NCBI GenBank assembly: GCA_030528025.1
Contig: JAUMZP010000001.1
Location: 434,001-498,000 of the forward strand
DNA from: Candidatus Saccharimonadota bacterium
GTDB lineage: Bacteria; Patescibacteriota; Saccharimonadia; Saccharimonadales; Saccharimonadaceae
Length of the DNA stretch: 64,000 nucleotides
Direction: 5' to 3'
The notes below the pieces were generated by a model. The model made no database searches. It was not told where the DNA came from and worked only from the letters and a program-made list of their open reading frames with translations. A program made the position numbers and the translations under genes. Positions 1-64,000 of this stretch are shown in pieces; position 1 is the first letter of the stretch, and each line of letters starts with the position of its first letter.

Positions 1-1
1 G

Positions 2-193
2 GGTATTACACTGCCATTGCTGAGCTTTGGTGGCACCAGTATGGTATTTATTGCCGGTGCGCTTGGTCTGGCCTTCCAATTATCACGCCAGGCAGCTTAC
101 CAACCAATCAACGAAAAGGAGACCTCTCATGAAGCTACTGGCAGTCGGCGGTGGATCGGGCGGGCACGTTACGCCGGTCGTCGCCGTCATTAA
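2..193 (+). CDS. ftsW: FtsW, C-terminal end (partial)
   Basis: This is the last 63 codons of a SEDS-family glycosyltransferase, the septal peptidoglycan polymerase; the rest lies before the window. The frame opens at base 2 with residues ITLPLLSFGGTSM, which matches the conserved PxLSxGGTS segment near the end of FtsW/RodA, followed by one last membrane helix and a basic tail. The stop codon (TAA, 191-193) lies 65 bases inside murG, so the two genes overlap. The neighbour murG and the nearby ftsQ favour FtsW over RodA. The identification is firm at family level; the FtsW/RodA choice rests on context. Confidence 0.8.
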   Translation, partial: GITLPLLSFGGTSMVFIAGALGLAFQLSRQAAYQPINEKETSHEATGSRRWIGRARYAGRRRH

Positions 194-1286
194 TGAAATC
201 GCAGCCCTCCAGCCCGATGTGCAGGTGACCTTCGTCTGCGACAAGGCCTTCGCTAGCCAATCGCGTGGGCTCATGCAGCACACCGCAGTACCAGTGCGAG
301 TGCGGACAATCGCTGCGGGCAAGTTCCGGCGCTACCAGCACCTCAGTGTAGTGCGCCAGTTGCTTATGCCGAGTATTGTCCTAGCTAATATACTAGATAT
401 CTTTAAGATCCTGGCTGGCGTATGTCAGAGCCTCTGGCTAGTGCTGCACTGGCGGCCAGACGTGATCTTTGCCAAAGGGGGCTTTGTGTGCTTGCCGGTT
501 GGCATTGCGGCGCGCTGCCTACGCGTACCAGTAGTGATTCACGACTCCGATGCTCGTCCTGGCCTAACCAACCGTGTGATGGCACGTTGGGCAGCAGCGA
601 TTGCTACGGGCTGGCCACTCAAGCATTATCACTATCCAGCATCGCGTAGCCGCTATGTGGGGGTGCCGATTGGCGCTGATTTTCACCCACTCACTCCGGC
701 TCAGCGGCAGCAGGCACGGCAGACCTTCTCGCTCGATCCACACAAGCCACTAGTCGTTGCTACCGGCGGTGGTCTTGGCTCGGCTATTATCAATCACGCG
801 GTGCTGCGCGCTGCTGATGAGCTACTGGCTGCTGGCATACAGGTTTATCTGGTGGCGGGCAAAGGCAATTACGATGCCGCCCAAGCCAAAGCGCCGCAGC
901 ACCCCGATTTTCACTGTGTACCCTTCGTTTTCGAGCATATGGCGCAATTGCTCGGCGCAGCCGATGTAGTAGTATCACGCGCTAGTGCCACCTTCACACA
1001 AGAGCTCGCTGGCCTCGCGCAGGCAGCTATCTTGGTGCCAGCCCATCACCTGGGTGACCAACGCAAAAATGCTGCCATCTATGCCGAGGCCAAGGCTGCT
1101 CTGGTCTTGCAAGACGACGCCTTGGAGCAGAGAAATGCCCTCAGCCAGGCCATTCTTACCCTCGTGCGCGACCCTGCGCAGCGTCAGCAGCTCGCTCAGC
1201 GCCTCCACACCTATGCACGCCCCCACGCCGCCCACGATGTAGCGCAAATGGTGGTGAAGGTGGCTCAGCATACTAGAAAAGGATAA
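129..1286 (+). CDS. murG: MurG, lipid II synthase
   Basis: UDP-GlcNAc transferase that converts lipid I to lipid II on the inner face of the membrane. The protein has 385 residues, normal for the family. It starts MKLLAVGGGSGGHVTP, the N-terminal glycine-rich donor/acceptor loop, has an AKGGFVCLPVGIAA segment typical of the acceptor domain near residue 115, and a C-terminal Rossmann half with VVSRASATFTQELAGLA where UDP-GlcNAc binds. I chose the ATG at 129 because AAAGGAG lies just upstream; an upstream in-frame ATG at 27 would add 34 unrelated residues that overlap ftsW. It is translated from inside the end of ftsW, so coupling is likely. Confidence 0.93.
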   Translation: MKLLAVGGGSGGHVTPVVAVINEIAALQPDVQVTFVCDKAFASQSRGLMQHTAVPVRVRTIAAGKFRRYQHLSVVRQLLMPSIVLANILDIFKILAGVCQSLWLVLHWRPDVIFAKGGFVCLPVGIAARCLRVPVVIHDSDARPGLTNRVMARWAAAIATGWPLKHYHYPASRSRYVGVPIGADFHPLTPAQRQQARQTFSLDPHKPLVVATGGGLGSAIINHAVLRAADELLAAGIQVYLVAGKGNYDAAQAKAPQHPDFHCVPFVFEHMAQLLGAADVVVSRASATFTQELAGLAQAAILVPAHHLGDQRKNAAIYAEAKAALVLQDDALEQRNALSQAILTLVRDPAQRQQLAQRLHTYARPHAAHDVAQMVVKVAQHTRKG

Positions 1287-1367
1287 AAAAGTGACCCGGC
1301 TCTTCTTATAGAAAGGGGAAGAGTAAGAGTAAGAGTGTATCTAAGGTCTCATCATAAAGTACCAGTA

Positions 1368-1404
1368 AATAATGTCGCATGTTAATTCATGCTACATTAT
1401 TTTC
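1368..1404. terminator. Bidirectional terminator
   Basis: AATAATGT, CATG and their complements form a two-part stem with loop TTAATT and T/A runs on both sides. It lies between the convergent murG and the minus-strand gene ending at 1459, so it may serve both. Confidence 0.5.
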
Positions 1405-1458
1405 ATTAAAAACACTGCGCCAAGATAAGACAAGCCTCACCCTCACTGGTAAAAGCTA

Positions 1459-1737
1459 TTAACTCCCAAACTCAAATGGCCGATAGTGTGCATCGATTTC
1501 CTGCCGCTCTTTAGAGGGAGGTAGTTCGCTGATTGTGATGAGAGTGTCATAAAATTGGTGTAGTATCTCGCCAGACTGCTTGAAAGAGATTGGCATAGCG
1601 ACAGTATTCCAGAGGTGTTCACACTCTTGTCGAAAGGCCCCATGAAACACTTCGGTACCGAGTGCTGCGATCAGACGAATCTCGTATCTTGTGAGCTCGA
1701 TTGTTGCTCCTTCTTTTGTTGCATGGACTGTCTTCAT
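1459..1737 (-). CDS. Hypothetical protein, 92 residues
   Basis: I do not recognise this protein. It starts MKTVHATKEGATIELTRYE and is soluble, mixed alpha/beta in character, with no signal peptide or membrane segment. An in-frame ATG at 1797 would give 112 residues. I prefer 1737 because the extra N-terminus is basic and aromatic and looks untranslated, and a TATACA box sits about 12 bases before 1737. It runs opposite to murG and ftsQ, so it interrupts the division cluster. Codon composition resembles the neighbours. Function unknown. Confidence 0.5.
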   Translation of the reverse strand: MKTVHATKEGATIELTRYEIRLIAALGTEVFHGAFRQECEHLWNTVAMPISFKQSGEILHQFYDTLITISELPPSKERQEIDAHYRPFEFGS

Positions 1738-1942
1738 ATGTCGATTTATCCGCTTAACTGTATAACTGTAGTGCTCCCAGTATGGAGTGGGGAACAAGAA
1801 ATGTCAAATTATATTGCAGGGAAGGTGTTAATCAGGCAACTACCTAGTGCTGAAGGGAAGGGAATACACCAAGAAGACATCATTAATACCCAGATGCTTT
1901 TGCTAACAACTAGTCATCTACGGTATAATGGCCTGTAGCATC

Positions 1943-2869
1943 ATGGGCTTTCGCACAAAACAAACACCACCACCAGCGCGCCGCCGAGCTGCCAAAAACA
2001 AGAGGGAAGAGCAGCTCCAACGCACCGCCTATACCTACCGGCGTAACCGTACACTGACTGGTAGCTTAGTGAGCCGTGTCCCGAGTGCGGGCGAGTCTAA
2101 GGCGCAGCTGAGGTCGCCGCGTATGCATGCGCATGATTTGCGCCGGACGCGCTGCCGCGTGGCATTGTCGCTTGGAGTGGTGGTGGGGCTGCTAGCTGCA
2201 GTGTGGTTTGCGCTCGATAACGTCATTGCAACACCAGTTATTGCAGGCAACCTCACTAGCAATCATCAGCTCTACCAAGCCAAGATCAACGACTATTTCA
2301 CTGCCCATCCACTGGAGCGTTTTCGCTTTACGCTCAATACTAGTCGGCTGGCGGCCTATCTCCAGACACATGATTGTCCCGAGGTTGCTGCAGTGCTCCC
2401 AGCCACGCAGCAAGCTGGCCTGGGGCGCAGCACTATTACTCTCGCTATGCGCCAAGCAGCGGTGGTCTGGACGGTTAATCGCCAGCAACTCTTTGTTGAC
2501 ACTGAGGGCCACGCCTTCCACCGTGCCTATGGGCCACGGCCAAGCATTGAAGTGGTGGACGACAGTGGTATCGATACGCGCAATAACCAAGTCGTCGCGA
2601 GCAACCAATTCCTTGGCTTTATTGGTAAAGTCGTCGGTGCCGTCCGCCGCCACCAGCTCACCGTCCAAAAGATCACGCTGCCTGCTGGTACGACTCGTCA
2701 AATCTACGTTTGGTTTACAGGGGTGGAGTATCCTGTTAAGTTCTCGGTCGATCGCTCGGCTGGCCTGCAGAGCGAGGATGCCGCCCGGGCCATTCGCTAC
2801 CTAGCGCAGCACCACATTACTCCCAAATATCTCGATGTCCGTGTCAGTGGCCGAGCGGCGTATCGGTAG
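1943..2869 (+). CDS. ftsQ: FtsQ/DivIB-like division protein
   Basis: Single-pass division protein linking FtsB/FtsL to the septal machinery. The sequence shows about 80 basic cytoplasmic residues, one membrane helix (VALSLGVVVGLLAAVWFAL, around residues 74-92), then an extracytoplasmic part. This has the FtsQ-type WTVNRQQLFVDTEGHAF segment and PSIEVVDDSG, ending YLDVRVSGRAAYR, as in the family's beta domain. A TATAAT box at 1924-1929 lies 13 bases before the ATG at 1943; an ATG at 1928 overlaps this box and is unlikely to be used. The position after ftsW-murG supports the call. The POTRA part is divergent. Confidence 0.78.
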   Translation: MGFRTKQTPPPARRRAAKNKREEQLQRTAYTYRRNRTLTGSLVSRVPSAGESKAQLRSPRMHAHDLRRTRCRVALSLGVVVGLLAAVWFALDNVIATPVIAGNLTSNHQLYQAKINDYFTAHPLERFRFTLNTSRLAAYLQTHDCPEVAAVLPATQQAGLGRSTITLAMRQAAVVWTVNRQQLFVDTEGHAFHRAYGPRPSIEVVDDSGIDTRNNQVVASNQFLGFIGKVVGAVRRHQLTVQKITLPAGTTRQIYVWFTGVEYPVKFSVDRSAGLQSEDAARAIRYLAQHHITPKYLDVRVSGRAAYR

Positions 2870-4772
2870 GAAAAAAGTGATAGCCTTGTAAATCTTGTAA
2901 ATAGTGTGGATATTGAAATATCTGCTTTTTTCTCCGTAGCTTCTCCGTCCATCATTGACGGGGTGAAAATCAATTGCTGCGAGTAACGCTCAGGTTAGTT
3001 TTGACGTAAGAGTCCGGCACCCTGACATTCACGAGAGGTACAAGCTATAAACCTTTCTGAGAATGGAGCGGCGTGAGAGAATAATGTGAGAAATTACTGA
3101 GGTTATGAAGTATTGGTTTCGTAAGTAACTGCATGCACATCCAGCAAAGGGCAGGGGAGCTACTCTGTAAAACAAGAACAAATTTACAACATTTTATATA
3201 ACAAAGTATGAAAAGTGCAAATACTATATCTATATTATAAAAACCAAAAAATGCAAAAAAGAGTAGGGGAGATATTTTTGCGAAAAAGTCAAATCATGAT
3301 ATCATATAGTTTTTAATCTCGGTCAACCCAAGCAGGGTAGAAAACATAACAAAAGTACCAAGCAAACAAAATGTCAAACAGAGCAACCATGGCTAACACG
3401 AGGACGAAGTGTATACTTGGGATCTTGGTCAGCTCATTCGTTCGACATCAAGCCAATGTACATACAGTCACAAACACTGTGCGCAACAAACACATTAACA
3501 CTGTGCGCAACAAACACATTCACACGCGAACAAACATACGTAACTTTGTGTACGTATGAATGTGTATGAACATATGCGCAGTGTGTTCCCTCCAATAGAA
3601 CAAGCGTCTGCCTTTACTTTTGCAGGACGTATAAGTATCCACGGCTCTATCCTTACTCTCTCTATTGGATGTGGCGCAGATATCTTAAGTGAACCTACTG
3701 AACGAGAAGCAAGATTGATTAATAATCGAAGGTATGCGCTCTTGAAATACGTTGTATGCCCATAAAAGCCCATAGAGTGCCAAACCCAGCTCAATTTCAG
3801 CCATACCAGGGGTTAAATCAACATATGCATCGTAAAAGGATTATTGTGCGAAGTTATATTACACTCCTAAAGATGATCAATGATACATCTTTTGCATCTA
3901 CCCCACTGCTGCGTGGGTGTGAATTATTGTACACGTGTGGATTATGGCGCATTGCGGCTTACCATTCCCTTGTCTATTAGCGCTGATGTTTATGCTTATG
4001 CTTTGCTGCTGGCCGCTACTTTGCTGTGCATGATCGCTTGCTTTATTGTGTGGTATGCTAATCTCGGTGTTGTGGGCTTGTGAATGTCTCAGTGTATTTG
4101 GATAGCCTATAGCTAGTCAAATCTAGGCTGCGTGCTACTGGTTGGCTGTTAAGGCGCAATGATATGTATCTGTAAGGGTAAATATGACTCTGGCTAACCT
4201 GAGGAATATAAGCATAGAATAAACCGGAGGTAAGCAGAGAGCTACAGCTCAGGTGAGGCATACCACGAGAACACAGCTCTCAAGTATGAGCTTATCAGTG
4301 ATAGAGACTGGCAGAATGAGGCAAAAACAGGGGTAGGGCGGTTGCCAGGAATTTTTGGCGAAAGGGTGGCAGACCCCCTGCCTTGCCCTGCCCTTTTTGG
4401 TTGCTGACTGTTGCGCTTTTGCTGTGTACTTTACTCTGCAAAGGAATAGATGCAAGAGGCGTGTATGAGCAAATTGTGGCTGTGGGCAGAGTTATCTTGC
4501 ACACAAAACGGCCGATAAATAAGCCTATGAGCGGCAAATCACATGCAGATATCTACAGTCATCATGTGTACACGATATTTGTCCACGCGGCAAATTACCT
4601 CTGTTATAGCTGAGTATATGTAGTGTTCGGAGCGGGAGAGGAGGCCACTTCCCTGCCGATACTTGGTTTAAATATGCTACAAGCTATAGCACTTCCCTGT
4701 CTTCTTTTTGAGCGCAGCGTACAAAGAGAAGCTTTGATAAATCAGACTATGTGAGCAGGCAGAACCCCAAAA
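2870..4772. other. Gene-poor 1.9 kb region
   Basis: No convincing coding region, tRNA or known RNA motif is visible here. Short open frames (for example 3371-3559 and 3880-4083) lack a ribosome site, a close -10 box and protein-like composition. It holds a 24-base tandem duplication at 3473-3520, an 8-base inverted repeat CATACGTA/TACGTATG next to it, and AT-rich tracts around 3180-3340. It may be degraded DNA or a regulatory or structural region; I see nothing that decides. Confidence 0.5.
3473..3520. repeat. 24-base tandem duplication
   Basis: Two identical, adjacent 24-base copies begin AACACTGTGCGCAAC. A degenerate third copy may follow. If translated in the plus frame the unit would encode NTVRNKHI twice, but there is no good start signal for that frame. 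Confidence 0.85.
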
Positions 4773-4805
4773 TTAAGAGACGAAGCTCTCATTGCTCCGT
4801 CTCTT
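4773..4805 (-). terminator. Terminator of the sigma4/HARE gene
   Basis: On the minus strand AAGAGACGGAGC pairs with GCTTCGTCTCTT (12 pairs including one G-U), loop AATGAGA, followed by AATTTT. It lies just after the stop of the gene ending at 4829. Confidence 0.7.
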
Positions 4806-4828
4806 GGTGGCGTATTGTTTGTCTAGAG

Positions 4829-5914
4829 CTACGCTGCTGCGACCGCCTCTGCTTGCTCCTTGGGTTGTTCAAGGGCGTAAGTGGCTTTGGCGACACGCTT
4901 GAAAAGCGGTTTGCTTTGGAGATTAAGAAGGATGGTGGTCTCCTTGACCTGGCGGCTCTTGAGAACGCGCTTAACGATCTCGTCGCGGTGCAATGGGCCA
5001 CCCTCATCGCGCAAGATACCGGCAATGATGTCAGCCACGGTGCCTTGGCTATAGCCCCAGATGTCGAGCGCATAAATGCCGCGGCCGATGAGGATAAAGC
5101 GCTTGTCTTTGATGAGCTCGTTGTGGATGGCCTGCTTGGTGACATTGCGGCGCTTGAAGGTGCTCTCCTTGATGCGCTGAGCAATCTCGCTAAAGTGTAG
5201 TGGCTTACCCTCATCTAGTAGGACGACGTAGATTTTGTCGCGGATATTCTTGGGATTAACGGTTGGCCACTTGCTCAGGCCCCACATATCTTTGAGGTGG
5301 GCCAGCTGGGTAGAGAGGCTGGCCAGGCCGCGCACTTGGTTGGGGTTCTCGTAGGTGAGTTGGTCGTGCAGCGCTTCGAGGCTGATAGGCGCACCATGCT
5401 GCTTGATGACGGCAACGATCTCATCTACACGGCTTCGCACCGCTTTCTCATCGCCGTATTCGGCAATGGCCAGGCCTTGGTGGTATTTGTCGGTCTCGTT
5501 GATGGGGGTGAGGCGGGCCGAAACTTCGCCAATGAAGGCGGTGTGGGCGCGCTGCTGCACCGTGGGTGTCTCGACATCTAACAGGCGCTGTGTGATGTCT
5601 GAGACGCGTCCAACGCGGCCATTCTCGGAGAGGTCGCGGATGATGAGACGCTCGGCGTCGTGCAGACCCTCTAGCTCGCCTGCTTCGGCGGCAAGCTTGA
5701 GGCGCACCACGATGGCTTTCTCGAGCTGGCGGACACGCTCGCGCGTAATACCGAGCAGCTCACCGATCTGCTCGAGCGTTTCGCGGCGCTCTTTGAGGCC
5801 AAAGCGACGCACGATGATCTCGCGCTCGCGGTCATGTTCTTCGCCGACTGCATCAAGGATGGTAGCAATCGACGCGGCAAAAATTTCGGTTGGTTGTTTG
5901 GTTGTTTGGTTCAT
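4829..5914 (-). CDS. Sigma-70 region 4 / HARE-HTH regulator
   Basis: Probable transcription factor. Residues 30-85 read as a sigma-70 region 4 helix-turn-helix (REREIIVRRFGLKE, then LEQIGELLGITRERVRQLEK). The rest carries repeated HARE-HTH-like winged helices, seen as GAPISLEALHDQL, GKPLHFSEIAQRI with FILIGRGIYALDIWG, and GGPLHRDEIVKRVL. Regions 2 and 3 of a true sigma factor are missing, so it should not initiate transcription alone. HARE-HTH also occurs in the RNA polymerase delta subunit of Firmicutes, so a polymerase-associated role is a reasonable inference. An ATG at 5929 gives five more residues and has AGAAGGAA close by; either start is possible. Confidence 0.8.
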   Translation of the reverse strand: MNQTTKQPTEIFAASIATILDAVGEEHDREREIIVRRFGLKERRETLEQIGELLGITRERVRQLEKAIVVRLKLAAEAGELEGLHDAERLIIRDLSENGRVGRVSDITQRLLDVETPTVQQRAHTAFIGEVSARLTPINETDKYHQGLAIAEYGDEKAVRSRVDEIVAVIKQHGAPISLEALHDQLTYENPNQVRGLASLSTQLAHLKDMWGLSKWPTVNPKNIRDKIYVVLLDEGKPLHFSEIAQRIKESTFKRRNVTKQAIHNELIKDKRFILIGRGIYALDIWGYSQGTVADIIAGILRDEGGPLHRDEIVKRVLKSRQVKETTILLNLQSKPLFKRVAKATYALEQPKEQAEAVAAA

Positions 5915-6140
5915 GATTCGGTTCTCCATTTCCTTCTCAGTTGTTTGCGAATGCCCACTCGCACTTCTTACATTTGATTATAGAATAATAGGTGATATAA
6001 GTCAATCGTTTCATCATAGAACTATTATAGCACACACTTTACGCTTATGGTAAACAATTTTTTGAGGCTTTTCATTTGCAAGTGATGTGGCGAGCATGAC
6101 GGGGCAGTTGACGGGCTCGCAGCAATGCGGGATGGCATAG

Positions 6141-6174
6141 AAAAACCAGCGGCCAGTACAGAGGAGCCGCTGGT
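6141..6174 (-). terminator. topA terminator
   Basis: On the minus strand ACCAGCGGC pairs perfectly with GCCGCTGGT and is followed by TTTTT, shortly after the topA stop codon. Confidence 0.85.
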
Positions 6175-6192
6175 ATACGAGAGGTCGCCAGG

Positions 6193-8574
6193 TTAGGCAG
6201 TGCGCTTCTTGCGCGTGGTGGTGGTGCGGGCTGCGGTCTTGCGCCGGCTTCGTTTGGGTGGTGCGGCGGCCAAGATTTCGCGGGCTTGCGCCTCATCCAG
6301 AGTTGTTGGATCAGTATCCTTGGGTACACGTGCGTTGGTCTTGCCGTCAGTCACATATGGCCCCCAGCGTCCCTTGAGGATTTTGATAGTGCCAAAATCG
6401 GCGATGTGCTTCTCTGCCTCGGCCTTGAGCTTGGCGGCGTAGAGCACGCGAGCCTCGGCTTCGGTAATTTCGCGCGGGTCGTACTCCTTCAGGCTGACGT
6501 AGAGCTTGCCTACCTGAATGTACGGCCCAAAGCGCCCGACGTTTGCCTTGATGGTCTGACCATCCTCGGTGGTACCAACAGTGCGCGGTAGTTCGAAGGC
6601 CTTGAGAGCTTGCTCGAGCGTGATGGTCTCGATGCGCTCACCCTTGGGGAGTGGCGCAAACTGTGGCTTAGTTGTCTTATCCTCGCTACTGCCCAGCTGT
6701 AGCATCGGCCCAAAGCGCCCAAAGCGGGCAAAGATTGGCTTGCCAGTCTTAGGGTGAGTGCCAACCTCGCGGTGAGCACCAACGGTGCTGCGGTCGATGT
6801 CGCCGGATTTTTCGATGAGCTCGTGGAAGGGCTCGTAAAATTGGCGCAGCATGGCATTGCGTGCAAGCTTGCTGGCAGCAATGTCATCGAAATCGGTCTC
6901 GACACGGGCGGTGAAGCCATAGTCGATAATGGGGTCGAAGTGATTAGTGAGAAAGCCAGCAATTAGCTCGCCCGCTGGGGTGGGTAGTAGTTTGCCACGA
7001 GTAGCACCAGTTTTTTCTTGGACGATACGCCGAGTAATGACAGGGGTGTTATCGCTTGGCATCTCGCCCGAACGCTCCAGGACGATGATATCGCGTGGTT
7101 CACCCTCGCTCTCGCCTCGCTCTGCATAGCCACGAGTCTGGATGGTGTTCATGATGGTGGCGTATGTGCTGGGCCGACCAATGCCAAGCTCTTCAAGCTT
7201 CTTGACGAGCGTCCCCTCGGTATAGCGCGCTGGTGGGCGGGTAAAGACCTGCCGCGCCTCGGCCTGTGTAAGCTCGAGGGCGGTGTGCTGGCTGACTGAT
7301 GGTAGGATGGTCGAATCCTTACCGCCATAGACGCGCAAAAAGCCATCAAACAGCACTGTCTGACCCTTTGCCTCAAAGACGAGTGTTTTCTCGGCCTCGA
7401 GCTGCGTGCTGTCGATGCTAATGCTAATGGTAATGGTGGTGTTCTCTAGCTTCGCAGCGGCCATTTGGCTGGCTAGGGTACGCCGGCGGATGAGGTCGTA
7501 GAGCTTTTGGTCATAGCTGCTGCCAGCGACGGATTCGCGGGCGATGTCGGTCGGGCGGATGGCTTCGTGAGCCTCTTGGGCACCAGCCGACTTCGTGGCG
7601 AAGGTGCGACTGTGTGAATAGTCGGCACCAAAGTGCTGAGTAATGTATGTACGGTTTGCGGCAATGGCCTGACGGCTGAGATTGACACTATCGGTACGCA
7701 TATAGGTGATGAGCCCCTCTTGGTAGAGTTTCTGGGCACTCGCCATGGTAGCGCGGCTGCCCATGCCGAGCTTGCTATTGGCCTCCTGTTGGAGGGTACT
7801 AGTGGTAAATGGTGCAGCGGGGTTGCGCGTACTGGGCGTCTTGGTAATGTTGCTGACGGTGAAACGAGCGCCACTCAGCCCTATCAAGAAATCGTGGGCG
7901 GCTTGCTCGCTGTCAAAGCGCTGCTTGAGCTCGGCCCTGAGCTCCTCGCCATCTACGACAAAATGCGCCGTTACGCGGAACTGTGCATTACTCGCAAAGT
8001 CGCGAATCTCGCGCTCGCGCTCCACGAGCAGGCGGACCGCTGGGCTTTGCACGCGGCCAGCTGATTTGCCACCCGGCACCTTGCGCCACACCACAGGGCT
8101 TAGCTCGAAGCCCACGATACGGTCGAGGATCTGCCGTGCCTGCTGCGCCTCCACGAGCTGCATATCTACGGTGCGAGGTTGCTTGATAGCTGCCTCGATG
8201 GCTGGCTTGGTGATCTCATGGAACGTGATGCGCTTGGTGCGCTGTGGGTTCAGGCCAAGGACTTCGCACAGGTGCCAGGCAATCGCCTCCCCTTCGCGGT
8301 CTTCATCGGTTGCGAGCCACACATTATCTGCTCCAACCGCCTTCACAGCCTTCTTGAGCTCGGTAATGACCTTCTTTTTGTCTGGATCGATCTCGTAGAC
8401 AGTCTTGAAGTCGTTTTTGATATCGATCGGCGGCTGTCCATCCTTGGTCTTCTTGGGGATGGCGCGAATGTGCCCCACGCTCGAGAGCACCTGATATTCC
8501 CCGCCCAGGTAGCGCTCGATTGTCTTGGCCTTGGCTGGGCTCTCGACGATGACTAGTTGTGTGTGTTTGCTCAT
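6193..8574 (-). CDS. topA: DNA topoisomerase I
   Basis: Type IA topoisomerase that relaxes negative supercoils by passing a strand through a tyrosine-linked break. The 793-residue protein has an N-terminal TOPRIM domain (VIVESPAKAKTIERYLG; ATDEDREGEAIAWHL near residue 90). The active-site tyrosine is Tyr291 in GLITYMRTDS. The C-terminus has no zinc-finger cysteines. It has repeats of the GRFGPxxQxG/GRWGPYVTDGK type (Toprim C-terminal repeat) and a Lys/Arg-rich tail that should bind DNA. The gene stands alone with its own terminator. The start MSKHTQLVIVES is unambiguous. Confidence 0.97.
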   Translation of the reverse strand: MSKHTQLVIVESPAKAKTIERYLGGEYQVLSSVGHIRAIPKKTKDGQPPIDIKNDFKTVYEIDPDKKKVITELKKAVKAVGADNVWLATDEDREGEAIAWHLCEVLGLNPQRTKRITFHEITKPAIEAAIKQPRTVDMQLVEAQQARQILDRIVGFELSPVVWRKVPGGKSAGRVQSPAVRLLVEREREIRDFASNAQFRVTAHFVVDGEELRAELKQRFDSEQAAHDFLIGLSGARFTVSNITKTPSTRNPAAPFTTSTLQQEANSKLGMGSRATMASAQKLYQEGLITYMRTDSVNLSRQAIAANRTYITQHFGADYSHSRTFATKSAGAQEAHEAIRPTDIARESVAGSSYDQKLYDLIRRRTLASQMAAAKLENTTITISISIDSTQLEAEKTLVFEAKGQTVLFDGFLRVYGGKDSTILPSVSQHTALELTQAEARQVFTRPPARYTEGTLVKKLEELGIGRPSTYATIMNTIQTRGYAERGESEGEPRDIIVLERSGEMPSDNTPVITRRIVQEKTGATRGKLLPTPAGELIAGFLTNHFDPIIDYGFTARVETDFDDIAASKLARNAMLRQFYEPFHELIEKSGDIDRSTVGAHREVGTHPKTGKPIFARFGRFGPMLQLGSSEDKTTKPQFAPLPKGERIETITLEQALKAFELPRTVGTTEDGQTIKANVGRFGPYIQVGKLYVSLKEYDPREITEAEARVLYAAKLKAEAEKHIADFGTIKILKGRWGPYVTDGKTNARVPKDTDPTTLDEAQAREILAAAPPKRSRRKTAARTTTTRKKRTA

Positions 8575-8790
8575 TGATTATCTACTCGCTTGTTAATAGT
8601 TATATGCTTGCTGTTAATTGATCTAATCAAGCGCCTATGATACCGCAAAGTAGAGTGGAATGCAAATTGGACACATTAAGAATACCCTCTCCCCCTCTCC
8701 GGCTTATAGGCAGGGGTATTGCTGATAGTGTGGCAAATATATAAAAAGTCTGGCTGTCAATAAAGAACGCTGCACGAATCATCAATCGCA

Positions 8791-9498
8791 TCACCCGCGC
8801 ACGCGGCGTTTGTGCCGCACGCGGGTGCGAGGTTGCCGTAGTGAAGTGTGTGCTGCTGAGGTGGATTTGCTGTAGTCTTTGGCTTTGGCGTAATTACCAG
8901 CAACATAACGTTCGGCAGCGACGCCGCCAAGGATGGCACCCGTAGCAAACGACCCTATTTCTACCACATGAGCATAATGCTCAAGCTTGCTACCCTCAGG
9001 GGTAAGAGCCTTAAGAAAATAGGCGGCAACTGTGACATTATCTGCCGCCATGCTAAGTTTGCCTGATTTTGGCGTACGGAAGGCTTCGTCATTTGTGAGA
9101 CCATGATAGACGGTCGCGCCAGCATTGATAGCATTCTTGGTGACAATTGTTGCCAAAACCGGCTTGGGCATGATGTTGTGCTTAGCGAGCAGTGTAGTAA
9201 TAACACCCATAGCTGCTTTGTCGCATACAGCGTCAACCTCTGCACCAAAGTCACTTTCTTGGCCAAAGAATCGCGCCGCTGGACCATCTGCTAAGTCGCA
9301 TATACGACCACCAAGTATCATGAGTGCGCCAATGACCTGGCCAGCTTTGTCGTTTTCCTTTGTTGCAGTGTCAAATTTCTTAGCGCCACCGACTACTAGC
9401 CCTAGCCCAGCAACCGAGATGGCATTTGGCACAGTAAAGATATCCCTCACGTGATATTCGCGCTTGCGTTGTCTTGGGTTTTGCTCTGCTGTCGCCAT
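8791..9498 (-). CDS. CDP-alcohol phosphatidyltransferase family protein
   Basis: Membrane enzyme that joins a CDP-activated lipid to an alcohol, or the reverse pairing, in phospholipid synthesis. The family motif DxxDGxxAR(x8)GxxxDxxxD is complete: DLADGPAAR at residues 68-76, then GAEVDAVCD ending at residue 93. The four aspartates hold the two metal ions. Several hydrophobic segments flank it and the C-terminus is very basic. The substrate cannot be read from sequence; PgsA-type (phosphatidylglycerophosphate) or inositol/archaetidyl-type members are all possible. A 17-base palindrome lies directly upstream of the start. The end of the gene contains a GC-rich inverted repeat at about 8790-8825. 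Confidence 0.85.
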   Translation of the reverse strand: MATAEQNPRQRKREYHVRDIFTVPNAISVAGLGLVVGGAKKFDTATKENDKAGQVIGALMILGGRICDLADGPAARFFGQESDFGAEVDAVCDKAAMGVITTLLAKHNIMPKPVLATIVTKNAINAGATVYHGLTNDEAFRTPKSGKLSMAADNVTVAAYFLKALTPEGSKLEHYAHVVEIGSFATGAILGGVAAERYVAGNYAKAKDYSKSTSAAHTSLRQPRTRVRHKRRVRG

Positions 9499-9502
9499 AG
9501 TA

Positions 9503-9519
9503 TATGGTACTGTACCATA
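9503..9519. promoter_or_regulatory. 17-base palindrome at the CDP-alcohol transferase start
   Basis: TATGGTAC-T-GTACCATA is a perfect 8-base inverted repeat around one base. It lies in the 24-base gap between the dprA stop and the next start (9498), close to a TATTAT box, so it is placed like an operator. Confidence 0.5.
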
Positions 9520-9522
9520 ATA

Positions 9523-10401
9523 CTAATCCAATGTCCACTGGTTGGCACCGAGTGAGCGGATGACGCCATTGATCTCCAGCATCGTTAGCGCAATGGTAAA
9601 TTCGCTGATGGGTGTGCCTAGACGGCGCTGCATCTCTTCGCCGTCGCGCAGGCCTTGGCGCAGCAGCTTGATGATGGCAGCCTCGAGCGGTGTACTACCC
9701 AGTGGTAGGGTGGCATTCTCACTCTGCTGACGCTGGGGCGGTGTAATGGTCATGACGGCGAGAATATCGGCTGGGCTGGTGGCGGGCAAAGCGCCTTGCT
9801 TGAGGAGGTTGTTGCAGCCCTGCGAGAGTGGGCTGGTGATATTGCCTGGCACTGCAAAGACGTCCTTGCCTTGCTCGAGTGCATGGGCAGCAGTGTTGAG
9901 TGTGCCACTGCGCTCGGCCGCCTCGGTAATGACGACGACGTCGGCCAGGCCAGCGACGAGGCGGTTGCGCTCGAGGAAGCTCCAGCTGCCAAAGCGGTAG
10001 CCATCCCCCGCCAAATGCTCCGACAGCACTGCCCCACCTTTGGCAACGATTTCACCCGCAAGCACAGTATGGTTGGCCGGATAGATCCGCGGCAAGCCAT
10101 TGCCTAGCACAGCGATCGTCGTGCCTCCCACCGCTACGCAGGCCTGGTGCGCAATGCTGTCAATCCCAAGGGCGAGCCCACTGATGATGATCACCCCTTG
10201 GCGGGTCAGCTCGCGAGCGAATTGCTCCGTCACTTCCCTGCCATAGCGCGTGGGTCGGCGTGACCCAACGATCGCCACGCTCGGGCGGCGTTCCTCGGGC
10301 AGTGTGCCAAGGTAGTGAATCTGCTGCGGTGGCTTGGTAATGTGGCAGAGTGGATTGAGGTATTGGTGGGCTTGTGGTGTGGTGTGATTGATCTGTTGCA
10401 T
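9523..10401 (-). CDS. dprA: DprA, DNA processing protein
   Basis: RecA-loading protein that protects incoming single-stranded DNA during natural transformation. The Rossmann core is clear: SVAIVGSRRPTRYG, IIISGLALGIDSIAHQA, AVLGNGLPRIYPANH, SWSFLERNRLVAGLADVVVITEAAERSGTL (interrupted here by me only for length), and VFAVPGNITSPLSQGCN. A C-terminal winged helix follows (residues about 235-292, ending SLGANQWTLD). The usual N-terminal SAM-like domain is missing. I start at MQQINHTTP (10401) because the frame upstream to 10434 overlaps a promoter palindrome. A competence protein fits CPR cells, which salvage DNA and nucleotides. Confidence 0.93.
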   Translation of the reverse strand: MQQINHTTPQAHQYLNPLCHITKPPQQIHYLGTLPEERRPSVAIVGSRRPTRYGREVTEQFARELTRQGVIIISGLALGIDSIAHQACVAVGGTTIAVLGNGLPRIYPANHTVLAGEIVAKGGAVLSEHLAGDGYRFGSWSFLERNRLVAGLADVVVITEAAERSGTLNTAAHALEQGKDVFAVPGNITSPLSQGCNNLLKQGALPATSPADILAVMTITPPQRQQSENATLPLGSTPLEAAIIKLLRQGLRDGEEMQRRLGTPISEFTIALTMLEINGVIRSLGANQWTLD

Positions 10402-10419
10402 GATTTGTGCTGAAAAGTG

Positions 10420-10448
10420 TTGACATTTTGTCAAGCGGGTGCTAGTAT
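10420..10448 (+). promoter_or_regulatory. Promoter with TTGACA/TGTCAA inverted repeat
   Basis: TTGACA (10420-10425), a 17-base spacer and TAGTAT (10443-10448) make a sigma70-type promoter for the RNA that follows. The -35 box is half of a perfect inverted repeat, TTGACA-TTT-TGTCAA (10420-10434). The complementary half could also act for dprA on the other strand, so this may be a shared divergent control site. Confidence 0.55.
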
Positions 10449-10454
10449 CATAAG

Positions 10455-10733
10455 TGATTGATTGAGCGCAAGCTCGTTCAAGTACCTTATACCCCCTATT
10501 TTAACATAGTTACCCCAGTGTTTTCACGAAGGTAACGTGTTAGGTTGCACACAATCTGTGCTGTAGTTATCTACCCTCCACTGCAGCACCGTTAGACAGG
10601 GTTGTGTGCTTACTAACCCCTTTGTCCAGCGGATCTCGTATGTGTGAGTAGATCACGTATACCCTGATTGGGTGGGACGAAGGGCAAACCAAGCGCTCAT
10701 AGTGATGCCCACCCTTACTATGAGCGCTTTTTT
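10455..10733 (+). ncRNA. Structured noncoding RNA, unknown family
   Basis: A chain of strong helices occupies this interval. A GAGC-GCAA-GCTC hairpin (10464-10475) comes first. Next is GTTACC/GGTAAC (10509-10536) with GTG-TTTT-CAC inside. The long third hairpin combines GTTAG/CTAAC, GCACACAA/TTGTGTGC and GTGCTGTAG/CTGCAGCAC (10539-10617). The fourth helix is CCCTTTGTCC/GGACGAAGGG (10618-10684). The last is an intrinsic terminator with the 11-base stem GCGCTCATAGT/ACTATGAGCGC and TTTTTT (10693-10733). There is no reading frame. The RNase P, tmRNA and SRP core motifs I know are absent. The 5' end is inferred from the promoter and may lie closer to 10490. Confidence 0.7.
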
Positions 10734-10739
10734 GTTGGG

Positions 10740-11146
10740 GTGAGTTGATGGTGATCTACCCGTACAGGAGTTATTTTAAGCTGATTCTACTATCTCTGGT
10801 AGTAGCTAATATCTTGGTGTCCTGGTGTTTTTGGCTTGTCTATAGAGCACAGAATTATTAGCGTAAAGACTGTAATGTAGAAAATTTAATAAGTAGCCCT
10901 TCCTTCATATTGCTATACCCTCTGGTACGGTATGTGGGAGGTAAGACGCAGATAACAAGAGCCACATGCCAAGAGTTCGTGCAATTGACACGCGCTCCTA
11001 GCAGATATTGCTATATAGCTTAGCACGCACAAAATCTATGGCTGAACAATACTTTTCACCATGTTTTTCTCTGTTATGAAGCAGTGAACTTATTATTTAT
11101 TCAAGTGAGAGATATGCAAGAAAACGCTGTTATACGCTAGTGAGCA
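10740..11146. other. Intergenic, no feature recognised
   Basis: About 400 bases between the structured RNA and the end of the minus-strand gene at 11147. No open frame with a start signal, no tRNA and no clear terminator is visible. Confidence 0.5.
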
Positions 11147-12457
11147 CTAGAGTTGAGCTGTGTTGCTACGTGTTAGCTGCTTGTCTGAAGTAGCGTTTGG
11201 ATCAACATAGTACTTGGGGATGCTATGAGCCTGGTTCTCTGGCTCTTCCCAGTATGGGCGTGGCTTATCAGATGCATACAGATTGCTTCTACTGGTGTTT
11301 GAGGTTGTGCTTTGCTGTGCTTCGTCTTGAGCAGCCTTCTCTGTGACATCTGGGTTGGTGACAAGGTCTTTAGTGATTGCTGGGTCAGTGACAGTGATAA
11401 GCTTGAGATGATGTGTATCAATATCTTCATAACTTACATCGACATTATAAACCTTCTTGAGATACTCTGGTGTTGGACTAGCGATACTACCCTGTACGAC
11501 GAGACCGCCTAGCTGGAATTCATGTGGGTTATCTGGGTTATTCTGTACAAAGAGTGGCGAACCTTGCCCTGTGCGGTCATCAAAGCCGTCTTCTGATGAG
11601 ACGAGTAGTGTCTTGGTATGGGCAGCATCGTTATATCCAACGACAAAACCAGATGCAACGACTGGTTTGCCAATCTTGCGCTCATTACCTTGGCTACCAT
11701 AATTAACGACAGTAAGTGGCTGCTCGAGGAGGTCGTCTTGAGTAATTGTCGTAATGATGCCATTTTTTACCTCGAGCGACATCTGGCGGCTTGTTCGGCG
11801 ATAGGCGTGGTTCTCATTTTTTTCAGCAAGAGTCAGAGCGACAATATGCTTGTGAGAAGTATCATAAGGGCCAGGCATCAGCATGGTGCAGCCACCATTG
11901 GGATGAAATTCTGACCCATTGGAGCCTATTGTAATAATGCCAATATTATCCGGGGTGAGATTCTCGAGATCCTCTGTATTGACAACGGTGAGAATAATGG
12001 GGTGGCCCTGCTCGCTATCGTTTGCAGAGTAGGTTATAACACCAGAGTAGAGTACATCTGTCTCTCCTCCTGATATTCTCACCTTAGTAGCAGTAAGAGC
12101 CGGTGCGCCCTCAGAATAGCCATTTACATCAATACCACTATCACGGAAGACATGCTCCCACGCTTCATCTTGAGAACTGAATGGAAGGTCGCTCGGTGTG
12201 CGTGTATAGTCGACGGCTGGTTTGTCGTGGCCAAGGTCAACGCCGTCGTCTAGCTCGGTGTCGCTACAGGCTGGTAATGGGTCGTTGCCTGGGTAGAAAT
12301 CTGGGAGGCAGCTGTAGGCGCCGTATAACGTTGGAAGAGTTATAATTGCGAGACCAGCAATAACCTCCTTCCGCTTTGGGCGGCGGTGAGGCTGCTGTTC
12401 ATTTGGTGATGGTTGTTCTTCTGAGGGTGGTAGTGGTTCGCAATTCTTCTTGACCAT
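11147..12457 (-). CDS. Membrane-anchored trypsin-fold protein, probably inactive
   Basis: About 30 charged cytoplasmic residues precede one membrane helix (VIAGLAIITLPTLYGAYSCL) and a long extracytoplasmic part. This resembles the divergent neighbour at 12600. SGVITYSAND...PIILTVVNTED aligns by eye with the neighbour's segment ending TAAHVV, with Asn where the catalytic His should be. Near the C-terminal third TGQGSPLF keeps the GSPLF of chymotrypsin-like enzymes but has Gln in place of the nucleophile Ser. I infer a pseudoprotease; function unknown. Start 12457 has TATAAT 7 bases upstream; the longer frame to 12496 would begin upstream of that box. Confidence 0.75.
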   Translation of the reverse strand: MVKKNCEPLPPSEEQPSPNEQQPHRRPKRKEVIAGLAIITLPTLYGAYSCLPDFYPGNDPLPACSDTELDDGVDLGHDKPAVDYTRTPSDLPFSSQDEAWEHVFRDSGIDVNGYSEGAPALTATKVRISGGETDVLYSGVITYSANDSEQGHPIILTVVNTEDLENLTPDNIGIITIGSNGSEFHPNGGCTMLMPGPYDTSHKHIVALTLAEKNENHAYRRTSRQMSLEVKNGIITTITQDDLLEQPLTVVNYGSQGNERKIGKPVVASGFVVGYNDAAHTKTLLVSSEDGFDDRTGQGSPLFVQNNPDNPHEFQLGGLVVQGSIASPTPEYLKKVYNVDVSYEDIDTHHLKLITVTDPAITKDLVTNPDVTEKAAQDEAQQSTTSNTSRSNLYASDKPRPYWEEPENQAHSIPKYYVDPNATSDKQLTRSNTAQL

Positions 12458-12599
12458 AATAGTTATTATAGTAGTACATTTTGTATCGTATGACAAATAT
12501 CCATACTACGTGCAGAGGTAGTGTCTCCTCTGTGTCTCCTCTGTCAACTACTATTATAAATTTGTATTTAGCCCCGCAAAGCGCTATAATGGCCAAACC
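12458..12599. promoter_or_regulatory. Divergent promoters of the protease pair
   Basis: Minus strand: TATAAT (12465-12470) 7 bases before the start at 12457. Plus strand: TATAAT (12585-12590) 9 bases before the start at 12600. Between them lies a perfect 11-base tandem repeat, GTGTCTCCTCT twice (12521-12542). This could be a shared activator or repressor site. Confidence 0.65.
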
Positions 12600-13805
12600 A
12601 TGACAGAAATGGCAGTTCGAGAACATAATTTTGACCCGCATTCTCAGCCAAAGACGCGGATGGAGCGACGACGGCTCCAGCAAAAGCTCCAGCGAGAGAA
12701 GAACGCGAATTTTGGCAAAAAGGCACTTAGTGCAGTGGTAGGCGCTGCGGTTGGCTGTATGCCAATGGCTGGCCTGACCTATGTTGGGCATGCTCGGCAG
12801 GAGGCGCAGCGGCCTAATAAGCCACTGCCGCCATGTACGGCGGTTGGTCAACCTTCGTCGCTTGACCTAACGCAGCCCGAGGTGGTCGCTCAGCGTCCGC
12901 CAGTGAGCATTGCCGAGGCGTTGGGCAATCATGAAGCGCTCGAGCAGCAAAAGCACGAGGCTTTGCAAGCAGTGCAGAACTCCATCGTCAAGATAAATGC
13001 TCACGCTCATAATATGGCAGAGGTAGGCGGTGCGAATATCACTGGCAGTGGCTACATCATAGCAATGCCAGATGGTACACCCATGGTAATGACGGCCGCA
13101 CACGTGGTATCTAATAAATATCCTATCCGCCAAGCAGACATCACCTTCCAAACAACTGATGGCCAGACCCATGAGATACAAAAAGGCTGCCATAATGGCG
13201 AAGCACCGCCCGAAGGCCAGTGGAGCTCTGGTATGCCTGATGTAGCGGCATTGAGGCCACATGATGAGCTGTCGGGTAGCTCGCCCCTCCACTTTGCAAC
13301 AGATGAGGAAATAGCGGCAGCGGTACGCGCTGGCCAGCCGTTCTTTGCAGTGGGCTTCCCTGCTAATGCTCCAGTGGAATGGGGGCAACCGATTGCCACG
13401 CCGCAAGTCGATGTGCTCCTCCCTGCTGGGCAGCGTGGAGCTGATGGCAAGATGGCTGTAATCTCGGGCCTTGAGCGGTCGGCCAAGGATGCAAATGATG
13501 TTGACGGGCTAGATGATGCTGTTTTGCCTGGTATGTCGGGCGGTGTGGTCGTTGTGCGTACTCCATCTGGTGAGATGAAGGTCGTTGGGATGGTGCAAGC
13601 AGTAGCCCAGCCAGCCACTGCTGCCGAGCTAAGCGCGTATGGCATTGTAGATAACCCAGAGACGGTACGTGCGTATGAACCACGCATTGCCTATCTTGGG
13701 AGCCCCACAGAGACGCAAGAGGCATATACGAGCCTACAAGCAGAAGACGAGTGGTCGGCAGCGAGGGTAATAATGGACCTTGGTGCAGTCTTTCGCAAAG
13801 ATTAG
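12600..13805 (+). CDS. Membrane-anchored trypsin-like serine protease
   Basis: S1-fold protease of 401 residues. A basic N-terminus (to about residue 41) leads into a weak membrane helix (ALSAVVGAAVGCMPMAGLTYVG), so the catalytic domain should face outside. The triad can be read: His168 in MVMTAAHVV, Asp214 in GMPDVAALRP and Ser313 in LPGMSGGVVV. The oxyanion region GMSGG is intact. No PDZ domain follows, so it is not a standard HtrA. The gene is divergent from the dead-looking homologue at 11147, with both promoters in 142 bases. Substrate unknown; processing of surface proteins is a guess. Confidence 0.85.
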   Translation: MTEMAVREHNFDPHSQPKTRMERRRLQQKLQREKNANFGKKALSAVVGAAVGCMPMAGLTYVGHARQEAQRPNKPLPPCTAVGQPSSLDLTQPEVVAQRPPVSIAEALGNHEALEQQKHEALQAVQNSIVKINAHAHNMAEVGGANITGSGYIIAMPDGTPMVMTAAHVVSNKYPIRQADITFQTTDGQTHEIQKGCHNGEAPPEGQWSSGMPDVAALRPHDELSGSSPLHFATDEEIAAAVRAGQPFFAVGFPANAPVEWGQPIATPQVDVLLPAGQRGADGKMAVISGLERSAKDANDVDGLDDAVLPGMSGGVVVVRTPSGEMKVVGMVQAVAQPATAAELSAYGIVDNPETVRAYEPRIAYLGSPTETQEAYTSLQAEDEWSAARVIMDLGAVFRKD

Positions 13806-13861
13806 CCTAGAAGGCTATAGAAGGTGAAGCTCTGCCCTATTCTGTGCTATACTAAATCACT

Positions 13862-14974
13862 ATGAAATATCTCTGGCATTCTCATCACCCTTTTCGTATT
13901 TTTTGGTTTTCGGCGCTGCTGACAGTGCTGCTGGCCGGGGCGATTTTTGGTCATTTGGGGGTGAGCGGCTTGTGGCTATTTACCATCCTGGTGCTGCTAG
14001 AGGTGACCTTTAGCTTCGATAATGCCGTCATTAATAGCCGCGTCTTGGCGAGCCTGAGCCCGCTGTGGCAAAAGATTTTCCTGACGGTGGGGATCTTTAT
14101 TGCAGTATTTGTGGTGCGTTTTGTGCTGCCGATCGTCATTGTGATGGTGGCAAGTGGGCACGACTTCTCAACAGTGGTCGATCTCGCGCTACATAAGCCA
14201 GCGGAGTATGGGCACATCCTCCACGCCGCATCGCCAATGATCGATGCCTTTGGTGGGGCGTTTTTGATCATGATTGGCCTAAGTTACTTTATGGACTACA
14301 ACAAGCGGGTGCACTGGATGCGGCACGTTGAACCATGGCTAGCCAAGGCGGGGCGCTTCGAGAACCTCAAGGTATGTGTGATGCTGGCGGTGGCAGCGGT
14401 GCTGTACTTCACGGTGGAGCAGCAGTATGAGTCGGTGGTGCTGATCTCATCTATCCTAGGAATCTTGCTGCATATTGGGCTTGAGCTCTTTGGTTCGTTC
14501 TTTCATGACGATACGGCGCAGTCCCTCAAGGCAAAAACAGGCTGGGCGGCCTTTGCTAGCCTGATGTACTTGGAGGTGCTGGACGCGAGCTTTAGCTTCG
14601 ATGGGGTGATTGGTGCATTTGCTATCACTAGTAGTATTGTCTTGATTGTAGCGGGCCTCGGGGCGGGTGCCATCTGGGTGCGCTCGCTTACGGTCTATCT
14701 ACTACGGACTGGCGCACTGGGTAAATATAAGTATCTTGAGAATGGTGCGCACTGGGCCATTATGGCGCTGGGTGTGATGATGATCGCCAAGCTCTTCCAC
14801 GTGGAGCTGCCTGAGTGGGCGACCGGTGGGCTGGGCCTTCTCTTTATTAGCTTGGCAGTCGGCAGTAGCATCCTCGAGGCTCGCGCCATTAACCTCCAGA
14901 CTGCAACCACAAACACCGTCCACCACGCTGAGCAGCGCCTCAAGCGTGGGATGAAGAAGATTGTGAAGCGGTAG
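13862..14974 (+). CDS. DUF475 / TerC-like membrane protein
   Basis: Polytopic membrane protein of 370 residues with about nine hydrophobic segments. Two internal motifs, EVTFSFDNAVIN (residues 47-58) and EVLDASFSFDGVIGAF, carry the acidic residues in helices that mark the TerC/DUF475 family. These proteins are thought to handle metal ions such as manganese, or to protect exported metalloenzymes; the exact job is not known. The start at 13862 has an extended -10 (TGCTATACT, box 13848-13853) 8 bases upstream and no Shine-Dalgarno site. It is a single-gene unit. Confidence 0.85.
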   Translation: MKYLWHSHHPFRIFWFSALLTVLLAGAIFGHLGVSGLWLFTILVLLEVTFSFDNAVINSRVLASLSPLWQKIFLTVGIFIAVFVVRFVLPIVIVMVASGHDFSTVVDLALHKPAEYGHILHAASPMIDAFGGAFLIMIGLSYFMDYNKRVHWMRHVEPWLAKAGRFENLKVCVMLAVAAVLYFTVEQQYESVVLISSILGILLHIGLELFGSFFHDDTAQSLKAKTGWAAFASLMYLEVLDASFSFDGVIGAFAITSSIVLIVAGLGAGAIWVRSLTVYLLRTGALGKYKYLENGAHWAIMALGVMMIAKLFHVELPEWATGGLGLLFISLAVGSSILEARAINLQTATTNTVHHAEQRLKRGMKKIVKR

Positions 14975-15170
14975 AATAGCTAAATATAAAAAATCCTACC
15001 TTCTTGACACTAACCTCTTCTTCTCTATTGTCAATTTCTTGCAATGATTAAAATGAGCTGCTAGTTCGCATGTTTGGGTAGATAAAGCACGAGATGTTGC
15101 TATAAACAAAAGCCGCAAACTCACCACTGAGACATGTCATCGAGAGATAAAATACACTCGAAATAATGTA

Positions 15171-15743
15171 CTATACCGACGGCTGGTATGTCACACTCGT
15201 CGCCGCTATGTCTCCCGCAAGGAATTGCGCAATGAGAGAGGCTGACTGCTCAGCCGTCCACTGCTGCAGAATAACTCGCTCATCTGGAGTAAAGTTACTC
15301 AAGACGAAGTCAATATCGCCGACTTGCTGCCGCATTTTATTGTCTGTGCCAAGGCGAATGTGCCAAAAGTTCTGCCCAATATGCTGGTGGAGCGACTTAA
15401 GTCCATTATTGCCTGCGCTCTCGCCGCCTCGCCTAACGCGAATTTTGCCAAAATCGAGAGCTACATCATCGTGAATAACGAGCACATCGTCGAGTGATAA
15501 TTTATAAAAATCCATAATTGCCCGCGCTGCGACTCCTGTCTCATTATAAAATGTGGTCGGCTTGGCGAGGATGACCTTCTCGCTGCCGTACGAAAACTCG
15601 GCCAGCTCAGCATTAAATCGGCTCTTTGGGGTAAATTGCACTCCCTGCTCTGCTGTATAAGCGTCGAGGATGATGAAGCCAGCGTTGTGCCGGGTGGTGG
15701 CATAGCGCGGGCCAGGGTTGCCGAGAACGAAGAGTAATTTCAT
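15171..15743 (-). CDS. pth: Peptidyl-tRNA hydrolase
   Basis: Cleaves peptidyl-tRNA released by stalled ribosomes. It has 190 residues, normal size. Family motifs are present: FVLGNPGPRYATTRHNAGF with catalytic His19, KPTTFYNETG, VIHDDVALDFGKIRVR and GGESAGNNGLKSL. The C-terminus QQWTAEQSASLIAQFL is the usual helical lid. The ATG at 15743 has TATACT (box 15751-15756) 7 bases upstream, so the mRNA should be leaderless; an ATG at 15830 adds 29 residues with no family match. Just upstream lies a 103-base nested inverted repeat. Confidence 0.96.
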   Translation of the reverse strand: MKLLFVLGNPGPRYATTRHNAGFIILDAYTAEQGVQFTPKSRFNAELAEFSYGSEKVILAKPTTFYNETGVAARAIMDFYKLSLDDVLVIHDDVALDFGKIRVRRGGESAGNNGLKSLHQHIGQNFWHIRLGTDNKMRQQVGDIDFVLSNFTPDERVILQQWTAEQSASLIAQFLAGDIAATSVTYQPSV

Positions 15744-15789
15744 ACGTATTAGTATAACATGGATAAGGTTTTGTTGTGGCTGCACTGGT

Positions 15790-15892
15790 GGTGCTATAGC
15801 TGAACGAGAAAATATATGGAGGCCAGCCATACAGCAGGTGGATAATCGCTGTTATAATCTGGCCGGAACATTTTCGGTTCAGCTATAGCACC
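15790..15892. repeat. 103-base nested inverted repeat
   Basis: Outer arms GGTGCTATAGCTGAAC (15790-15805) and GTTCAGCTATAGCACC (15877-15892) are perfect 16-base complements. Inside, GGCCAG (15821) pairs with CTGGCC (15859) and ACAGC (15831) with GCTGT (15848). An extended -10 (TGTTATAAT, 15851-15858) lies in the right half. It separates the divergent pth and COG0523 genes, so it is not a terminator between convergent genes. Confidence 0.9.
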
Positions 15893-15978
15893 GTACTCAG
15901 TAGACTTACTCCTTAGCATAAGGCCATAGGATCCTCTGTAGGGCGAGCGGGCATGCCCTGCCATGCTATACTAAACTC

Positions 15979-16947
15979 ATGGCCCAGCGCGATAATGATC
16001 TTGAATTTAGCCTCAATGCCGCCTTTGATGAGCAGCGCACCCAGCCTGGCCTGGTACCGCTCTACCTCATCAATGGCTCGCTCGGGGCGGGCAAGACGAG
16101 CGTGCTAGAATACCTTTTGCGCCAGCCAGAGTTTGCTGGCTCGCGCGTGATTGAGAATGAATATGCCAACGAGAATGTCGATGGCTACCGGCTAGAAGGC
16201 CTGGCAGAGCTTGTAACGACGCTGGCGGGCGACTGCGTGTGTTGCTCGTCTAAGCATGCCTTGACGCGTATGCTGCTGGATTTTTGTCAGTCGTCCCCTG
16301 CCCCGGTTTTTATCGAGGCAACAGGGGTAGCACGGACGATGAACTTGGTAGAGAAGCTCATCAATGCCCGAATCTTCGACAAATACGAACTGTTGCAGAG
16401 CTATTATGTCATCACGGCGCACGAGATTTTGCACGGTATTGAGCCAGCCCACGAGGTGGAGCTGCAAGCCGCCGATACAGTCCTTATTACCAAAGAAGAT
16501 CTCCTGCACGGTGATGATCGCACTACCTATGATACCAAGCGCCGCGCCCTGCCCTACACGCGGGTGCTGTCTGCGCCGCATGGGCATTTTGACCTCAGTA
16601 AGATCACAACGCCGTCGAGTCTACTCACCTTCTTCGACACCTATGATGGCGAGCTTGCCGTGCCAGATAACCCGACCTATAGTGTCATTGATATGTCGCA
16701 GCTCACTGCTACCGAGGCAGCCTTTGAGACGCTGTGGCTCGAGCTCTTTGCGACGTATGGGCTGCGCCGGCTCAAGGGGTGCTTTATTGATGAGCATGGC
16801 GTGCGCTGGCACATCGAGGCTACGCCCGAGCAGATTCAGATCACCACTGGCCAGCCTGGCGAAGCACCCAAGCTGGTTTGCATTGGCACCCACGCCAGTA
16901 GCATCACCCGTGATGGGTTGGTGGCACAGCTGATGATGTTTGGGTAG
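15979..16947 (+). CDS. COG0523-family GTPase (CobW/ZNG-like)
   Basis: P-loop GTPase that delivers metal ions, usually zinc, to target proteins. Walker A is GSLGAGKT (residues 33-40). The diagnostic metal-binding CxCC motif is CVCC (residues 86-89), preceded by TTLAGD. FIEATGVART matches the switch/Walker B region, and TKEDLL is where the NKxD base motif would sit, so that motif is degenerate. A C-terminal domain of about 90 residues follows (GLRRLKGCFIDEHGVRWHIE). The start has TATACT (15967-15972) 6 bases upstream, which makes it leaderless. The metal and the partner are not shown by context. Confidence 0.88.
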   Translation: MAQRDNDLEFSLNAAFDEQRTQPGLVPLYLINGSLGAGKTSVLEYLLRQPEFAGSRVIENEYANENVDGYRLEGLAELVTTLAGDCVCCSSKHALTRMLLDFCQSSPAPVFIEATGVARTMNLVEKLINARIFDKYELLQSYYVITAHEILHGIEPAHEVELQAADTVLITKEDLLHGDDRTTYDTKRRALPYTRVLSAPHGHFDLSKITTPSSLLTFFDTYDGELAVPDNPTYSVIDMSQLTATEAAFETLWLELFATYGLRRLKGCFIDEHGVRWHIEATPEQIQITTGQPGEAPKLVCIGTHASSITRDGLVAQLMMFG

Positions 16948-17004
16948 GGTGATTGATTGTCAGCTTAGGTGTGAGAACCTCTTATTTCTTTCCCTTGTGT
17001 CGTA

Positions 17005-17076
17005 TTATGCCTGTGGCTTGGTGCGCTTAGCAGTAGGGGCTGCTACTTTCTTGGCGCTGGCTGCTGACGGAGTGTT
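17005..17076 (-). pseudogene. Possible remnant of a Lys/Ala/Pro-rich protein tail
   Basis: This minus-strand frame reads NTPSAASAKKVAAPTAKRTKPQA and then stop, the kind of tail seen on histone-like or DNA-binding proteins. A stop codon lies directly upstream in frame and no start is available, so only a fragment could remain. The stretch is short and could be chance. Confidence 0.25.
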
Positions 17077-17153
17077 TTATGGATAATTTCGAGATAGAAT
17101 TTATTCGCTTTTATCTTTTTGACCCATCAGTATAGTGGATCTATAGAGCGAAC

Positions 17154-17653
17154 TGACAAGCAGGAGAATATGCGCAGCAGAGTAGCTGCTGATAATTCTG
17201 GCGGCTTGTCAGCTCAGAGTCTATACTGAGCGAGCATGTTCAAGCTCGCTCAGAGCATGTAATGTATATGGACAAAGGAGTTCAGACATTTGTCTGAACT
17301 CATCGAATTCGTTAACACATACTGCTGCAGTGTGTGTTGCGAGCTCAATACAGGCGTATAGGTGTTCTCCTGGGTGGAGAGCACCGATAGCAGTGTCGTA
17401 CAAGGACGTGTTGAGCTTACGCCCGACACGTCCTTGTGTTACATCGATGCCAGGGTTGTAATAAGTGCCCATGATGCTTCTTTCTCCTCATCCAGGCGGA
17501 GTGCCCGTATCTCCTCTCGAGAAAACACTGCTCGGACGTCCGGATGACGACCAGCAAGATGAGGTTATCTGGCACTATCTTTGCCTGTATTGCCATTGGC
17601 TCAGACATTAACACCAGAGAATCTCACCTTGCTAGCTATTCTCCTGCTTGTCA
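17154..17653. repeat. 500-base element bounded by 17-base inverted repeats
   Basis: TGACAAGCAGGAGAATA (17154-17170) and its exact complement (17637-17653) bound this segment. Inside are further perfect inverted repeats: CTGAGCGAGC/GCTCGCTCAG (near 17224-17252), GAGTTCAGACA/TGTCTGAACTC (near 17279-17302) and CAAGGACGTGT/ACACGTCCTTG (near 17400-17436). No target duplication is visible. It may be a small mobile element, or a transcript whose two ends pair. Confidence 0.75.
17221..17472 (-). CDS. Hypothetical protein, 83 residues, inside the repeat element
   Basis: I do not recognise this protein. It starts MGTYYNPGIDVTQGRVG and is soluble with no signal or membrane segment. GGATGAGGAG lies upstream of the ATG at 17472, with rather long spacing. 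Three perfect inverted repeats fall inside the frame, including one across the last codons, so the sequence is constrained as nucleic acid as well as, or instead of, protein. A frame at 17417-17614 overlaps it and is another candidate. The shared minus-strand promoter at 17701-17729 probably drives it. Confidence 0.4.
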   Translation of the reverse strand: MGTYYNPGIDVTQGRVGRKLNTSLYDTAIGALHPGEHLYACIELATHTAAVCVNEFDEFRQMSELLCPYTLHALSELEHARSV

Positions 17654-17700
17654 AAAAACACTTTTGGTCAAACACCATAGCGTTTGTCAACAAAAGCTAA

Positions 17701-17729
17701 TATATATCAATAATTGATCACGCCGTCAA
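17701..17729 (-). promoter_or_regulatory. Promoter, shared family (copy 1)
   Basis: On the minus strand TTGACG, a 17-base spacer and TATATA, continuing into TTAGCTT. The run TATTGATATATATTAGCTT is nearly the same as at 40435-40463 and 46851-46879. Confidence 0.7.
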
Positions 17730-17792
17730 CTTCTTTTTGTATGTAGTAGCAGCCATATGTATGCTTCGTAGTACACGCTTGTAGGCCTATAA

Positions 17793-19202
17793 TTATTGCT
17801 TGGTGGATCTTTCGGCGTCTTTGGCTTGCTTGTATGCTTTGGTAACAGGCTCGAGGCCACGCTTAACGCGCTCGCGGTTGGCTTTGAGCTGCTTCTCGTC
17901 GCGGAAGGAGAGCTTGATGGGGGTGCCAGTGTAGTCGTAGGTGTCGCGGATGCGCCGCTCGAGGTAGCGCTTGTAGCTCCAGTGGACGAACTTGAGGTTG
18001 CTGCCGTAGATAACGAACCATGGTGGGTTTGTGTCTGTCTGGACGATGTAGCGCAGCTTGGGATGGGTATTCTTGAGGCCAGCTGGCGGGTGCTTCTGCA
18101 CAGAGCGCTGCAGGAGGTCATTGAGAGTGCGAGTGGTGGTCTTTTGCTGGCGATGGGTAGCAATACTCAGGGCAAGGTCGAATAACTTCGTCACATTCTG
18201 GCCCGTAACAGCACTGGTGAATATGAGTGGTGCCCACGGTGTGAAGTCGAACTGGGCGGAGATCTGCGGGACGAGTGCATCGCGCGTGTAGGCATCTTTG
18301 CCCTCCACAGCGTCCCATTTGCTCACGACGATAGCCATGCCCTTGCCCGCCTCGGCAATGATGCCAGCAAGCCGTTGGTCGAGGGCGGTGTTGAGTTCGT
18401 TCACATCCATCAGGAGGAAGCAGATATCAGCCTCCTCGATGGCAGCCAAAGTGCGCAAGACGCTAAATTTCTCGATGCCCACCTCCTGCTTGCCTTGGCG
18501 GCGAATGCCGGCGGTGTCGAGCAGCTCGATGGTTTGCCCCTGGTAGCGCAGACGGATGTGATTGACATCGCGCGTGGTGCCTGCTACCCCAGCCACAATG
18601 GCTTGTTGCTTGCCTGCTAGTGTGTTGAAGAGGCTGGATTTGCCTACATTGGGCCGGCCGATCAAAGCAATCTTGAGTACATCGCTCGGCTCGGTTTGGC
18701 GCTTCTCTGGGATGTGCTGACAGATCTCATCTAGCGCATCACTAATACCACTGTTGTGCTCGGCACTGGTGCGGATAATGCTCTTAATGCCAAGACGAAG
18801 AAACTCACTAGTAGGCAGACTGCCCCGCAGGTCGGTTTTGTTGGTGATGAGAATGACAGGCTTGCGGCTCTTGAGGGCGGTCTTAGCGATGCGCCGGTCT
18901 TCGTCGCTGGGGTATTCGGTGCTATCCACGACCACGAGGATGACGTCGGCCGCATCGGATGCATCAGTGATTTGCTCTTGAATACTTGCCTCAAACTCAT
19001 CTTCTGCTGGCTTGAGGCCGGCTGTATCGACGAGCCAGAACTCATACCCATGGTAGGCTGCCTTACCCACCACCCGATCGCGCGTTGTACCAGCCTCGCG
19101 TGCCACGATAGCCTGCTGCGAACGCATCATACGATTAAACAGCGAGCTCTTGCCGGCATTGGCACGCCCGATGATTGCAACAGTAGGAAGTTTGGTAGCC
19201 AT
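17793..19202 (-). CDS. der: Der (EngA), double GTPase for 50S assembly
   Basis: Ribosome-assembly GTPase with two tandem G domains and a KH-like C-terminal domain. G1 motifs are GRANAGKSSLF (residues 12-22) and GRPNVGKSSLF (near 182). G3 motifs are DTAGLKP and DTAGIRR, and G4 motifs are TNKTD and SKWD. The KH-like part contains HPKLRYIVQTDTNPPWFVIYG and RRIRDTYDYTGTPIKLSFR. Length 469, normal. The first G1 has Ala where Pro is usual (GRANAGKS instead of GRPNVGKS). TATAAT (extended, TGATATAAT) lies 9 bases before the ATG. Confidence 0.97.
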   Translation of the reverse strand: MATKLPTVAIIGRANAGKSSLFNRMMRSQQAIVAREAGTTRDRVVGKAAYHGYEFWLVDTAGLKPAEDEFEASIQEQITDASDAADVILVVVDSTEYPSDEDRRIAKTALKSRKPVILITNKTDLRGSLPTSEFLRLGIKSIIRTSAEHNSGISDALDEICQHIPEKRQTEPSDVLKIALIGRPNVGKSSLFNTLAGKQQAIVAGVAGTTRDVNHIRLRYQGQTIELLDTAGIRRQGKQEVGIEKFSVLRTLAAIEEADICFLLMDVNELNTALDQRLAGIIAEAGKGMAIVVSKWDAVEGKDAYTRDALVPQISAQFDFTPWAPLIFTSAVTGQNVTKLFDLALSIATHRQQKTTTRTLNDLLQRSVQKHPPAGLKNTHPKLRYIVQTDTNPPWFVIYGSNLKFVHWSYKRYLERRIRDTYDYTGTPIKLSFRDEKQLKANRERVKRGLEPVTKAYKQAKDAERSTKQ

Positions 19203-19345
19203 AATGCTCTCATTATATCATGAAAGCATATCATGAAAGCGCGTGAGCGGATTTACAGCGCCCCCTCCCTCTTGTACAATAAAAGAACGAGTGCGGCAAC
19301 GGGCTCACTCTCATTGATAAAGACTGAAATATAAGGAAGTGTGTA

Positions 19346-20245
19346 ATGACCAATGAGATACCACAGCCAGCCTATACTACCCTATTGCACCAGTCGATAG
19401 AATATTTGGATGAGAGCTTAGGTCAGCCGCAGCTGATTGACAGCCTGGGTGTGCTGGGCGTCTCGGCGACAGCGCTTCAGCAGCAAGCGGCGATGCTGAC
19501 GGTTGCCGATGTCCGCACAGGTGCCACGCAGCGAGAACTCGATGACCATGATGGTGCGGAGCCGCGCCTCTTCCAGCGTGATCACCAGGTGCAATCGCTT
19601 GATGGTTGGCACCAGTGCGACATTATTCCTCTTGCAATTGCGTCAGAGACACGAGACATTTGGACGGATATGACCGACCCGATGCCGTTGCAGCGGCAGC
19701 AGGCTGGCGTAGCGCACGATACCCCGTGGCGGCTTGGCGCGGCCAAATGGTATTATGCGCAAAGCCGAATTCTTGCCGCACCACACATGTCGGCCCAGGC
19801 GGTACCAGTCAGAATACGTGGCACGTATGCTGCATGCATTGTTGATATGGGGCGGGTTGGGCGCACTCCCATGCATGCTCGGCCGAATATTGTGATGAAT
19901 CAGACTAGACTGCCTCTCCATGATGATAGCGAGAGGGCGCGCATTATCACAGCCGGTGTACTCCTCCACGAGTTAAGTCACGCCAATGATGCCATCACTA
20001 CCCCTTGTACACCCTGGGGTGAGCCACCATATGCACTGTTCTCTTCTGAGCTCAAGGCGTACACATTACAAGCACGGTTCCTTCGCCAGCATGATATACC
20101 ACCGTACCGTGACTTATCGGCTGTGCAGCAGATCGAGACGATCCGGGCACGCATCAACCATCCAGAGCAGCCCTTTGACAAAAACCCCACTATCATCCAG
20201 GCACTTGGCGCGGCTGGCGTCCTCTGGCGGATGGGGCCACGATGA
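19346..20245 (+). CDS. HExxH-motif putative metalloprotein, paralogue 1
   Basis: Unrecognised family of 299 residues with a zincin-type motif, LLHELSHANDAI, near residue 210. No signal peptide or membrane helix is visible. It shares with the broken gene at 28938 the pattern HEL(S/T)HAxDxI, then ELKAYTLQAR (there ELRGYAVGAR), then IETIRARIN (there IERIRNRIN), then PFDKN and RMG/RMW. The conserved Glu of ELKAY or ELRGY, downstream of HExxH, would be a good third zinc ligand (gluzincin-like); this is inference. AAGGAAGTGTGTA precedes the ATG at 19346. Function unknown; a peptidase or toxin-like enzyme is possible. Confidence 0.7.
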   Translation: MTNEIPQPAYTTLLHQSIEYLDESLGQPQLIDSLGVLGVSATALQQQAAMLTVADVRTGATQRELDDHDGAEPRLFQRDHQVQSLDGWHQCDIIPLAIASETRDIWTDMTDPMPLQRQQAGVAHDTPWRLGAAKWYYAQSRILAAPHMSAQAVPVRIRGTYAACIVDMGRVGRTPMHARPNIVMNQTRLPLHDDSERARIITAGVLLHELSHANDAITTPCTPWGEPPYALFSSELKAYTLQARFLRQHDIPPYRDLSAVQQIETIRARINHPEQPFDKNPTIIQALGAAGVLWRMGPR

Positions 20246-20251
20246 GTAGAG

Positions 20252-20686
20252 TTAGCTATTGAGAATAATATAGCGACGCACGGTAAAGATAATAATGGTG
20301 AGCAAGAATGCAATGCCAATGGCGAGAATAGCTAAGCTCACAGCATAGAGCCACCGCGGGAGAGGCCGTTTTTTCTCTGTGGCGTCTTGAGCATCTTTGT
20401 CTTTTTTCTTGTGCCATGGCCGCCAGACTAGCCACCATGCGCCACCACAGGCAGCAATAATGATAATCTCGATAGCTAAGGCATAAAGGTCGAGACCATA
20501 GCGGGCGTGATCGCCAAAAGGTATCATGCGCGGCGGAGTAGGTGTCTCGCTCCAGAAGTGGTCGTCCTTGGGATCGAAACAGAGCGTGCGCTCGTGGAGT
20601 GGACTGAGTAGCCAGGTGATGGTGTCATCCGTTACATAACGGAGCCTGTATCGCGGGGTTGGGTCTTTAAGAATAGGCATACACAT
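20252..20686 (-). CDS. Small two-helix membrane protein
   Basis: Unrecognised protein of about 144 residues. An N-terminal soluble part (about 65 residues) is followed by two membrane helices, ALAIEIIIIAACGGAWWLVW and LYAVSLAILAIGIAFLLTIIIF. A highly charged loop (HKKKDKDAQDATEKKR) lies between them and probably faces the cytoplasm. It is convergent with the HExxH gene, six bases apart, and lies upstream of the pseudouridine synthase on the other side. Start 20686 or 20680 (MPILKD) are both possible. Confidence 0.65.
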   Translation of the reverse strand: MCMPILKDPTPRYRLRYVTDDTITWLLSPLHERTLCFDPKDDHFWSETPTPPRMIPFGDHARYGLDLYALAIEIIIIAACGGAWWLVWRPWHKKKDKDAQDATEKKRPLPRWLYAVSLAILAIGIAFLLTIIIFTVRRYIILNS

Positions 20687-20736
20687 ATATTACTATTGTA
20701 TATTATTTTTTGCTGAGAGTGCAAGAAGGTGCTGCT

Positions 20737-21420
20737 CTATTGCGCAGCGACGTCTTCCCACTTACCTCGCGGTAGCTTGCCCAGACTATAGCTGCCAAAG
20801 TGTGTGCGGTGCAGGCGCGTGACAGTATAACCCAGAGCGGCGAAGGTGCGGCGAATCTGGCGGTTACGGCCCTCGCTCATGCTAATGTGCCACTCGGTGC
20901 GGCTATCGGGCCGAAGACGCGTGAGGATGAGCCGGCTGGTACCATCGGCAAGCTGGATGCCATAGTCGCTGATCATCTGCTGGTGGAGGGGTTCGAGTGG
21001 GTGGTCGAGCCGGACGTGGTATTCTTTGACCTTAGCAAACTGTGGGTGGGTCATGCGGTAGGCAAAGTCGCCGTTGTTGCTGAGCAAAAGCAAGCCTGAG
21101 CTATCGGCATCAAGCCGGCCAACGGGCTTAAGAGCATGCAACTCTGTTGGTAAAAGGCTATAAATAGTGGGCTGTGACCCCTGTTGTTTGCGCGAGCAGA
21201 CGTAACCGACTGGCTTGTTGAGCATAATAGTGCGGTAAGTAACTTGCTTGGGTAATGGCGCGCCCTGTACCGTTACCAAGCTGCCCGGCTGGAGGCGGGC
21301 ACCGAGCACAGCTACCTCGCCATCAACTACGACATCTCCAGCGGCGATCAGGTCATCCGCTTGGCGGCGCGACAGGCCCAGCACAAGAGCAATGTGTTTG
21401 TTAAGGCGAGTAGTCGACAT
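20737..21420 (-). CDS. RsuA/RluB-family rRNA pseudouridine synthase
   Basis: Converts a specific uridine in rRNA to pseudouridine. The 227-residue protein has an N-terminal S4 RNA-binding domain (MSTTRLNKHIALVLGLSRR to about residue 60). The catalytic domain carries LNKPVGYVCS and the signature GRLDADSSGLLLLSNNG with the nucleophilic Asp. The C-terminal motif EGRNRQIRRTFAALGY is typical of the RsuA/RluB/RluE/RluF group. Which rRNA site it modifies cannot be told. TATAAT (TGATATAAT) lies 6 bases before the ATG, so the mRNA should be leaderless. Confidence 0.94.
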   Translation of the reverse strand: MSTTRLNKHIALVLGLSRRQADDLIAAGDVVVDGEVAVLGARLQPGSLVTVQGAPLPKQVTYRTIMLNKPVGYVCSRKQQGSQPTIYSLLPTELHALKPVGRLDADSSGLLLLSNNGDFAYRMTHPQFAKVKEYHVRLDHPLEPLHQQMISDYGIQLADGTSRLILTRLRPDSRTEWHISMSEGRNRQIRRTFAALGYTVTRLHRTHFGSYSLGKLPRGKWEDVAAQ

Positions 21421-21485
21421 GCTTCTATTATATCACCCAGGACGTGCTGGCCGAAGGCTCGGCTCTGCGCTCATAACTCTCTCAG

Positions 21486-21764
21486 CTAATGCTGATGGGT
21501 ATGACGCGACCATGGCCGAGTAACCGCCGAGACAATACCCCGTGTGCCGCAAAGAGCAGCCTGGCCAATGGCACGAATGCGAGTGAAAAGTGGGCTATGT
21601 TTGACCTCTGGCACAACAAGTGGGTACTCAAGCGATGGATGTTGGTGGCTATCAGCTTGTAGTGGATCGTTGCACTCCATAGCAGGGCCAGTGACAGAGT
21701 CATTGGGAGGTTGTTCATGGAATGGGTAGTCGAATAGTGATCGATCGGGCATAACAGGCTCCAT
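21486..21764 (-). CDS. Hypothetical protein, 92 residues
   Basis: I do not recognise it. It starts MEPVMPDRSLFDYPFHEQPP and is rich in Pro and His, with no membrane helix; RIRAIGQAALCGTRGIVSAV is a possible amphipathic helix. TATACT lies 16 bases before the ATG at 21764. It is the reverse-strand neighbour between the response regulator and the pseudouridine synthase. Protein-like but without a family. Confidence 0.45.
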   Translation of the reverse strand: MEPVMPDRSLFDYPFHEQPPNDSVTGPAMECNDPLQADSHQHPSLEYPLVVPEVKHSPLFTRIRAIGQAALCGTRGIVSAVTRPWSRHTHQH

Positions 21765-21815
21765 GCAATGATGATTACCTAGTATAGCACGTGTGGAGCG
21801 ATATAGATACGTTTT

Positions 21816-23384
21816 TTAGTGCGACCCAGCCGATGGCGCTGCCCGCTCAGTCTCTTCGAAGCTGATGTTATCGTGGCTGTGCTGTATGGTTGGTGCTGGG
21901 TGCGAAGGTGCAGCTCCTGGCTGAGGCGCTGATGCTGCATGATGAGTGGTTGATGGTTGCCCTGCTGCGGAGTCAACGGGCTGTGCTGGAGCAGAATGTG
22001 CTGCAGCAACGGGAGCTGGGCGGATGGCATCGTAGAGTGGATGATTGACTGGCGAGACCGACGGATGAGCGGCTGCACTACCCTGGAGCAATGCCGCGGC
22101 TAGCGCATCGGACGGGTCTGCAGCGATGGCCTGTGTGCTGTGCGGCGCAATGGCTGCACTATCAGTAGCAGGATGAGCTGGTGAATCCTCGTGATGCTCG
22201 TGGTAAGTAGCTGGAGGCTGAGCTGCGACGACTGGCGCAGTATGGCTTGGCGCTGGTGTGTCGTATGCTGCTGTGGTGGCTGGCGCTAGTGGTTCGACCG
22301 GATTTGGAATGGTGTCCATCTGCTCATTAAGGCTAGCCACGGCGTCTGTGACGAGCTGGTTTTGGCTTGGCTGATAGGCAGCTGCATCGGTATCTGTCTC
22401 ATCATCGGTTTGCTGCGTACTTGTGCGGAGAGCTTCGGCTAGCTCGGCTTCGTCGTCGGCTGGAGTGTGGGTGTAGTGAGCAGGCTGGCTCGTTACAATG
22501 TGATGGTGTACATCTGGAATACCTGATGGTGCTGTGCTATGCGGCGCAATAATATCGTTAATAAGTGGCTGCGTAGTGGGAGCATCGCTGGCTAGCGGTA
22601 TGTGCAGATGTGGAGCCTCTGCTGGGCTTGATGCGTTATTAGTAGGGGCTGCTTGGTGTTCATCGTGATGCGTGACAATCTCGGCCTCTGGTGCCTCTTC
22701 GGCTGGCGGCAAGGTGAATGGCTGTGGCGTAGTGGGCTCGGCTGGCGGCTGCGGCGCTGTGGGCTGTGATGCGCCACTGGCGGCATCGAGTTCGTCATCT
22801 ATTAGACTGGCATAATCTGGTCTCGGCATAGAAGACTGTAGCGGGTGGATCACTCGCTCACCCAGGCTGGCCGGCCGTGGTGTAGAGAATGGCGCTGTGG
22901 GCTGCGGCAGTGTGGTGGGCTGGGGCTGACTGGCTGGTGGCACTAGGTTGGCTGGTGCGCTTGGCTGAGGCTCAGGAGTGGTATGTGCTGCTGGCCGGTG
23001 GCTCACTCCTGTATCACCAAGGACATCGTGTACGGCGCGCACCACATCTTCAATGCCAACCTGCGATTTGACGAGGTAGCGGTCTGCTCCCAGCGCCTCG
23101 CCGCGCATGCGCTGGTCTTGGCTAGAGAGTGCCGTCATGATAATCACCTTGATGCCGCGCGTCTCGGTGGTGCTGCGCAAGATATCGAGCATGTCGAAGC
23201 CACTAATCTTGGGCATCATCACATCGCTGATGATGAGCTGCGGACGTTCTTTGATAGCCATGGCGAGTGCTTCTTCCCCATCGCCGGCCGACACGATGTC
23301 ATACCCCTCGGCCAACAGGCGTACTCCGTATATTTCGCGCAGGCTTTTGTCGTCTTCGACAAGCAGAATCTTAACCTTTGTCAT
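21816..23384 (-). CDS. Response regulator with a long Pro/Ala-rich tail
   Basis: Residues 1-125 are a complete receiver domain: ILLVEDD near the N-terminus, phospho-acceptor Asp54 in LIISDVMMP, Thr in VIIMTALSS and Lys in YLVKSQ. No DNA-binding output domain follows. About 390 residues of low complexity come next, rich in Pro, Ala, His, Thr and Gln, presumably disordered. The partner is unclear; the nearest kinase is the PAS kinase at 24291, which also ends in a Pro/Ala/Thr-rich tail. I start at MTKVKILLVEDD (23384); GAGGGTGAT directly precedes it. A TACAAT box is 10 bases upstream. Confidence 0.88.
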   Translation of the reverse strand: MTKVKILLVEDDKSLREIYGVRLLAEGYDIVSAGDGEEALAMAIKERPQLIISDVMMPKISGFDMLDILRSTTETRGIKVIIMTALSSQDQRMRGEALGADRYLVKSQVGIEDVVRAVHDVLGDTGVSHRPAAHTTPEPQPSAPANLVPPASQPQPTTLPQPTAPFSTPRPASLGERVIHPLQSSMPRPDYASLIDDELDAASGASQPTAPQPPAEPTTPQPFTLPPAEEAPEAEIVTHHDEHQAAPTNNASSPAEAPHLHIPLASDAPTTQPLINDIIAPHSTAPSGIPDVHHHIVTSQPAHYTHTPADDEAELAEALRTSTQQTDDETDTDAAAYQPSQNQLVTDAVASLNEQMDTIPNPVEPLAPATTAAYDTPAPSHTAPVVAAQPPATYHEHHEDSPAHPATDSAAIAPHSTQAIAADPSDALAAALLQGSAAAHPSVSPVNHPLYDAIRPAPVAAAHSAPAQPVDSAAGQPSTTHHAASAPQPGAAPSHPAPTIQHSHDNISFEETERAAPSAGSH

Positions 23385-23628
23385 ATCACCCTCTATTGTA
23401 CGCAATTGTTGGCAAAAATACCATAGTGCTTGTGGTTTTTTTGAGAGGAATTGATATAAAGCGCTGCTCTAGTGACGTATACCGAAAATTGCAAAACGTT
23501 CCCCTGCTCTTCGTGTAACCCCACTACAAGAAAACATCGAGAAACTCGCGACCAAGCCAAAGAAAAGAGCTTTGCTCTATATTCTGGCTAGCGTATGCTA
23601 GGTTTGGTAGGGCTACTGGGGGTAGCTA

Positions 23629-23657
23629 TTGACGATAAATCAATCCTGTGGTATCAT
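23629..23657 (+). promoter_or_regulatory. Promoter of the 23679 gene
   Basis: TTGACG (23629-23634), a 17-base spacer and TATCAT (23652-23657). It is followed by a short leader with AGAGGAAC, so this gene uses a Shine-Dalgarno site. Confidence 0.6.
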
Positions 23658-23678
23658 ACTACTCCTTAATAGAGGAAC

Positions 23679-24137
23679 ATGAAAATGACAACACCACGAC
23701 AAATGCGACACGCCGAGACGTCACATCGGGCACGGCACAAAAGTGAGAAGCAAAGCTGGGTTGAGCGCTTCGTCGAGGAAGCGCAATCGCCCGAGCGATC
23801 CTCACAGCGCGATAAAGTTGCGCGGGCGTTGGGGACGCTGGCCACCATTGGTACGACTCTGACAGTCGCAACAGGTATTAGTGTTTACCACGACAGTGGC
23901 AATATAGAGCCGGTAGGTAACCTGCTCAACCCAGTTGCGGAGCACGTGATGACGACGGACGAGGACATTGCTACTGCGGATGGACTCTCAAACATCATTG
24001 CTCTTGAAAACCGCCAGGCGGAAGAGACGAGGATGCATTACGTGGTGCGTTTTACAGAAGCCGCAGTCCTTAGTGTTGCTGCACTGCGTGCGTCCAACGG
24101 GTGGACAGAGCATAAGCGCAAGAAAGACCAGTTATAG
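23679..24137 (+). CDS. Hypothetical protein, 152 residues
   Basis: I do not recognise it. It begins with a charged stretch of about 48 residues (RQMRHAETSHRARHKSEK), then a weak hydrophobic segment (ALGTLATIGTTLTVATGISV, about 50-69). An acidic middle follows, and a possible second hydrophobic segment (FTEAAVLSVAALRA) near the C-terminus. The ATG at 23679 is only three bases after GAGG; a second ATG at 23685 has better spacing and may be the true start. The GAGGAACATG context is shared with the gene at 33265. Confidence 0.6.
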   Translation: MKMTTPRQMRHAETSHRARHKSEKQSWVERFVEEAQSPERSSQRDKVARALGTLATIGTTLTVATGISVYHDSGNIEPVGNLLNPVAEHVMTTDEDIATADGLSNIIALENRQAEETRMHYVVRFTEAAVLSVAALRASNGWTEHKRKKDQL

Positions 24138-24228
24138 GCGTGTAGCAGTCTGGGGCTTTGTCTGCGCTGGGCTCGCCCCTCTTCTTACTTTTTGCTGCAG
24201 GAGAGGCACTAGTAGCAGGTTTTAATAT

Positions 24229-24264
24229 AAAAGAGGCCGGTATTGTGGAAAATATCGGCCTCTA
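24229..24264 (-). terminator. Terminator of the PAS kinase gene
   Basis: On the minus strand AGAGGCCGATATT pairs with AATACCGGCCTCT (one G-U or mismatch), followed by TTTATATT, downstream of the stop at 24291. Confidence 0.8.
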
Positions 24265-24290
24265 TAATTATTTCGAGAGAGGTATGAGAT

Positions 24291-26372
24291 TTACCGCACT
24301 GCCCGTGGTGGCGCAGCAGAGCGCGGTGCGGTGAGGACATCACGGACGCGAGTGGGACTACGCCGGGGCTGGCTGGTGGCAATGATGTGCGCTGTGGGTG
24401 ATGTACTGGGCACAGGTTGCGGCGCAGATGGTGGTGTGGTGGTGCTTGATGGAGTGGAAGGGGTAGCCTGGGCAACGGTAACAGTGGTAGGCTGCGTGTG
24501 TTTTGCTGTGGTGGGTGACGTGGCTGTGCGGCTGTTCTTTTGGGTTGGGCGCTGCGTGCGAGTAGCTGGGCCCGACTGCGGCAAAAAGCCTTGGCTCTGG
24601 AGCGCGGCCGTGGCAAAAGCCGGTACTGGGCGAGGCGGAGCTGCCTTGGCGGCTTGTGCTGCTGCCTTGGCTTTGGCAGCGAGGGCGGTTTGGGTATCGT
24701 GCTCACTCATACGTGGGAGCTCGAGGAAGAAGGTACTTCCCTGCCGGTACGCACTCTCCACCCACAAGCGGCCACCCATCACCTCTGTGAGGCGGCGACT
24801 GAGGTAGAGCCCGAGGCCAGTGCCGCCAATCTCGCGCGTGTCCGAATTATCTACTCGATAGAACTTTTGGAAGAGGTGTGACTGATCTTCTACTGGTATG
24901 CCAATGCCAGTATCGGCAATGGCGACTGTCACGCGCCCACTACCACCAGTCACATCCACCGTTACACGCCCACTGGGGGTGTATTTGATAGCATTCTCTA
25001 CCAGATTATCGAGCACCTCACGCAGCTGGTCTGGGTCGACAGAGACATAAAAGGCAGGGCTAAGCGTCCGGCTAGTAAAGGTAGCGCTATGCTCGCCGTC
25101 AGATGTGCCAGGGCGTGGCTTGAAGATAAGCTGGAGTTTTTTGTCCTCGGCCTTGTGACGCAGCCCCTCCACAATGTCGCTGACAAAGGGGATGAGGTCG
25201 ATCACTTCAGGATTGCTCTGCAAGCGGCCATCGTCGGCTTTGCTTACATCTAGCAGGTCTTGGAAGAGCCGGCCGAGGTGCTCAGCCGAGCGGTGTGCTT
25301 TGGTAATGAAGTCGCGGGCGCGCTGGTCGATGGTAGCGGTGGTGGGGTTCAGTGTGAGGCCAAGGTAGCCCTCGATCGACGCCACAGGGGTACGCATCTC
25401 GTGGCTGGCGGTGCTAATGAATTCGGCTTTTTGGCGCTCCTCGGCCTTTTCCTTTGTTACGTCACGAAAGACGACGATAACTCCACTGCCTGGCTCGCTG
25501 CTGACGGGCGAAATGACGAGTGAGATGATCGGCGTCTTGCCAGAGCTCGTCACGAGGCGCAGGCGGTCGGTGGTGAGGGGCTGGTTGTCGGCTAGGACGG
25601 CGGCGATGGGGTCGGTATCATTGGTAATGGGGTCATTCTTGGTATCGATAAGCTTGAGGATGGATTGGTAGCTGAGGCCCAGAGCATCTTCATCGCCCCA
25701 ACCTACGAGGCGTTGGGCTGCTGGATTGATGAGCTCAATCATCCCATCTGCGTCCAGCGCCATCACGCCATCGCCAATTGCATTGAGCACGATGTCAGAC
25801 TTGCCTGCTACCCGGCTTAGTGTGGCGGCAAGCTCGCGGTACGAGGTGGTGCGAGCCTCGGCGGCGCGATCATCCGGCCCCCAGAGCAAGCACCCCACCA
25901 AGATGGGGAGCTCACCCGTCAGCATAGCGCTGGGGATCATCATGCTTGTAATATGCCCTGCCAACACCCCCCAACTGAGATAGGCATTGACTAGTAGCAA
26001 GACTAGCGCTAGCCCTACCCAGCCAAAAAACATTGCAAAAACCGCTACTAAGAGCCAGGCTGCAATAAAGGGTGAGCTCAGCCCACCAGTGCCAATAATG
26101 AGCGCGCCTGTTGTAGCAACGGCGCAGAGATACACTACCAGACTCGCCTGCCCAAGCCGTTGCTGCGGTGGCCAGATGTGAAGCACCGCTGCCACAACCC
26201 CTGTTATACCAGCCAAGATGACGGCAATGAGCGGCATGCCAAGTACGAGGTTGTATTGATCCACCCCGCCAAAGTGCCGCCATGCCCACAGTGCCACGAT
26301 GATGACGGCATAGAGCATACTTGCCTCGCACAAGCGCCGGTGCCAAAACCGGCTGATTTGTTGCACCCCCAT
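24291..26372 (-). CDS. PAS-domain sensor histidine kinase
   Basis: Membrane kinase of 693 residues. About five or six helices fill residues 18-155. A PAS domain follows (about 180-300; IVLNAIGDGVMALDADGMIELIN split by me at DGM). The phospho-accepting His314 lies in the HisKA motif STASHEMRTPV. The ATPase domain has LVENAIKYTPSG (N box), VAIADTGIGIP (G1) and GGTGLGLYLSRR (G2). The last 120 residues are low-complexity Ala/Pro/Thr and probably disordered, which is unusual for this family. TATAAT and GGGGGAT precede the start. No response regulator is adjacent; the one at 21816 is the nearest candidate. Confidence 0.93.
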   Translation of the reverse strand: MGVQQISRFWHRRLCEASMLYAVIIVALWAWRHFGGVDQYNLVLGMPLIAVILAGITGVVAAVLHIWPPQQRLGQASLVVYLCAVATTGALIIGTGGLSSPFIAAWLLVAVFAMFFGWVGLALVLLLVNAYLSWGVLAGHITSMMIPSAMLTGELPILVGCLLWGPDDRAAEARTTSYRELAATLSRVAGKSDIVLNAIGDGVMALDADGMIELINPAAQRLVGWGDEDALGLSYQSILKLIDTKNDPITNDTDPIAAVLADNQPLTTDRLRLVTSSGKTPIISLVISPVSSEPGSGVIVVFRDVTKEKAEERQKAEFISTASHEMRTPVASIEGYLGLTLNPTTATIDQRARDFITKAHRSAEHLGRLFQDLLDVSKADDGRLQSNPEVIDLIPFVSDIVEGLRHKAEDKKLQLIFKPRPGTSDGEHSATFTSRTLSPAFYVSVDPDQLREVLDNLVENAIKYTPSGRVTVDVTGGSGRVTVAIADTGIGIPVEDQSHLFQKFYRVDNSDTREIGGTGLGLYLSRRLTEVMGGRLWVESAYRQGSTFFLELPRMSEHDTQTALAAKAKAAAQAAKAAPPRPVPAFATAALQSQGFLPQSGPATRTQRPTQKNSRTATSPTTAKHTQPTTVTVAQATPSTPSSTTTPPSAPQPVPSTSPTAHIIATSQPRRSPTRVRDVLTAPRSAAPPRAVR

Positions 26373-26550
26373 TGGTTATCCCCCTTATGCTTTGTGTGTA
26401 TTATAGCGGATTGCTTGGGTGATAGCAATGGAGTGCTGGCCGAGATAGTCGCGCTTGTTGTTAGTGTCTTCTTACGACCCTAGTAGCAATTTATTCGCCC
26501 ATTTTTCTCTACAATGTGCTACAATAGTGCCAGAAAACAAAGGAGGCCAT

Positions 26551-26820
26551 ATGGCAAAAAAATCAACCAAAGCAGCGGCCAAAGCAGCCGTGCCATCAAC
26601 AACTACCACAAAAACAAAGGTCACAGTATCGACCACCCGCAAAAAGACGCCCAAGCAAATGCTCGACATCCTGCTCATCGCAGCCTGCCTGGTGCTCAGC
26701 GTTATCGTAGTGGTACTGAGTATCTCGCATAGTATCGACCCGCACACCGCCATCGTTATGCTCAGCGTTGGTCTGGCCTGCCTCAGTGCCTATGTGCTTA
26801 ACCATGCAGCAAGTCGGTAG
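26551..26820 (+). CDS. Small two-helix membrane protein
   Basis: 89 residues. The N-terminus (MAKKSTKAAAKAAVPSTTTT) is Lys/Ala/Thr-rich and resembles a histone-tail-like DNA- or membrane-binding segment. Two membrane helices follow: ILLIAACLVLSVIVVVLSI and TAIVMLSVGLACLSAYVLN. AGGAGG lies 4 bases before the ATG at 26551, an ideal Shine-Dalgarno site; the longer frame to 26455 has no such signal. A terminator follows, so it is a single-gene unit. Family not recognised. Confidence 0.75.
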   Translation: MAKKSTKAAAKAAVPSTTTTKTKVTVSTTRKKTPKQMLDILLIAACLVLSVIVVVLSISHSIDPHTAIVMLSVGLACLSAYVLNHAASR

Positions 26821-26843
26821 AACCCTGCTCTACTACTCTTATA

Positions 26844-26875
26844 AATAACCCGCTCGCGATTGGTGGGTTATTTTG
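26844..26875 (+). terminator. Terminator
   Basis: AATAACCC pairs with GGGTTATT across a 13-base loop and is followed by TT, directly after the gene ending at 26820. Confidence 0.65.
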
Positions 26876-26937
26876 CTATAAACTGCGACCATACAGAGGA
26901 AATGGGTGAGCTGTGTGCCAAGACCTAAGGCGCAGTG

Positions 26938-28425
26938 CTACTTGCCTGGCACATACACCACAAGTGTGCCGTCCTTGCTGGTGCTAGCGATGAGATTGCT
27001 ACGAATAGTGAGGCTGCGCATGTCAGTCCCTTTGATGGTGAGGAGAGTTGTACCATCGGCGACTTTGATGATCTTGAGGCCTTTACTGCCGCTGGCTTGA
27101 ATACCGGCGGAGTGGAGATTACTGGTGAGGAGGAGCGAGCCATCCAGACTGGCGGAGACAATATTGCCGCCGTCAGCCAGGGTGAGTGTGCCACCACTGG
27201 TGCGACTGTAGGTGGCCTGGCTTAGAGCGAAGTCTTGCGTGTTTTGGCTGGCAATACGCAGGAACTCCCTACCCCGCCCATCCACAACGACGCGCGGCAT
27301 ATCTGTGGTGAGAGCCTCTCGGGGGTACGTTGGCGCGGTAGTACCAGCGGGGTTGGTGAAGGAGCTGGCGGCTGGGCTGAGCTTGTACGCGCTATTGACA
27401 GTGCTGCGGCCGCGCGATTTGCCATCGATGCCATAGCTCTCGAAGGTCTCTTGCCCGCTTGATTGGACGGTATTACTGCCAGCAGTGCCCTCCAGCCAGC
27501 CATCGCTTGCCAAGGTGACGTTGCTGGAGCTAGCTGTGCGCTGCACTTCGCGCGTGCCGCTGGCGATATCATACACAGTGATGACGGTCGTCGATTGGTC
27601 TGCAGTGGTCGCTTGGCGTTCATTTGTGATGACGACACCGGTGGTGGTGCGTGAGGTAGCACGCTTACTGGGCGACTTCTGGGATGGCTTAGCGCCGTGG
27701 TCTTTCTCGGTATTGCGGCGACAGAGAAGCTTGCTACCGCTCGCTATCGTGCAGATAGCGTTGGGGTTCTGAAAATTGCCACTGGTGATAGTGCGCAGAT
27801 TCCCTGCGGCGGCGTAGAAGGTGGCGGTGGTGCTCTCGCCAATAATGTCTTGCTGTTGGCTATCTGTGCCGTAATATGTAAGCGTAGTAGGCTGGGTAGC
27901 TACAGGGGTAGTATAGAGAACCTTGGCGGTAGCAAGCTCCACCACCGTAATGACCGAGCGTCCCCGCTGTTGGCTGGCGCAATATACCACTCCACGCGGC
28001 GTCGCACTGCTACAGGTACTGACTGGCCAAGTAGCGACAGCCTGCTTGCGCTCAGTATCCCAAATTCGGAGCACTGGTGCGGTATCCTGCGCACCCTGCC
28101 CTGCAATGGCAAGCCGCGAGTGGTCGACTGTGCTACCCAAGAAGCTCAAGCCGCCCTGCCCTGCCGCAAATCGCACTGCGCGCTGGCCTGCTCCATAGCT
28201 ATTAGCCAGAAACGTATCGGTGCGCGATGGCATGGCCGACACTGCCGCTGCCTGCATGCGCTGCGGCGAGGAGAGAAGGGTTACTGCCGCAGCAATGGCC
28301 GAGAGTACCACAGTGATGGCCGCCGCAAGCATCACCCACAGCATGAGTGTACTATGCCGCCGTTTGGCAGGGCGTTGTGGCGGGTGCTCTCCTAGCACAG
28401 ATGTCGGAACGGGCGAAATATCCAT
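26938..28425 (-). CDS. Membrane-anchored propeller-like protein
   Basis: Single-pass protein of 495 residues: 22 cytoplasmic residues, one helix (LMLWVMLAAAITVVLSAIAAA), then a Ser/Thr-rich extracytoplasmic domain. The repeats resemble WD40/YVTN-type propeller blades, for example LRIWDTERKQAVATW, TVVELATAKVLYT, ITVYDIASGTREVQR, LKIIKVADGTTLLTIKG and SKDGTLVVYVPG. Blade count is unclear. Start at MDISPVP (28425); the frame upstream to 28563 crosses the promoter. TATACT near 28462 sits upstream, and a 14-base palindrome lies between promoter and gene. Role unknown; surface binding or signalling is a guess. Confidence 0.7.
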   Translation of the reverse strand: MDISPVPTSVLGEHPPQRPAKRRHSTLMLWVMLAAAITVVLSAIAAAVTLLSSPQRMQAAAVSAMPSRTDTFLANSYGAGQRAVRFAAGQGGLSFLGSTVDHSRLAIAGQGAQDTAPVLRIWDTERKQAVATWPVSTCSSATPRGVVYCASQQRGRSVITVVELATAKVLYTTPVATQPTTLTYYGTDSQQQDIIGESTTATFYAAAGNLRTITSGNFQNPNAICTIASGSKLLCRRNTEKDHGAKPSQKSPSKRATSRTTTGVVITNERQATTADQSTTVITVYDIASGTREVQRTASSSNVTLASDGWLEGTAGSNTVQSSGQETFESYGIDGKSRGRSTVNSAYKLSPAASSFTNPAGTTAPTYPREALTTDMPRVVVDGRGREFLRIASQNTQDFALSQATYSRTSGGTLTLADGGNIVSASLDGSLLLTSNLHSAGIQASGSKGLKIIKVADGTTLLTIKGTDMRSLTIRSNLIASTSKDGTLVVYVPGK

Positions 28426-28443
28426 AGGTAGCTTTGTTGTATT

Positions 28444-28457
28444 ACACAATATTGTGT
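28444..28457. promoter_or_regulatory. Palindromic operator candidate
   Basis: ACACAATATTGTGT is a perfect 14-base palindrome just downstream of the TATACT box of the 28425 gene, at or near its transcription start. It fits a dimeric repressor site or a small 5' hairpin. Confidence 0.55.
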
Positions 28458-28588
28458 CATTAGTATAGCAGATATCGCTGCGGCTGGAGCGTGATTTTTG
28501 GGCGGCAGGATAATGAAGGAGTATTGTAGTGGACAAACCAGCGACTTTTTCGTATAATGGCACACAGCACTGTTATGTGCACTTGCAT

Positions 28589-28663
28589 GGCCTCATCGTC
28601 TAACGGTTAGGACACCAGGTTTTCATCCTGGCAATCCGGGTTCGATTCCCGGTGAGGTCACCA
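28589..28663 (+). tRNA. tRNA-Glu (anticodon TTC)
   Basis: 75 bases including an encoded CCA. The acceptor pairs GGCCTCA with TGAGGTC, with one G-U. The D arm is normal, and the anticodon stem CCAGG/CCTGG has loop TTTTCAT giving anticodon TTC. The T arm is CCGGG-TTCGATT-CCCGG. A TATAAT box lies upstream near 28553 and a terminator follows. Confidence 0.97.
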
Positions 28664-28680
28664 GTATAGTATGTTATGAT

Positions 28681-28707
28681 ACCTTGCCTCGGCGAGGTGT
28701 TTTTATT
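28681..28707 (+). terminator. tRNA-Glu terminator
   Basis: ACCTTG pairs with CGAGGT around CCTCGG, followed by GTTTTTATTT, 17 bases after the tRNA. Confidence 0.75.
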
Positions 28708-28726
28708 TGTGGTATTATTTTGAGAT

Positions 28727-28871
28727 ACATAGCAAGAGCTAAAGCTTCAAAACTTCACCACTATATATAACGGACTGACCGAATAAGAAATATAGAGGTA
28801 GTGGCATATTGGCAAATATTCGCCATATTACTCTCAGCCGGAGTATACTCGCTGTGATGGGCTTGCTATGT
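28727..28871. repeat. 145-base nested inverted repeat
   Basis: Outer arms ACATAGCAAG (28727-28736) and CTTGCTATGT (28862-28871) are perfect complements. Inside, CCACTATA (28758-28765) pairs with TATAG and TAGTGG (28791-28804) across a three-base bulge. ATATTGGC/GCCATAT forms another hairpin and GAGTATACTC is a palindrome. It lies upstream of the leaderless promoter of the 28938 gene. Confidence 0.7.
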
Positions 28872-28937
28872 GAGGAGAGCTATCCCAATACGCTTGTTCG
28901 CTATTGCGTTCTACACAAAATGTAGTATAATCACCAC

Positions 28938-29881
28938 ATGACAGCAGAGAGAGTAACAGAAGTAACACGCCGCACCCTGCTGAGTATGCAGAGCGGCAGG
29001 ATGAGCTGAAGCGGTCGCTGGAGCTTATTTATACAACGGCTGAGAGTACACAGGCACAAGATATGCTTGGTATTCTTGCTGTACGCCTAGTGGAGGCGAT
29101 AGACTATGTGCGATTTCCAATGATTAACCACGATGGCTCTATACAAGAGATTCATCGGTGGGTACAAAAGCCAGTTATTCCGTTAATGGCGCTGCGCCCT
29201 GGTCAAGAAGTGCAGCTATCGATGGTAGGTATTACCGATCGACAGTACTTTGGGGCTAAAGAGCAAAATAATATTCATCCGATAGCACAAAATCAGATCA
29301 CTCGCCACTTTTATAATGGAAAGACATCTGCAGCAAAACATAATGAAAAATTTAGTATAAGCAAGGGTGCTAGTGGATCGACGTATACAAAACGATTCCC
29401 AATATTCATTGATCATCGTAAGAAAGGTAGTCCTGAGGTTGGAGCCGTGTTTGGTCAGCCTAGTGTAGCAGTCGATTATACTAGTGATAGTAACCCCGAA
29501 GATATATTATCTCATGAGCTAACTCATGCATTAGATATACTTGATGACCCAGTATGGCTCATGCAGCGTAACGAACCAAGAGAGAAACATACGTTAAGAA
29601 GAGAGTTACGAGGCTATGCCGTTGGTGCTCGAATTAGTCTATTAATTGCGCAACGTCAAGGATTGAATATCATTGACGATGAGGAGTACTTTCGCAGCGT
29701 AGGTTTGTCTCACCACATTGAGAGAATACGAAATAGAATTAATGGCCCGATTGATTCCCCAAATGCTTTTGATCCAAACGACGAGATTATGCAGACACTA
29801 GATAGGGATGGGCTAAGCCGTATGTGGGATAAGAACAAGCGTAACGTTAAAGACATTAGCTCTTCTTCATCTCCGCAATAA
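28938..29881 (+). pseudogene. HExxH-motif putative metalloprotein, paralogue 2, frameshifted
   Basis: The ATG at 28938 has TATAAT (28926-28931) 6 bases upstream, matching other leaderless starts here. Its frame (MTAERVTEVTRRTLL...) stops after 23 codons. The -1 frame continues smoothly (EYAERQDELKRSLELIYTT into MLGILAVRLVEAID at 29063) to the stop at 29881. One base therefore seems missing around 28975-28985. The body has ILSHELTHALDILDD, ELRGYAVGARI, IERIRNRINGP and NDEIMQTLDRDGLSRMW, shared with the gene at 19346. It may be decay, an assembly indel, or rescue from a later start (29063). The C-terminus overlaps the convergent response regulator by 26 bases. Confidence 0.7.
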
Positions 29882-30233
29882 TCTCCAGCAATCGCCGTGG
29901 GGTTATCTCGGCTTTGATGAGGTAGCCGTCTACACTAGTTTGGAGAGCGAGGCGGGTGGATTCGTCTTGGTCGAAGTTGGTCATAATGACGATCTTCGTG
30001 CCAGCGATGTGCTGCGGCTCGGCGCGCAGTGCTTCGAGGATTTCGTTGCCGCGTTTCTCAGGGAGCATGATGTCGAGCAGGATGAGGTCGTAGTGGTTGT
30101 TACGTGCTGCCACGAGGCCGTCTGCCCCGTCGATTAGCCAGTCTACCGTATAGCCTGCTTTGCGGAGGCTACGCACATACATCTCGCCGATGAAGCGATC
30201 GTCTTCGATGACGAGAATTGTGTGAATTGCCAT
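29856..30233 (-). CDS. Single-domain response regulator (CheY-like)
   Basis: A stand-alone receiver domain of 125 residues. It has the acidic pair in VIEDDRF, phospho-acceptor Asp54 in LILLDIMLP, Thr in IVIMTNFDQD and Lys in YLIKAE. With no output domain it would act by protein contact. The gene begins 22 bases after the histidine kinase at 30256 stops, so the two form an operon and a likely cognate pair. GTAGGAGAGAA precedes the start. Its 3' end overlaps the convergent HExxH gene. Confidence 0.93.
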   Translation of the reverse strand: MAIHTILVIEDDRFIGEMYVRSLRKAGYTVDWLIDGADGLVAARNNHYDLILLDIMLPEKRGNEILEALRAEPQHIAGTKIVIMTNFDQDESTRLALQTSVDGYLIKAEITPRRLLEIIAEMKKS

Positions 30234-30255
30234 AATTTCTCTCCTACTACCTCTG

Positions 30256-31845
30256 TTATCCCTTATACATCGTGTGGTTTTTTATCCAGCCGCTGCCACT
30301 GGTGATGAGCTGACTGTTGCTGCCATCAGTGATTTTGTCTGCTACGCTGGCGTAGGTGGGGATGGTGATCGTGAAGGTGGAGCCTTCCCCTTCGCGGCTT
30401 ACCACGCCAATCTGTCCACCGTGCGACTCGACGATCGCCTTGCTAATATAGAGCCCAATGCCCGTGCCAGCTACAGTCTCGCGGCTGCGGTGCGAGCGGT
30501 AGAACTTGTGAAAGAGATTGCCCATGACATTGGCGGGGATGCCGATGCCGTGGTCTTGTACCTTGATGGCGACAAATGCACCGTCTTGCACGGCCGAGAC
30601 GGCTACGAGCCCGCCTTCGTTGCTATATTTGAGCGCGTTATCAATGATATTGCTCAGCACCTCAGATAGGCTGGAGCGATCGGCCGCAATGGTGGGCAGC
30701 GTGGTGGGGATATCTACCGTGAGCTGGCGACCTTGGGTGGTGGCGCGTAGCTGCATGTCATCGCGGATGATATTGTAGATGCTAGCCACTGACTCTTCTG
30801 CCAGGTGAACGCGGAGATGGCGGCGGTCGAACTTGCTGGCATTAAGGATGTTGTTGACATAGCTGCTGAGGCGATTGGCTGAGACAACGAGCCGCCCTAG
30901 TAGCTCTTGCTGGTCGCCAGCCAGCGCTGGGCCAACCTCCTCAGTGAGGACATCTAGATAGCCACGAATAACGGTGATGGGCCCGCGCAGCTCGTGAGCG
31001 GCAAAGGCGATGAAATCGAGGTCATCATCCTCGGGCTGGTAGAGGGTGGTGCGATCGTGTAGCACCAGTATAACCTCGGCACTGCTCCCCTTCTCATAAT
31101 TGGCTGTAATGTCGAAGATACGCCGCCCAGGCTCACCCACTAGTTTGTTTGCAATGCGCAGCCAGGTCTTCTCGGCGTGGACAGCGCTGCGGCGGCAATG
31201 TGCGAGCCACTCCGTCAGACCATCGCCTGGCTCGAATAGCAGCTCGAGCTCGGCCGTGTCATCATGGCTCTGGCGCAGTGGGGTGTGGCGGTTGTGGTAG
31301 CGTACCTGCCCCTGGCCAGTGAGGATGGCAATGCCAGCACTGGTTTGATCAAGCGCGGCCTCGATCTGGGCAGCTTGTGCTTGAGTCTGGCTCGGCGGGT
31401 TTTGGCCAACTAGTGCGGCTGTTTGGTAGATGTATTGCAGCAGCGGCTTGAAGCCATCGCGCTCGAAGTGTGCTGCATTGGGGTTGGGTGGCGTAATGGT
31501 ACTAGGCTCGCCTGCTACATGGCTGAGAGCATGTGTGAGGTCTTTGAGCGGGGTGAGCAGCTGCATGAGCAGAAAAATATTGAGTGGGATACTCGCCAGC
31601 ACTACAACCATAATGACCAGCCAAAACTGCAACTGGCTAGGGCTTAGGCCAATCATCCACAGCATACTCGCCACGAGCCCGGTAATAGTGCATTGCGTCA
31701 GGATACTTGCACCAATAGCACGGCGGCTATAGCGCGGCCAATACTGCTTAATAAGGGTGGGTGGACGATGAGGTGGCAATGGCCGGGCTGGGCCTATTGC
31801 TGCCACGACACGCTCCCTGTGCCACCAGGTACTGCCGCGATCCAT
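30256..31845 (-). CDS. Sensor histidine kinase
   Basis: Two membrane helices (about residues 43-68 and 72-97) enclose almost no outer loop, so it probably senses within the membrane or inside. A PAS-like region follows (about 155-270). The phospho-accepting His284 is in FIAFAAHELRGPI. The ATPase domain has IIDNALKYSNEG (N box), VQDHGIGIP (G1) and AGTGIGLYISK (G2). ATG 31845 lies inside the upstream DUF3048 gene. A GTG at 31806, with AGGGAG six bases before it and overlapping the upstream stop, is a better-placed start and would give 516 residues. The next gene is its receiver-domain partner. Confidence 0.92.
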   Translation of the reverse strand: MDRGSTWWHRERVVAAIGPARPLPPHRPPTLIKQYWPRYSRRAIGASILTQCTITGLVASMLWMIGLSPSQLQFWLVIMVVVLASIPLNIFLLMQLLTPLKDLTHALSHVAGEPSTITPPNPNAAHFERDGFKPLLQYIYQTAALVGQNPPSQTQAQAAQIEAALDQTSAGIAILTGQGQVRYHNRHTPLRQSHDDTAELELLFEPGDGLTEWLAHCRRSAVHAEKTWLRIANKLVGEPGRRIFDITANYEKGSSAEVILVLHDRTTLYQPEDDDLDFIAFAAHELRGPITVIRGYLDVLTEEVGPALAGDQQELLGRLVVSANRLSSYVNNILNASKFDRRHLRVHLAEESVASIYNIIRDDMQLRATTQGRQLTVDIPTTLPTIAADRSSLSEVLSNIIDNALKYSNEGGLVAVSAVQDGAFVAIKVQDHGIGIPANVMGNLFHKFYRSHRSRETVAGTGIGLYISKAIVESHGGQIGVVSREGEGSTFTITIPTYASVADKITDGSNSQLITSGSGWIKNHTMYKG

Positions 31846-32936
31846 GTCTGGCCGCGGGTGAGAGCGATTGCCTTGCCATTAGCGTCACGTAGCTCGAGGG
31901 GGCTAGTACGGTCGGCCTTGCGCCATATTCCCTCCACTACGCTGCCATTTTGGAAGATAGTTGCTTTGCCTTGACCAGTAGTGATAATATTCTCGCGCGT
32001 GCCATCCTCTTGCACGGTGGTCTGCTGGACGGTTAGTGCCACCACAACGCTGGGTGCGATCTGCCCTTCCTCACGGTCCAAGCTAGCCTCACCACCGATG
32101 CTACGCTGGTAGGTGTTGGTGCTAGCATCGTATTGATAGCGCGTGTTGTAGCGGGCGGATTTGCCAAAGTTGATGACGGCCACAGTGGCGGTCGCAGGGT
32201 TGGCTGGCTTGCCATCGGTCCGAGCAAGGGCGGTCTTGACAGTAGATTGCTTGTAGCCTTTGCTGCTATTTAGGTCATCCAGCCGCTCGGCACTGGTGTA
32301 GACATTGTGCGGGGCACGGCGGTCAGTGGCACGCCAATAGCTGCGCTCATGAAAGAACTGGTCGATATCGCGGTAGGTGCCATTGCGGATCTCTTGCAAG
32401 GCATGTGAGCTACCCCCCACATGGGCTACGCTGGGTTGGTATGGCGCAAGCCAGTCGATGTAGTATGGCCGCAGGCTGCGCACTGGGCCAATCATCGTTG
32501 GTTTGTTTTGTTGGTACAGCGCGAGAAAGCGAGTGATACCTGCCTCGGCAATTGCCTCGTACACCACCTCAGCCTGCTTGACGCCCGACTGAGGGCGAGC
32601 GCTGGGGCTATTCTCGAGCATCACTGCAGTAACAGGCTTGGTGGTGGCCGCTTGGTCGGCTACCTTGAGGCCAGTCAGGGGCGAATAATACACCTCTGGG
32701 GCTTTCTGTGTTGCCACAACAGGGGTGGGTTTGGCCTGGCGAGGCTTATTGAGTAGAGAAAATGACGCCATTGCTCCAGCAAATACCACCAATGCCCCAC
32801 CAATCACCATCACGGGCATGCGGTGTTGTCCCACAAAATGCCGCAGCCCCATAAAGTGCCGTCCATGCCGCCGCAAACGCCGACGCTGCGCCCGACCGCC
32901 AAAAGCTGCCGGTGGTGTATTCTGTGGTGAACTCAT
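31794..32936 (-). CDS. DUF3048 (YerB-like) membrane-anchored protein
   Basis: 380 residues: a basic Arg-rich N-terminus, one helix (MPVMVIGGALVVFAGAMASF), then a DUF3048 domain. Family features are SPLTGLKV, KPVTAVMLENSPSARPQSGVK (interrupted here), AEVVYEAIAEAGITRFLALY, PVRSLRPYYIDWL and HVGGSSHALQEI. The molecular function of DUF3048 is unknown; members are usually lipoproteins or anchored proteins outside the membrane. TATAAT (32946-32951) is 9 bases before the ATG at 32936, so the first gene of this operon should be leaderless. The kinase at 30256 starts within its 3' end. Confidence 0.88.
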   Translation of the reverse strand: MSSPQNTPPAAFGGRAQRRRLRRHGRHFMGLRHFVGQHRMPVMVIGGALVVFAGAMASFSLLNKPRQAKPTPVVATQKAPEVYYSPLTGLKVADQAATTKPVTAVMLENSPSARPQSGVKQAEVVYEAIAEAGITRFLALYQQNKPTMIGPVRSLRPYYIDWLAPYQPSVAHVGGSSHALQEIRNGTYRDIDQFFHERSYWRATDRRAPHNVYTSAERLDDLNSSKGYKQSTVKTALARTDGKPANPATATVAVINFGKSARYNTRYQYDASTNTYQRSIGGEASLDREEGQIAPSVVVALTVQQTTVQEDGTRENIITTGQGKATIFQNGSVVEGIWRKADRTSPLELRDANGKAIALTRGQTWIAAVPGGTGSVSWQQ

Positions 32937-33264
32937 CTTATGGCCATTATACCATGAGCGGATAGCGATGAATGAGGAATTTTGCAGCAAAAGGCTACCT
33001 TGGACTTGACCACGTACAGTGTGAGTATTTTTACCCTTGCGCTTCTCTGCTTGTGCTCTATGGGTAAATGGGTTTTGGTTATTTACTTCGTGCGCTGGGT
33101 CTTTTTGCGGCAGTGGATGATGAGGAATTGCGTAAGAGTTATATGGCGAAGATAGATCCATCGATACCTCGAGCGCATGCGATCAATTACCCAACAAACC
33201 CCTTGGCAAATCCTCAAAAATAGCCTACAATGAATAACCATTAACGATAATTTGGGTGAGGAAC
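32937..33264. other. Divergent intergenic region
   Basis: It holds the leaderless promoter of the DUF3048 gene (TATAAT at 32946-32951 on the minus strand) and, near 33230, a TACAAT box pointing right toward the 33265 gene. I see no gene, RNA or terminator in the rest. Confidence 0.5.
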
Positions 33265-33627
33265 ATGACACGACGACACGAGAGCCTCTCGGGAGACAGT
33301 ACAGATAATGGTGAAGACAGCGACGCTACATCGCCATCACGACGGGCTGACGAAGGTCAATCGCCTCAATCACCGCAACAAGCCAGCAGTGGAGATTGGC
33401 GTGTGGGGCAGGTGCAAGAAGGGGTGCGCCAGCCATCGCCTGATGTCATGAGGGCCATAACGCTTGCTGCCCTCGGAGGCAGCATAGGGATTGGCTCGGG
33501 CCCACGAGGTGTTGACATATTCGCCTCCCCCGTTGCGCGCGACATAATTAACGGCGGCGTAGACTCTGTGAGCGGTATGGAGCCGGCACCATCAGTCTGG
33601 CTGGGCGACATACCTCCAGCAAAATAG
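33265..33627 (+). CDS. Hypothetical protein, low-complexity N-terminus
   Basis: About 120 residues, not recognised. The first 60 are rich in Ser, Asp, Gln and Arg and probably disordered. A weakly hydrophobic, Gly-rich segment follows (RAITLAALGGSIGIGSGPRG), and a Pro-rich C-terminus. The ATG at 33265 is preceded by GAGGAAC, the same context as the gene at 23679. A GTG at 33256 is an alternative. No partner is evident. Confidence 0.5.
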   Translation: MTRRHESLSGDSTDNGEDSDATSPSRRADEGQSPQSPQQASSGDWRVGQVQEGVRQPSPDVMRAITLAALGGSIGIGSGPRGVDIFASPVARDIINGGVDSVSGMEPAPSVWLGDIPPAK

Positions 33628-33784
33628 CTACACAGTACTCCCCTGTGGCACAAATATCGCTTGGCGAGAATAGCAAAGCGCCCATCGTAGCCGAACTATT
33701 ACCATACTAGTAAATAGCATGATATTTTGGGGCAATAGTGAACTGCCGCCTCTGTATCGTTGTAAATAACGCAGCAATAAGGCC

Positions 33785-33812
33785 TTGACAGATATATATG
33801 TATATATATAAT
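33785..33812 (+). promoter_or_regulatory. Strong sigma70-type promoter
   Basis: TTGACA (33785-33790), 16-base AT-rich spacer and TATAAT (33807-33812), both boxes matching consensus. GAAAGGAGAAGAG then precedes the ATG at 33854. Confidence 0.85.
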
Positions 33813-33853
33813 TTCTTTCATATTCTCTCTACAGATAGAAAGGAGAAGAGAAT

Positions 33854-34831
33854 ATGTTCCTTGAGATTCGCTGTGGTAGACTCTACGTAGACGGAGAGCA
33901 AGTTGGCTACAGCAAGTGCGATATGTCTATCTCTCGATCCCTTTGGGTCGAGGGTGTTACACGAGAGGAGGTGTCTGAGCCATGGAAATGCCCTAGGATC
34001 TACCATTGGGCTTGGAACGAAAGCGACCACGATCAGAGTAAATATGCGAACCAGGAGCGAGTTCTACTGACATTCTTTGCTCGTTGCGGCATCGTGGTAG
34101 GGTCAGTTGCTATCTGTAGCTGCTTTGCATCGTACGCTTGGTCGTTATGGTGGCTACTATTGGCTATTCCTTCCGCATTCCTGACTGGCGTTACTGGCGT
34201 CGTCTTAGTGGGTGGATGGCAAGAACGTAAGCAGTTGTATCGGCGTTTCGGCTCTGGTGAGTTGAATGCAATTGAGTTTGATTACAGTGTAATCCGCTGT
34301 ATACGCTTACTGCTTCAATCTGGCCTCTCTCAGAATGCCCGTAAGATACTGGAGGCTGGTGCTGGTAGGGTGTCTGTTGACAGTATCAACACCAAGGTAG
34401 TTAGTATCAGTCATGAGTCTGTCACTCGGGTTGTTCGTCGCAACCCAGAGCTGATCGAGTTCATCAGCAAAGAGTACGGCGCCAAGCTTCCCTCACCTGA
34501 TGAGTATCAACGTCGTGCCTTCGATGTCCTGTATGGCTATATACAGGACGAGATCAACCGCCTCAAGGCCAATCGCGTTGCTGCTGAAGAGCAGCGCCGT
34601 GTAGAGGCTAAGCGCAAGGCGACCGAGGAGTCGCTGCGCCACTCACGTGAGGAGCGTGAAGCCTTAGTAGCTGCCGAGGCCGACCGCGCTTCACGGGTGT
34701 CGTCCCTCCCCTTCATCCTTGGTGAGTCCGAGGATGAGGTCATCGCCTGGGGCTCGCTGTCTCAAGCGATGCTGGAGGCAGATAGTGACTCGACTTGTGC
34801 TACCGATCGCAAGGAACCAAAAAAGGCTTGA
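33854..34831 (+). CDS. Membrane protein with C-terminal coiled coil
   Basis: 325 residues, no recognised family. Residues 1-65 are soluble. Two membrane helices follow (about 70-120: LTFFARCGIVVGSVAICSC and WWLLLAIPSAFLTGVTGVVL, closely spaced). A C-terminal region of about 200 residues includes a long charged coiled coil (INRLKANRVAAEEQRRVEAK onward). The promoter and Shine-Dalgarno site are close to consensus, so it should be well expressed. The 3' untranslated region is highly structured. Unlike most neighbours it is not leaderless. Confidence 0.75.
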   Translation: MFLEIRCGRLYVDGEQVGYSKCDMSISRSLWVEGVTREEVSEPWKCPRIYHWAWNESDHDQSKYANQERVLLTFFARCGIVVGSVAICSCFASYAWSLWWLLLAIPSAFLTGVTGVVLVGGWQERKQLYRRFGSGELNAIEFDYSVIRCIRLLLQSGLSQNARKILEAGAGRVSVDSINTKVVSISHESVTRVVRRNPELIEFISKEYGAKLPSPDEYQRRAFDVLYGYIQDEINRLKANRVAAEEQRRVEAKRKATEESLRHSREEREALVAAEADRASRVSSLPFILGESEDEVIAWGSLSQAMLEADSDSTCATDRKEPKKA

Positions 34832-34934
34832 TATCTCAAGCCTCACGCCGGCCTATGGAATAGCATAGGCATGGCCCTTCTATCCACTGGGGCTGCCCGC
34901 TTGAGTACCGTTGTGTATTCGCGGGCAGCTCCCC
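34824..34934 (+). other. Structured 3' region of the 33854 gene
   Basis: Two hairpins precede the terminator: AGGCTTGA-TATC-TCAAGCCT (34824-34843), which contains the stop codon, and GGGGCTGCCCGC paired with GCGGGCAG-C-TCCCC (34889-34934, with a small bulge). Together with the terminator this gives about 180 bases of structured RNA. Confidence 0.6.
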
Positions 34935-34986
34935 TACCCCTGTTATTGCTATTATTTTTACTCACGACGCAATTATTTGTTCAAAT

Positions 34987-35013
34987 AAAAACCGGCTGGG
35001 AGAGCCGGTTTTT
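34987..35013. terminator. Bidirectional terminator
   Basis: AAAACCGGC-TGGGAGA-GCCGG-TTTTT works on the plus strand for the 33854 gene and on the minus strand for gltX, which ends at 35034. Confidence 0.9.
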
Positions 35014-35033
35014 GTGTGATGCGTAGCGTGTTA

Positions 35034-36500
35034 TTACCCAAGATACTGCTCAATCCGCGCCAGCGTCCGCTCCTTGCCAAGCAGCGCCAGCGTGTCATTC
35101 AGCTGGGGGCTAAAGGGTGCCCAGGTGGTAGCGATGCGGATGAGGCTAAAGAGTACGCCCGGCTTATGGCCAGTGGTCTCGAGGAGTTGATTGAGAGTGT
35201 CTTGGATAGCGCTTGGTGTCCATGTGTGCTGCTGAGTCAGAGCGGCGTGGGCCGTGGCGAGGAGTTCTCGGCGCTGCTCGTTCGTCAGTTTGCGTAGTGG
35301 CTTGTTGGTGGTAATGAGTTCTTCGTTTATAGTAGGCTCTTCGAAGAAGTAGCGGCTCAGCATTGGCAGCTCGGCCAAGGTCTTGAGACGGTCTTGCACC
35401 AGAGCAAGCACTTGTTTCTTGTACGATTCGTCGGCGCTAGCGGCGCTGGCTGGCCAATAGTGCTCGACCCGGCTGTAGAGGTCATCGAGTGATAAGCGAC
35501 GGATCCATTGGCCATTCATCCACAGGAGGCGCTTTTCGTCGAAGCGGGCACCACTGCGCTGGACGCGCTCGAGGCTGAATTTCTCGATCAGTTCCTCCTT
35601 GCTAAAGATCTCTTGCTCGGTGCCATCATTCCAGCCCAGCGAGGCGAGGAAGTTGAGCATTGCCTCGGGCAAAATACCATCGGTGCGGTAGTCGGTGACG
35701 CTCTTGGCACCGTCACGCTTGCCAAGCTTTTTCTTGCCATCGGGTGCCATGATGTGTGGCAGGCAGGCCAATACTGGTGGCTCAAGCTCCAGCGCATCGT
35801 ATAGGCTGAGGTAGCGTGGAATGCTGGAGATATACTCCAGTCCGCGGATGACGTGGGTAATGCCCATCTCGGCATCGTCGACAATGTGAGCGAAGTTGTA
35901 TGTTGGGTAACCATCGGCCTTGATGAGGATGAAGTCATCGAGCGCTTCTGGCCCAGCGGAGAGCTCACCCATCACGGGGTCGTGCCAGGTGTAGCGCTGG
36001 GGCTTGGCTACTTTAAAGCGCAGTGGCTGGGTACCATCCCACTCTGGTGGATTGGTTGGGCGATAGTCGCGGTATAAGAAAGCCTTCTTGGCAGCCCGAG
36101 CTTCCTCGCGAAAGCCTTGGACTTCCTCTGGGGTGTAGGGGTCGGCATAGGCGAGGCCTTTGTCGACGAGCTTTTGTGCCCAGCGGTGGTAGATGGCGAG
36201 GCGCTCCGACTGATGGTATGGCCCAGCCTCACCGCCAACGCGTGGACCTTCGTCCCAGTCTAGCCCAAGCCAGTCGAGTGTATCGAGAATCAGATCCTCC
36301 GCCCCAGATACAAAGCGAGCGCGGTCGGTATCCTCAATGCGCAAGACGAATTTCCCACCCTGCTGGCGCGTGAGCAGCCACGGAAAGAGCGCTGCGCGCA
36401 CATTACCCACATGAATATACCCCGTGGGGCTTGGTGCAAAGCGGGTGCGAATGGTAGTGGCATGCGAAGATGGTGTATCAGATGATGTGTCGTTACTCAT
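35034..36500 (-). CDS. gltX: Glutamyl-tRNA synthetase
   Basis: Class I synthetase of 488 residues. The HIGH-type motif is FAPSPTGYIHVGNVRAALF and the KMSKS-type motif is KKKLGKRDGAKSV, with KLGKR as the core. FVLRIEDTDRARF and GLDWDEGP are family landmarks, and a C-terminal anticodon-binding domain follows. Whether it is discriminating (Glu only) or also charges tRNA-Gln cannot be decided here. The ATG at 36500 has TATACT (36508-36513) 7 bases upstream, so the mRNA should be leaderless; an upstream ATG at 36533 would lie before the promoter. No T-box leader is present. Confidence 0.97.
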   Translation of the reverse strand: MSNDTSSDTPSSHATTIRTRFAPSPTGYIHVGNVRAALFPWLLTRQQGGKFVLRIEDTDRARFVSGAEDLILDTLDWLGLDWDEGPRVGGEAGPYHQSERLAIYHRWAQKLVDKGLAYADPYTPEEVQGFREEARAAKKAFLYRDYRPTNPPEWDGTQPLRFKVAKPQRYTWHDPVMGELSAGPEALDDFILIKADGYPTYNFAHIVDDAEMGITHVIRGLEYISSIPRYLSLYDALELEPPVLACLPHIMAPDGKKKLGKRDGAKSVTDYRTDGILPEAMLNFLASLGWNDGTEQEIFSKEELIEKFSLERVQRSGARFDEKRLLWMNGQWIRRLSLDDLYSRVEHYWPASAASADESYKKQVLALVQDRLKTLAELPMLSRYFFEEPTINEELITTNKPLRKLTNEQRRELLATAHAALTQQHTWTPSAIQDTLNQLLETTGHKPGVLFSLIRIATTWAPFSPQLNDTLALLGKERTLARIEQYLG

Positions 36501-36560
36501 ATGGATAAGTATAGCAGATGAACTGCATGACAAAGAACAGCATGATTTTGGCCATAGTCT

Positions 36561-36700
36561 GCGCTTCTCCCATCGCTCCCTCCTCCGGAACGCTATAAGG
36601 GTCGATATTTCCCAAATATCGACCTCTTGATGCTAGGGCTGCAAACAGATTATTGCAATCTGTTTTCATATTCCATCGGATGAAGTGATGGGAGAAGCGC
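36561..36700. repeat. 140-base nested inverted repeat with two inner hairpins
   Basis: Outer arms GCGCTTCTCCCATC (36561-36574) and GATGGGAGAAGCGC (36687-36700) are perfect 14-base complements. Next come TCC/GGA and GGAA/TTCC around a 3x3 loop (36581-36590 with 36671-36680). Two inner hairpins follow: GGTCGATATTT-CCC-AAATATCGACC (36600-36624) and AAACAGATT-ATTGC-AATCTGTTT (36643-36665). The shape is a three-way junction. It lies between gltX and the DUF4367 gene; the strand is not clear. Confidence 0.9.
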
Positions 36701-36715
36701 GAGCTCTCACGAGAT

Positions 36716-38218
36716 TCACATACTTACTGCAATCCGCTCCACCTGCTCGCTCGACAGGGGTGCGTTGCCCTTGATGGTGTAGAGGATACCGCCATTGACC
36801 CACGCGGCGGCATTGTGGGTACTATAAATGGTGAGACCACGGCTGGTGGTAGTGGCGAAGTTGCGGCCAAAGCTGGGCAAAACGTAGTTGGCCAGGACAG
36901 CGCTAGAATCCCAATCGGATCGGCTCTGCGTGAGAGTAAAGGTGCCTGGGCCAGCGTTGGCGGCGAACTTCATTAAGACACTCCCCTGCCGCTGCGATAT
37001 GCCGCCCGCCAAGCTATAGCCACTCGGCTGATACGACGGAAACGATGCATTAATGCCAGCCTGAGTGGCGGCCATACGAGTAGCAATGGCAGGCATGTTG
37101 TGGTATGTCAGATAGCCGCCAAAGGCGAGCAGTGCCACCATCGCCCCGGCAACGCTGAGGCGCCGACCCCAGTGGCGCGCTGTTGGCTGCCGAGCTGGTG
37201 GTGGTGCGACGCTGGTTGTGGGTTTGTTAGTGCGGCGTTTACTAGTGAAGAGTTTGCGACGTTTGGATCTGGGCGCAGCTGTCAGCTTCTTACTCTGCTG
37301 AGTAAGAACGCTGCGCGGCAGTGTGCCAACGGGGATATTCTCCGTCGTAGTGAGTTCTGGCTCGGCTGGTGGCCACCACACCTCACCCTGTGGCACCCCA
37401 GAAGGCTGCGCTACCAGTGGTTGGGCAGCAAGCTCGGCGAGATTGAGTGTGGGTAGGCTAATTGGTATAACTGGCTGCGTGGCCTGGGTTTGCGTCTGCT
37501 CGATTTGCTCGGTAACAAGCACACGTGCCAGTTGTGACGGTGGTGGTGTGTTATGGCGCTTAGCAGCACTGGGTGGTTCTACCTCTGATGGTACAAATAC
37601 AAAATCCATACTGCGTGGCGTGCCAGGCTGGGTGGACGTCTGTTGAGCAGTGTGGTATGGGGTTTGCGCACGAGGCGATGAGGGTCTTGTTGGCTGAGCC
37701 GAGAGTGGCGAGATCGTCACGGGTTGCCGCTTCCGTAGTTGGCGCGGCGAGCCAGGTCGAGATGATGTGATAGGCTGCACCGCCACCGGTCGATGATGTT
37801 TGGTGATGTGTGCAGTTGGTGTTGCGGCGCGATGTGGTGCCGTTGTTTTTTGCGGCGTGGCTGCATGGAGCGTGGCCAGCTGGTGCGCGGGGTGCGGCGG
37901 AGTGGTTCCAGTGGCTCCTGTAGCTACCCGTGGCTGGTTCTTTGCAGATGATTGCGGCGTCGCTGTGGCCGCCTGAATTGTCTGTACCGCCTTGGTTGCC
38001 GGGATGATTTCTGAGATATGCTTCTGAGTCGCCTTGACCACTGTAGAGCGAGCGCGCGGGGTATGAATGATCTTTAGTTCAGGCCCATATAGCACAGGTT
38101 GCCGCTCTGATTTGCTTGTGCGATGCAGCCCTGGCCTCTGTATATCTTGACGAATGGCAGCCTGCCCAGCTGCCTGCTTAGGCGCTTGTCCACCACGTGT
38201 GACCGTCGTATGACGCAT
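36716..38218 (-). CDS. Membrane protein with DUF4367-like C-terminus
   Basis: 500 residues. The first 355 are Pro/Thr/Gln/Ala-rich, basic and probably disordered in the cytoplasm. One membrane helix follows (LSVAGAMVALLAFGGYLTY). The outer C-terminal domain reads like DUF4367: GLTIYSTHNAAAWVNGGILY and IKGNAPLSSEQVERIAVSM. That domain is also found in anti-sigma or sporulation-type membrane proteins, but its function is unknown. AAGGGGGAT lies eight bases before the ATG at 38218, so it uses a Shine-Dalgarno site. The long disordered cytoplasmic part resembles that of the sortase at 40754. Confidence 0.78.
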   Translation of the reverse strand: MRHTTVTRGGQAPKQAAGQAAIRQDIQRPGLHRTSKSERQPVLYGPELKIIHTPRARSTVVKATQKHISEIIPATKAVQTIQAATATPQSSAKNQPRVATGATGTTPPHPAHQLATLHAATPQKTTAPHRAATPTAHITKHHRPVAVQPITSSRPGSPRQLRKRQPVTISPLSAQPTRPSSPRAQTPYHTAQQTSTQPGTPRSMDFVFVPSEVEPPSAAKRHNTPPPSQLARVLVTEQIEQTQTQATQPVIPISLPTLNLAELAAQPLVAQPSGVPQGEVWWPPAEPELTTTENIPVGTLPRSVLTQQSKKLTAAPRSKRRKLFTSKRRTNKPTTSVAPPPARQPTARHWGRRLSVAGAMVALLAFGGYLTYHNMPAIATRMAATQAGINASFPSYQPSGYSLAGGISQRQGSVLMKFAANAGPGTFTLTQSRSDWDSSAVLANYVLPSFGRNFATTTSRGLTIYSTHNAAAWVNGGILYTIKGNAPLSSEQVERIAVSM

Positions 38219-38394
38219 AATAATATCCCCCTTGTTCCCTCTTTGATCGTATAATACTCCAAGTATAAGGGATTTTGCAAGAGGTGGGAGCTGTTTTTTA
38301 TAAAATTGCCGAGACGAAATACACGAGCTTGCTGCGAGACTGAGCTGGATAGGCAACACATCCTACTTCCCTCCAGCCATGGTATAATGTTGTC

Positions 38395-39867
38395 ATGGAT
38401 ACGCAACAACGAAAGCGACGCCAACGCGTCCATCTGACTTTGATCTATAGCATGATGGTGCTGACCGTTCTCTTCACTGTCGTGATTTTTGCTTATGCAA
38501 TACAGGGGTACCGGCTTAATTGGTCGAGTGGCAAGGTTGTGCAGGGTGGCCTGGTGCAGTTTGACACACACCCTGATGGCGCCCAAGTGACGGTAGACCA
38601 AACCCGCCTTAGCAACGAGACGCCTAGCAAACTTACCCTCTCGGCTGGCCAGCGCAATATTACCATCCAGCGTGAAGGTTACCATGATTGGCACAAGACG
38701 GTGGATGTGAAGGCTGGCAGCGTGCTGTGGCTCGACTATGCTCGGCTTATCTCCAGCAACCCGAGCCATAAGAGTGTCGCAACTGCTAGTGGTGCGTCAA
38801 GCGCCATTGCTTCGGGTAATAATCGCTACCTCGTCTTCATTCCTTCTGCGCACAAGCCCACCGTTACTCTGGCCGATCTCAGTGGCGACAACCCACAGAC
38901 GACGAATATCACACTCGACAGCGCACACTACACTGCGCCAGACAATGCTGAGCACCAAGCCTTCACCCTCGACTCGTGGGATAAGGATAACCGCTATGTG
39001 ACGATCAAGCACACCTATAATGGCGATAAAACCGAGTGGCTCGTCCTCGACACGCAGGGTAACCACAAGCTCGAGAATGTCACGCGGCAGCTTGGTGTGG
39101 ATGTTGATGCTGCTAAATTCTCGCAGGGCGACAGCCGCAAGCTCTTTGTCCTCACCGGCGAGGGTGACCTGCGCCAAGCAAGCCTCAGTGACACGACGAT
39201 CACAGGCCCACTCGTTAGTAACGTGGCTGAGTTTGCGCTCTACAGCGATACGACCATCACCTACACTACTAAACTCGACCACACTAGCAAGCAGCGCACT
39301 GCTGGCTACCTCACTATTGGCACCACCAAGCCTCGCACCGTCCGTAGCTATGCCGATGATGGTGTGGCTCCACTGCACTTCCGTATCGAGAAATATTACG
39401 ACAAAGTATACTACGTGATCGCCTATGGTGAGACGGCTGAGATTCTCAGCAGTACCTCACATGCCGCGAGCGATTCGCGTACGGCAAGCAGCCTCAAGTC
39501 TGTCGCCAGCCTCAGTATGCCAGGTGGTATTAGCCATGTCGATTTCTCGCGTGGTGGACACCGCTTCACCTGTGTGTATAACGACACGAGCCTCATGACG
39601 TACGACCTTGAGCTGCTCAAGTCCTCCACCATCAAGCTCCCTCAGCCACTAACGCGCGATATTAACTGGATTGATGGCTACCACTTCACCTTCACACACG
39701 ACGGTGTGCATCTCTACGACTTTGATGGTGCCAACCAGCAGCGCATCACCACCTCAGCACTCGACCTCCCTGTTGTCCTCTCGCAAAACCAGCGCTACCT
39801 CTATAGCTTCGTCAAGACGAAGGATGGCGTGGCACTGCGCCAGACGAAAATCGTGAACGACAACTAA
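38395..39867 (+). CDS. PEGA-domain membrane-anchored propeller-like protein
   Basis: 490 residues with a short basic N-terminus and one helix (LIYSMMVLTVLFTVVIFAYAI, about 16-37). A PEGA domain follows (about 50-115: VQFDTHPDGAQVTVDQTRLS, KLTLSAGQRNITIQREGYHDW split at the Gly). After it come about 370 residues of beta-rich repeats ending in a WD/TolB-like arrangement. PEGA domains are found on surface proteins and sensors. TATAAT (38383-38388) lies 6 bases before the ATG, a clear leaderless start. Divergent from the DUF4367 gene. Precise role unknown. Confidence 0.82.
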   Translation: MDTQQRKRRQRVHLTLIYSMMVLTVLFTVVIFAYAIQGYRLNWSSGKVVQGGLVQFDTHPDGAQVTVDQTRLSNETPSKLTLSAGQRNITIQREGYHDWHKTVDVKAGSVLWLDYARLISSNPSHKSVATASGASSAIASGNNRYLVFIPSAHKPTVTLADLSGDNPQTTNITLDSAHYTAPDNAEHQAFTLDSWDKDNRYVTIKHTYNGDKTEWLVLDTQGNHKLENVTRQLGVDVDAAKFSQGDSRKLFVLTGEGDLRQASLSDTTITGPLVSNVAEFALYSDTTITYTTKLDHTSKQRTAGYLTIGTTKPRTVRSYADDGVAPLHFRIEKYYDKVYYVIAYGETAEILSSTSHAASDSRTASSLKSVASLSMPGGISHVDFSRGGHRFTCVYNDTSLMTYDLELLKSSTIKLPQPLTRDINWIDGYHFTFTHDGVHLYDFDGANQQRITTSALDLPVVLSQNQRYLYSFVKTKDGVALRQTKIVNDN

Positions 39868-39950
39868 GCGTTACTACACCCTTTGATAACATCAGTGATA
39901 AACTTCTCGTTGTTGAATGGTGTATAATCAGCAAAGTAATTAACAAAATC

Positions 39951-40069
39951 AAAAAACATAGCCCACCAACCATACTCAAACTGAACCGGATTAATTGCTC
40001 AACCCGAGAGTGCGCTTAAGCACTGCAATCAGATTGAGACACGGTTCAGTGAGCTATGTTTGGTGGGCT
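39951..40069 (-). terminator. Long nested terminator of the 40350 gene
   Basis: AGCCCACCAA (39960) pairs with TTGGTGGGCT (40060). Inside, CTGAACCG pairs with CGGTTCAG, CTCAA with TTGAG, and AGTGC-GCTTAA-GCACT forms the tip. On the minus strand it is followed by six T. It is far larger than a usual terminator and may be a stable small RNA. Confidence 0.7.
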
Positions 40070-40350
40070 TATTCGCCCTGACGACGACGCTGGGTGTAGG
40101 CACGGGCTGAGCTGATGGATGCTGTGGCGCATGCAGCAAACATGATGATGCCAGCGATGACCAGTGGATCGTTGGTATCATGAGAGCTAAATAGGAATAG
40201 TGCACTAAGTATTGCAAGTGCAACAGCAGCATTCGCTGCACCATACCACTTCAGCGTACTCTTGCTACTATTCTCTTCCATACGTGTGGAAGTATATGGT
40301 AGGGCGAGCCCCACAACACCACTGATACCCATTGCAATCAGTGCTACCAT
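40069..40350 (-). CDS. Small three-helix membrane protein
   Basis: 93 residues, unrecognised. Predicted helices are at VALIAMGISGVVGLALPY, WYGAANAAVALAILSALFLF and PLVIAGIIMFAACATASI. The C-terminus is basic (TQRRRQGE). AGAAGGAG lies nine bases before the ATG at 40350; the ATG at 40359 would directly abut it, so 40350 is the better start. Its 5' leader carries a hairpin (GGAGCGA-CTTT-TCGCTCC, 40387-40404) and its promoter belongs to the shared family. The stop codon overlaps the nested terminator. Confidence 0.68.
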   Translation of the reverse strand: MVALIAMGISGVVGLALPYTSTRMEENSSKSTLKWYGAANAAVALAILSALFLFSSHDTNDPLVIAGIIMFAACATASISSARAYTQRRRQGE

Positions 40351-40434
40351 CTTTCTCATCTCCTTCTAGAGTTGAGCCCAAAGCCAGGAGCGACTTTTCG
40401 CTCCAGGGCGTACTTTGAGCGAAAAATTAATATA

Positions 40435-40463
40435 TATATATCAATATATGAGCGATCCGTCAA
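40435..40463 (-). promoter_or_regulatory. Promoter, shared family (copy 2)
   Basis: Minus strand TTGACG (40458-40463), a 17-base spacer containing CTCATATATTGA and TATATA (40435-40440). It matches the copies at 17701 and 46851. Confidence 0.75.
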
Positions 40464-40753
40464 GCGTCGAGGAAAACTCCAAGAAGCAATAGCTGTGAAA
40501 TTCATGAGAGATTCATTAGAATAACAGAGGTCCTCGGTAGAGCGAGTATACTAATAGTCGTTGTTATTTTTACGTACTTTCTCGTTGCTAAGCGGCGAAA
40601 TAGTTTGGCGATGCACTCTCATATTCGCATATCTCTTTGCGATAGCGCACTTTTCTCTGTCTTTATCTTTATACTGCTATACAAACCACCAGAGCGACCA
40701 ATGAGAGATATTGCACCTCAAGCGTAGATACTACACTGGTTTATAAAGCCAGC

Positions 40754-42355
40754 TTACCGCCCTGAAAACAGGTTGCCGACCCGTTGGACGAAGGTTGGTG
40801 AGTTGCCTGGCATGGCGCTCTTGCTGTTGCTACCACTGTTGGTAGTGGTCTGAGATGCTTCTTTTTTGGCGGAGGATGGGTCGGGGCTGACTTGCTCGGC
40901 CGTGACGAGCAGGCGGTTGAGGTCGGTACCAAGCGGCACACAGGTGATGAGCGTCATAGTTGGCTTGGTGGAGTTGGTTTGCAGCGCGTGCACATCGGTC
41001 GGTTTGACGACTTGTGAGCCAGTGACAGTATAGGTGTAGCGCTTGCCGTTGTAATTGACGTAGATATTGTCACCCTTTTGCATTTGCTCGAGCCGCGCGA
41101 AGATGAACTTATATTTACCATTATCGAGCCAGTCGTTGCTCGAGTGGCCTGAGACGACGAAGTTCCCTACCTCACCAGGCTTCGCATTGGCACCAGGGAT
41201 GTTGAACCACACGACGCCCTTGTCCATAGCGGCGTTAAGCGAGGCTTGGCTAGCAGCGTTGGCGTCCCACACGATGGGTACGTCTACCGCGATCTTAGGG
41301 ATGATAAGCTTGGGATCTGGGCCAACGTTGGTCGAGTCGTATGGGCTAATGATATAGCTCTGAGCATCGAGGTCTCCTGGTGAGGTGTAGGCGGCAACGT
41401 ATGAGAAAAAGACCCGGTTGTACTGCAAGGCCAAGAATAATACCATAACGGAAATACCAGCCACTGCGGGGATGAAGTGTCGGCTATGGCGGACTTTGTT
41501 TGCACCGTTGCGAATCGAGCTCAGTAAGCGCGAGCGCAGGTCGCCCATTGCTTGGCTTTGGGTGAGCTCTTCTAGCTCATCAGTGGTGGCTGCGGTGGTG
41601 TTAGGTGTATCGGCGTCGTGAGCTTTGGCTTGCTCAGCGAGGCGTTCCTCAGCCTTCTTGACTTGGCCTAGATAGTAGCGTTCATAATACTGCTGATAGT
41701 AGTTTTGCCAGGCGCTGTGATATTGCTGCCAGGCGGCCTTTTGGTTGGCGGTAGGCTGGCGTGGCGCACCGGCAGGGCGCTGGCTGTCTGGTTGCTGCGG
41801 CTGATGCGCGCTTGCTGCTGGCTGCTCAGTATGATTGTCTTGAGATGAGGGCTGCTGCTGTGCGTGAGCTGTTGATGAAGCAGCTGTGCGAGTTGGTGAG
41901 GGTTGGGATTGCACCGATGTGCCAATGTAGTGTGCCTGTGGGCGGCTGCGCGGCGTAATAGATGAGATATCGCGCTCGCGGGCGGCAGGTGCTGAGTGGG
42001 TATTTGACGCTGCAGCTGCTTGGCTCTGACGCCACGCTTGCGCGCCTGGACGGTAAGCCGTCTGGCTGTGCTGGACGCCACCTACTGCGTGCCGCACTAC
42101 TGGTACATGGCTGGCTGGTTTGCTCGCGAGATTCGGAACTGAGAAGGTAGCCGCCTTGGCGCTCGTGCTGGGCGCTGGCTGGCGAGTCGGCGCATTACCA
42201 ATGATGGGCTGCATAGTTGGGCGGTTTGTGTTGCCACTACTGCTCGACGTATTGTACAATGCATCAATTTGCCCACGCACCTCACTAAGCCGTGCATCGC
42301 GGCTCTGCGATGAATGCCCTCGTGATGTTGTGCGTGACGGATCTTGTGGTTGCAT
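40754..42355 (-). CDS. Sortase with long disordered cytoplasmic N-terminus
   Basis: Transpeptidase that joins LPxTG-type proteins to the cell surface. Residues 1-290 are Gln/Ala/Pro/Ser-rich, with a Tyr/Gln-rich patch (QYHSAWQNYYQQYYERYY) and a coiled coil. One helix follows (about 295-313), then the sortase fold. Catalytic residues are His404 (VVSGHSSND), Cys472 (TLITCVPLG) and Arg481 (LNRLLVTAE). Usual sortases have only a short cytoplasmic tail, so the N-terminus is remarkable. TATACT lies 10 bases before the ATG. The likely substrate is the LPHTG protein at 43091. Confidence 0.93.
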   Translation of the reverse strand: MQPQDPSRTTSRGHSSQSRDARLSEVRGQIDALYNTSSSSGNTNRPTMQPIIGNAPTRQPAPSTSAKAATFSVPNLASKPASHVPVVRHAVGGVQHSQTAYRPGAQAWRQSQAAAASNTHSAPAARERDISSITPRSRPQAHYIGTSVQSQPSPTRTAASSTAHAQQQPSSQDNHTEQPAASAHQPQQPDSQRPAGAPRQPTANQKAAWQQYHSAWQNYYQQYYERYYLGQVKKAEERLAEQAKAHDADTPNTTAATTDELEELTQSQAMGDLRSRLLSSIRNGANKVRHSRHFIPAVAGISVMVLFLALQYNRVFFSYVAAYTSPGDLDAQSYIISPYDSTNVGPDPKLIIPKIAVDVPIVWDANAASQASLNAAMDKGVVWFNIPGANAKPGEVGNFVVSGHSSNDWLDNGKYKFIFARLEQMQKGDNIYVNYNGKRYTYTVTGSQVVKPTDVHALQTNSTKPTMTLITCVPLGTDLNRLLVTAEQVSPDPSSAKKEASQTTTNSGSNSKSAMPGNSPTFVQRVGNLFSGR

Positions 42356-42493
42356 AACTACTTCCAGTATACAATATTAGCTTTGATATACCAATATATC
42401 GCTTGCGTTTCAAAATCCACCCTGGATAAGAAGTTACCTACCCGTGCCCACGCTCTCAAGCCTGGCATAATCGGAGAGCAAGAGTTATTAATC

Positions 42494-42525
42494 AAAAAAA
42501 TAAGCCGACACTGCGGCTTATTTTT
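42494..42525 (-). terminator. tRNA-Leu terminator
   Basis: On the minus strand AAATAAGCCG pairs with CGGCTTATTT around a short loop and is followed by TTTT. It lies just after the tRNA 3' end. Confidence 0.85.
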
Positions 42526-42547
42526 CGGAAAACAGTTGAATAAACAC

Positions 42548-42634
42548 TGGTACCGCGGGCCGGACTTGAACCGGCACGTCCGAGTGGACATCAGATTTTG
42601 AGTCTGACGTGTCTACCAATTCCACCACCGCGGC
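42548..42634 (-). tRNA. tRNA-Leu (anticodon CAA)
   Basis: 87 bases with CCA encoded. The acceptor is GCCGCGG with CCGCGGT (first pair G-U). The anticodon stem TCAGA/TCTGA has loop CTCAAAA, so the anticodon is CAA. A long variable arm (TGTCCACTCGGACG) marks a class II tRNA, and the T arm is GCCGG-TTCAAGT-CCGGC. A TATACT box lies near 42680 on the minus strand. Confidence 0.96.
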
Positions 42635-43090
42635 GTGTGTAAGACCATATTGCAGCCCTACCCTGCAACTCCTGTCAGTATAGCAGATTGCGCTGTGCTT
42701 GGCTAGCCTCTCGCTCAAGGCTCTATGGAGATATGCCTGAGTGGTCACTCTCTTCATTCAATACGACTGCTCACCCATCCTAAATGACTAGACAACTAGC
42801 GATAAACGAGCAAGAAAAAATGTGGCAAAAAGCCGAGCAATATCACATAGCCGCCCAACAGGCGAAAACACCAATCGTACGATGTATGTTTGTAAACACA
42901 ACACCATCGAACATCGCTTGCACGCAACCACGATATAACAGTGGCTATGATTGTAATTTTATGGTAGAACAACAGCCATGAAATATAGATTTAAGCATAA
43001 GCATAATATATGAAAAAGTATTGTTGACAAAAAATAAAGGACATGATAATCTCAACACATAACGTCTAATAATGACGAGGAGGAAAACAA
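42635..43090. other. Intergenic region with promoters
   Basis: It contains the tRNA-Leu promoter (minus strand, TATACT near 42680) and the strong promoter of the LPHTG gene (43024-43052). A 65-codon open frame at 42784-42981 has no start signal and is probably not a gene. Confidence 0.5.
43024..43052 (+). promoter_or_regulatory. Strong promoter of the LPHTG surface protein
   Basis: TTGACA (43024-43029), 17-base spacer, TAATCT (43047-43052). GAGGAGG lies 7-8 bases before the ATG at 43091. Confidence 0.8.
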
Positions 43091-44326
43091 ATGAACAAAC
43101 TAGCAAAATCGTTTGTTGCACTTAGCGTTGTCGCTGGCGCAGCAATCGGTGGCTTGTGGGTAGCACAGCCAGCATTGGCAGCGGTCTCAACAAGTTGTAG
43201 CAAATTTAACGTCGTAGAGTGTGGCACGAAGGATGTACAAACCCTGCGCAGCACCTACTCGAGCCGTGCAGAAATCCGCCAGCTCTACACCCAGTTCGGT
43301 ATTACCGAGCAAATGATCAACGGTGCCAACATGCAAGAAGGTACTGTTGACGCCAACGGTAACATCATCGTTGGCGGCCGAGTTGTTGCCACAAGTGCTC
43401 GCACCCTGCAGGCCAAGGCTGGCACCAACCAAAAGAAGCCAGAAGGTCAGCGCGCTGCTGGTGGTCACACATACTACCAGTACCCAACAGGTGATAGCTT
43501 TATCTTGGGCAAGACAACCTTCAATATCTACGCATGGTTCGACAACAACGGTAAGTTTATTGCCGGTATTATCAAGGACTGTGGTAACCCTACCTGGGGC
43601 ACCCCAACTCCCCCACCAGCTAAGCCAAGCCTGACTTGCGACGCATTGCAAGCTACCCAGGTTTCGCGCAACGAATATCAATTCACCGCCAAGGCAACTG
43701 CTAAGGAAGGTGCAAAGGTCGCTACGTACAAGTACGACTTTGGTGACGGCAAGACTGCCACCGGCGGCGCAACCGTTCGCCACACTTACGCCAAAGAAGG
43801 CACATACACCGTTAAGATGACCGTAGTTGGCAACGAAGGTGGTAGTACCAACGTTGAGAAGACTAGCCAGGACTGCCAGGTTGTTATCAAGGTAACACCC
43901 CAGCCAAGCATCCAGGTATGTGAGCTGAGCAGTAGCACCATCATCACCATCAAAGAAAGCGAATTTGACGCTACGAAGCACTCAAAGAATGTCAAAGACT
44001 GCGACAAGATGAAGGTCTGTGAACTGAAGACTGGTGCTATTGTCACCATTAAGGAAAAAGAATTCGACGAGAAGAAGCACTCAAAGAATACTGCTGACTG
44101 CGACAAGGTCAAGGTCTGCCGTATCTCTGACAAGAAGATCGTCGAAGTTCGCCGCAACGAAGTAAGCAATGACTACACCACCGACATGTCGAAGTGTGAG
44201 CAAACTCCTCCTTCAGTAGTTGAGCTGCCACACACCGGCTTGGGCGGTACCCTCCTGCCGCTGGCTGGTATTGGTAGCCTCACTGCTGCAGGTGCCGCTT
44301 ACTACGTAAGCCGCCACCGCAAATAA
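43091..44326 (+). CDS. LPHTG-anchored surface protein with PKD domain
   Basis: Sortase substrate of 411 residues. The signal peptide is MNKLAKSFVALSVVAGAAIG through AQPALA, with cleavage near residue 30. An N-terminal region of about 170 residues has no known family. A PKD-like domain follows (YKYDFGDGKTATGG, TVRHTYAKEGTYTVKMTV). Three Cys-containing repeats of about 35 residues come next (VCELSSSTIITIKESEF, VCELKTGAIVTIKEKEF, VCRISDKKIVEVRRNEV). The C-terminus is LPHTG at residue 379, a hydrophobic helix and the basic tail SRHRK. Promoter, Shine-Dalgarno site and even codon use suggest high expression. Possible role: surface coat or adhesin. Confidence 0.92.
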   Translation: MNKLAKSFVALSVVAGAAIGGLWVAQPALAAVSTSCSKFNVVECGTKDVQTLRSTYSSRAEIRQLYTQFGITEQMINGANMQEGTVDANGNIIVGGRVVATSARTLQAKAGTNQKKPEGQRAAGGHTYYQYPTGDSFILGKTTFNIYAWFDNNGKFIAGIIKDCGNPTWGTPTPPPAKPSLTCDALQATQVSRNEYQFTAKATAKEGAKVATYKYDFGDGKTATGGATVRHTYAKEGTYTVKMTVVGNEGGSTNVEKTSQDCQVVIKVTPQPSIQVCELSSSTIITIKESEFDATKHSKNVKDCDKMKVCELKTGAIVTIKEKEFDEKKHSKNTADCDKVKVCRISDKKIVEVRRNEVSNDYTTDMSKCEQTPPSVVELPHTGLGGTLLPLAGIGSLTAAGAAYYVSRHRK

Positions 44327-44347
44327 ATAACCGTTTGCGGATAACCC

Positions 44348-44388
44348 AAAAATCACCCGTTTTGCATGGACGGGTGATTTTTTATTTG
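44348..44388 (+). terminator. Terminator of the surface-protein gene
   Basis: AAATCACCCGT-TTTGCATGG-ACGGGTGATTT followed by TTTATTTG: an 11-base stem, just after the stop codon. Confidence 0.92.
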
Positions 44389-45623
44389 TTTGGTTTTTGA
44401 AAATAAATCATTGACCCAATATAAGCTGCGTTGTGTCCTCTTTTCTTTTTGATTGGCCTCATCTGTGGGATTGTAGAGTGAGTTACAGAGAAGTACTAAG
44501 CTTCTTTACCCTTCCTCTCGCTCGCTCTTAGGCTGTAAGGGGCTAGCCACGCATATGTGAGTGCATTCTGTCTGATCTGTCTGTGCTGGTATATTTTGCT
44601 GGAATAATAGAGAAAGGCAAGTAAACATATGTTTTACATCGTGGATTCTAGATGGTAACACGAGTAGTTTGATCGGTTTACTTCTCCTCAATAGAGGCTT
44701 AATACAGGCCACGTAACTAGCTTCTGTAGACATAGTCAGCTAATGATGACGGTATCCAAGATCTCCTCAAGGTATTCCATCTACACCTCCCCTACTCTAT
44801 CCTACTATACTCTTGGCCAGGAGATGCCTCCTACATGGTACGGGATCTTCATGCAGGCTGGGGCGATGGCTTCTCCTTGCTGAATAAGGCAACTGATGGG
44901 GCTGCGTAGCAACACACAAAACAAAGTAAGCAGTATGAGGATGCACTGAACACGCTCATTACTCATGTATCATGGTTGATATAGTACACAAACTAGGGTG
45001 AACAAATATACTACTCACCTGCTTTTTGTCTTATAACGCAAGATAAAATAGGCGATTTGCTATGACAGATAAGCTAAATATTATTGCAAAACATGGTATA
45101 TATACTTGATTTCCGGTAGAAAAGTGCTATTTTCGTTCTATAAATAAGATATATAATACCGGCGTTTATGCAAGTATAGTACACCATGTAATAAGGGAGT
45201 TTTGGTATAGTATTTGGTGGTGTTTTATGCTTGTGCTACTTTTTTGTCCAGCAGAATATCAGAGGTAGCGGGCTCATGTGACGCAAACATTTGTTCATGA
45301 TTTGTGCTTCGTATGATCTGAACATAAAAAACGAACAATATAATAATGGCGTTGCACATTGCGTGCAAATCTCTTTTCTCGCTCTTCCCTTTCGGTATTG
45401 GTTTGGTAGGATATATAAAATCCTACTACTTGAGATGGTCTCATCGGTATATTTATCGTACTTGAAGATATCTATCATTTGTCGCTCAGACAAAAAAGTA
45501 GGTCACAGAAATGTCGCTCGTGCTCTAGGGCTTAAGCGACCCCTCTTATACTTCTCCTCACTCGTCAAAGAGATAAAGAAGAGAATCGCAGATAGCTATA
45601 ACAAAAAGTTCCGAAGCCGATAC
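44389..45623. other. Gene-poor 1.2 kb region
   Basis: No convincing gene. One frame near 44805-44909 reads WPGDASYMVRDLHAGWGDGF and looks protein-like, so it could be the remnant of a lost gene. A 116-codon frame at 45291-45641 is AT-rich, has no ribosome site and overlaps the end of the next gene. No tRNA or clear terminator beyond 44388 is visible. Confidence 0.5.
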
Positions 45624-45641
45624 CTAATACCTAATACCTAA
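45621..45641. repeat. Seven-base tandem repeat at a gene end
   Basis: TACCTAA occurs three times in a row (45621-45641). It covers the last codons and stop of the minus-strand gene ending at 45624. Copy-number change here would alter the C-terminus. Confidence 0.85.
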
Positions 45642-46442
45642 TACATACTCCTTCACATCTAGCAGGCTAGCCGTTGCTGCCTGGAGGGGTGTCGCTGGAT
45701 TCCACATGGTGTAGGCGGCGATGCGCGTTGGCACAGTGCCCTGCCAGAGGGCCATTGGCTGCGACCATGGTGTTGATGTGACAATGCCGTGCTGAGCGAT
45801 GAGGATGGTATCGGCGTGGAAGGTGGCGAGGGTAAGTGGATAGGTGACGGTAAATTTGTGCAGCACCTCGACCAGCTGGAGCAGTGGCATCCGGAAGGTG
45901 AGGATCTTGGGGTAGTACAGGGTGCGAAGGAACTTTTGGACTTGTGAGAATGATGCAATGATAAGGATGTTTGACTGGCTGGCAAGCTGCGGGGCACTTG
46001 GCGTAAGCAAATCGACTGCGTCGCGACTGATGATGAGTGGTGTGGTGGTGTGGCTCACGAGCTTTTCATAGACAATGGCGGTCTGGCTGTTGCGGCCTGC
46101 ATCGCCAATGAGGAGGAGTGCGTCGGCCCAGCCAGTGAGGGCTTGCAGCTCTGGCCAGGCTTCGCTACCCAGGCTGCCGCTGCTGTTGCTTGCGGCAAAA
46201 ATCGTATCTGTCACGCTGGCAGGAATAGTGCCACGCAGGGCATCTGGCAGCACTACGCGCGCCTGCCCTACCCCTGTAGTGAGCGCAGTGGTATAGCTAT
46301 GTTCGATAGCACGAAAGCTCAGCCGGTTGCCGCCAATAATACCCAGCTTGCCTGCTTGCGCCCGCTGCTGCGGCTTATTCCAGGCGATGTCTGGGTAGAG
46401 CGGTTTGGCTGGCGTTTGCTGCTGCCAGTAAGGGATGTTCAT
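45624..46442 (-). CDS. YjeF/NnrD-like ribokinase-fold protein, divergent
   Basis: 272 residues. GKLGIIGGNRLSFRAIEHSY and the following GQARVVLPDALR resemble the start of the ADP-dependent NAD(P)HX dehydratase (NnrD/YjeF C-terminal) fold, and DALLLIGDAGRNSQTAI fits its middle. The late GGDVL/GTGD-type catalytic motif is not visible, so activity is uncertain. Alternatively it is another member of the ribokinase-like family. GAGGTGACTGCGT precedes the ATG. The last codons lie in the TACCTAA tandem repeat. Confidence 0.6.
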   Translation of the reverse strand: MNIPYWQQQTPAKPLYPDIAWNKPQQRAQAGKLGIIGGNRLSFRAIEHSYTTALTTGVGQARVVLPDALRGTIPASVTDTIFAASNSSGSLGSEAWPELQALTGWADALLLIGDAGRNSQTAIVYEKLVSHTTTPLIISRDAVDLLTPSAPQLASQSNILIIASFSQVQKFLRTLYYPKILTFRMPLLQLVEVLHKFTVTYPLTLATFHADTILIAQHGIVTSTPWSQPMALWQGTVPTRIAAYTMWNPATPLQAATASLLDVKEYVLGIRY

Positions 46443-46645
46443 ACGCAGTCACCTCGCTCTGACGGACGGAGATAATACAGGGAGAAAATACTCAGCATAG
46501 AGTTATTATACCGCGAAGGAGGTGGTGCTTGCTATGCATTGCTGCTTGAAGTGATGTCTTGCTTGCTATTAGTGAGCCGCGATCTTTAATGTACAGTGTC
46601 GAGGCACTGGCGCATTCTGGGAGCGAGTAGAAAGACGTGAAAGAG

Positions 46646-46846
46646 AAAAACCCAACCTAGGAGCTCTATATACTCCAGTAAGAGTAGTGCTGACGACTAG
46701 GTTGGGTATAGATAGGAGGTAGGAGGTTAGAGCGCAGAGGGTGCGCAAACGTGTGCTTGTGCACCCTCTGCTGGTTGTTCATCCGTCGAGCATGGGGATT
46801 CACCTTCTTCCTCTTCTGGGCTCGCCTCTCGCCAGATGACGAGAAG
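46646..46846 (-). ncRNA. Probable small structured RNA
   Basis: It has its own promoter (46851-46879, shared family). An internal hairpin GCAGAGGGTGC/GCACCCTCTGC (46734-46771) is followed by an intrinsic terminator, AACCCAACCTAG paired with CTAGGTTGGGTT and a T run (46646-46707). It may also encode a 38-residue peptide (46666-46782, MNNQQRVHKHTFAHPLRS...), but the frame crosses both hairpins. A four-codon frame ending in ATGA precedes it after AAGGTG. The RNA reading is more likely than the peptide. Confidence 0.6.
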
Positions 46847-46850
46847 CTAA

Positions 46851-46879
46851 TATGTATCAATATATGAGAGGTGCGTCAA
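46851..46879 (-). promoter_or_regulatory. Promoter, shared family (copy 3)
   Basis: Minus strand TTGACG (46874-46879), a 17-base spacer containing CTCATATATTGA, and TACATA (46851-46856), running into TTAGCTTCTCG. It is very like copies 1 and 2. Confidence 0.75.
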
Positions 46880-46917
46880 GGTTTGTGCGCTATCGCGTCC
46901 TTAGTTATAACCTTAGT

Positions 46918-47745
46918 CTACGCTATCACTTCATCTAGTGTAATACTGACCGGGCAGTGGTCGCTGCCCATTTGGCTGGCGTGGATGTGGGCGCTGGTGA
47001 TACGCGGGGCGATTGCCGCTGAAGCTAGCCAGTAGTCGATCCGCCAGCCTACGTTGCGAGCCCGGGCGTTAGCCCAGTGTGTCCACCAGGTGTAGGCATC
47101 GGTTTGGCCGGGGTGAGCAGCGCGGAAGGTGTCTATAAAGCCAGCGTCTAGGTAATGCTGGAAGCCAGCGCGCTCTTCGTCTGTAAAGCCGTGTTTGCCC
47201 CGGTTAGCGCGTGGGTTGGCAAGGTCTATCGGCTCGTGGGCGACGTTCATATCCCCGCAGTAGAGTACGGGCTTGGCCGGGCCGTAGTGGCCAGCCTCCA
47301 GCCCCTGTAGGTACGCCAGCATGCAGGGGTCCCAGGCCTTGGCGCGCAGGGCAAGCCGGCTTAAGTCCCCTTTGCTATTGGGCGTGTAGCAGGTCACCAG
47401 CCAAAAGCTGGCAAACTCCGCTGTAATGACGCGGCCTTCATCGTTTGGGCTGCCGTAACTATCTGCCGCGAGCTGGAACTGCTCTACCAGCTCGGCTGGC
47501 AGGCCATCGCGCCACTGCAGCGGTGCGGTTTTGCTAAAAACCGCCGTGCCGCTATAACCCTTCTTGGCTGCGCTATAAAAATGCTCGTGGTAGCCCGGCA
47601 GGTCAAGCTCCACCTGCTGGCGCTGCGCCTTCGTCTCTTGTAGGCATAGGATATCGGGGTTGTGCGCCACCATAAAGCGGGCAAATTCGCCCTTATTAAT
47701 CACTGCACGAATACCGTTGACGTTCCAGGAGTATAAGCTAGTCAT
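46918..47745 (-). CDS. xthA: Exodeoxyribonuclease III (AP endonuclease)
   Basis: Base-excision repair enzyme that cuts at abasic sites. Family residues are visible: SWNVNGIRA, LCLQETKAQ (metal-binding Glu), GYSGTAVFSK, CYTPNSKGDLSRL, YCGDMNVAHEPIDLANP, WRIDYWLAS and MGSDHCPVSI (catalytic Asp-His). It has 275 residues, the usual size. TATACT (47752-47757) lies 6 bases before the ATG at 47745, so the mRNA is probably leaderless. A single-gene unit. Confidence 0.97.
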   Translation of the reverse strand: MTSLYSWNVNGIRAVINKGEFARFMVAHNPDILCLQETKAQRQQVELDLPGYHEHFYSAAKKGYSGTAVFSKTAPLQWRDGLPAELVEQFQLAADSYGSPNDEGRVITAEFASFWLVTCYTPNSKGDLSRLALRAKAWDPCMLAYLQGLEAGHYGPAKPVLYCGDMNVAHEPIDLANPRANRGKHGFTDEERAGFQHYLDAGFIDTFRAAHPGQTDAYTWWTHWANARARNVGWRIDYWLASAAIAPRITSAHIHASQMGSDHCPVSITLDEVIA

Positions 47746-47786
47746 AAGGGTAGTATAGCAGATGGTATGACTATGTGGCGAGTGAG

Positions 47787-49040
47787 TTATCTTTTGTGGT
47801 ATTGCTCAATTACCTGCTGATATAGCTGCGCATAAGCAGTAGCAGTAGCCTGGGGTGATAGCTCGGTCAAAACGCTCTTTGTGCCATCAACGAGTTGCTG
47901 ATGATAAGCTGGCTCGGCAATCCGCTGCATGCCTGCTGCGAGGCTGGCAGTGTCGGGCTGGACGAGGAGGCTATTGCCCTGATTAAGACCAACGTCGAGC
48001 CGGTCATCGCAGTAGAGAATAGGAACGCCAACGACGAGAGACTCAGGGATAACAATCGGCTGATTATCAAAACGATACGAGGCAAGCACAAATACATCAG
48101 CGTCGCGCAAGAGTTGGACGATCGCCTTGCGGCCACCAACATGGCCAGTAAATATGATGTTGGGAGAGCCGTGTATAAGCCGAGCTAGTCTTTTGGATTC
48201 TGCCCCATCACCAACAATATAGAGCTCGCTCTGTGGGATAGCTGCTTGCTGGAAAGCTTGAATGATAACATCGAGGCGCTTTTCTTTGACGAGGCGGCTG
48301 ATGGTGATAAAGCGAATTTTACCGTCGTCGTTCTGGCGTTGGCGCTGAGTGGCCTGGGCATAGGCCTCAAACGTACGGTTATATCCTGTTGGTATAATTG
48401 CGCCAGGCAGGTCTACGCCATGTGCGGCAGCGCGAATATAGGCAGACATATAGTGCGATGGCGTAGTGGAGGCATCGACAGCGCGAGCGATGATCGCCTG
48501 AGTGTGCCAATCAAACCGGCCAATCCAGCTCTCGCTAGCAAGCTGTGGGGTGGCTGCGTGCTGGCCGCGTAAATGGCGCTGATGAATCCGAGCAGTTAGC
48601 AGTGCACAGAACCGAAACCCAAGGCTTGCAAAGAATGTGGGCACTGGCATTGTGTGTGAGCCAGCCATGTTGGTGTGAAAGGTATGGATGTGTGGGATGT
48701 GCTGAACTCGAGCTATTCTGGCTGCAAGCAGTAGTGCACCAGTGTCGGTTTGACTGTGGATGATGTCAAAATGATGCTCTTGGCTTATTGTTCGTGCTAC
48801 CCGACGAGAGGCATAGATAATGCGGGTATGGAGTGGTAATCCAGGAAACCGGAATGAAGCAACAGGCACAACTGTGGCATGCTCTGGCGTCTCAAGATCA
48901 GTCCGGGGAGCAATAAGAGTAACATGGTGGCCAAGCTGGGTAAGCTCCTCGATCTGAGTTTGGATTGATCGGCTCACACCGCTGGCTGAGGGGAACTTAT
49001 CGTCCAAGACAATAGCAACAGAGAGATGATTTGTACGCAT
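47787..49040 (-). CDS. GT4-family glycosyltransferase
   Basis: 417-residue retaining glycosyltransferase with the GT-B fold. The N-terminal acceptor half begins VAIVLDDKFPSASGVSRSIQ, with DIIHSQTDTGALLLA in the middle. The C-terminal donor half has ITISRLVKEKRLDVIIQAF, LYIVGDGAES, IFTGHVGG, and DVFVLASYRFDNQPIVIPES with the conserved Glu. The substrate is not readable; the arrangement resembles enzymes that glycosylate membrane lipids. A second one lies at 51050, so the two may act in sequence. Start at MRTNHLSVAIV (49040), where TGCTATACT lies 10 bases upstream. Confidence 0.9.
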   Translation of the reverse strand: MRTNHLSVAIVLDDKFPSASGVSRSIQTQIEELTQLGHHVTLIAPRTDLETPEHATVVPVASFRFPGLPLHTRIIYASRRVARTISQEHHFDIIHSQTDTGALLLAARIARVQHIPHIHTFHTNMAGSHTMPVPTFFASLGFRFCALLTARIHQRHLRGQHAATPQLASESWIGRFDWHTQAIIARAVDASTTPSHYMSAYIRAAAHGVDLPGAIIPTGYNRTFEAYAQATQRQRQNDDGKIRFITISRLVKEKRLDVIIQAFQQAAIPQSELYIVGDGAESKRLARLIHGSPNIIFTGHVGGRKAIVQLLRDADVFVLASYRFDNQPIVIPESLVVGVPILYCDDRLDVGLNQGNSLLVQPDTASLAAGMQRIAEPAYHQQLVDGTKSVLTELSPQATATAYAQLYQQVIEQYHKR

Positions 49041-49104
49041 AGTAGTATATAGTATAGCAGATAGTTGTACCAAGCTGAGGAATAACCTATAATAAGGGGT
49101 CGTT

Positions 49105-49947
49105 ATGAGGCATCAAACTATCCCAACATTGCAAGAGCTGCGCCAGACGCTTGGTTGCCAAGAAAAGACAGCTCAGGGAGTGTGCTGGTACGAATGCAAT
49201 ATTATGGCGGACAAAGCCGTGCTTATCTTCCATGGAGTGACGGGTGGCAAGATCGATATGATGCCGCTGGCTGAGCGATATGTAGGCTTTGGCTATGCAG
49301 TTTACGCTGTTGACTTGCCTGGGCACGGTGGCTCGGTACAGCCCGAGCTTCAGGACTATCAAGATCTCGGCCAGTGGTTTGCACATGTTGTGGCGCAGAT
49401 TGGCCGCACACCAGATCTGGTGATTGGTACGTCTTTTTCGGCCTCTGTAGTGTATTATGCAATGAGTACTGGCATTATCTCGCCCCAGACGAAGATTATC
49501 TTAGCCTGCCCTACCCCAGATACGACGAAACTGGCAGATATTTTACAAAAGCTGTCTAGTAAAGTACCAGAAAAAGTGGGTTGGGACGCCTACAACCTTA
49601 AAGTTGCTCAATATATACGGGTAGCAGCTGGCCTCAAGACACAGCGCCGCGATGCTCGGCAGTGGCTGCGCGAATCCGAAACCTACAAAAAGAACTCTCT
49701 AACGCTCAGAGATTCGGCAGTCCTTACTACACTTCTTTATAATCAAAGCCCCTATGCACATCACATACCACAAGAATGTCAGCGCAATATAACCGTCATC
49801 ATTGGCGGTAAGGACAATATTATCACATCGAAGACGCTTGATATCATGCATGATCTTCTGCCCGAGGCAGACTTTATATGCGCCCCGCAAGCTGGCCATT
49901 TACTACAGTTCGAGGCAGTTGAGAGCTACCCAGATGTCGCTCACTAA
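49105..49947 (+). CDS. Alpha/beta hydrolase
   Basis: 280 residues. HGVTGGKIDMMPLAERYVG, then AVDLPGHGGS, then the nucleophile elbow VIGTSFSAS with Ser110, and a late acid (GGKDNI) and His (PQAGHLLQFE) complete the fold. The substrate is unknown: lipase, esterase and acyltransferase roles are all possible. TATAAT lies 11 bases before the ATG, with AAGGGG in between. It is the first of two hydrolase-like genes in a row between the glycosyltransferases, which hints at lipid metabolism. Confidence 0.83.
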   Translation: MRHQTIPTLQELRQTLGCQEKTAQGVCWYECNIMADKAVLIFHGVTGGKIDMMPLAERYVGFGYAVYAVDLPGHGGSVQPELQDYQDLGQWFAHVVAQIGRTPDLVIGTSFSASVVYYAMSTGIISPQTKIILACPTPDTTKLADILQKLSSKVPEKVGWDAYNLKVAQYIRVAAGLKTQRRDARQWLRESETYKKNSLTLRDSAVLTTLLYNQSPYAHHIPQECQRNITVIIGGKDNIITSKTLDIMHDLLPEADFICAPQAGHLLQFEAVESYPDVAH

Positions 49948-50017
49948 TATATTATGGTACTCTACTTGACGTATTCTACATAGTGTAGTAAAACTAATAC
50001 AAAGGAGTGTAATACCT

Positions 50018-51023
50018 ATGAGAAAGCCAAACTACACTGGGCAGGATTTGCCGATCACACACAACACATATCACGATGGCAAGCTCGTTCGCCAAGAAGA
50101 CGGGACGATGAACCTCCAACCAACCTGGGGGGGGCGCGTACTAGACTACTTGAGACGCTGAAACAGCGCGAGCTACCCAATAACCTTGGTAAGGGTGCAC
50201 TTGTCCTGACGCAGATGGGCGAGGCATCAAGCGGTTTGACCGTTATATATGGTATGGGCTGGGCGGTAATGCGTATACAGAGGTAGCGCAGCAAGAAATG
50301 GCAGAAATTGCTTATACACTGCGAGACAAAGATGGCAAGATGCCTAATATTGTTACCACGCCAACTAGTGCTTTGCGTGAGCCAATTGCACACAAGATAG
50401 CGAAGGAAGGCAGGTTTGCGGCGTTGGCCGAAGAGGTCGCACCGGTTGTCGATAGAGTGGCAGTGGATAGCGATAAAGTTGTTGTGCTTGGTAACTCGTA
50501 TGGAGCACGCCTGGGTGCGGCAATGCCAGCTGCACTTGCAGAGCGTCAGAAGATTACTGAGATTGTTCTCGAGGATCCACCAAGTAGTTGCTGGTCACTT
50601 GGCAAGCTAGGCATTGCTGCAGCTCAGGGTATTGAAGCTATTAATATGCAGCGCTATATCAAGAATTCATACGATGTTGCTGCTCGTGAAGCCTGGGATC
50701 ATGTCAAAGACGCACCGGAGATTGCCCGACCACCTCTGGCGGTGCAGCTAAAAGATATCTCGGCGATGGCACAGACCACGGGCTTCAATCTCGATCTGCT
50801 CTCTGCAGTCGGTTCATTGCCTGAAGATACGCCAGTCACGCTGGTTTCGCCAGAACTGAGCCGGATGAATCGCAAAGGTGACGCAGCAAACCTGATGCAA
50901 TCAGTCAGTGAGCTCTATCCTAAGGCTGATTTGCGCGTGGCAGAAATTGGCGATAGCGCGCACAATGTAGTAGCTGGCAACCCAGCTTACTTTGGTAAGA
51001 TTCTCGAGCTTGGCCGCAAATAA
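50018..51023 (+). pseudogene. Alpha/beta-hydrolase-like gene with two frameshifts
   Basis: The frame starting at 50018 (MRKPNYTGQDLPITHNTY) ends at a stop near 50160, just after an eight-G run (50127-50134). One more G would lead into LLETLKQRELPNNLGKGALV, which is clearly protein-like. A second one-base loss near 50226 would then lead into IKRFDRYIWYGLGGNAYTEV and the long open frame from 50298. The last part has VVVLGNSYGARLGAAMP, a nucleophile elbow, and GDSAHNVVAGNP with a likely His. It could be decay, assembly errors in a homopolymer, or variation at the G run. A TTGACG promoter and AAGGAG precede 50018. Confidence 0.75.
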
Positions 51024-51049
51024 CAGAGAAGTATGCTATAATAATAGCT

Positions 51050-52312
51050 ATGAAAATCGGAATCTTTATTGATGACTATTTGCCATCAGTCCATGGCGTG
51101 GCGACATCCACGGTTAATTTGAGGCAGGCGCTTGAGGCGCTGGGCCATGAGGTCTATATTGTTGCGCCAAAGTGCGAAGGCTATGACGATCACGATGACC
51201 ATGTCATTCGCCTGCCATCGTCGAAGAACTATGTCTTCGATAAGCGCGAGACGGCAGTCATCTACCCTGGCCTAGCCAAGAAGCTGGATGACTACCAGTT
51301 CGACATCGTCCACAGCCAAATGCAATTCTATATGGGTGTGCTGGCCCACAGTGTAGCCAAGCGGCAGCGGATCCCTCATGTCACGACGATCCACACGCTC
51401 TATAGCGAGCTGATCGACGACTATCCATTTATGGTAACGGCTGGGGTGATTGCGCTCTCAGTCGCCTTCCCTGTTGTCTTTCGGACGAAGCCGATCTTGC
51501 CAATTACCTCGCGCGAACAGCTCCATGGTATGGGTAAGAGTGCGATCCGTGACATGTTGTCTCGTCAGGGGTGGCGTCTTACTGCGGCGTTTGCTAACCA
51601 GTGCGATGCTTGCATCTCGCCATCGCAACACCTGGCCAAGATACTGGTGGAGGACGGCGGTCTAACGACGCCGTGTCATGTCTTCCCGAATGGCATCAAC
51701 ACCCAGCGTTATCACGATGCTTCGGCGGCAGATTCGCCTATCGCAAAGGGCCCAGACGATAAATTTATTATCTCGGTGGCGCGCCTGAGTCCTGAGAAGC
51801 GCCAGCAGGCACTTGTCGAAGCTCTGCCGTATATTCTAGATGAGAACGTGAAGCTCGTGCTAGTTGGTGGTGGCCCATACGAGGCAGAGCTGCGCGCCTG
51901 TGCCGAGCGGCTTGGCGTGGCAGAGCGGGTAATCTTTACGGGTATGCAACCCAGCGATGCAGTAGCCGCGCTGCTCAAGCAAGCCGATGTCTTCTCGCTC
52001 GCATCATACCACTTTGACAACCAACCAATGACCTTCCTCGAGGCGGCGTCAAGCGGCCTGCCGATCGTCTACTGTGATGAACGTATGACTGAGGGCTTGA
52101 CCAAGAAAAATGCAATTTTGACCGATGGGATTGAGGGCGAAGACTTTGCCAAGGTCTTCAACGATCTCTTTACTCACTCTGATAAGCTCGAGCAATTGTC
52201 TCGTGGTTCACTGAGGGTAGCGCGCCAGTTTGATTCTGTGACGATGGCGAAGAAAGTTGTAGCGCTGTATGAGTCGCTCATTGCCAGCCATAATGCGCTT
52301 GAAGAAGAGTAG
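51050..52312 (+). CDS. GT4-family glycosyltransferase
   Basis: 420 residues, GT-B fold. The N-terminus MKIGIFIDDYLPSVHGVATS is close to diacylglycerol glucosyltransferases. DIVHSQMQFYMGVLA and TTIHTLYSELI are in the acceptor half. The donor half has ISVARLSPEKRQQALVEALP, LVLVGGGPYEAEL, IFTGMQP and DVFSLASYHFDNQPMTFLEA with the conserved Glu. TATAAT (51037-51042) is 7 bases before the ATG, so it is probably leaderless, and a terminator follows. A glycolipid-synthase role is plausible, not shown. Confidence 0.92.
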   Translation: MKIGIFIDDYLPSVHGVATSTVNLRQALEALGHEVYIVAPKCEGYDDHDDHVIRLPSSKNYVFDKRETAVIYPGLAKKLDDYQFDIVHSQMQFYMGVLAHSVAKRQRIPHVTTIHTLYSELIDDYPFMVTAGVIALSVAFPVVFRTKPILPITSREQLHGMGKSAIRDMLSRQGWRLTAAFANQCDACISPSQHLAKILVEDGGLTTPCHVFPNGINTQRYHDASAADSPIAKGPDDKFIISVARLSPEKRQQALVEALPYILDENVKLVLVGGGPYEAELRACAERLGVAERVIFTGMQPSDAVAALLKQADVFSLASYHFDNQPMTFLEAASSGLPIVYCDERMTEGLTKKNAILTDGIEGEDFAKVFNDLFTHSDKLEQLSRGSLRVARQFDSVTMAKKVVALYESLIASHNALEEE

Positions 52313-52331
52313 ATTGATAGATGATGCCTAT

Positions 52332-52370
52332 TAAAAACTCACTACCGATTATGTAGTGAGTTTTGTTTTT
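52332..52370 (+). terminator. Terminator
   Basis: AAAACTCACTAC pairs with GTAGTGAGTTTT around CGATTAT and is followed by GTTTTT, after the glycosyltransferase. Confidence 0.9.
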
Positions 52371-52434
52371 CTCTAGTGTGTATAATGAGCCAAGTACTGC
52401 AGCTCGAAGAAACCTAGGCTCTCTCAAGATTCTA

Positions 52435-52914
52435 CTAGCGATACTGCCGCACCGCTCGTCGCTGCTCTCGCTCTACATCGCGGCGTTTGATGGTTTCGCG
52501 CTTGTCGTAGCGTTTCTTACCCTTACCGAGGGCAATGACGAGCTTAATGTAGCGGCCACTGGTGAGGAGCTTCGTGGGGACGATGGTATAGCCGTCCTTC
52601 TTGCGAGCAGTGAGTTGCTCGATCTGCCGCCGCTTCGCTAGGAGTTTGCGTGCACTGGTGCTGACTGTTCGGGCGTTTGGTTGGCCCTGCTCGTTGTGGC
52701 GCAGCGAGAAGCTGGCGTTATTGAGCCACAGCTCGCTGTTGCGAATCGTCACATATGCCCCCTTGAGCTGCACATGGCCCTCGCGCGCGGCGCGGACCTC
52801 TAGGCCAGTCAGGCTTATGCCGACCACTATGTCGTCGCTCAGTTCATAATCAAACCGCGCGCGGCGATTGACAATAGCTGGTACTGGCGGCTTGGTAGTA
52901 TGTGATTTGCTCAT
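52435..52914 (-). CDS. smpB: SmpB, tmRNA-binding protein
   Basis: Partner of tmRNA in rescue of stalled ribosomes. The 159-residue sequence has the SmpB core: RFDYELSDDIVVGISLTGLEV, ELWLNNASFSL, RKLLAKRRQIEQL, GYTIVPTKLL and VIALGKGKKRYDKRETIKRR, the last being the basic C-terminal tail that enters the ribosome. TACAAT lies 11 bases before the ATG. The tmRNA gene itself is not visible in this window. Convergent with the glycosyltransferase at 51050. Confidence 0.96.
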   Translation of the reverse strand: MSKSHTTKPPVPAIVNRRARFDYELSDDIVVGISLTGLEVRAAREGHVQLKGAYVTIRNSELWLNNASFSLRHNEQGQPNARTVSTSARKLLAKRRQIEQLTARKKDGYTIVPTKLLTSGRYIKLVIALGKGKKRYDKRETIKRRDVEREQRRAVRQYR

Positions 52915-53033
52915 ACGTCTCTTCTATTGTAGCAGATGCGGTGGTATGTGAGGACACGAAGGTGATAAATTTGGGCTTGGGCAAGCCAAGAGATCATCGT
53001 CTAGCAGGTAGCATGCCCTCCGGGGGGTTATAC

Positions 53034-53456
53034 CTACTCGTAGTCGTTGAGAGTGGCATCGATACCAAGATAGCGAAAGTACTGCTGGACATCTGCGAGC
53101 CCTCCGCCCGACTTAATAATAATGCGGCAATCTTGCAAGAGCCAACTCGCGTTATTGTAGCCGTAATTACATAGTGGGTCGAGATGCTCGTTGATATAGC
53201 TCATCGTGAGAGGAGAAAACTCTACGGCAGGGTTCTCTGGGCCTTGCTGGTCGAGAATGGCATTAGTTGTGTCTAGCAGTCTATCGCGCTGGTGGTGTGG
53301 TGCATTGAACTGGGATATGAGCTTGGTGTGCATATCTTCGGAGGTTGGGCTTGAGTTGCTCTTTGCTTCAAGTGTAAAAAGTGGCCTCTGGGTATATGTG
53401 TCAACACCCTCTCGTGTGCTTGCAGAATATTGCTGAGAATTTTCCATGTATGACAT
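53034..53456 (-). CDS. Hypothetical protein, about 140 residues
   Basis: Unrecognised, soluble, without signal or membrane segment. It reads MSYMENSQQYSAST at the start and ends FRYLGIDATLNDYE. The composition is polar and plausible for a protein, and the middle has ALNWDM-free helical stretches such as RDRLLDTTNAILDQQ. Several close ATGs (53465, 53456, 53447) could be the start. No clear Shine-Dalgarno site is seen; the nearest -10-like box is weak. It lies between smpB and the divergent ABC-F gene. Function unknown. Confidence 0.5.
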   Translation of the reverse strand: MSYMENSQQYSASTREGVDTYTQRPLFTLEAKSNSSPTSEDMHTKLISQFNAPHHQRDRLLDTTNAILDQQGPENPAVEFSPLTMSYINEHLDPLCNYGYNNASWLLQDCRIIIKSGGGLADVQQYFRYLGIDATLNDYE

Positions 53457-53620
53457 AACTAACAATCATTCCTATTGTTTCTTTTCTAGCGTGTCTGCAG
53501 ACCATTATACCGCTAAATGTATGGAAAGAATGTCGTAAAAATAACAGAATAATAATGCGGAGTGTTCAACTTACTCCCCTGCCCGCAAAGGATATAATTC
53601 GCCATGCTATAATATCCCCT

Positions 53621-55288
53621 ATGATTGCCGATATTGCCATTACTGAGAAATCGTTTGGGGCGAAGACGCTGATGACGGATGTAAAGTTTAGTGTGAATAA
53701 TAGCGAAAAAGTGGGCCTAGTGGGGCGCAATGGCGTGGGTAAGTCGACACTGTTTGGTATGCTAACAGGGGTAGATGATGACTATAGTGGCTCGATTATT
53801 TTCAAACGTGGCAGTGTGGTGGTAGCGACGGCCCAAGAGCACCACGACAGTGGTGATATCACAGTGCTCGAATATATCTTGCGCGGTCTGCCGGAATATG
53901 CGCGCCTGCGCCATATCATCACCACCTACCCCGAGACGATGGGCGATGACATGTATAAAATTGAGGCATACACCGCGGCGCTGGAGCGCTTTGGCCAAAA
54001 GGGTTTCTACCAGATTGAGGAGTTAGTAGCGGAGGAGCTAAAGAACTTCCAAATGGCAGGCTATGGTGAGCGGCACCTAGCAAGCCTGAGTGGTGGGCAG
54101 AAGCGCCTAGTGGAGGTGGTAAAGATCATGCACGCCCAGGCCGACCTTGCACTGATCGATGAGCCAACGAACCATATGGATTATGTCGCTAAGAAGCAGT
54201 TTATCGACTGGCTCAAGGGCGCAAAGCAAGCAATGCTCGTCATTACCCACGACCGAGATGTGCTCGCAGAGATGGATCGGATCGTTGAGATAAAAGATGG
54301 CACAGCCCTCAACTACCAGGGTAACTACGATGCCTATCTCCGTCAAAATGCCTCGGCGACAGGCAATGCGATGCATGAGTATGAGCAGGTCGAGCGGCGG
54401 ATTGCTAATGTGAAGGATAAGGTAGTGCAGTTCCGCCGGATGAAGGAGCGAGCGCGCGATCCTGGTACTATCAAGCAGTTTAAGCAGCGTGAGCAGCAGG
54501 CTATGGCCGAGCTTGAGGAGCTCGAGCAGATTGAGAAGCCAACGTTTTGGATTGATCGCGACAACGTGGCACAACTGGAGTATAAGATGGCTGATCGCTA
54601 CCAGAAGTTTAAGGCGCGAACGATTCGCCTCAGTATGCGCGATGGTGCAATGCGAAGCCAGCGTACGCTAGTAGCGGTGCGAGATTTGGCGCTGGGCTAT
54701 GGCGAACGGATTTTATTTGAGGGGGTGAATATTGATCTGCGTGAGGGTGAAGCTGTGGAGCTGCGTGGCCGCAATGGTGCGGGCAAGACGACGCTTATTC
54801 GAGAACTACTCGCCGCGCAAAATCTGATGCAGGACAGAGGTAGCGATACGCCAATTATCTATAGTGGCTCGCTGCAGCTCGATAGCCATATCCGGATTGG
54901 CGTATATGAGCAGGAGATTGCCTCGACATATCTTAACCTCATGCTGGCCCAGGCCATCGAGCAGATGTACCTCGACCGCGGATTGCCAATTGGCCAGACC
55001 AAGCTCCGCCAATTGATGAGCGACTACCTCTTTGCCGAGACGGATCACGATGTGCCACTGGCCCGCCTGAGTGGTGGGCAGAAAGCGCGTTTCCAGATTA
55101 TTAGCATGCTCGCTAACGAGCCGCAGCTACTCATCCTTGATGAGCCTACTAACCACCTCGACCTGCCCAGTATCGAAGAACTTGAGGTGGCGCTGGAGCG
55201 CTATACTGGCGCTATCCTCTACGTCAGTCACGACAACTACTTTCGGCAAAAGTTGGGTGGTGAGGTGGTGCAAATTGGGACGCAGTAA
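53621..55288 (+). CDS. ABC-F family ATPase
   Basis: Ribosome-associated ATPase with two ABC domains and no membrane part. Walker A motifs are GRNGVGKSTLF and GRNGAGKTTLI. Signature motifs are LSGGQKRLVEV and LSGGQKARFQI. Walker B motifs are LALIDEPTNHMD and LLILDEPTNHLD. The linker between domains (VQFRRMKERARDPGTIKQF and the following helices) is the ribosome-contacting part. Members act in translation or antibiotic resistance; which one cannot be decided. The ATG at 53621 has TATAAT (53608-53613, extended TGC) 7 bases upstream; the ATG at 53555 lies before that promoter. Confidence 0.94.
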   Translation: MIADIAITEKSFGAKTLMTDVKFSVNNSEKVGLVGRNGVGKSTLFGMLTGVDDDYSGSIIFKRGSVVVATAQEHHDSGDITVLEYILRGLPEYARLRHIITTYPETMGDDMYKIEAYTAALERFGQKGFYQIEELVAEELKNFQMAGYGERHLASLSGGQKRLVEVVKIMHAQADLALIDEPTNHMDYVAKKQFIDWLKGAKQAMLVITHDRDVLAEMDRIVEIKDGTALNYQGNYDAYLRQNASATGNAMHEYEQVERRIANVKDKVVQFRRMKERARDPGTIKQFKQREQQAMAELEELEQIEKPTFWIDRDNVAQLEYKMADRYQKFKARTIRLSMRDGAMRSQRTLVAVRDLALGYGERILFEGVNIDLREGEAVELRGRNGAGKTTLIRELLAAQNLMQDRGSDTPIIYSGSLQLDSHIRIGVYEQEIASTYLNLMLAQAIEQMYLDRGLPIGQTKLRQLMSDYLFAETDHDVPLARLSGGQKARFQIISMLANEPQLLILDEPTNHLDLPSIEELEVALERYTGAILYVSHDNYFRQKLGGEVVQIGTQ

Positions 55289-55552
55289 GAGGCAATCTCA
55301 CCGTAAAATATCAACTGCTTCCGCGCCCCTTCTCTCAAGTATATATCTTTCAGCATCATGAGAGTTCGTATACTTGATAGGCTCACCTCTCGTAGTGGTG
55401 AGCCTGAGCATTACAACAAGTCTCCACTTCTCTGCTCTCTATTTACTACTTCACTCGGGTGGAGCACGAAAATCAGTTGTAGTGATTGATTATATGCACA
55501 ATTTCATACCGGCATATTGCTTACGGTTGCAATCTACGCTATTGTAGAAGCA
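55289..55552. other. Intergenic region with inverted repeats
   Basis: TCAAGTATA/TATACTTGA (near 55335-55377) and AGGCTCACC/GGTGAGCCT (near 55379-55405) are perfect nine-base inverted repeats. The left repeat includes a motif (CTCAAGT...TATCTTT...GCATCA, 55334-55358) that recurs at 57912-57937, on the other side of the following gene. Confidence 0.65.
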
Positions 55553-57817
55553 ATGCTAGTGAACAAAAATAGATCAAGTGCGGGGTTTGCTCTGCCAACA
55601 GTGATCGTGGCATCGGTGGTGGCGATGATGCTACTCCTCGTGGCGGCGTCTGCATCGACGGCGATTCGCGAGGGGCTCTACGCTCAGCACTACCGGCGCT
55701 TAGCCCGTGAGGTAGCAGAAAGTGGCGTCGTTCTTGCCAGTAAATGCCTTGAGCTTAATAACGACCTTGCCCAGTGGTCTAATAGTGCGAAGTTGCGACC
55801 CAACACCGATTGCAAAGGCTCAGTAGTAGCCGGGCGAACCCAGTATATTCAACAGGATGGCAATGTGCGCACGACCTTTGAAGTGGGTGAGCCAGAGCGC
55901 CGCGAAGGGAGTATTCAGCGTATCACGGCAGTGGGCCGAACGGAGCTTATTCGGACGACGGATGGCGCAGTGTGGAAGAGCTACGAGTATCGCCTAGCGG
56001 GCCAAGCGGGCCTCAGCACATTGCTCGATAGTGTCTCGTTTGGCTATGCGGCTGGTGGTGGATTTACATTTAACGGAGCATTTTTTACCGTCATCGATGA
56101 GTTTGGGCGTCCTCGCTCGGCAGGGTTTAATGGCTTTGGCCAGCTCGGTGTTGGCTCAACTACCGATACACTCACGCTCAAGCAATTTAATATTCCTGCT
56201 AACAAGCGCGTCGTGCGCACCTACACCAACTTCCTCTCTCATGGTCGTAACCTATTTGCGCTTACGGAGAACGGCGAGGTGTGGGGTGCGGGGCTGCATA
56301 ACTTTGGGCAGATTGGCAACCCTGGCCAAATTCCTGCGTGGGTGACAAACCCGGTTCAGTTTGCTTTGCCGAGTGCTGATAACGTTGCAACCTTTGTGGC
56401 GCCACTGGGGATTGTCACCTTTGTTGTGACATCCCAAGGGAACGTCTATGCAGCTGGCTCCAACGACAAAGGCGTTGCTGGCATTAACTCAACTGCTCCA
56501 ACAGTAAAGACGCCGACCAAAATGCCCTTCCCTGAGAAGATCCGGGCCGATGCTCATTCCTGGGCGGTCGACAGCAAGACGGCTTATGCGATTGGTGAGA
56601 GTGGTGCGGTCTATGGCTGGGGCAATAATGATTTTGGTCAGCTCGCTCAGGGTGATATCAATGAGCGGCGAGCACCCGTCCGCTTGGGCGACTTCGGCAA
56701 GCCTGGCAAGACCAAGGCAGTGCAGCTCGCCTTTGACGGCGATACGGTCTACATTCGCGATAGTGCAGGAGCAGTCTACTCGGCGGGCAAGACAAACTAT
56801 GGCCAAGCGGGTGTACCGACCTTCCGGCTGCGTGCGGGGGTGTCAGACCGATGTTTGGTAGCAGTGGGAGTAAACCTCAGGACGGAAAAGTGCTCGGGTA
56901 CTGCTGCGAACCAAAAGTGGCACTTCGACCGCACAAACAATGCCCTGCAAGTTGAAGCAAACTCAGGAGCGCCCCAAAACCGCTGTGTCGAAGCAACTGG
57001 CCATAATAATGAAGAGACGCGTATGCAGTGGTGCGCTTGGTGGTCTAATGGCAAACGCTTCGACTTTCGCTACCCAGCAAGTTCGTGGAATCACATCTAT
57101 CTTAGCAATAGTACCGACATTGGCGGCCGAGGCCTGTGCATTGCTGAGGCTAATGGAGCAACCGGTGGCGAAACAAAGATGACTTCGTGCGAGTACTATG
57201 CAGACAGAACATTCTTGCCATACAACCCAACACTCGAGCGTATTGTGTCATCTGGAGTAATAGACATCACGACCGACCAGTACTTTGCCGCTATGGTTTA
57301 TGCCAATGGCGATGTCAAGACCTTCGGCCTCAATAACGGCGCACTAGGTAATGGTGTCTATGTCGATACATCCAATCTTGATGCTCACAAGCGCCAGGTA
57401 TATAACCCAACCCCAGTTAAATTCATTCTCCCTCCTGGCGTTAAGGCTGTTTCGTCCTGGACGACCTCTAACGGTATCGACCCTAAAAATGCGAATGTTT
57501 TCGTCGTCACGAGCGATGGACGCGTCTTTGGTGCGGGGAGCAATGTAACTGGCCAGCTAGGCCTTGGACATGTCGGTGGCGGCACCAATGGTATCTACCC
57601 CACTCCGCAGCAAATGCTTGTTCTTGGCACGCAGGGCAACTTAGCATCATATGTGCGCTCGGGTTATGGCACAACGGTCGTCTATACTAATAATCGCAAG
57701 GTCTTTACGGTAGGTAACAACTCCAACGGCCAGTTGGGCGATGATACAACCACTACCAACCCAACGCCTCGTGCCAACAAGAATACAAATGCCCAGCGCC
57801 ACGTGAAGTTCTATTAG
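55553..57817 (+). CDS. Pilin-like N-terminus fused to RCC1 propeller with ricin-type lectin insert
   Basis: 754 residues. The N-terminus reads KNRSSAGFALPTVIVASVVA, a type IV prepilin-like start (G before F, a long hydrophobic helix), but Thr sits where the usual Glu5 would be, so it resembles minor pilins. RCC1-like blades follow: NGFGQLGVGSTTD, LHNFGQIGNPGQ, YGWGNNDFGQLAQG, SAGKTNYGQAG, later FGAGSNVTGQLGLG and TVGNNSNGQLGDD. Between the fifth and sixth blades is an insert with CLVAVGVNLRTEKC and NQKWHFD, a ricin B-like QxW pattern. It is a likely surface adhesin. Start at MLVNKNRSS, with TATTGT 8 bases upstream. Confidence 0.85.
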   Translation: MLVNKNRSSAGFALPTVIVASVVAMMLLLVAASASTAIREGLYAQHYRRLAREVAESGVVLASKCLELNNDLAQWSNSAKLRPNTDCKGSVVAGRTQYIQQDGNVRTTFEVGEPERREGSIQRITAVGRTELIRTTDGAVWKSYEYRLAGQAGLSTLLDSVSFGYAAGGGFTFNGAFFTVIDEFGRPRSAGFNGFGQLGVGSTTDTLTLKQFNIPANKRVVRTYTNFLSHGRNLFALTENGEVWGAGLHNFGQIGNPGQIPAWVTNPVQFALPSADNVATFVAPLGIVTFVVTSQGNVYAAGSNDKGVAGINSTAPTVKTPTKMPFPEKIRADAHSWAVDSKTAYAIGESGAVYGWGNNDFGQLAQGDINERRAPVRLGDFGKPGKTKAVQLAFDGDTVYIRDSAGAVYSAGKTNYGQAGVPTFRLRAGVSDRCLVAVGVNLRTEKCSGTAANQKWHFDRTNNALQVEANSGAPQNRCVEATGHNNEETRMQWCAWWSNGKRFDFRYPASSWNHIYLSNSTDIGGRGLCIAEANGATGGETKMTSCEYYADRTFLPYNPTLERIVSSGVIDITTDQYFAAMVYANGDVKTFGLNNGALGNGVYVDTSNLDAHKRQVYNPTPVKFILPPGVKAVSSWTTSNGIDPKNANVFVVTSDGRVFGAGSNVTGQLGLGHVGGGTNGIYPTPQQMLVLGTQGNLASYVRSGYGTTVVYTNNRKVFTVGNNSNGQLGDDTTTTNPTPRANKNTNAQRHVKFY

Positions 57818-58114
57818 GCAGGGCATAGCTGCGAGAGGTATAACCTCTACCGATTGCTAGTACGAGAAGCTTATATATGCACGAAATAGCGATGTGAGTA
57901 AGAGATCTCATCTCAAGTCAATATCTTTTAAGCATCAGTATTACATGACGAGTATCTACAAGTAAGAATAAAACATAGTAACACCTGTTTAATAACGATA
58001 AATTAGTAACAAGTATGACTGCCTAAGAACTCCTTATTGAGTCAAACAAAAAAGCATGAACAATATATGTATACTACCCATGTCCCTCCATTTACCTTGT
58101 ATGCAAGCAGCCAA
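57818..58114. other. Intergenic, repeat motif but no gene
   Basis: It contains AGAGGT-ATA-ACCTCT near 57834 and the second copy of the motif flanking the RCC1 gene (57912-57937). No gene or RNA is otherwise visible. Confidence 0.5.
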
Positions 58115-58149
58115 TAACAAAACTCACTGCTCTTCCCGAGCAGTGAGTT
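58115..58149 (-). terminator. Terminator of the glutaredoxin gene
   Basis: On the minus strand AACTCACTGCTC pairs with GAGCAGTGAGTT around GGGAA and is followed by TTGTT, after the stop at 58170. Confidence 0.85.
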
Positions 58150-58169
58150 GACTGTGATACATAGCCAGG

Positions 58170-58439
58170 CTACGCGTCTGGCAATAATCCCTTTGCTGTA
58201 AGGAGCTCATCAATCCGAGCTCGGTCGAAGCCATAGACGATTTCGCCAGCAATGTCTGTGACTGGGATACCCTGGGCTTTGCCGCCAGTTTTGGCAGCGA
58301 GCTCATCCTCAGCACCAGGCGTTTTCTCGATGTCTTTGACGGTGTAGTGTACGCCCAGCTTGTCGAGATATTGTTTCTCTGTTTTGCAATAGGCGCACCA
58401 TTCTGCGCTATACACTATAACTGATGGTATTGTACTCAT
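58170..58439 (-). CDS. Glutaredoxin-like protein
   Basis: 89-residue thioredoxin-fold redox protein. The active site is CAYC in VYSAEWCAYCKTEK, near residue 15. KDIEKTPGAEDELA is the usual loop and GIPVTDIAGEIVYGFD holds the cis-proline and the end of the sheet. It reduces disulfides or mixed disulfides with thiols; the reductant in this organism is unknown. AAAGGGGA precedes the ATG and TATACT lies 24 bases upstream, so here a leader is present. Confidence 0.92.
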   Translation of the reverse strand: MSTIPSVIVYSAEWCAYCKTEKQYLDKLGVHYTVKDIEKTPGAEDELAAKTGGKAQGIPVTDIAGEIVYGFDRARIDELLTAKGLLPDA

Positions 58440-58557
58440 ATGTATTCCCCTTTCGCTCTTACTAGTATAGCATGGACGGTGATGGAGTTGGCAAGCGTGC
58501 TGAGTGTAAGGTAAGGCGCGAAGCTTCTTCAGTAATAGTTCTAGTAGGAAGGGGAGG

Positions 58558-58764
58558 CTAATCCTCCGTAGTGTATTGGCTCGTCAGATACCAGCCACCA
58601 TCGTGTGGTGATTGATATACACGGAGCTGCACATCCAGCTGGTATTTGCGGAGCTCGGCGATGGCGCGCAAGGCGGCGGCTCGGCTCGGGTAGCGCTTCT
58701 TAGCTGCTTCACTGCGCGGTGGGCGGTAGGGCTGATGCTTAGGCGTTTTATTGCGGCGTGACAT
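58558..58764 (-). CDS. Small basic protein, SPOR-like
   Basis: 68 residues, starting MSRRNKTPKHQPYRPPRSEA. It is basic at the N-terminus, then RYPSRAAALRAIAELRKYQL and a beta pattern ending GGWYLTSQYTTED. The second half is reminiscent of a sporulation-related (SPOR) or similar small alpha/beta repeat (AxxAxxxL, then a strand with GWYL), but I cannot assign it. TATACT (58771-58776) lies 6 bases before the ATG at 58764, matching other leaderless starts, which supports the gene. The longer frame to 59058 overlaps the ATP synthase operon start. Confidence 0.6.
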   Translation of the reverse strand: MSRRNKTPKHQPYRPPRSEAAKKRYPSRAAALRAIAELRKYQLDVQLRVYQSPHDGGWYLTSQYTTED

Positions 58765-58907
58765 AGCTCTAGTATACGCGGCTTTGCGACGCGACGCCAG
58801 TTGCTTTACATGCACGTTTCTTGAGGAATGGTTATAAAAGTTAATGCAATACCCAACTGCCGCTTCCCTCTTTACGTCTGCCGAGCCTCCTGGTACAATA
58901 GGGCCAT

Positions 58908-59153
58908 ATGAGTATGGAGTCTCGTGAGAATGCCCGCTCGCACGGTAGCCAAGTGGTTGGTGTGCTCTGGCGTGCTGCACTAGGGACGACCTGGCGAATG
59001 GCGGTGCCAACTGTTGGGTTGTTTTTGCTCGGAGTCTGGGCAGACTGGCAGTTTGCAACCAAGCCGTGGCTGATGTTTGCTGGCCTCGTGGTCGGCATTG
59101 TCCTTGCGGCTGGGCTCATTAGGCACCAAATTACGGGAGGTCATCGCACATGA
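58908..59153 (+). CDS. AtpI/AtpZ-like ATP synthase accessory protein
   Basis: 81 residues. Two membrane helices (WRMAVPTVGLFLLGVWADW and PWLMFAGLVVGIVLAAGLI), as in the AtpZ/AtpI family (F0F1 assembly helper). It leads the ATP synthase operon. TACAAT (58894-58899) lies 8 bases before the ATG, so the operon begins with a leaderless start. Its stop overlaps the atpB start as ATGA, so translation of atpB is coupled. Confidence 0.78.
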   Translation: MSMESRENARSHGSQVVGVLWRAALGTTWRMAVPTVGLFLLGVWADWQFATKPWLMFAGLVVGIVLAAGLIRHQITGGHRT

Positions 59154-59980
59154 TGTTTTTTGCGGCAGTGCCACACATCTCAGTCAAGGCAGACGAGGTG
59201 TTTTCGATCGCTGGCTGGCCAATTACTAATGCCAATCTCGTTGGTCTGCTGGGTCTCATTGTCTTGGCTTGGCTCATGTTTCGCACGCGGGCAGCGGTGC
59301 TGGGCAAGAAGAAGGCGAATTTTGCAACTCGCTTGACTGTCTGGTGCTTTGAGGGGCTGTACAATACCGTTGGGCAGGTCATCCCCAGCAAGAAATGGAC
59401 GCGGCGCGTTGCCCCACTCGTTATTACGATGTTCTTCTTTATTGCCGCACAATATTGGCTGGGGCTATTACCAGTTGTCGGGCCAGTGATGGTCGGCCAT
59501 ACACCACTATTCCGTGGCCAAAATGCCGATCTTAACATGACCTTTGCCCTCGCAGCCGTTACAATTGTTATGGCGCAGGTATACGCAGCACGCGAGCTTG
59601 GCTTTATAGGTAATCTCAAGCGGTATTTTGTTAATCCACTGCGCGATCCGATCATGTCCTTTGTCGGGATTCTTGAGATTGTGGCGGAGTTCTCGCGCTT
59701 ATTGAGCCTATCCTTCCGTCTGTTTGGTAATGTGCTCGCGGGTGAGATTTTGATCGCGATGATCGCTTACCTTACCCAGGCGGCAATGCCAGCGGTGTTG
59801 CAACCGTTCTATATCTTTGAACTATTTGTCGGTGGTATTCAGGCCTATATCTTCTTTATGCTTTCAACTGTGTTTGTTTCACTCGGATTGGCGCATCACG
59901 GCGGTGATGAGGAAAAAGATACGCACTCAAGCACCTCGACTTCTTCAGACACGAACCTCGTGACCGAAGGAGCAAAGTAA
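59150..59980 (+). CDS. atpB: ATP synthase subunit a
   Basis: Membrane subunit of F0 that forms the ion half-channels. 276 residues with five or six helices. The essential arginine is in LSLSFRLFGNVLAGE. NPLRDPIMSFVGILEIVAEF and FELFVGGIQAYIFFML are the other two conserved blocks. The C-terminus carries a Ser/Thr-rich tail of about 25 residues. The start overlaps the previous stop by four bases; ATGATG gives two possible starts one codon apart. Confidence 0.97.
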   Translation: MMFFAAVPHISVKADEVFSIAGWPITNANLVGLLGLIVLAWLMFRTRAAVLGKKKANFATRLTVWCFEGLYNTVGQVIPSKKWTRRVAPLVITMFFFIAAQYWLGLLPVVGPVMVGHTPLFRGQNADLNMTFALAAVTIVMAQVYAARELGFIGNLKRYFVNPLRDPIMSFVGILEIVAEFSRLLSLSFRLFGNVLAGEILIAMIAYLTQAAMPAVLQPFYIFELFVGGIQAYIFFMLSTVFVSLGLAHHGGDEEKDTHSSTSTSSDTNLVTEGAK

Positions 59981-60012
59981 CATTGGTAACAACTAAATAA
60001 GGAGAAATAATT

Positions 60013-60225
60013 ATGAAAGACATCGCATTTACCCTGGCATATGCTATCCCAGGGGCGTTTGCCGCGATTGGATGTGGCTGGATCGGTGCCAGCGCTATGA
60101 AGGCAGCTGGCCGCAACCCAGAAAAGATTAACGACCTACGCACCATGATGATCCTTGGTATCTCGTTTATCGATGCTTTGGCTATCATTGGTTTTGTGGC
60201 CGCGATCGTCGGCAAGGTGATGTAA
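60013..60225 (+). CDS. atpE: ATP synthase subunit c
   Basis: 70-residue hairpin that forms the rotor ring. The first helix has the glycine-rich AAIGCGWIGASAM, the loop is RNPEKIN (conserved R-x-P), and the second helix has the ion-binding acid in ISFIDALAIIGFV. The acid is Asp, as in E. coli, instead of the more common Glu; the Gln/Glu residues needed for a sodium ring are not evident, so protons are likely. AAGGAG lies 8 bases before the ATG. Confidence 0.97.
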   Translation: MKDIAFTLAYAIPGAFAAIGCGWIGASAMKAAGRNPEKINDLRTMMILGISFIDALAIIGFVAAIVGKVM

Positions 60226-60238
60226 GGAGTTCGCACTC

Positions 60239-60787
60239 GTGAATACCCTGCACTATTTTGCATCGACAGAGGCGGGTGGTGGCGATTTATTCTCGTCGCT
60301 TGGTCTTGATTGGCAGCTGTTTGTCCTGCAAATGGTGGCATTTGTGGTGCTGCTCTTGGTCTTGAAGAAGTGGGTCTATCCACCGCTGCTCGACATGCTC
60401 GACCAGCGCGATGCGAAGATTCGCGATGGCCTCAAAGCAGCTGAGAAAGCGCAAAAGGCAGCTGACGAGACCGAGGAGCGCACTGCTGCAATGCTCAAAA
60501 AAGCCCGCCACGAGTCACAAGAAATTGTGACTGCTGCCAAAACTGAGGCAGCTAGCATGATGAACGACGCCAAAGACGATGCTCACATGCAGGCCGAGCG
60601 CATCTTAGCGTCGGCTCGCACCCAGACGCAGACAGAGTTGGCCGAAGCCAAGCGGGCACTGCGCCGTGAGATGGTCGACATGGTCGTCGAAGCAACGCGT
60701 GTAGTAACCGCTGAGACTGTTGACGCGTCGAAAGACCGCCAGCTGATCGAGAAGCATCTGACCAAGCTTGATAAGGAGCAGCGCTGA
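60239..60787 (+). CDS. atpF: ATP synthase subunit b
   Basis: Peripheral stalk subunit. 182 residues with a short outer N-terminus, one helix (QLFVLQMVAFVVLLLVLKKW), then a long charged helix rich in Ala, Lys and Glu (KAAEKAQKAADETEERTAAM and on) that dimerises. It uses a GTG start at 60239, with AAGGAG eight bases upstream. Its stop overlaps the atpH ATG by one base. Confidence 0.95.
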   Translation: MNTLHYFASTEAGGGDLFSSLGLDWQLFVLQMVAFVVLLLVLKKWVYPPLLDMLDQRDAKIRDGLKAAEKAQKAADETEERTAAMLKKARHESQEIVTAAKTEAASMMNDAKDDAHMQAERILASARTQTQTELAEAKRALRREMVDMVVEATRVVTAETVDASKDRQLIEKHLTKLDKEQR

Positions 60788-61197
60788 TGGCGGCCGGTTT
60801 TTCGCGCCGCCGCCTCACTGCGTATGTCGCTGAGCAGATTGCTGCTGGTGCTGAGGTGTCTGCCTTACTGCGTCAAGTTGCCGCCTATCTTATTGACACC
60901 CGTGCAACGCGCGATGTCGATGTGGTGGCAGCAACGATTGAGGAAGCGCTAGCTGAGCGCGGTATCGTTGTCGCTGAGGTCACGACGGCACATGCACTGT
61001 CGGCTGCCTTGCAGAAGCAGCTCAAGACAGAGGTCACGGCACTTGCTGAGCAGAGTGGCACTGCGCCGGTTACGTCAGTGCAGCTTCGCCAGGTTGTCGA
61101 CCCGTCGGTGCTCGGTGGTGTAAAGATTGCTCTACCAGGCCAGCACTATGATGGCACTATCCAACACAAATTAACCGCCCTTGCGGGCACGAAATAA
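60787..61197 (+). CDS. atpH: ATP synthase subunit delta (short)
   Basis: Links the stalk to F1. 136 residues against about 180 in most bacteria; the N-terminal helical domain is clearly shortened or divergent, while the C-terminal block (QLRQVVDPSVLGGVKIAL and the final HKLTALAG) fits the family. The TGATG overlap with atpF shows coupling. Loss of part of the N-terminal domain is an inference from length and may reflect a divergent sequence. Confidence 0.88.
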   Translation: MAAGFSRRRLTAYVAEQIAAGAEVSALLRQVAAYLIDTRATRDVDVVAATIEEALAERGIVVAEVTTAHALSAALQKQLKTEVTALAEQSGTAPVTSVQLRQVVDPSVLGGVKIALPGQHYDGTIQHKLTALAGTK

Positions 61198-61209
61198 GAG
61201 GAATTATAC

Positions 61210-62745
61210 ATGGCTGAAACAACAGTTACAGAGTTGTCCGAGAGCTTGCGGCAAGCGATCGCAGGCCTGGAAGCCTCTGAAGGACTAGAACAGGTCGGTA
61301 TCGTGACCCGAGTGGGTGATGGTGTGGCCTGGGTACATGGCTTGCGCCACGCGGGCTATAGCGAGGTGCTTGAGATCGAGACCAAAACAGGTGTCGTTGA
61401 GGCATTTGCCCTCAACCTGATGGAAGATGAGATTGGTGCTGTGCTGCTTGGCAGTGACCAAGGTGTGGCTGCTGGCGACCGCGTTAAGCTCAAGGGTGAG
61501 GTCCTGAGTGTGCCAGTTGGCGAGGAGTTGCTTGGCCGCGTGGTGAACCCGCTCGGTGAGCCACTTGATGGTGGCCCAGCTATCACTACTACGCAGCGCG
61601 GCCTCGTAGAGCGTGAGGCGATCGGCGTGATGGGTCGCAAGAGCGTGCACGAGCCACTGATGACCGGTATTATGAGTATCGATGCGATGTTCCCGATTGG
61701 CCGTGGCCAGCGCGAGCTCATCATTGGTGATCGCCAGACCGGTAAGACGGCAATCGCACTCGACACGATGATCAACCAAGCCCGTCAAAAGACTGGCGTG
61801 GTGAATGTCTACGTTGCTGTTGGGCAGAAGCTGAGCAAGATTGCTCGCTTGGTTGAGCGCCTCAAAGAAGAAGGTGTGATGGACCAGACCATCGTGGTAG
61901 CAACCAGCCCAAGCGACCCAGCTTCCCTGCTCTATCTCGCGCCATACGCTGGTACCGCCATGGGTGAGTACTTCCGTGACAATAGTGGCCATGCTTTGAT
62001 GATCTATGACGACCTCACCAAGCACGCCGTCGCCTACCGCCAGATGAGCCTGCTGCTGCGTCGTCCACCAGGGCGCGAGGCCTTCCCAGGTGATGTGTTC
62101 TATTTGCACAGCCGCCTACTCGAGCGCAGTGCTAAGCTCAGTGATGAGCTTGGAGCAGGTTCGCTCACTGCTCTGCCGATCATCGAGACCCAGGCGGGTG
62201 ATATCTCCGCCTACATCCCCACCAACGTGATTTCCATCACCGACGGGCAGATCTTTATGGAGACAGATCTCTTCTACCAAGGTATTCGCCCAGCCATTAG
62301 TGCTGGTCTCTCGGTGTCGCGTGTTGGTGGTGCCGCGCAGACTAAGGCGCTCAAGAGTGTTAGTGGTAACCTCAAGCTTGGGTTAAGTCAGTTCCGCGAG
62401 TTGGCAAGCTTTGCTCAGTTTGGAAGCGACCTTGATGCTGAGACCAAGGCACAGATTGGCCGTGGTCAGCGCCTGACAGAGCTTCTCAAACAACCACAAT
62501 ACCAGCCAATGAGTGTCTGGGAGCAAGTGGTGAGCATTGTGGCGGTGAGCCAAGGTTACTTCGACACCGTGCCAGCTACGAAGATCAAAGCCGCTCAAGA
62601 TGCTCTGCTGAGCCGTCTCTGGGCCGAAGCCAAGGAACAAATGCGCACCCTCAACAAGGGTGACCAGAAGTTCGGCGCTGATGAGAAACTCACCCACTTG
62701 ATAGAATCAACCGCGGGCGAAATTGCCAAGGAATTTGCGGAGTAA
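61210..62745 (+). CDS. atpA: ATP synthase subunit alpha
   Basis: Non-catalytic nucleotide-binding subunit of F1. 511 residues. The P-loop is GDRQTGKT (173-180). [44 protein letters not shown] and [20 protein letters not shown] (the arginine finger lies in the later [10 protein letters not shown] segment) are all family blocks. AGAGGA precedes the start. The C-terminal helical region is normal. Confidence 0.99.
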
Positions 62746-62760
62746 GCAACGGAGGTCGCT

Positions 62761-63648
62761 ATGCCCAATACGCAACAGCTCAAAGCACGGATTCGCTCGG
62801 TTAAGAGTACCAAGCAGATCACCAAGGCAATGCAAATGGTGGCAGCGAGCAAGATGCGCCGCGCCCAAGATGCAAGCCGTACCACTGCGCCGTATACTAC
62901 GGCAGCACGTGGCCTCTTGCGCTACCTCTCGCGCCAGGGTGCGACCGACGATCACCCATTGTTTGCCCAGCGCACAGTTCAGCGCCGCTTGATCATCGTC
63001 ATTGCCGCCGATAAAGGACTGGCTGGTGCCTACAATAGCAATGTCCTCAAGCGCTATGTCCAGCTCCTGCGCGATGATGATGCAGCCGGGATTGAAAATA
63101 CTACCATTGCGGTGGGGCGCAAGGCGGCGCAGTTCGTTGCTCGCCTTAAGGATACGCAGGTGGTTGGGGTGTATGAGGATGTGCCAGATCGCCCAACTGG
63201 GCCAGCCTTCCGGGCAATTCTCGATACCGCGCACGATATGTTTGTGAGTAAGCAGGTCGATGCGATCGACGTTGTATTTACCCGCTTTTATAGCAGTATG
63301 ACGCAGCACCCTGACACGATCCACCTCTTGCCCGCTGGCCTTGATGCCGAGCAGCTCGATACGGTGGATGACGATGAAGTAATCCCAGATGATGAAGCAC
63401 TTTTTGAACCAAGTCCACAAGCAGTACTCGACACCATCGCTGCACGCATGGTGAGCGCTCGGCTCTACCAAGCCTTGCTCGATGCCAGGGCAAGTGAACA
63501 CAGTCAGCGCATGCTTGCCATGAAGAATGCCACCGATAACGCTACCAGCCTTGTTGATGACCTAACGCTCGAGATGAATAAACAGCGCCAAGGTGCCATC
63601 ACGCAAGAGCTGACCGAGATCAGCGCTGGAGTGGAGGCAATGGGATGA
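62761..63648 (+). CDS. atpG: ATP synthase subunit gamma
   Basis: Central rotor shaft. 295 residues. The N-terminal coiled coil is MPNTQQLKARIRSVKSTKQI followed by TKAMQMVAASKMRRAQ. The Rossmann-like middle has IVIAADKGLAGAYNSNVLKR (shown as its start), and the C-terminal helix has ASEHSQRMLAMKNATDNATS. Both helices form the shaft. GGAGG precedes the ATG. Its stop overlaps the next gene as ATGA. Confidence 0.98.
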   Translation: MPNTQQLKARIRSVKSTKQITKAMQMVAASKMRRAQDASRTTAPYTTAARGLLRYLSRQGATDDHPLFAQRTVQRRLIIVIAADKGLAGAYNSNVLKRYVQLLRDDDAAGIENTTIAVGRKAAQFVARLKDTQVVGVYEDVPDRPTGPAFRAILDTAHDMFVSKQVDAIDVVFTRFYSSMTQHPDTIHLLPAGLDAEQLDTVDDDEVIPDDEALFEPSPQAVLDTIAARMVSARLYQALLDARASEHSQRMLAMKNATDNATSLVDDLTLEMNKQRQGAITQELTEISAGVEAMG

Positions 63649-64000
63649 AACGCTACGCGCGTGTCGTGATAGCTGCGTTTGTCATGTATGCGCTTGTGTG
63701 TGCGGTGTTGCTTCTCGTGGGCGGTATTCTGATGCTGTCTGCTAGCCATGATGAGGGGCTGCTTCTTGGCTTTGCGCTGATGCTGCCGTTTGCTCTCGGT
63801 GGACTGTGGTATTGGCGGTATGGCCAGCGGCACAGTGCGAGCTTTGTGAGTGTTACGACTGGTCTATTAGTCGTGATCCTTGCTGGCTTTGGCTCGTATG
63901 TTGTGGGCTTTCTTGTATCCTTTGCTGTGCATGGCGTGGAGGCACAGGCCAGTGATACTGCTCGCCTGGCCTGGCCGGCTCAGCCTATTATGGCATGTGC
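63645..64000 (+). CDS. Unknown membrane protein, incomplete at the window end
   Basis: At least 118 residues, running off the window. It starts MKRYARVVIAAFVMYALVCA and has about four hydrophobic helices, including VVIAAFVMYALVCAVLLLVG and ASFVSVTTGLLVVILAGFGS. It begins with the ATGA overlap of the atpG stop, so it is part of the ATP synthase operon. In most bacteria atpD follows atpG directly, so an inserted membrane gene here is unusual; atpD and atpC, if present, lie beyond the window. Not recognised. Confidence 0.75.
   Translation, partial: MKRYARVVIAAFVMYALVCAVLLLVGGILMLSASHDEGLLLGFALMLPFALGGLWYWRYGQRHSASFVSVTTGLLVVILAGFGSYVVGFLVSFAVHGVEAQASDTARLAWPAQPIMAC

Follow-up and report, generated by a model that had tools for sequence, protein, structure and literature searches.

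A divergent gene pair in a Saccharibacteria genome encoding a membrane-anchored trypsin-like protease and its candidate non-catalytic relative

What is the role of a membrane-anchored protein without a catalytic triad that is encoded back to back with a serine protease, and do the two proteins have a common origin? This question is raised by a locus within the window analysed here, a stretch of 64,000 nucleotides (G000:C9:434001-498000) from a genome of 1.03 Mb in 15 contigs. To our knowledge, little is known of what coats the small epibiotic Saccharibacteria. Both open reading frames exist and diverge as the preliminary description of this DNA had given them. The left protein, P1 (11147-12457, minus strand, 436 aa from the ATG at 12457), consists of an N-terminal anchor and a putative degenerate trypsin-like ectodomain, predicted to be a pseudoprotease and linked to its relatives by shuffle tests and hhalign comparisons, and the right protein, P2 (12600-13805, plus strand, 401 aa), is a membrane-anchored Trypsin_2 protease with an intact triad. 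The ATG at 12457 is preferred as the start of P1, because the alternative TTG at 12496 in the list of reading frames falls inside a -35-like hexamer. With genes named from their sequences, we take the order to be topA(-), a CDP-alcohol transferase-like gene(-), dprA(-), P1(-), P2(+), terC(+), pth(-), a CobW-like gene(+), and der(-). The TerC protein encoded next to the pair is 80-83% identical to named Candidatus Saccharibacteria/TM7 records, including TM7 oral taxon 352. The reading that we favour, with a probability of roughly 0.6, is that P1 and P2 belong to an accessory family of surface proteins with a trypsin fold, in which P2 is the working protease and P1 its triad-less, still folded, and non-catalytic surface binder.

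P2 matches Trypsin_2 (PF13365) with 32.1 bits, above the curated cut-off of 27.6 (E = 2.2e-7). The triad that had been read in it, His168 (13101-13103), Asp214 (13239-13241), and Ser313 (13536-13538, all on the plus strand), was verified at all three positions and in the order His/Asp/Ser, and with this triad P2 is apparently a working serine protease. HtrA and MamE carry a PDZ domain after the protease domain; among the Pfam matches of P2 at E <= 10, no PDZ family, as looked for as a mark of HtrA/Deg proteins, was present. The MarP proteins (NF033740), a family of membrane-anchored, extracytoplasmic serine proteases with several transmembrane helices, differ from P2, which has a single transmembrane helix and matches their model weakly and below the NCBIfam cut-off (residues 113-171, E 8.5e-6, 25 bits versus 250). 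The same genome contains one further Trypsin_2 place with a far stronger match (E 1.6e-33), presumably an HtrA-like protein, and at least one Trypsin_2 match is found in 12 of the 13 genomes of the genus; P2 is therefore regarded as an accessory protease.

For P1, no Pfam family, Trypsin_2 included, was found at E <= 10, and the NCBIfam search gave no trypsin match, its sole match being a DHFR model at chance level (E 0.14). Alignments were compared with 1000 shuffles each for P1, P2, and P3, a protein of the most closely related genome; P3 was chosen by synteny and P1 and P2 were given, so that no member of this trio had been chosen by similarity. Full-length global alignments gave z = 4.0 for P1-P2, 5.3 for P1-P3, and 4.6 for P2-P3, with 1, 0, and 0 shuffles scoring as high. 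When only the ectodomains were aligned with free ends, the values were 4.2, 1.5 (weak), and 3.1, and in local alignments 1.9, 3.9, and 4.7, respectively. Local alignments with P4, a catalytic homologue which, in this case, had been selected, gave z = 4.8 for P1 (2/1000 shuffles), 2.6 for P2, and -0.3 for P3. Comparison by hhalign of P1 plus P3 with the live set, i.e. P2, P4, and P5, scored 40.4, whereas the highest of 250 column shuffles reached 24.1; a reservation is that a profile including P1 had picked out P4 through that same region. P1 alone scored 24.6 against this set (maximum of 23.2 in 200 shuffles), matched in register around the His position, a part that had not been selected on, and surpassed all other reading frames of 250-700 aa in the window except P2. 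Two comparisons gave no excess: P1 plus P3 versus P2 alone by hhalign (17.6 versus a column-shuffle score of 24.2, the match still being in register over 277 columns) and the HMMER profile of the live set, with which 2 of 400 shuffled sequences scored higher than P1. The identity of P1 and P2 is 14-25% across different alignments, which indicates no special closeness. This evidence, weak but mutually consistent, moderately supports P1 as a diverged relative of P2 with a common origin.

Structure prediction had been proposed as a check on the fold. AlphaFold2 modelled P1 poorly (mean pLDDT of 32.5 for P1 alone and 33.7 with three sequences); as input, the full-length alignment was chosen over trimmed ones, as it places the anchor and the GC cysteines in register. 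The three-sequence model is mainly beta, with a block at about residues 261-360 of pLDDT 43-67. Foldseek returned 383 matches at E <= 10, none of them in the PDB at E <= 0.001, and no family stands out, an absence that is uninformative. With VIA-align, about 46 of the 50 rows obtained for residues 244-363 were trypsin/chymotrypsin-fold structures, a class assigned by their titles, all with Z < 8 and with P2 present in the input alignment. The best of these was HtrA1 (Z 5.8, 76 residues, 2.9 A), MamO (5hma) was matched with Z 4.5 (75 residues, 3.7 A), two MreC rows ranked above them (Z 6.9 and 6.0), and the rows match either barrel. The resemblance of the P1 model to trypsin barrels is suggestive only. 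Of the earlier proposal that both proteins have a trypsin fold, the part concerning P2 stands on the family match, and for P1 the fold is argued from homology, with no family match and a low-confidence model.

By eye, Asn had been placed at the catalytic His position of P1 and Gln at the Ser position, and we retain both assignments. Gln298 (11564-11566, minus strand) stands at the Ser position, TGQGSP being aligned with GGSGGP. For the His position, the nine-sequence alignment puts His152 rather than Asn160 (11978-11980, minus strand) in the column, and another alignment gives Asn160; the latter is favoured because of the gapless motif G-[TH]-[PS]-x3-T-x2-[HND] common to P1, P2, and P3 (GHPIILTVVN, GTPMVMTAAH, and GHSTVVTTGD, respectively). 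Beyond what had been stated before, the Asp position is also lost, with His204 (11846-11848, minus strand) in this column of the nine-sequence alignment. In none of the readings does P1 have Ser at the nucleophile position. The seven live members carry His, Asp, and Ser in the three columns, and P3 has Asp155 (nine-sequence alignment), Ser193, and Asn285. Judged from these alignments, the active sites of P1 and P3 have degenerated differently (Asn/His/Gln versus Asp/Ser/Asn), and with its triad lost P1 would have no catalytic activity.

The architecture outside the active site is largely shared. A hydrophobic anchor of P1 (residues 32-50; 12308-12364, minus strand; Kyte-Doolittle 1.57) follows a basic N-terminus, and for both P1 and P2 an N-in single-pass anchor is predicted. 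Past the anchor, P1 to P5 have exactly two cysteines each, and their places correspond: the first belongs to the stalk (PxxC or PxC), the second to the domain, 25-30 residues after the His position. In P1, these are the juxtamembrane Cys64 (12266-12268, minus strand; PLPAC, corresponding to PLPPC in P2) and its predicted partner Cys190 (11888-11890, minus strand), and in P2, Cys79 (12834-12836, plus strand) in the stalk and Cys197 (13188-13190, plus strand) in the domain. In the four remaining aligned relatives, the domain cysteine is accompanied by one at the C-terminal side, with more in the protein of genome G084. The domain column is Cys in nine of nine relatives, dead and live alike, which suggests that the dead members still fold, and a stalk-to-domain disulfide probably holds the ectodomain together.

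Relatives proved difficult to detect. Single-protein searches with P1 and P2 in 394 genomes of the family gave no full-length relative; one query found only itself, and the two non-self matches of the other at E <= 0.01, both short and containing stops, were judged to be due to chance. Nothing was found in a search of genome contigs with P1 or of viral contigs with P2 and a three-row profile of P1, P3, and P2. The closest relative is genome G012, whose TerC, TopA, DprA, and Pth proteins are 83, 81, 69, and 65% identical to those of the genome studied here. Between dprA and terC it has a single open reading frame of 405 aa, P3, in the orientation of P1, and the gap of about 55-100 bases to TerC leaves no room for P2. 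P3 has the layout of P1: a basic N-terminus, a weak hydrophobic segment (all 19-aa windows at or below 1.4), the motif PIEAC, a GC further on, and a C-terminal part that can be aligned with P1. The identity of P1 and P3 is 18-21%, far below that of the flanking genes, with frames of 436 and 405 codons open.

The profile of P1, P3, and P2 gave seven weak matches at E <= 1 in the 394 genomes beyond these two genomes. The five that were read included a single genuine homologue, P4 of G231 (E 0.029, a value meaningless alone), which matches Trypsin_2 with E 2.0e-9, has a full triad as well as PPC and GGC cysteines, and is encoded between pth and der. Addition of P4 to the profile yielded P5 of G185 (Trypsin_2, 8.5e-13), also between pth and der. 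With the five-row profile, 20 of 349 genomes of the order were found at E <= 0.1, the two starting genomes included, and 15 loci of the other 18 genomes were read and classified by eye: four small accessory proteins of trypsin-like type whose triads are complete (G084, G493, G579, and G575), six HtrA-like, two MarP-like, and three unrelated proteins. The homologue of G084 is flanked by dprA and topA; for the other three genomes, which belong to another family, stretches of 13 kb were read and gave no match to topA, dprA, pth, or der. G185 and G231 are two genomes of another genus and G084 represents a third, each with one lone catalytic homologue. The profile searches that found them were genome-wide, and the homologues nevertheless map to the part of the chromosome that also contains P1/P2 and P3, which speaks for the favoured reading. 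In the genus of the pair, the dprA-pth interval of nine other genomes contains no P1/P2-like reading frame (a tenth locus ends at a contig edge); by eye, eight of the nine have a ZIP-like transporter-type reading frame and G002 has other genes. The large Trypsin_2 proteins of G001 and G008 were set aside due to their different size and place, the weak matches L004, L005, L045, L046, L047, and L049 were unrelated proteins, and the stretch of L060 (G010) held an unrelated gene. The dead/live pair was thus seen in 1 of 394 genomes of the family, with poor detection.

The expectation of invariably paired orthologues with identical substitutions did not hold: G012 has a dead member alone, with Asp/Ser/Asn, and G185, G231, and G084 have live members alone. 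Since both kinds occur alone, it is unlikely that the family as a whole works as an enzyme of two obligate subunits. In the tree, which has long branches, P3 joins P2 (86/90), P1, P2, and P3 form a group (71/75), and P1 and P3 do not come together, so that one or two losses of the triad are both possible.

Several alternatives have to be weighed against the favoured reading. That P1 is not trypsin-like, GQGSPLF and the other matches being chance and only the secretion-anchor architecture common to both proteins, would accord with the missing trypsin matches in Pfam and NCBIfam, the weak HMMER score, and the poor model, but is made improbable by the shuffle and hhalign tests, the cysteine signature, and the beta-rich model, the best part of which resembles trypsin barrels. 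Very improbable is the view of P1 as a pseudogene that arose as a copy of P2 and is decaying: the low GC3 of P1 (0.45 versus 0.67-0.68 in nearby housekeeping genes, e.g. topA, dprA, terC, and der) and its lost triad could be so explained, yet 436 codons have stayed open at very high divergence with the anchor and both cysteines kept, and a second dead member, P3, has an open frame in another species. As frames have remained open despite a divergence of P1 and P3 far above that of the flanking genes, decay is disfavoured, and P1 as a random reading frame or decaying copy was rejected.

The two other alternatives concern function. P1 might be a dedicated regulator of P2 (activator, inhibitor, or substrate-presenting subunit), co-expressed from the divergent region and forming a membrane heterodimer with it. 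The divergent layout with both -10-like boxes within 142 bases, the common layout of anchor and cysteines, and the precedent of MamO and MamE, in which inactive and active trypsins are paired, speak for such a role, but dead P3 and the live members of three genomes occur alone, P1 and P2 are not specially close at 14-25% identity, and the strong, presumably HtrA-like Trypsin_2 matches in 12 of 13 genomes of the genus offer an alternative partner; such regulation appears rather unlikely, and a species-specific partnership of P1 and P2 is possible. Of the earlier proposal, the dead/live contrast and, moderately, the common origin are supported; the further step to a regulator, inhibitor, or substrate-binding subunit is conjectural. 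Alternatively, P1 and P3 could be independent surface adhesins or lectin-like binders of a partner bacterium or another ligand, the adjacency of P2 being a remnant of duplication. This tentative but credible view fits the lone occurrence of P3, the very fast divergence relative to the flanking genes, the unlike residues that P1 and P3 have in place of the triad, and the precedent of UmbA, whose trypsin folds bind and do not cleave; on the other hand, Pfam revealed no added lectin domain in P1, and weak constraint would equally explain the rapid divergence.

In the favoured reading, P1 and P2 would belong to an accessory family of trypsin-fold proteins in Saccharibacteria that span the membrane once and face outwards, with a disulfide from the membrane-proximal stalk to the loop after the catalytic His position. 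P1 would descend from a protease ancestor, have lost the three catalytic residues, and have been retained as a folded surface protein, for which binding is proposed because catalysis is not expected. Its likeliest ligands, as a guess, would be either a target that P1 has in common with P2 (a substrate or a regulator) or a molecule on the surface of the host or partner organism. In the first case P1 would activate P2 or act as its decoy; dead MamO, which MamE-dependent proteolysis needs, is a precedent that makes a P2-linked role attractive. The best reading of the family as a whole is that it evolves fast and that two or more of its members have turned into non-catalytic proteins with a binding or regulatory role. 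A doubtful extension is that the topA-dprA-pth-der neighbourhood of Saccharibacteria encodes a disulfide-stapled surface trypsin whose catalytic centre disappeared in separate events in P1 (N/H/Q) and P3 (D/S/N), giving an epibiont recognition module, sometimes beside a catalytic copy.

CspC of Clostridioides difficile, a soluble spore protein with a subtilisin fold, differs from P1 in both respects. It is reported to be a dead bacterial protease that acts in signalling (PMC6636752). Closer in kind are MamO and MamE of magnetotactic Alphaproteobacteria, where an inactive trypsin-2-type protein with a degenerate triad is likewise encoded with an active one, MamO, a dead trypsin fold, being needed for MamE-dependent proteolysis and its catalytic residues being dispensable (Hershey et al. 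2016, PMC4794232). In contrast to P1 and P2, MamO carries a TauE-like transporter domain at its C-terminus and falls into the HtrA/Deg branch. P1 and P2 have a single N-terminal anchor, no detected PDZ domain, and the stalk-to-domain cysteine pair, and the two kinds do not need each other in relatives. UmbA of the Streptomyces umbrella particles is described as having secreted trypsin-like domains without a full triad which bind but do not cleave, similar to the predicted extracytoplasmic trypsin fold of P1, whereas UmbA proteins carry lectin domains and are part of a large particle (PMC11062931). A pair of protease and pseudoprotease is of an ordinary kind; new are the family, which is apparently undescribed and fast-evolving, and the recurrence of its locus. 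Among the papers listed on serine proteases, pseudoenzymes, and HtrA of Saccharibacteria, no account of such proteins was found, which is no proof of absence. If the favoured reading is correct, a trypsin fold that recurs on the surface and retains its scaffold while its chemistry is lost would be a candidate for cell-surface recognition or regulation, parallel to the magnetotactic bacteria, for which inactivation is reported to have been repeated and active/inactive trypsin pairing is proposed to be selected (PMC4794232).

The shared divergent region between the ATG at 12457 (minus) and the ATG at 12600 (plus) does comprise 142 bases (12458-12599), and the 11-base tandem repeat noted in it was verified as GTGTCTCCTCT in 2.2 copies with 100% match (12521-12544, plus strand). 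Its two-unit 22-mer occurs once in the genome at up to three mismatches and a backwards control pattern also once, so that it is not a recurrent element; as an operator the repeat was rejected, being single-copy in the genome with nothing in its favour. Promoter-like sites number 7 in the region versus 4.0 +/- 2.1 in shuffles. The -10-like hexamers are located 9-10 bases ahead of each ATG (TATAAT at 12585-12590, plus strand, read directly; TACTAT at 12473-12468, minus strand), and from these positions, a weak basis, the messages of P1 and P2 may be leaderless.

The interval between dprA and terC (window 10435-13861) is a variable slot, which contains P1 and P2, the triad-lacking and the triad-bearing trypsin-like proteins, in the window, the lone, likewise triad-lacking homologue P3 in G012, a permease-like gene at two of the compared loci (L052 and L055) and small ORFs at another (L054). 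In eight of nine other genus genomes with sufficient sequence next to dprA, the dprA-pth interval holds a transporter that by eye is ZIP-like. On the other side of dprA, before topA, lies a CDP-alcohol transferase-like gene (8791-9498, minus strand), which diverges fast (34-40% identity in relatives, where topA and dprA show 52-81%) and has a GC3 of 0.47 (neighbours, 0.68).

Large membrane-anchored Trypsin_2 proteins are encoded in two of 13 genus genomes, G001 (764 aa; L040 5016-7310, minus strand) and G008 (803 aa; L041 4736-7147, plus strand). Both genes adjoin what we take, from sequence, to be rpsL/rpsG, and that of G008 is flanked on its other side by a presumed fusA. L090, L091, L092 and L093, loci among the order-wide profile matches, each encode a small trypsin-like accessory protein whose triad is complete; in these proteins, a cysteine at a C-terminal position replaces the stalk cysteine. 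The L093 protein looks like a lipoprotein, judging from an LSGC motif close to its N-terminus.

Approximately 225 bases past the 3' end of der (17793-19202, minus strand), a RAGATH-10 RNA was detected at 17479-17568 on the minus strand (72.9 bits versus a cut-off of 41.2).

Follow-up and report, generated by a model that had tools for sequence, protein, structure and literature searches.

The window gene and its neighbors

Within the window, by which we mean the whole 64,000-nucleotide stretch that was analyzed, an uninterrupted forward-strand open reading frame runs from an ATG at position 55553 to a stop at 57817, exactly as the original prediction had placed it, and encodes a protein of 754 amino acids. 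From the N- to the C-terminus, this protein consists of a class III leader, a pilin module, five RCC1 repeats, a ricin-type β-trefoil, and three more RCC1 repeats. Both the full-length protein and its N-terminal module (N-module) were modeled using AlphaFold2 (AF2), and structures were matched using Foldseek and VIA-align. The full-length model had a pLDDT of 85.7 and a pTM of 0.78. Structure prediction, which had been proposed as a check on the propeller and the trefoil, supports a pilin module, a propeller, and a trefoil-like insert. No NCBIfam profile matched the 754-residue protein, and a scan for promoters and terminators gave results at chance level. The gene is present in a single copy in its genome of origin (1.03 Mb in 15 contigs).

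Three neighboring genes serve here as context and as locus markers. Upstream on the forward strand lies a gene encoding an ABC-F ATPase (53555 to 55288). Downstream are a glutaredoxin-like gene on the reverse strand (58170 to 58439) and, on the forward strand, atpB (59150 to 59980), which encodes F0F1 subunit a and is the first gene of the ATP synthase operon. Where relatives have sufficient flanking sequence, most of them also have ABC-F, glutaredoxin, and atpB genes as neighbors of the pilin gene. The window holds the same set, although its glutaredoxin gene lies on the opposite flank from that seen in most relatives.

The N-terminus resembles a type IV prepilin that lacks Glu5

The leader (MLVNKNRSSAG; positions 55553 to 55585, forward strand) ends at a prepilin peptidase site predicted from the family motif, between G11 and F12. 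The mature sequence starts with F1-A2-L3-P4-T5 and continues into a hydrophobic stretch roughly 21 residues long, so that MLVNKNRSSAG followed by FALPTVIVASVVAMMLLLVAAS has the makeup of a type IV pilin leader. Across the family, a [GA]-F-x-L motif is found in 94 of 95 members, and every one of the 94 members whose motif is readable has G or A at −1. Glu5, usual in type IV pilins and important for the packing of pilin subunits, occurs in none of these 94, and the window copy has Thr5 instead; Pro4 is present in 90. Standard prepilin predictors would probably miss an N-terminus without Glu5.

The pilin module spans residues 12 to 155 (positions 55586 to 56017, forward strand). In its AF2 model (35 N-modules; pLDDT 88), a 55-residue helix (residues 14 to 68) is followed by an antiparallel sheet (residues 100 to 153), and a pair of cysteines (residues 65 and 87) is conserved in 92 of 95 family members. 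Foldseek returned no significant match for the pilin module. VIA-align ranked eight type IV pilins or pseudopilins first, with Z scores of 5.4 to 7.6, a level too low to stand alone, and the remaining matches score 4.5 or less. These eight comprise the Thermus competence pilin TT_C0855, a subunit of the XcpGHIJK pseudopilus model, XcpV (twice), EpsI, GspI, Streptococcus sanguinis PilA, and D. nodosus FimA. The matches to XcpV, EpsI, GspI, and PilA, which would point to a GspI-like fold, are all at middling Z scores, and the module carries the signature of Pro4 without Glu5. S. sanguinis PilA likewise lacks Glu5, has the uncommon Pro4 and a GspI-like fold, and is part of a tip complex (PMC9934059). 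K subunits also lack Glu5, so this residue is not a strict requirement for type IV pilins (PMC9934059). Mainly because both the signature and the fold agree with S. sanguinis PilA, we favor a tip position, a pilus-tip location being inferred from the modeled fold and signal sequence. The N-terminus had been predicted to be prepilin-like rather than an ordinary anchor. The pilin-fold model, with a sheet after the helix, and the pilin and pseudopilin matches bear this out and disfavor a plain membrane anchor.

An RCC1 propeller is interrupted by a ricin-type trefoil

Eight RCC1 motifs were identified in the window protein, five N-terminal to the insert (repeats 1 to 5, about residues 176 to 421; positions 56078 to 56815, forward strand) and three C-terminal to it (repeats 6 to 8, about residues 560 to 754; positions 57230 to 57814, forward strand). 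The predicted RCC1 propeller was recovered. The RCC1-like domain PF25390 matched with an E value of 2.7e-65 (221 bits; cut-off 150) and the RCC1 repeat family PF00415 with 8.5e-29 (100 bits; cut-off 21.7), and a phmmer search against the PDB found UVR8, HERC2, and RCC1. The AF2 propeller aligned with UVR8 at a Z score of 32.6 over 349 residues (4.1 Å), the highest among such matches. This alignment covers model residues 220 to 748, which correspond to repeats 2 to 8, leaving one repeat extra relative to the seven of UVR8. While the fold is shared with the RCC1-like domains of UVR8, RCC1, and HERC proteins, those are seven-bladed, belong to eukaryotic intracellular proteins, and have no insert. 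Chance matches to RCC1 or to the trefoil were ruled out by the Pfam scores and by the conservation of the whole domain order in eight aligned orthologs (32 to 69% identity).

The insert comprises residues 424 to 556 (positions 56822 to 57220, forward strand). In the window copy, the Ricin_B_lectin family (PF00652) matched weakly, with an E value of 5e-4 in the whole protein and 6.8e-6 for the domain alone (26.7 bits, below the cut-off of 29). It matched strongly at the same position in orthologs (E values down to 1.3e-26; 93.7 bits in L077) and was detected in 8 of 11 aligned members. The window insert is homologous by alignment to these strong ortholog trefoils. A profile built from the ortholog inserts matched the CBM13 domain of xylanase A (1knl) among ricin-type structures with an E value of 4.3e-34. 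AF2 placed about 12 short strands between residues 423 and 565 (pLDDT 66 to 86), and all six cysteines of three pairs are kept (Cys 434/447, 478/494, and 529/546). The claim that the insert is a lectin-type trefoil therefore holds for the fold. Unlike CBM13 and other ricin-type trefoils, the window copy is nested in a propeller and has no sugar triads.

By a simple motif count, Asp/aromatic/Asn-type sugar-site triads number three of three in five relatives (L037, L077, L050, L043, and L168) and zero of three in the window copy and in L031, its nearest trefoil-bearing relative at 69% overall identity. The trefoils of this last pair are only 43% identical, compared with 73 to 76% for the other domains, and dN is 0.56 in the trefoil versus 0.20 elsewhere in the protein. 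Saturation of the synonymous sites made a test of selection on the trefoil impossible; its fast change could reflect relaxed constraint and not adaptation. From the divergence and the loss of the triads, the window trefoil appears either to have been repurposed or to be in the course of being lost. Of the sugar-binding head originally predicted, the trefoil fold stands, but sugar binding by the window copy is doubtful since the canonical triads are lost, though the six cysteines remain. In orthologs with intact triads, the trefoil is probably a working lectin.

The nested trefoil is shared across Saccharibacterial genera

A search of 149 related genomes recovered full-length relatives at about 35 to 69% identity. 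In an alignment of 11 proteins, the insert lies at the same place in the window protein and eight others, and two relatives (L039 and L040) run through the propeller uninterrupted, which indicates that the trefoil was inserted as a self-contained unit. Scanning public genomes yielded further relatives, the close ones labeled Saccharibacteria. An order-wide search of 367 genomes found the N-module in 94, with all but three weak ones belonging to the same taxonomic family as the window.

The same order had been proposed for a search of other genomes, and it was found there: 20 distinct family members from ten Saccharibacterial genera have a pilin module, RCC1 repeats, a trefoil, and RCC1 repeats again (genus codes g1, g9, g23, g29, g37, and g55, with g8, g17, g38, and g57 added by L161, L165, L166, L167, and L172). 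Nearly all 20 have three RCC1 repeats C-terminal to the insert. In a tree built without the trefoil, all 20 carriers and four non-carriers formed one well-supported clade, within which the window copy grouped with the trefoil-less L039 and L040. The tree has no direction, and the simplest reading is a single gain of the trefoil with a few losses.

Several other arrangements were observed during these searches. The pilin gene is duplicated in tandem in L073 (6272 to 8524), L054, and L059, and a frame break splits the second copy in L073. Very large RCC1-rich open frames occur in related genomes (6,781 amino acids in G068:C2 and 3,534 in G076:C36). The same pilin module, with the motif GFALPT, is also present in two isolate genomes of Actinomycetota (about 63% GC), those of Nakamurella silvestris and Gulosibacter macacae (L087, 4001 to 5053; L092, 3956 to 4786). 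Its presence there could stem from contamination or from a transfer of the gene between the lineages of episymbionts and hosts.

Different heads occupy a fixed locus

Glutaredoxin and atpB adjoin the pilin gene in all 10 aligned homologs, and ABC-F does so in eight, being absent from the available stretch in the other two. In 44 of 78 non-redundant family members, one or more locus markers are found within 2.5 kb; some of the others have no flanking sequence. The heads of these 44 are RCC1 (n = 10), RCC1 with trefoil (n = 13), or other (n = 21), the last including glycine-rich heads and matches to PA14-like (weak), Big_7 (weak), FGE-sulfatase, and fibrinogen-C domains. We take the FGE-sulfatase match to represent a C-lectin-like fold. 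On the N-module tree, head type changed 28 times, compared with 46 in shuffles, meaning that changes are many but clustered. A gene of this modular pilin kind, with an RCC1 head, is also found at the atpB/ABC-F locus of the cultured strain TM7i (L096, 3971 to 7963). In some relatives (L063, 8898 to 11780; L066, L105, L110, and L187 to L190), a glycine-rich domain of about 240 amino acids splits the pilin module.

The presence of differing heads at the same spot in related species suggests an exchangeable host-gripping part, and such variation is what would be expected if head changes track different hosts. These heads bear on how episymbiotic Saccharibacteria recognize their hosts, for which an RCC1-propeller pilin has already proved important in TM7x. 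The signature ([GA]FxLP without Glu5), the locus beside atpB and ABC-F, and the catalog of heads together lead to the prediction that head type tracks host.

Comparison with known pilins and pilus adhesins

The closest known counterpart is PilX2 of TM7x (Nanosynbacter lyticus; Grossman et al. 2025), an RCC1-propeller minor pilin whose deletion leaves 4.6% of host cells bound, down from 10.6% (PMC12206443). Deletion of PilX2 also reduces competition, and the TM7x pilus did not contribute to competence (PMC12206443). Like the window protein, PilX2 is a Saccharibacterial minor pilin with a pilin N-terminus and a C-terminal RCC1 β-propeller, for which software predicts no PilD signal. As described, PilX2 has a seven-bladed propeller lacking a lectin insert, and its gene is one of five pilin genes at locus three, whereas the window protein has eight repeats and a trefoil and is encoded by a lone gene beside atpB. 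The domain order had been put forward as unknown from any described family. This holds for the nested trefoil, for which we found no precedent, but PilX2 has everything except the trefoil. A literature search, with subscription journals outside its scope, found no description of a trefoil inside an RCC1 pilin or of a ricin-type lectin in Saccharibacteria. Both the nested trefoil and the fixed locus with exchanged heads are apparently new.

RCC1 pilins of about 500 amino acids were considered as equivalents of PilX2 (L197, 5286 to 6779, in the TM7i genome; L198, 5823 to 7361; L200, 6058 to 7575; and L201, L202, and L203) and were set apart from the family. They have canonical Glu5 starts (GFTIVEL type) and no match to the N-module. 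Since RCC1 is carried here by Glu5 pilins lacking the N-module, fusion of RCC1 heads to pilins appears, from the sequences, to have happened repeatedly.

Similar parts are arranged differently in other pili. In S. sanguinis, PilA occupies the tip, and the pilin PilC carries a glycan-binding lectin head (PMC9934059). There, the tip pilin and the lectin, which is ConA-like, are separate proteins, whereas the window protein joins a pilin to an RCC1 propeller and a ricin-type trefoil in one chain. Modular type IV pilins, in which a functional module is grafted onto a small pilin, are widespread, S. sanguinis PilB being one and more than 1,200 further examples having been reported (PMC8179133); an RCC1 propeller with a nested trefoil is not among the architectures that we found named there. 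PilY1/PilC of diderm type IV pili is likewise a β-propeller adhesin at the pilus tip (PMC12206443), but PilY1 is a separate non-pilin protein, and the window propeller is fused to a pilin.

A possible role in host attachment

The genome from which the window comes contains a full type IV pilus locus with PilM, N, O, B, T, C, Glu5 pilins, and PilD, as well as a second assembly locus with recA nearby (gene names assigned by position, sequence start, and family hits). Two type IV pilus systems have likewise been described in TM7x. The modular pilin gene lies about 250 kb from the nearest such locus found, and its immediate neighbors are the ABC-F, glutaredoxin, and atpB genes rather than an I-type minor-pilin operon.

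We propose that PilD would remove the leader at the G11/F12 junction and that the pilin module would be added early and end at the pilus tip, because a subunit that lacks Glu5 and bears a head of 600 residues fits poorly inside a filament. The propeller may then contact a surface protein or glycan of the host, the trefoil serving as an accessory binding module, and extension and retraction of the pilus would pull the episymbiont to the host. The suggestion that the protein is a host-attachment device is made plausible by precedent, as PilX2 deletion halves host binding (PMC12206443); the lectin part of that suggestion is doubtful.

Our main reading, to which we assign a probability of roughly 0.6, is that the 754-residue protein is a modular minor pilin of the Saccharibacterial type IV pilus and acts as a tip adhesin, a function that is likely by analogy. 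The absence of a pilin operon around the gene, the lack of Glu5 in all relatives, and the very large head would suit a surface adhesin whose prepilin-like helix is a membrane anchor only, never polymerized into a pilus. We consider this unlikely, as the helix is followed by a full pilin sheet that is conserved together with its two cysteines, pilins account for all the top structural matches, retention of the cleavage motif in 94 of 95 relatives exceeds what an anchor needs, and Glu5 is also missing in tip subunits. More improbable still is a pseudopilin-like role in a piston for secretion or DNA uptake, in which the head would hold cargo instead of a host. T2SS pseudopilins and the Thermus competence pilin are among the best fold matches to the module, but the heads are of adhesion types and differ between species, unlike a conserved secretion or DNA-uptake part, and the TM7x RCC1 minor pilin acts in host binding while its pilus does not act in competence (PMC12206443).

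A further alternative concerns only the trefoil, which in the window protein may be a decaying passenger on a propeller that functions alone. We give this a little less than an even chance; it is compatible with the minor-pilin reading, which needs only the propeller. The missing triads in both the window copy and L031, the trefoil-less nearest relatives, and the low trefoil identity within an otherwise conserved pair all point to decay. Decay would be expected to cost fold-defining residues too, however, and the six cysteines and the open frame are kept.

Returning to the minor-pilin reading, we tentatively extend it to the family as a whole, though we think the extension is more likely to fail than to hold. 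A tip subunit and an adhesin would be fused in one chain at a fixed locus, where heads (RCC1, RCC1 with a ricin-type trefoil, glycine-rich, PA14-like, and C-lectin-like) are exchanged, making this a host-specificity locus of the episymbiont. The trefoil would have been gained once inside the propeller and lost or remodeled in some lineages, including that of the window.

Other genes in the window

Two further gene pairs in the window were noted by eye. A sortase-like gene with a TLITC motif (40754 to 42355, reverse strand) lies beside a gene for a secreted protein ending in LPHTG and a membrane tail (43091 to 44326, forward strand), and the two possibly form a sortase/substrate pair, judging from these motifs. 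The second is a divergent, membrane-anchored pair (11147 to 12496, reverse strand; 12600 to 13805, forward strand) resembling trypsin-type serine proteases or their relatives.
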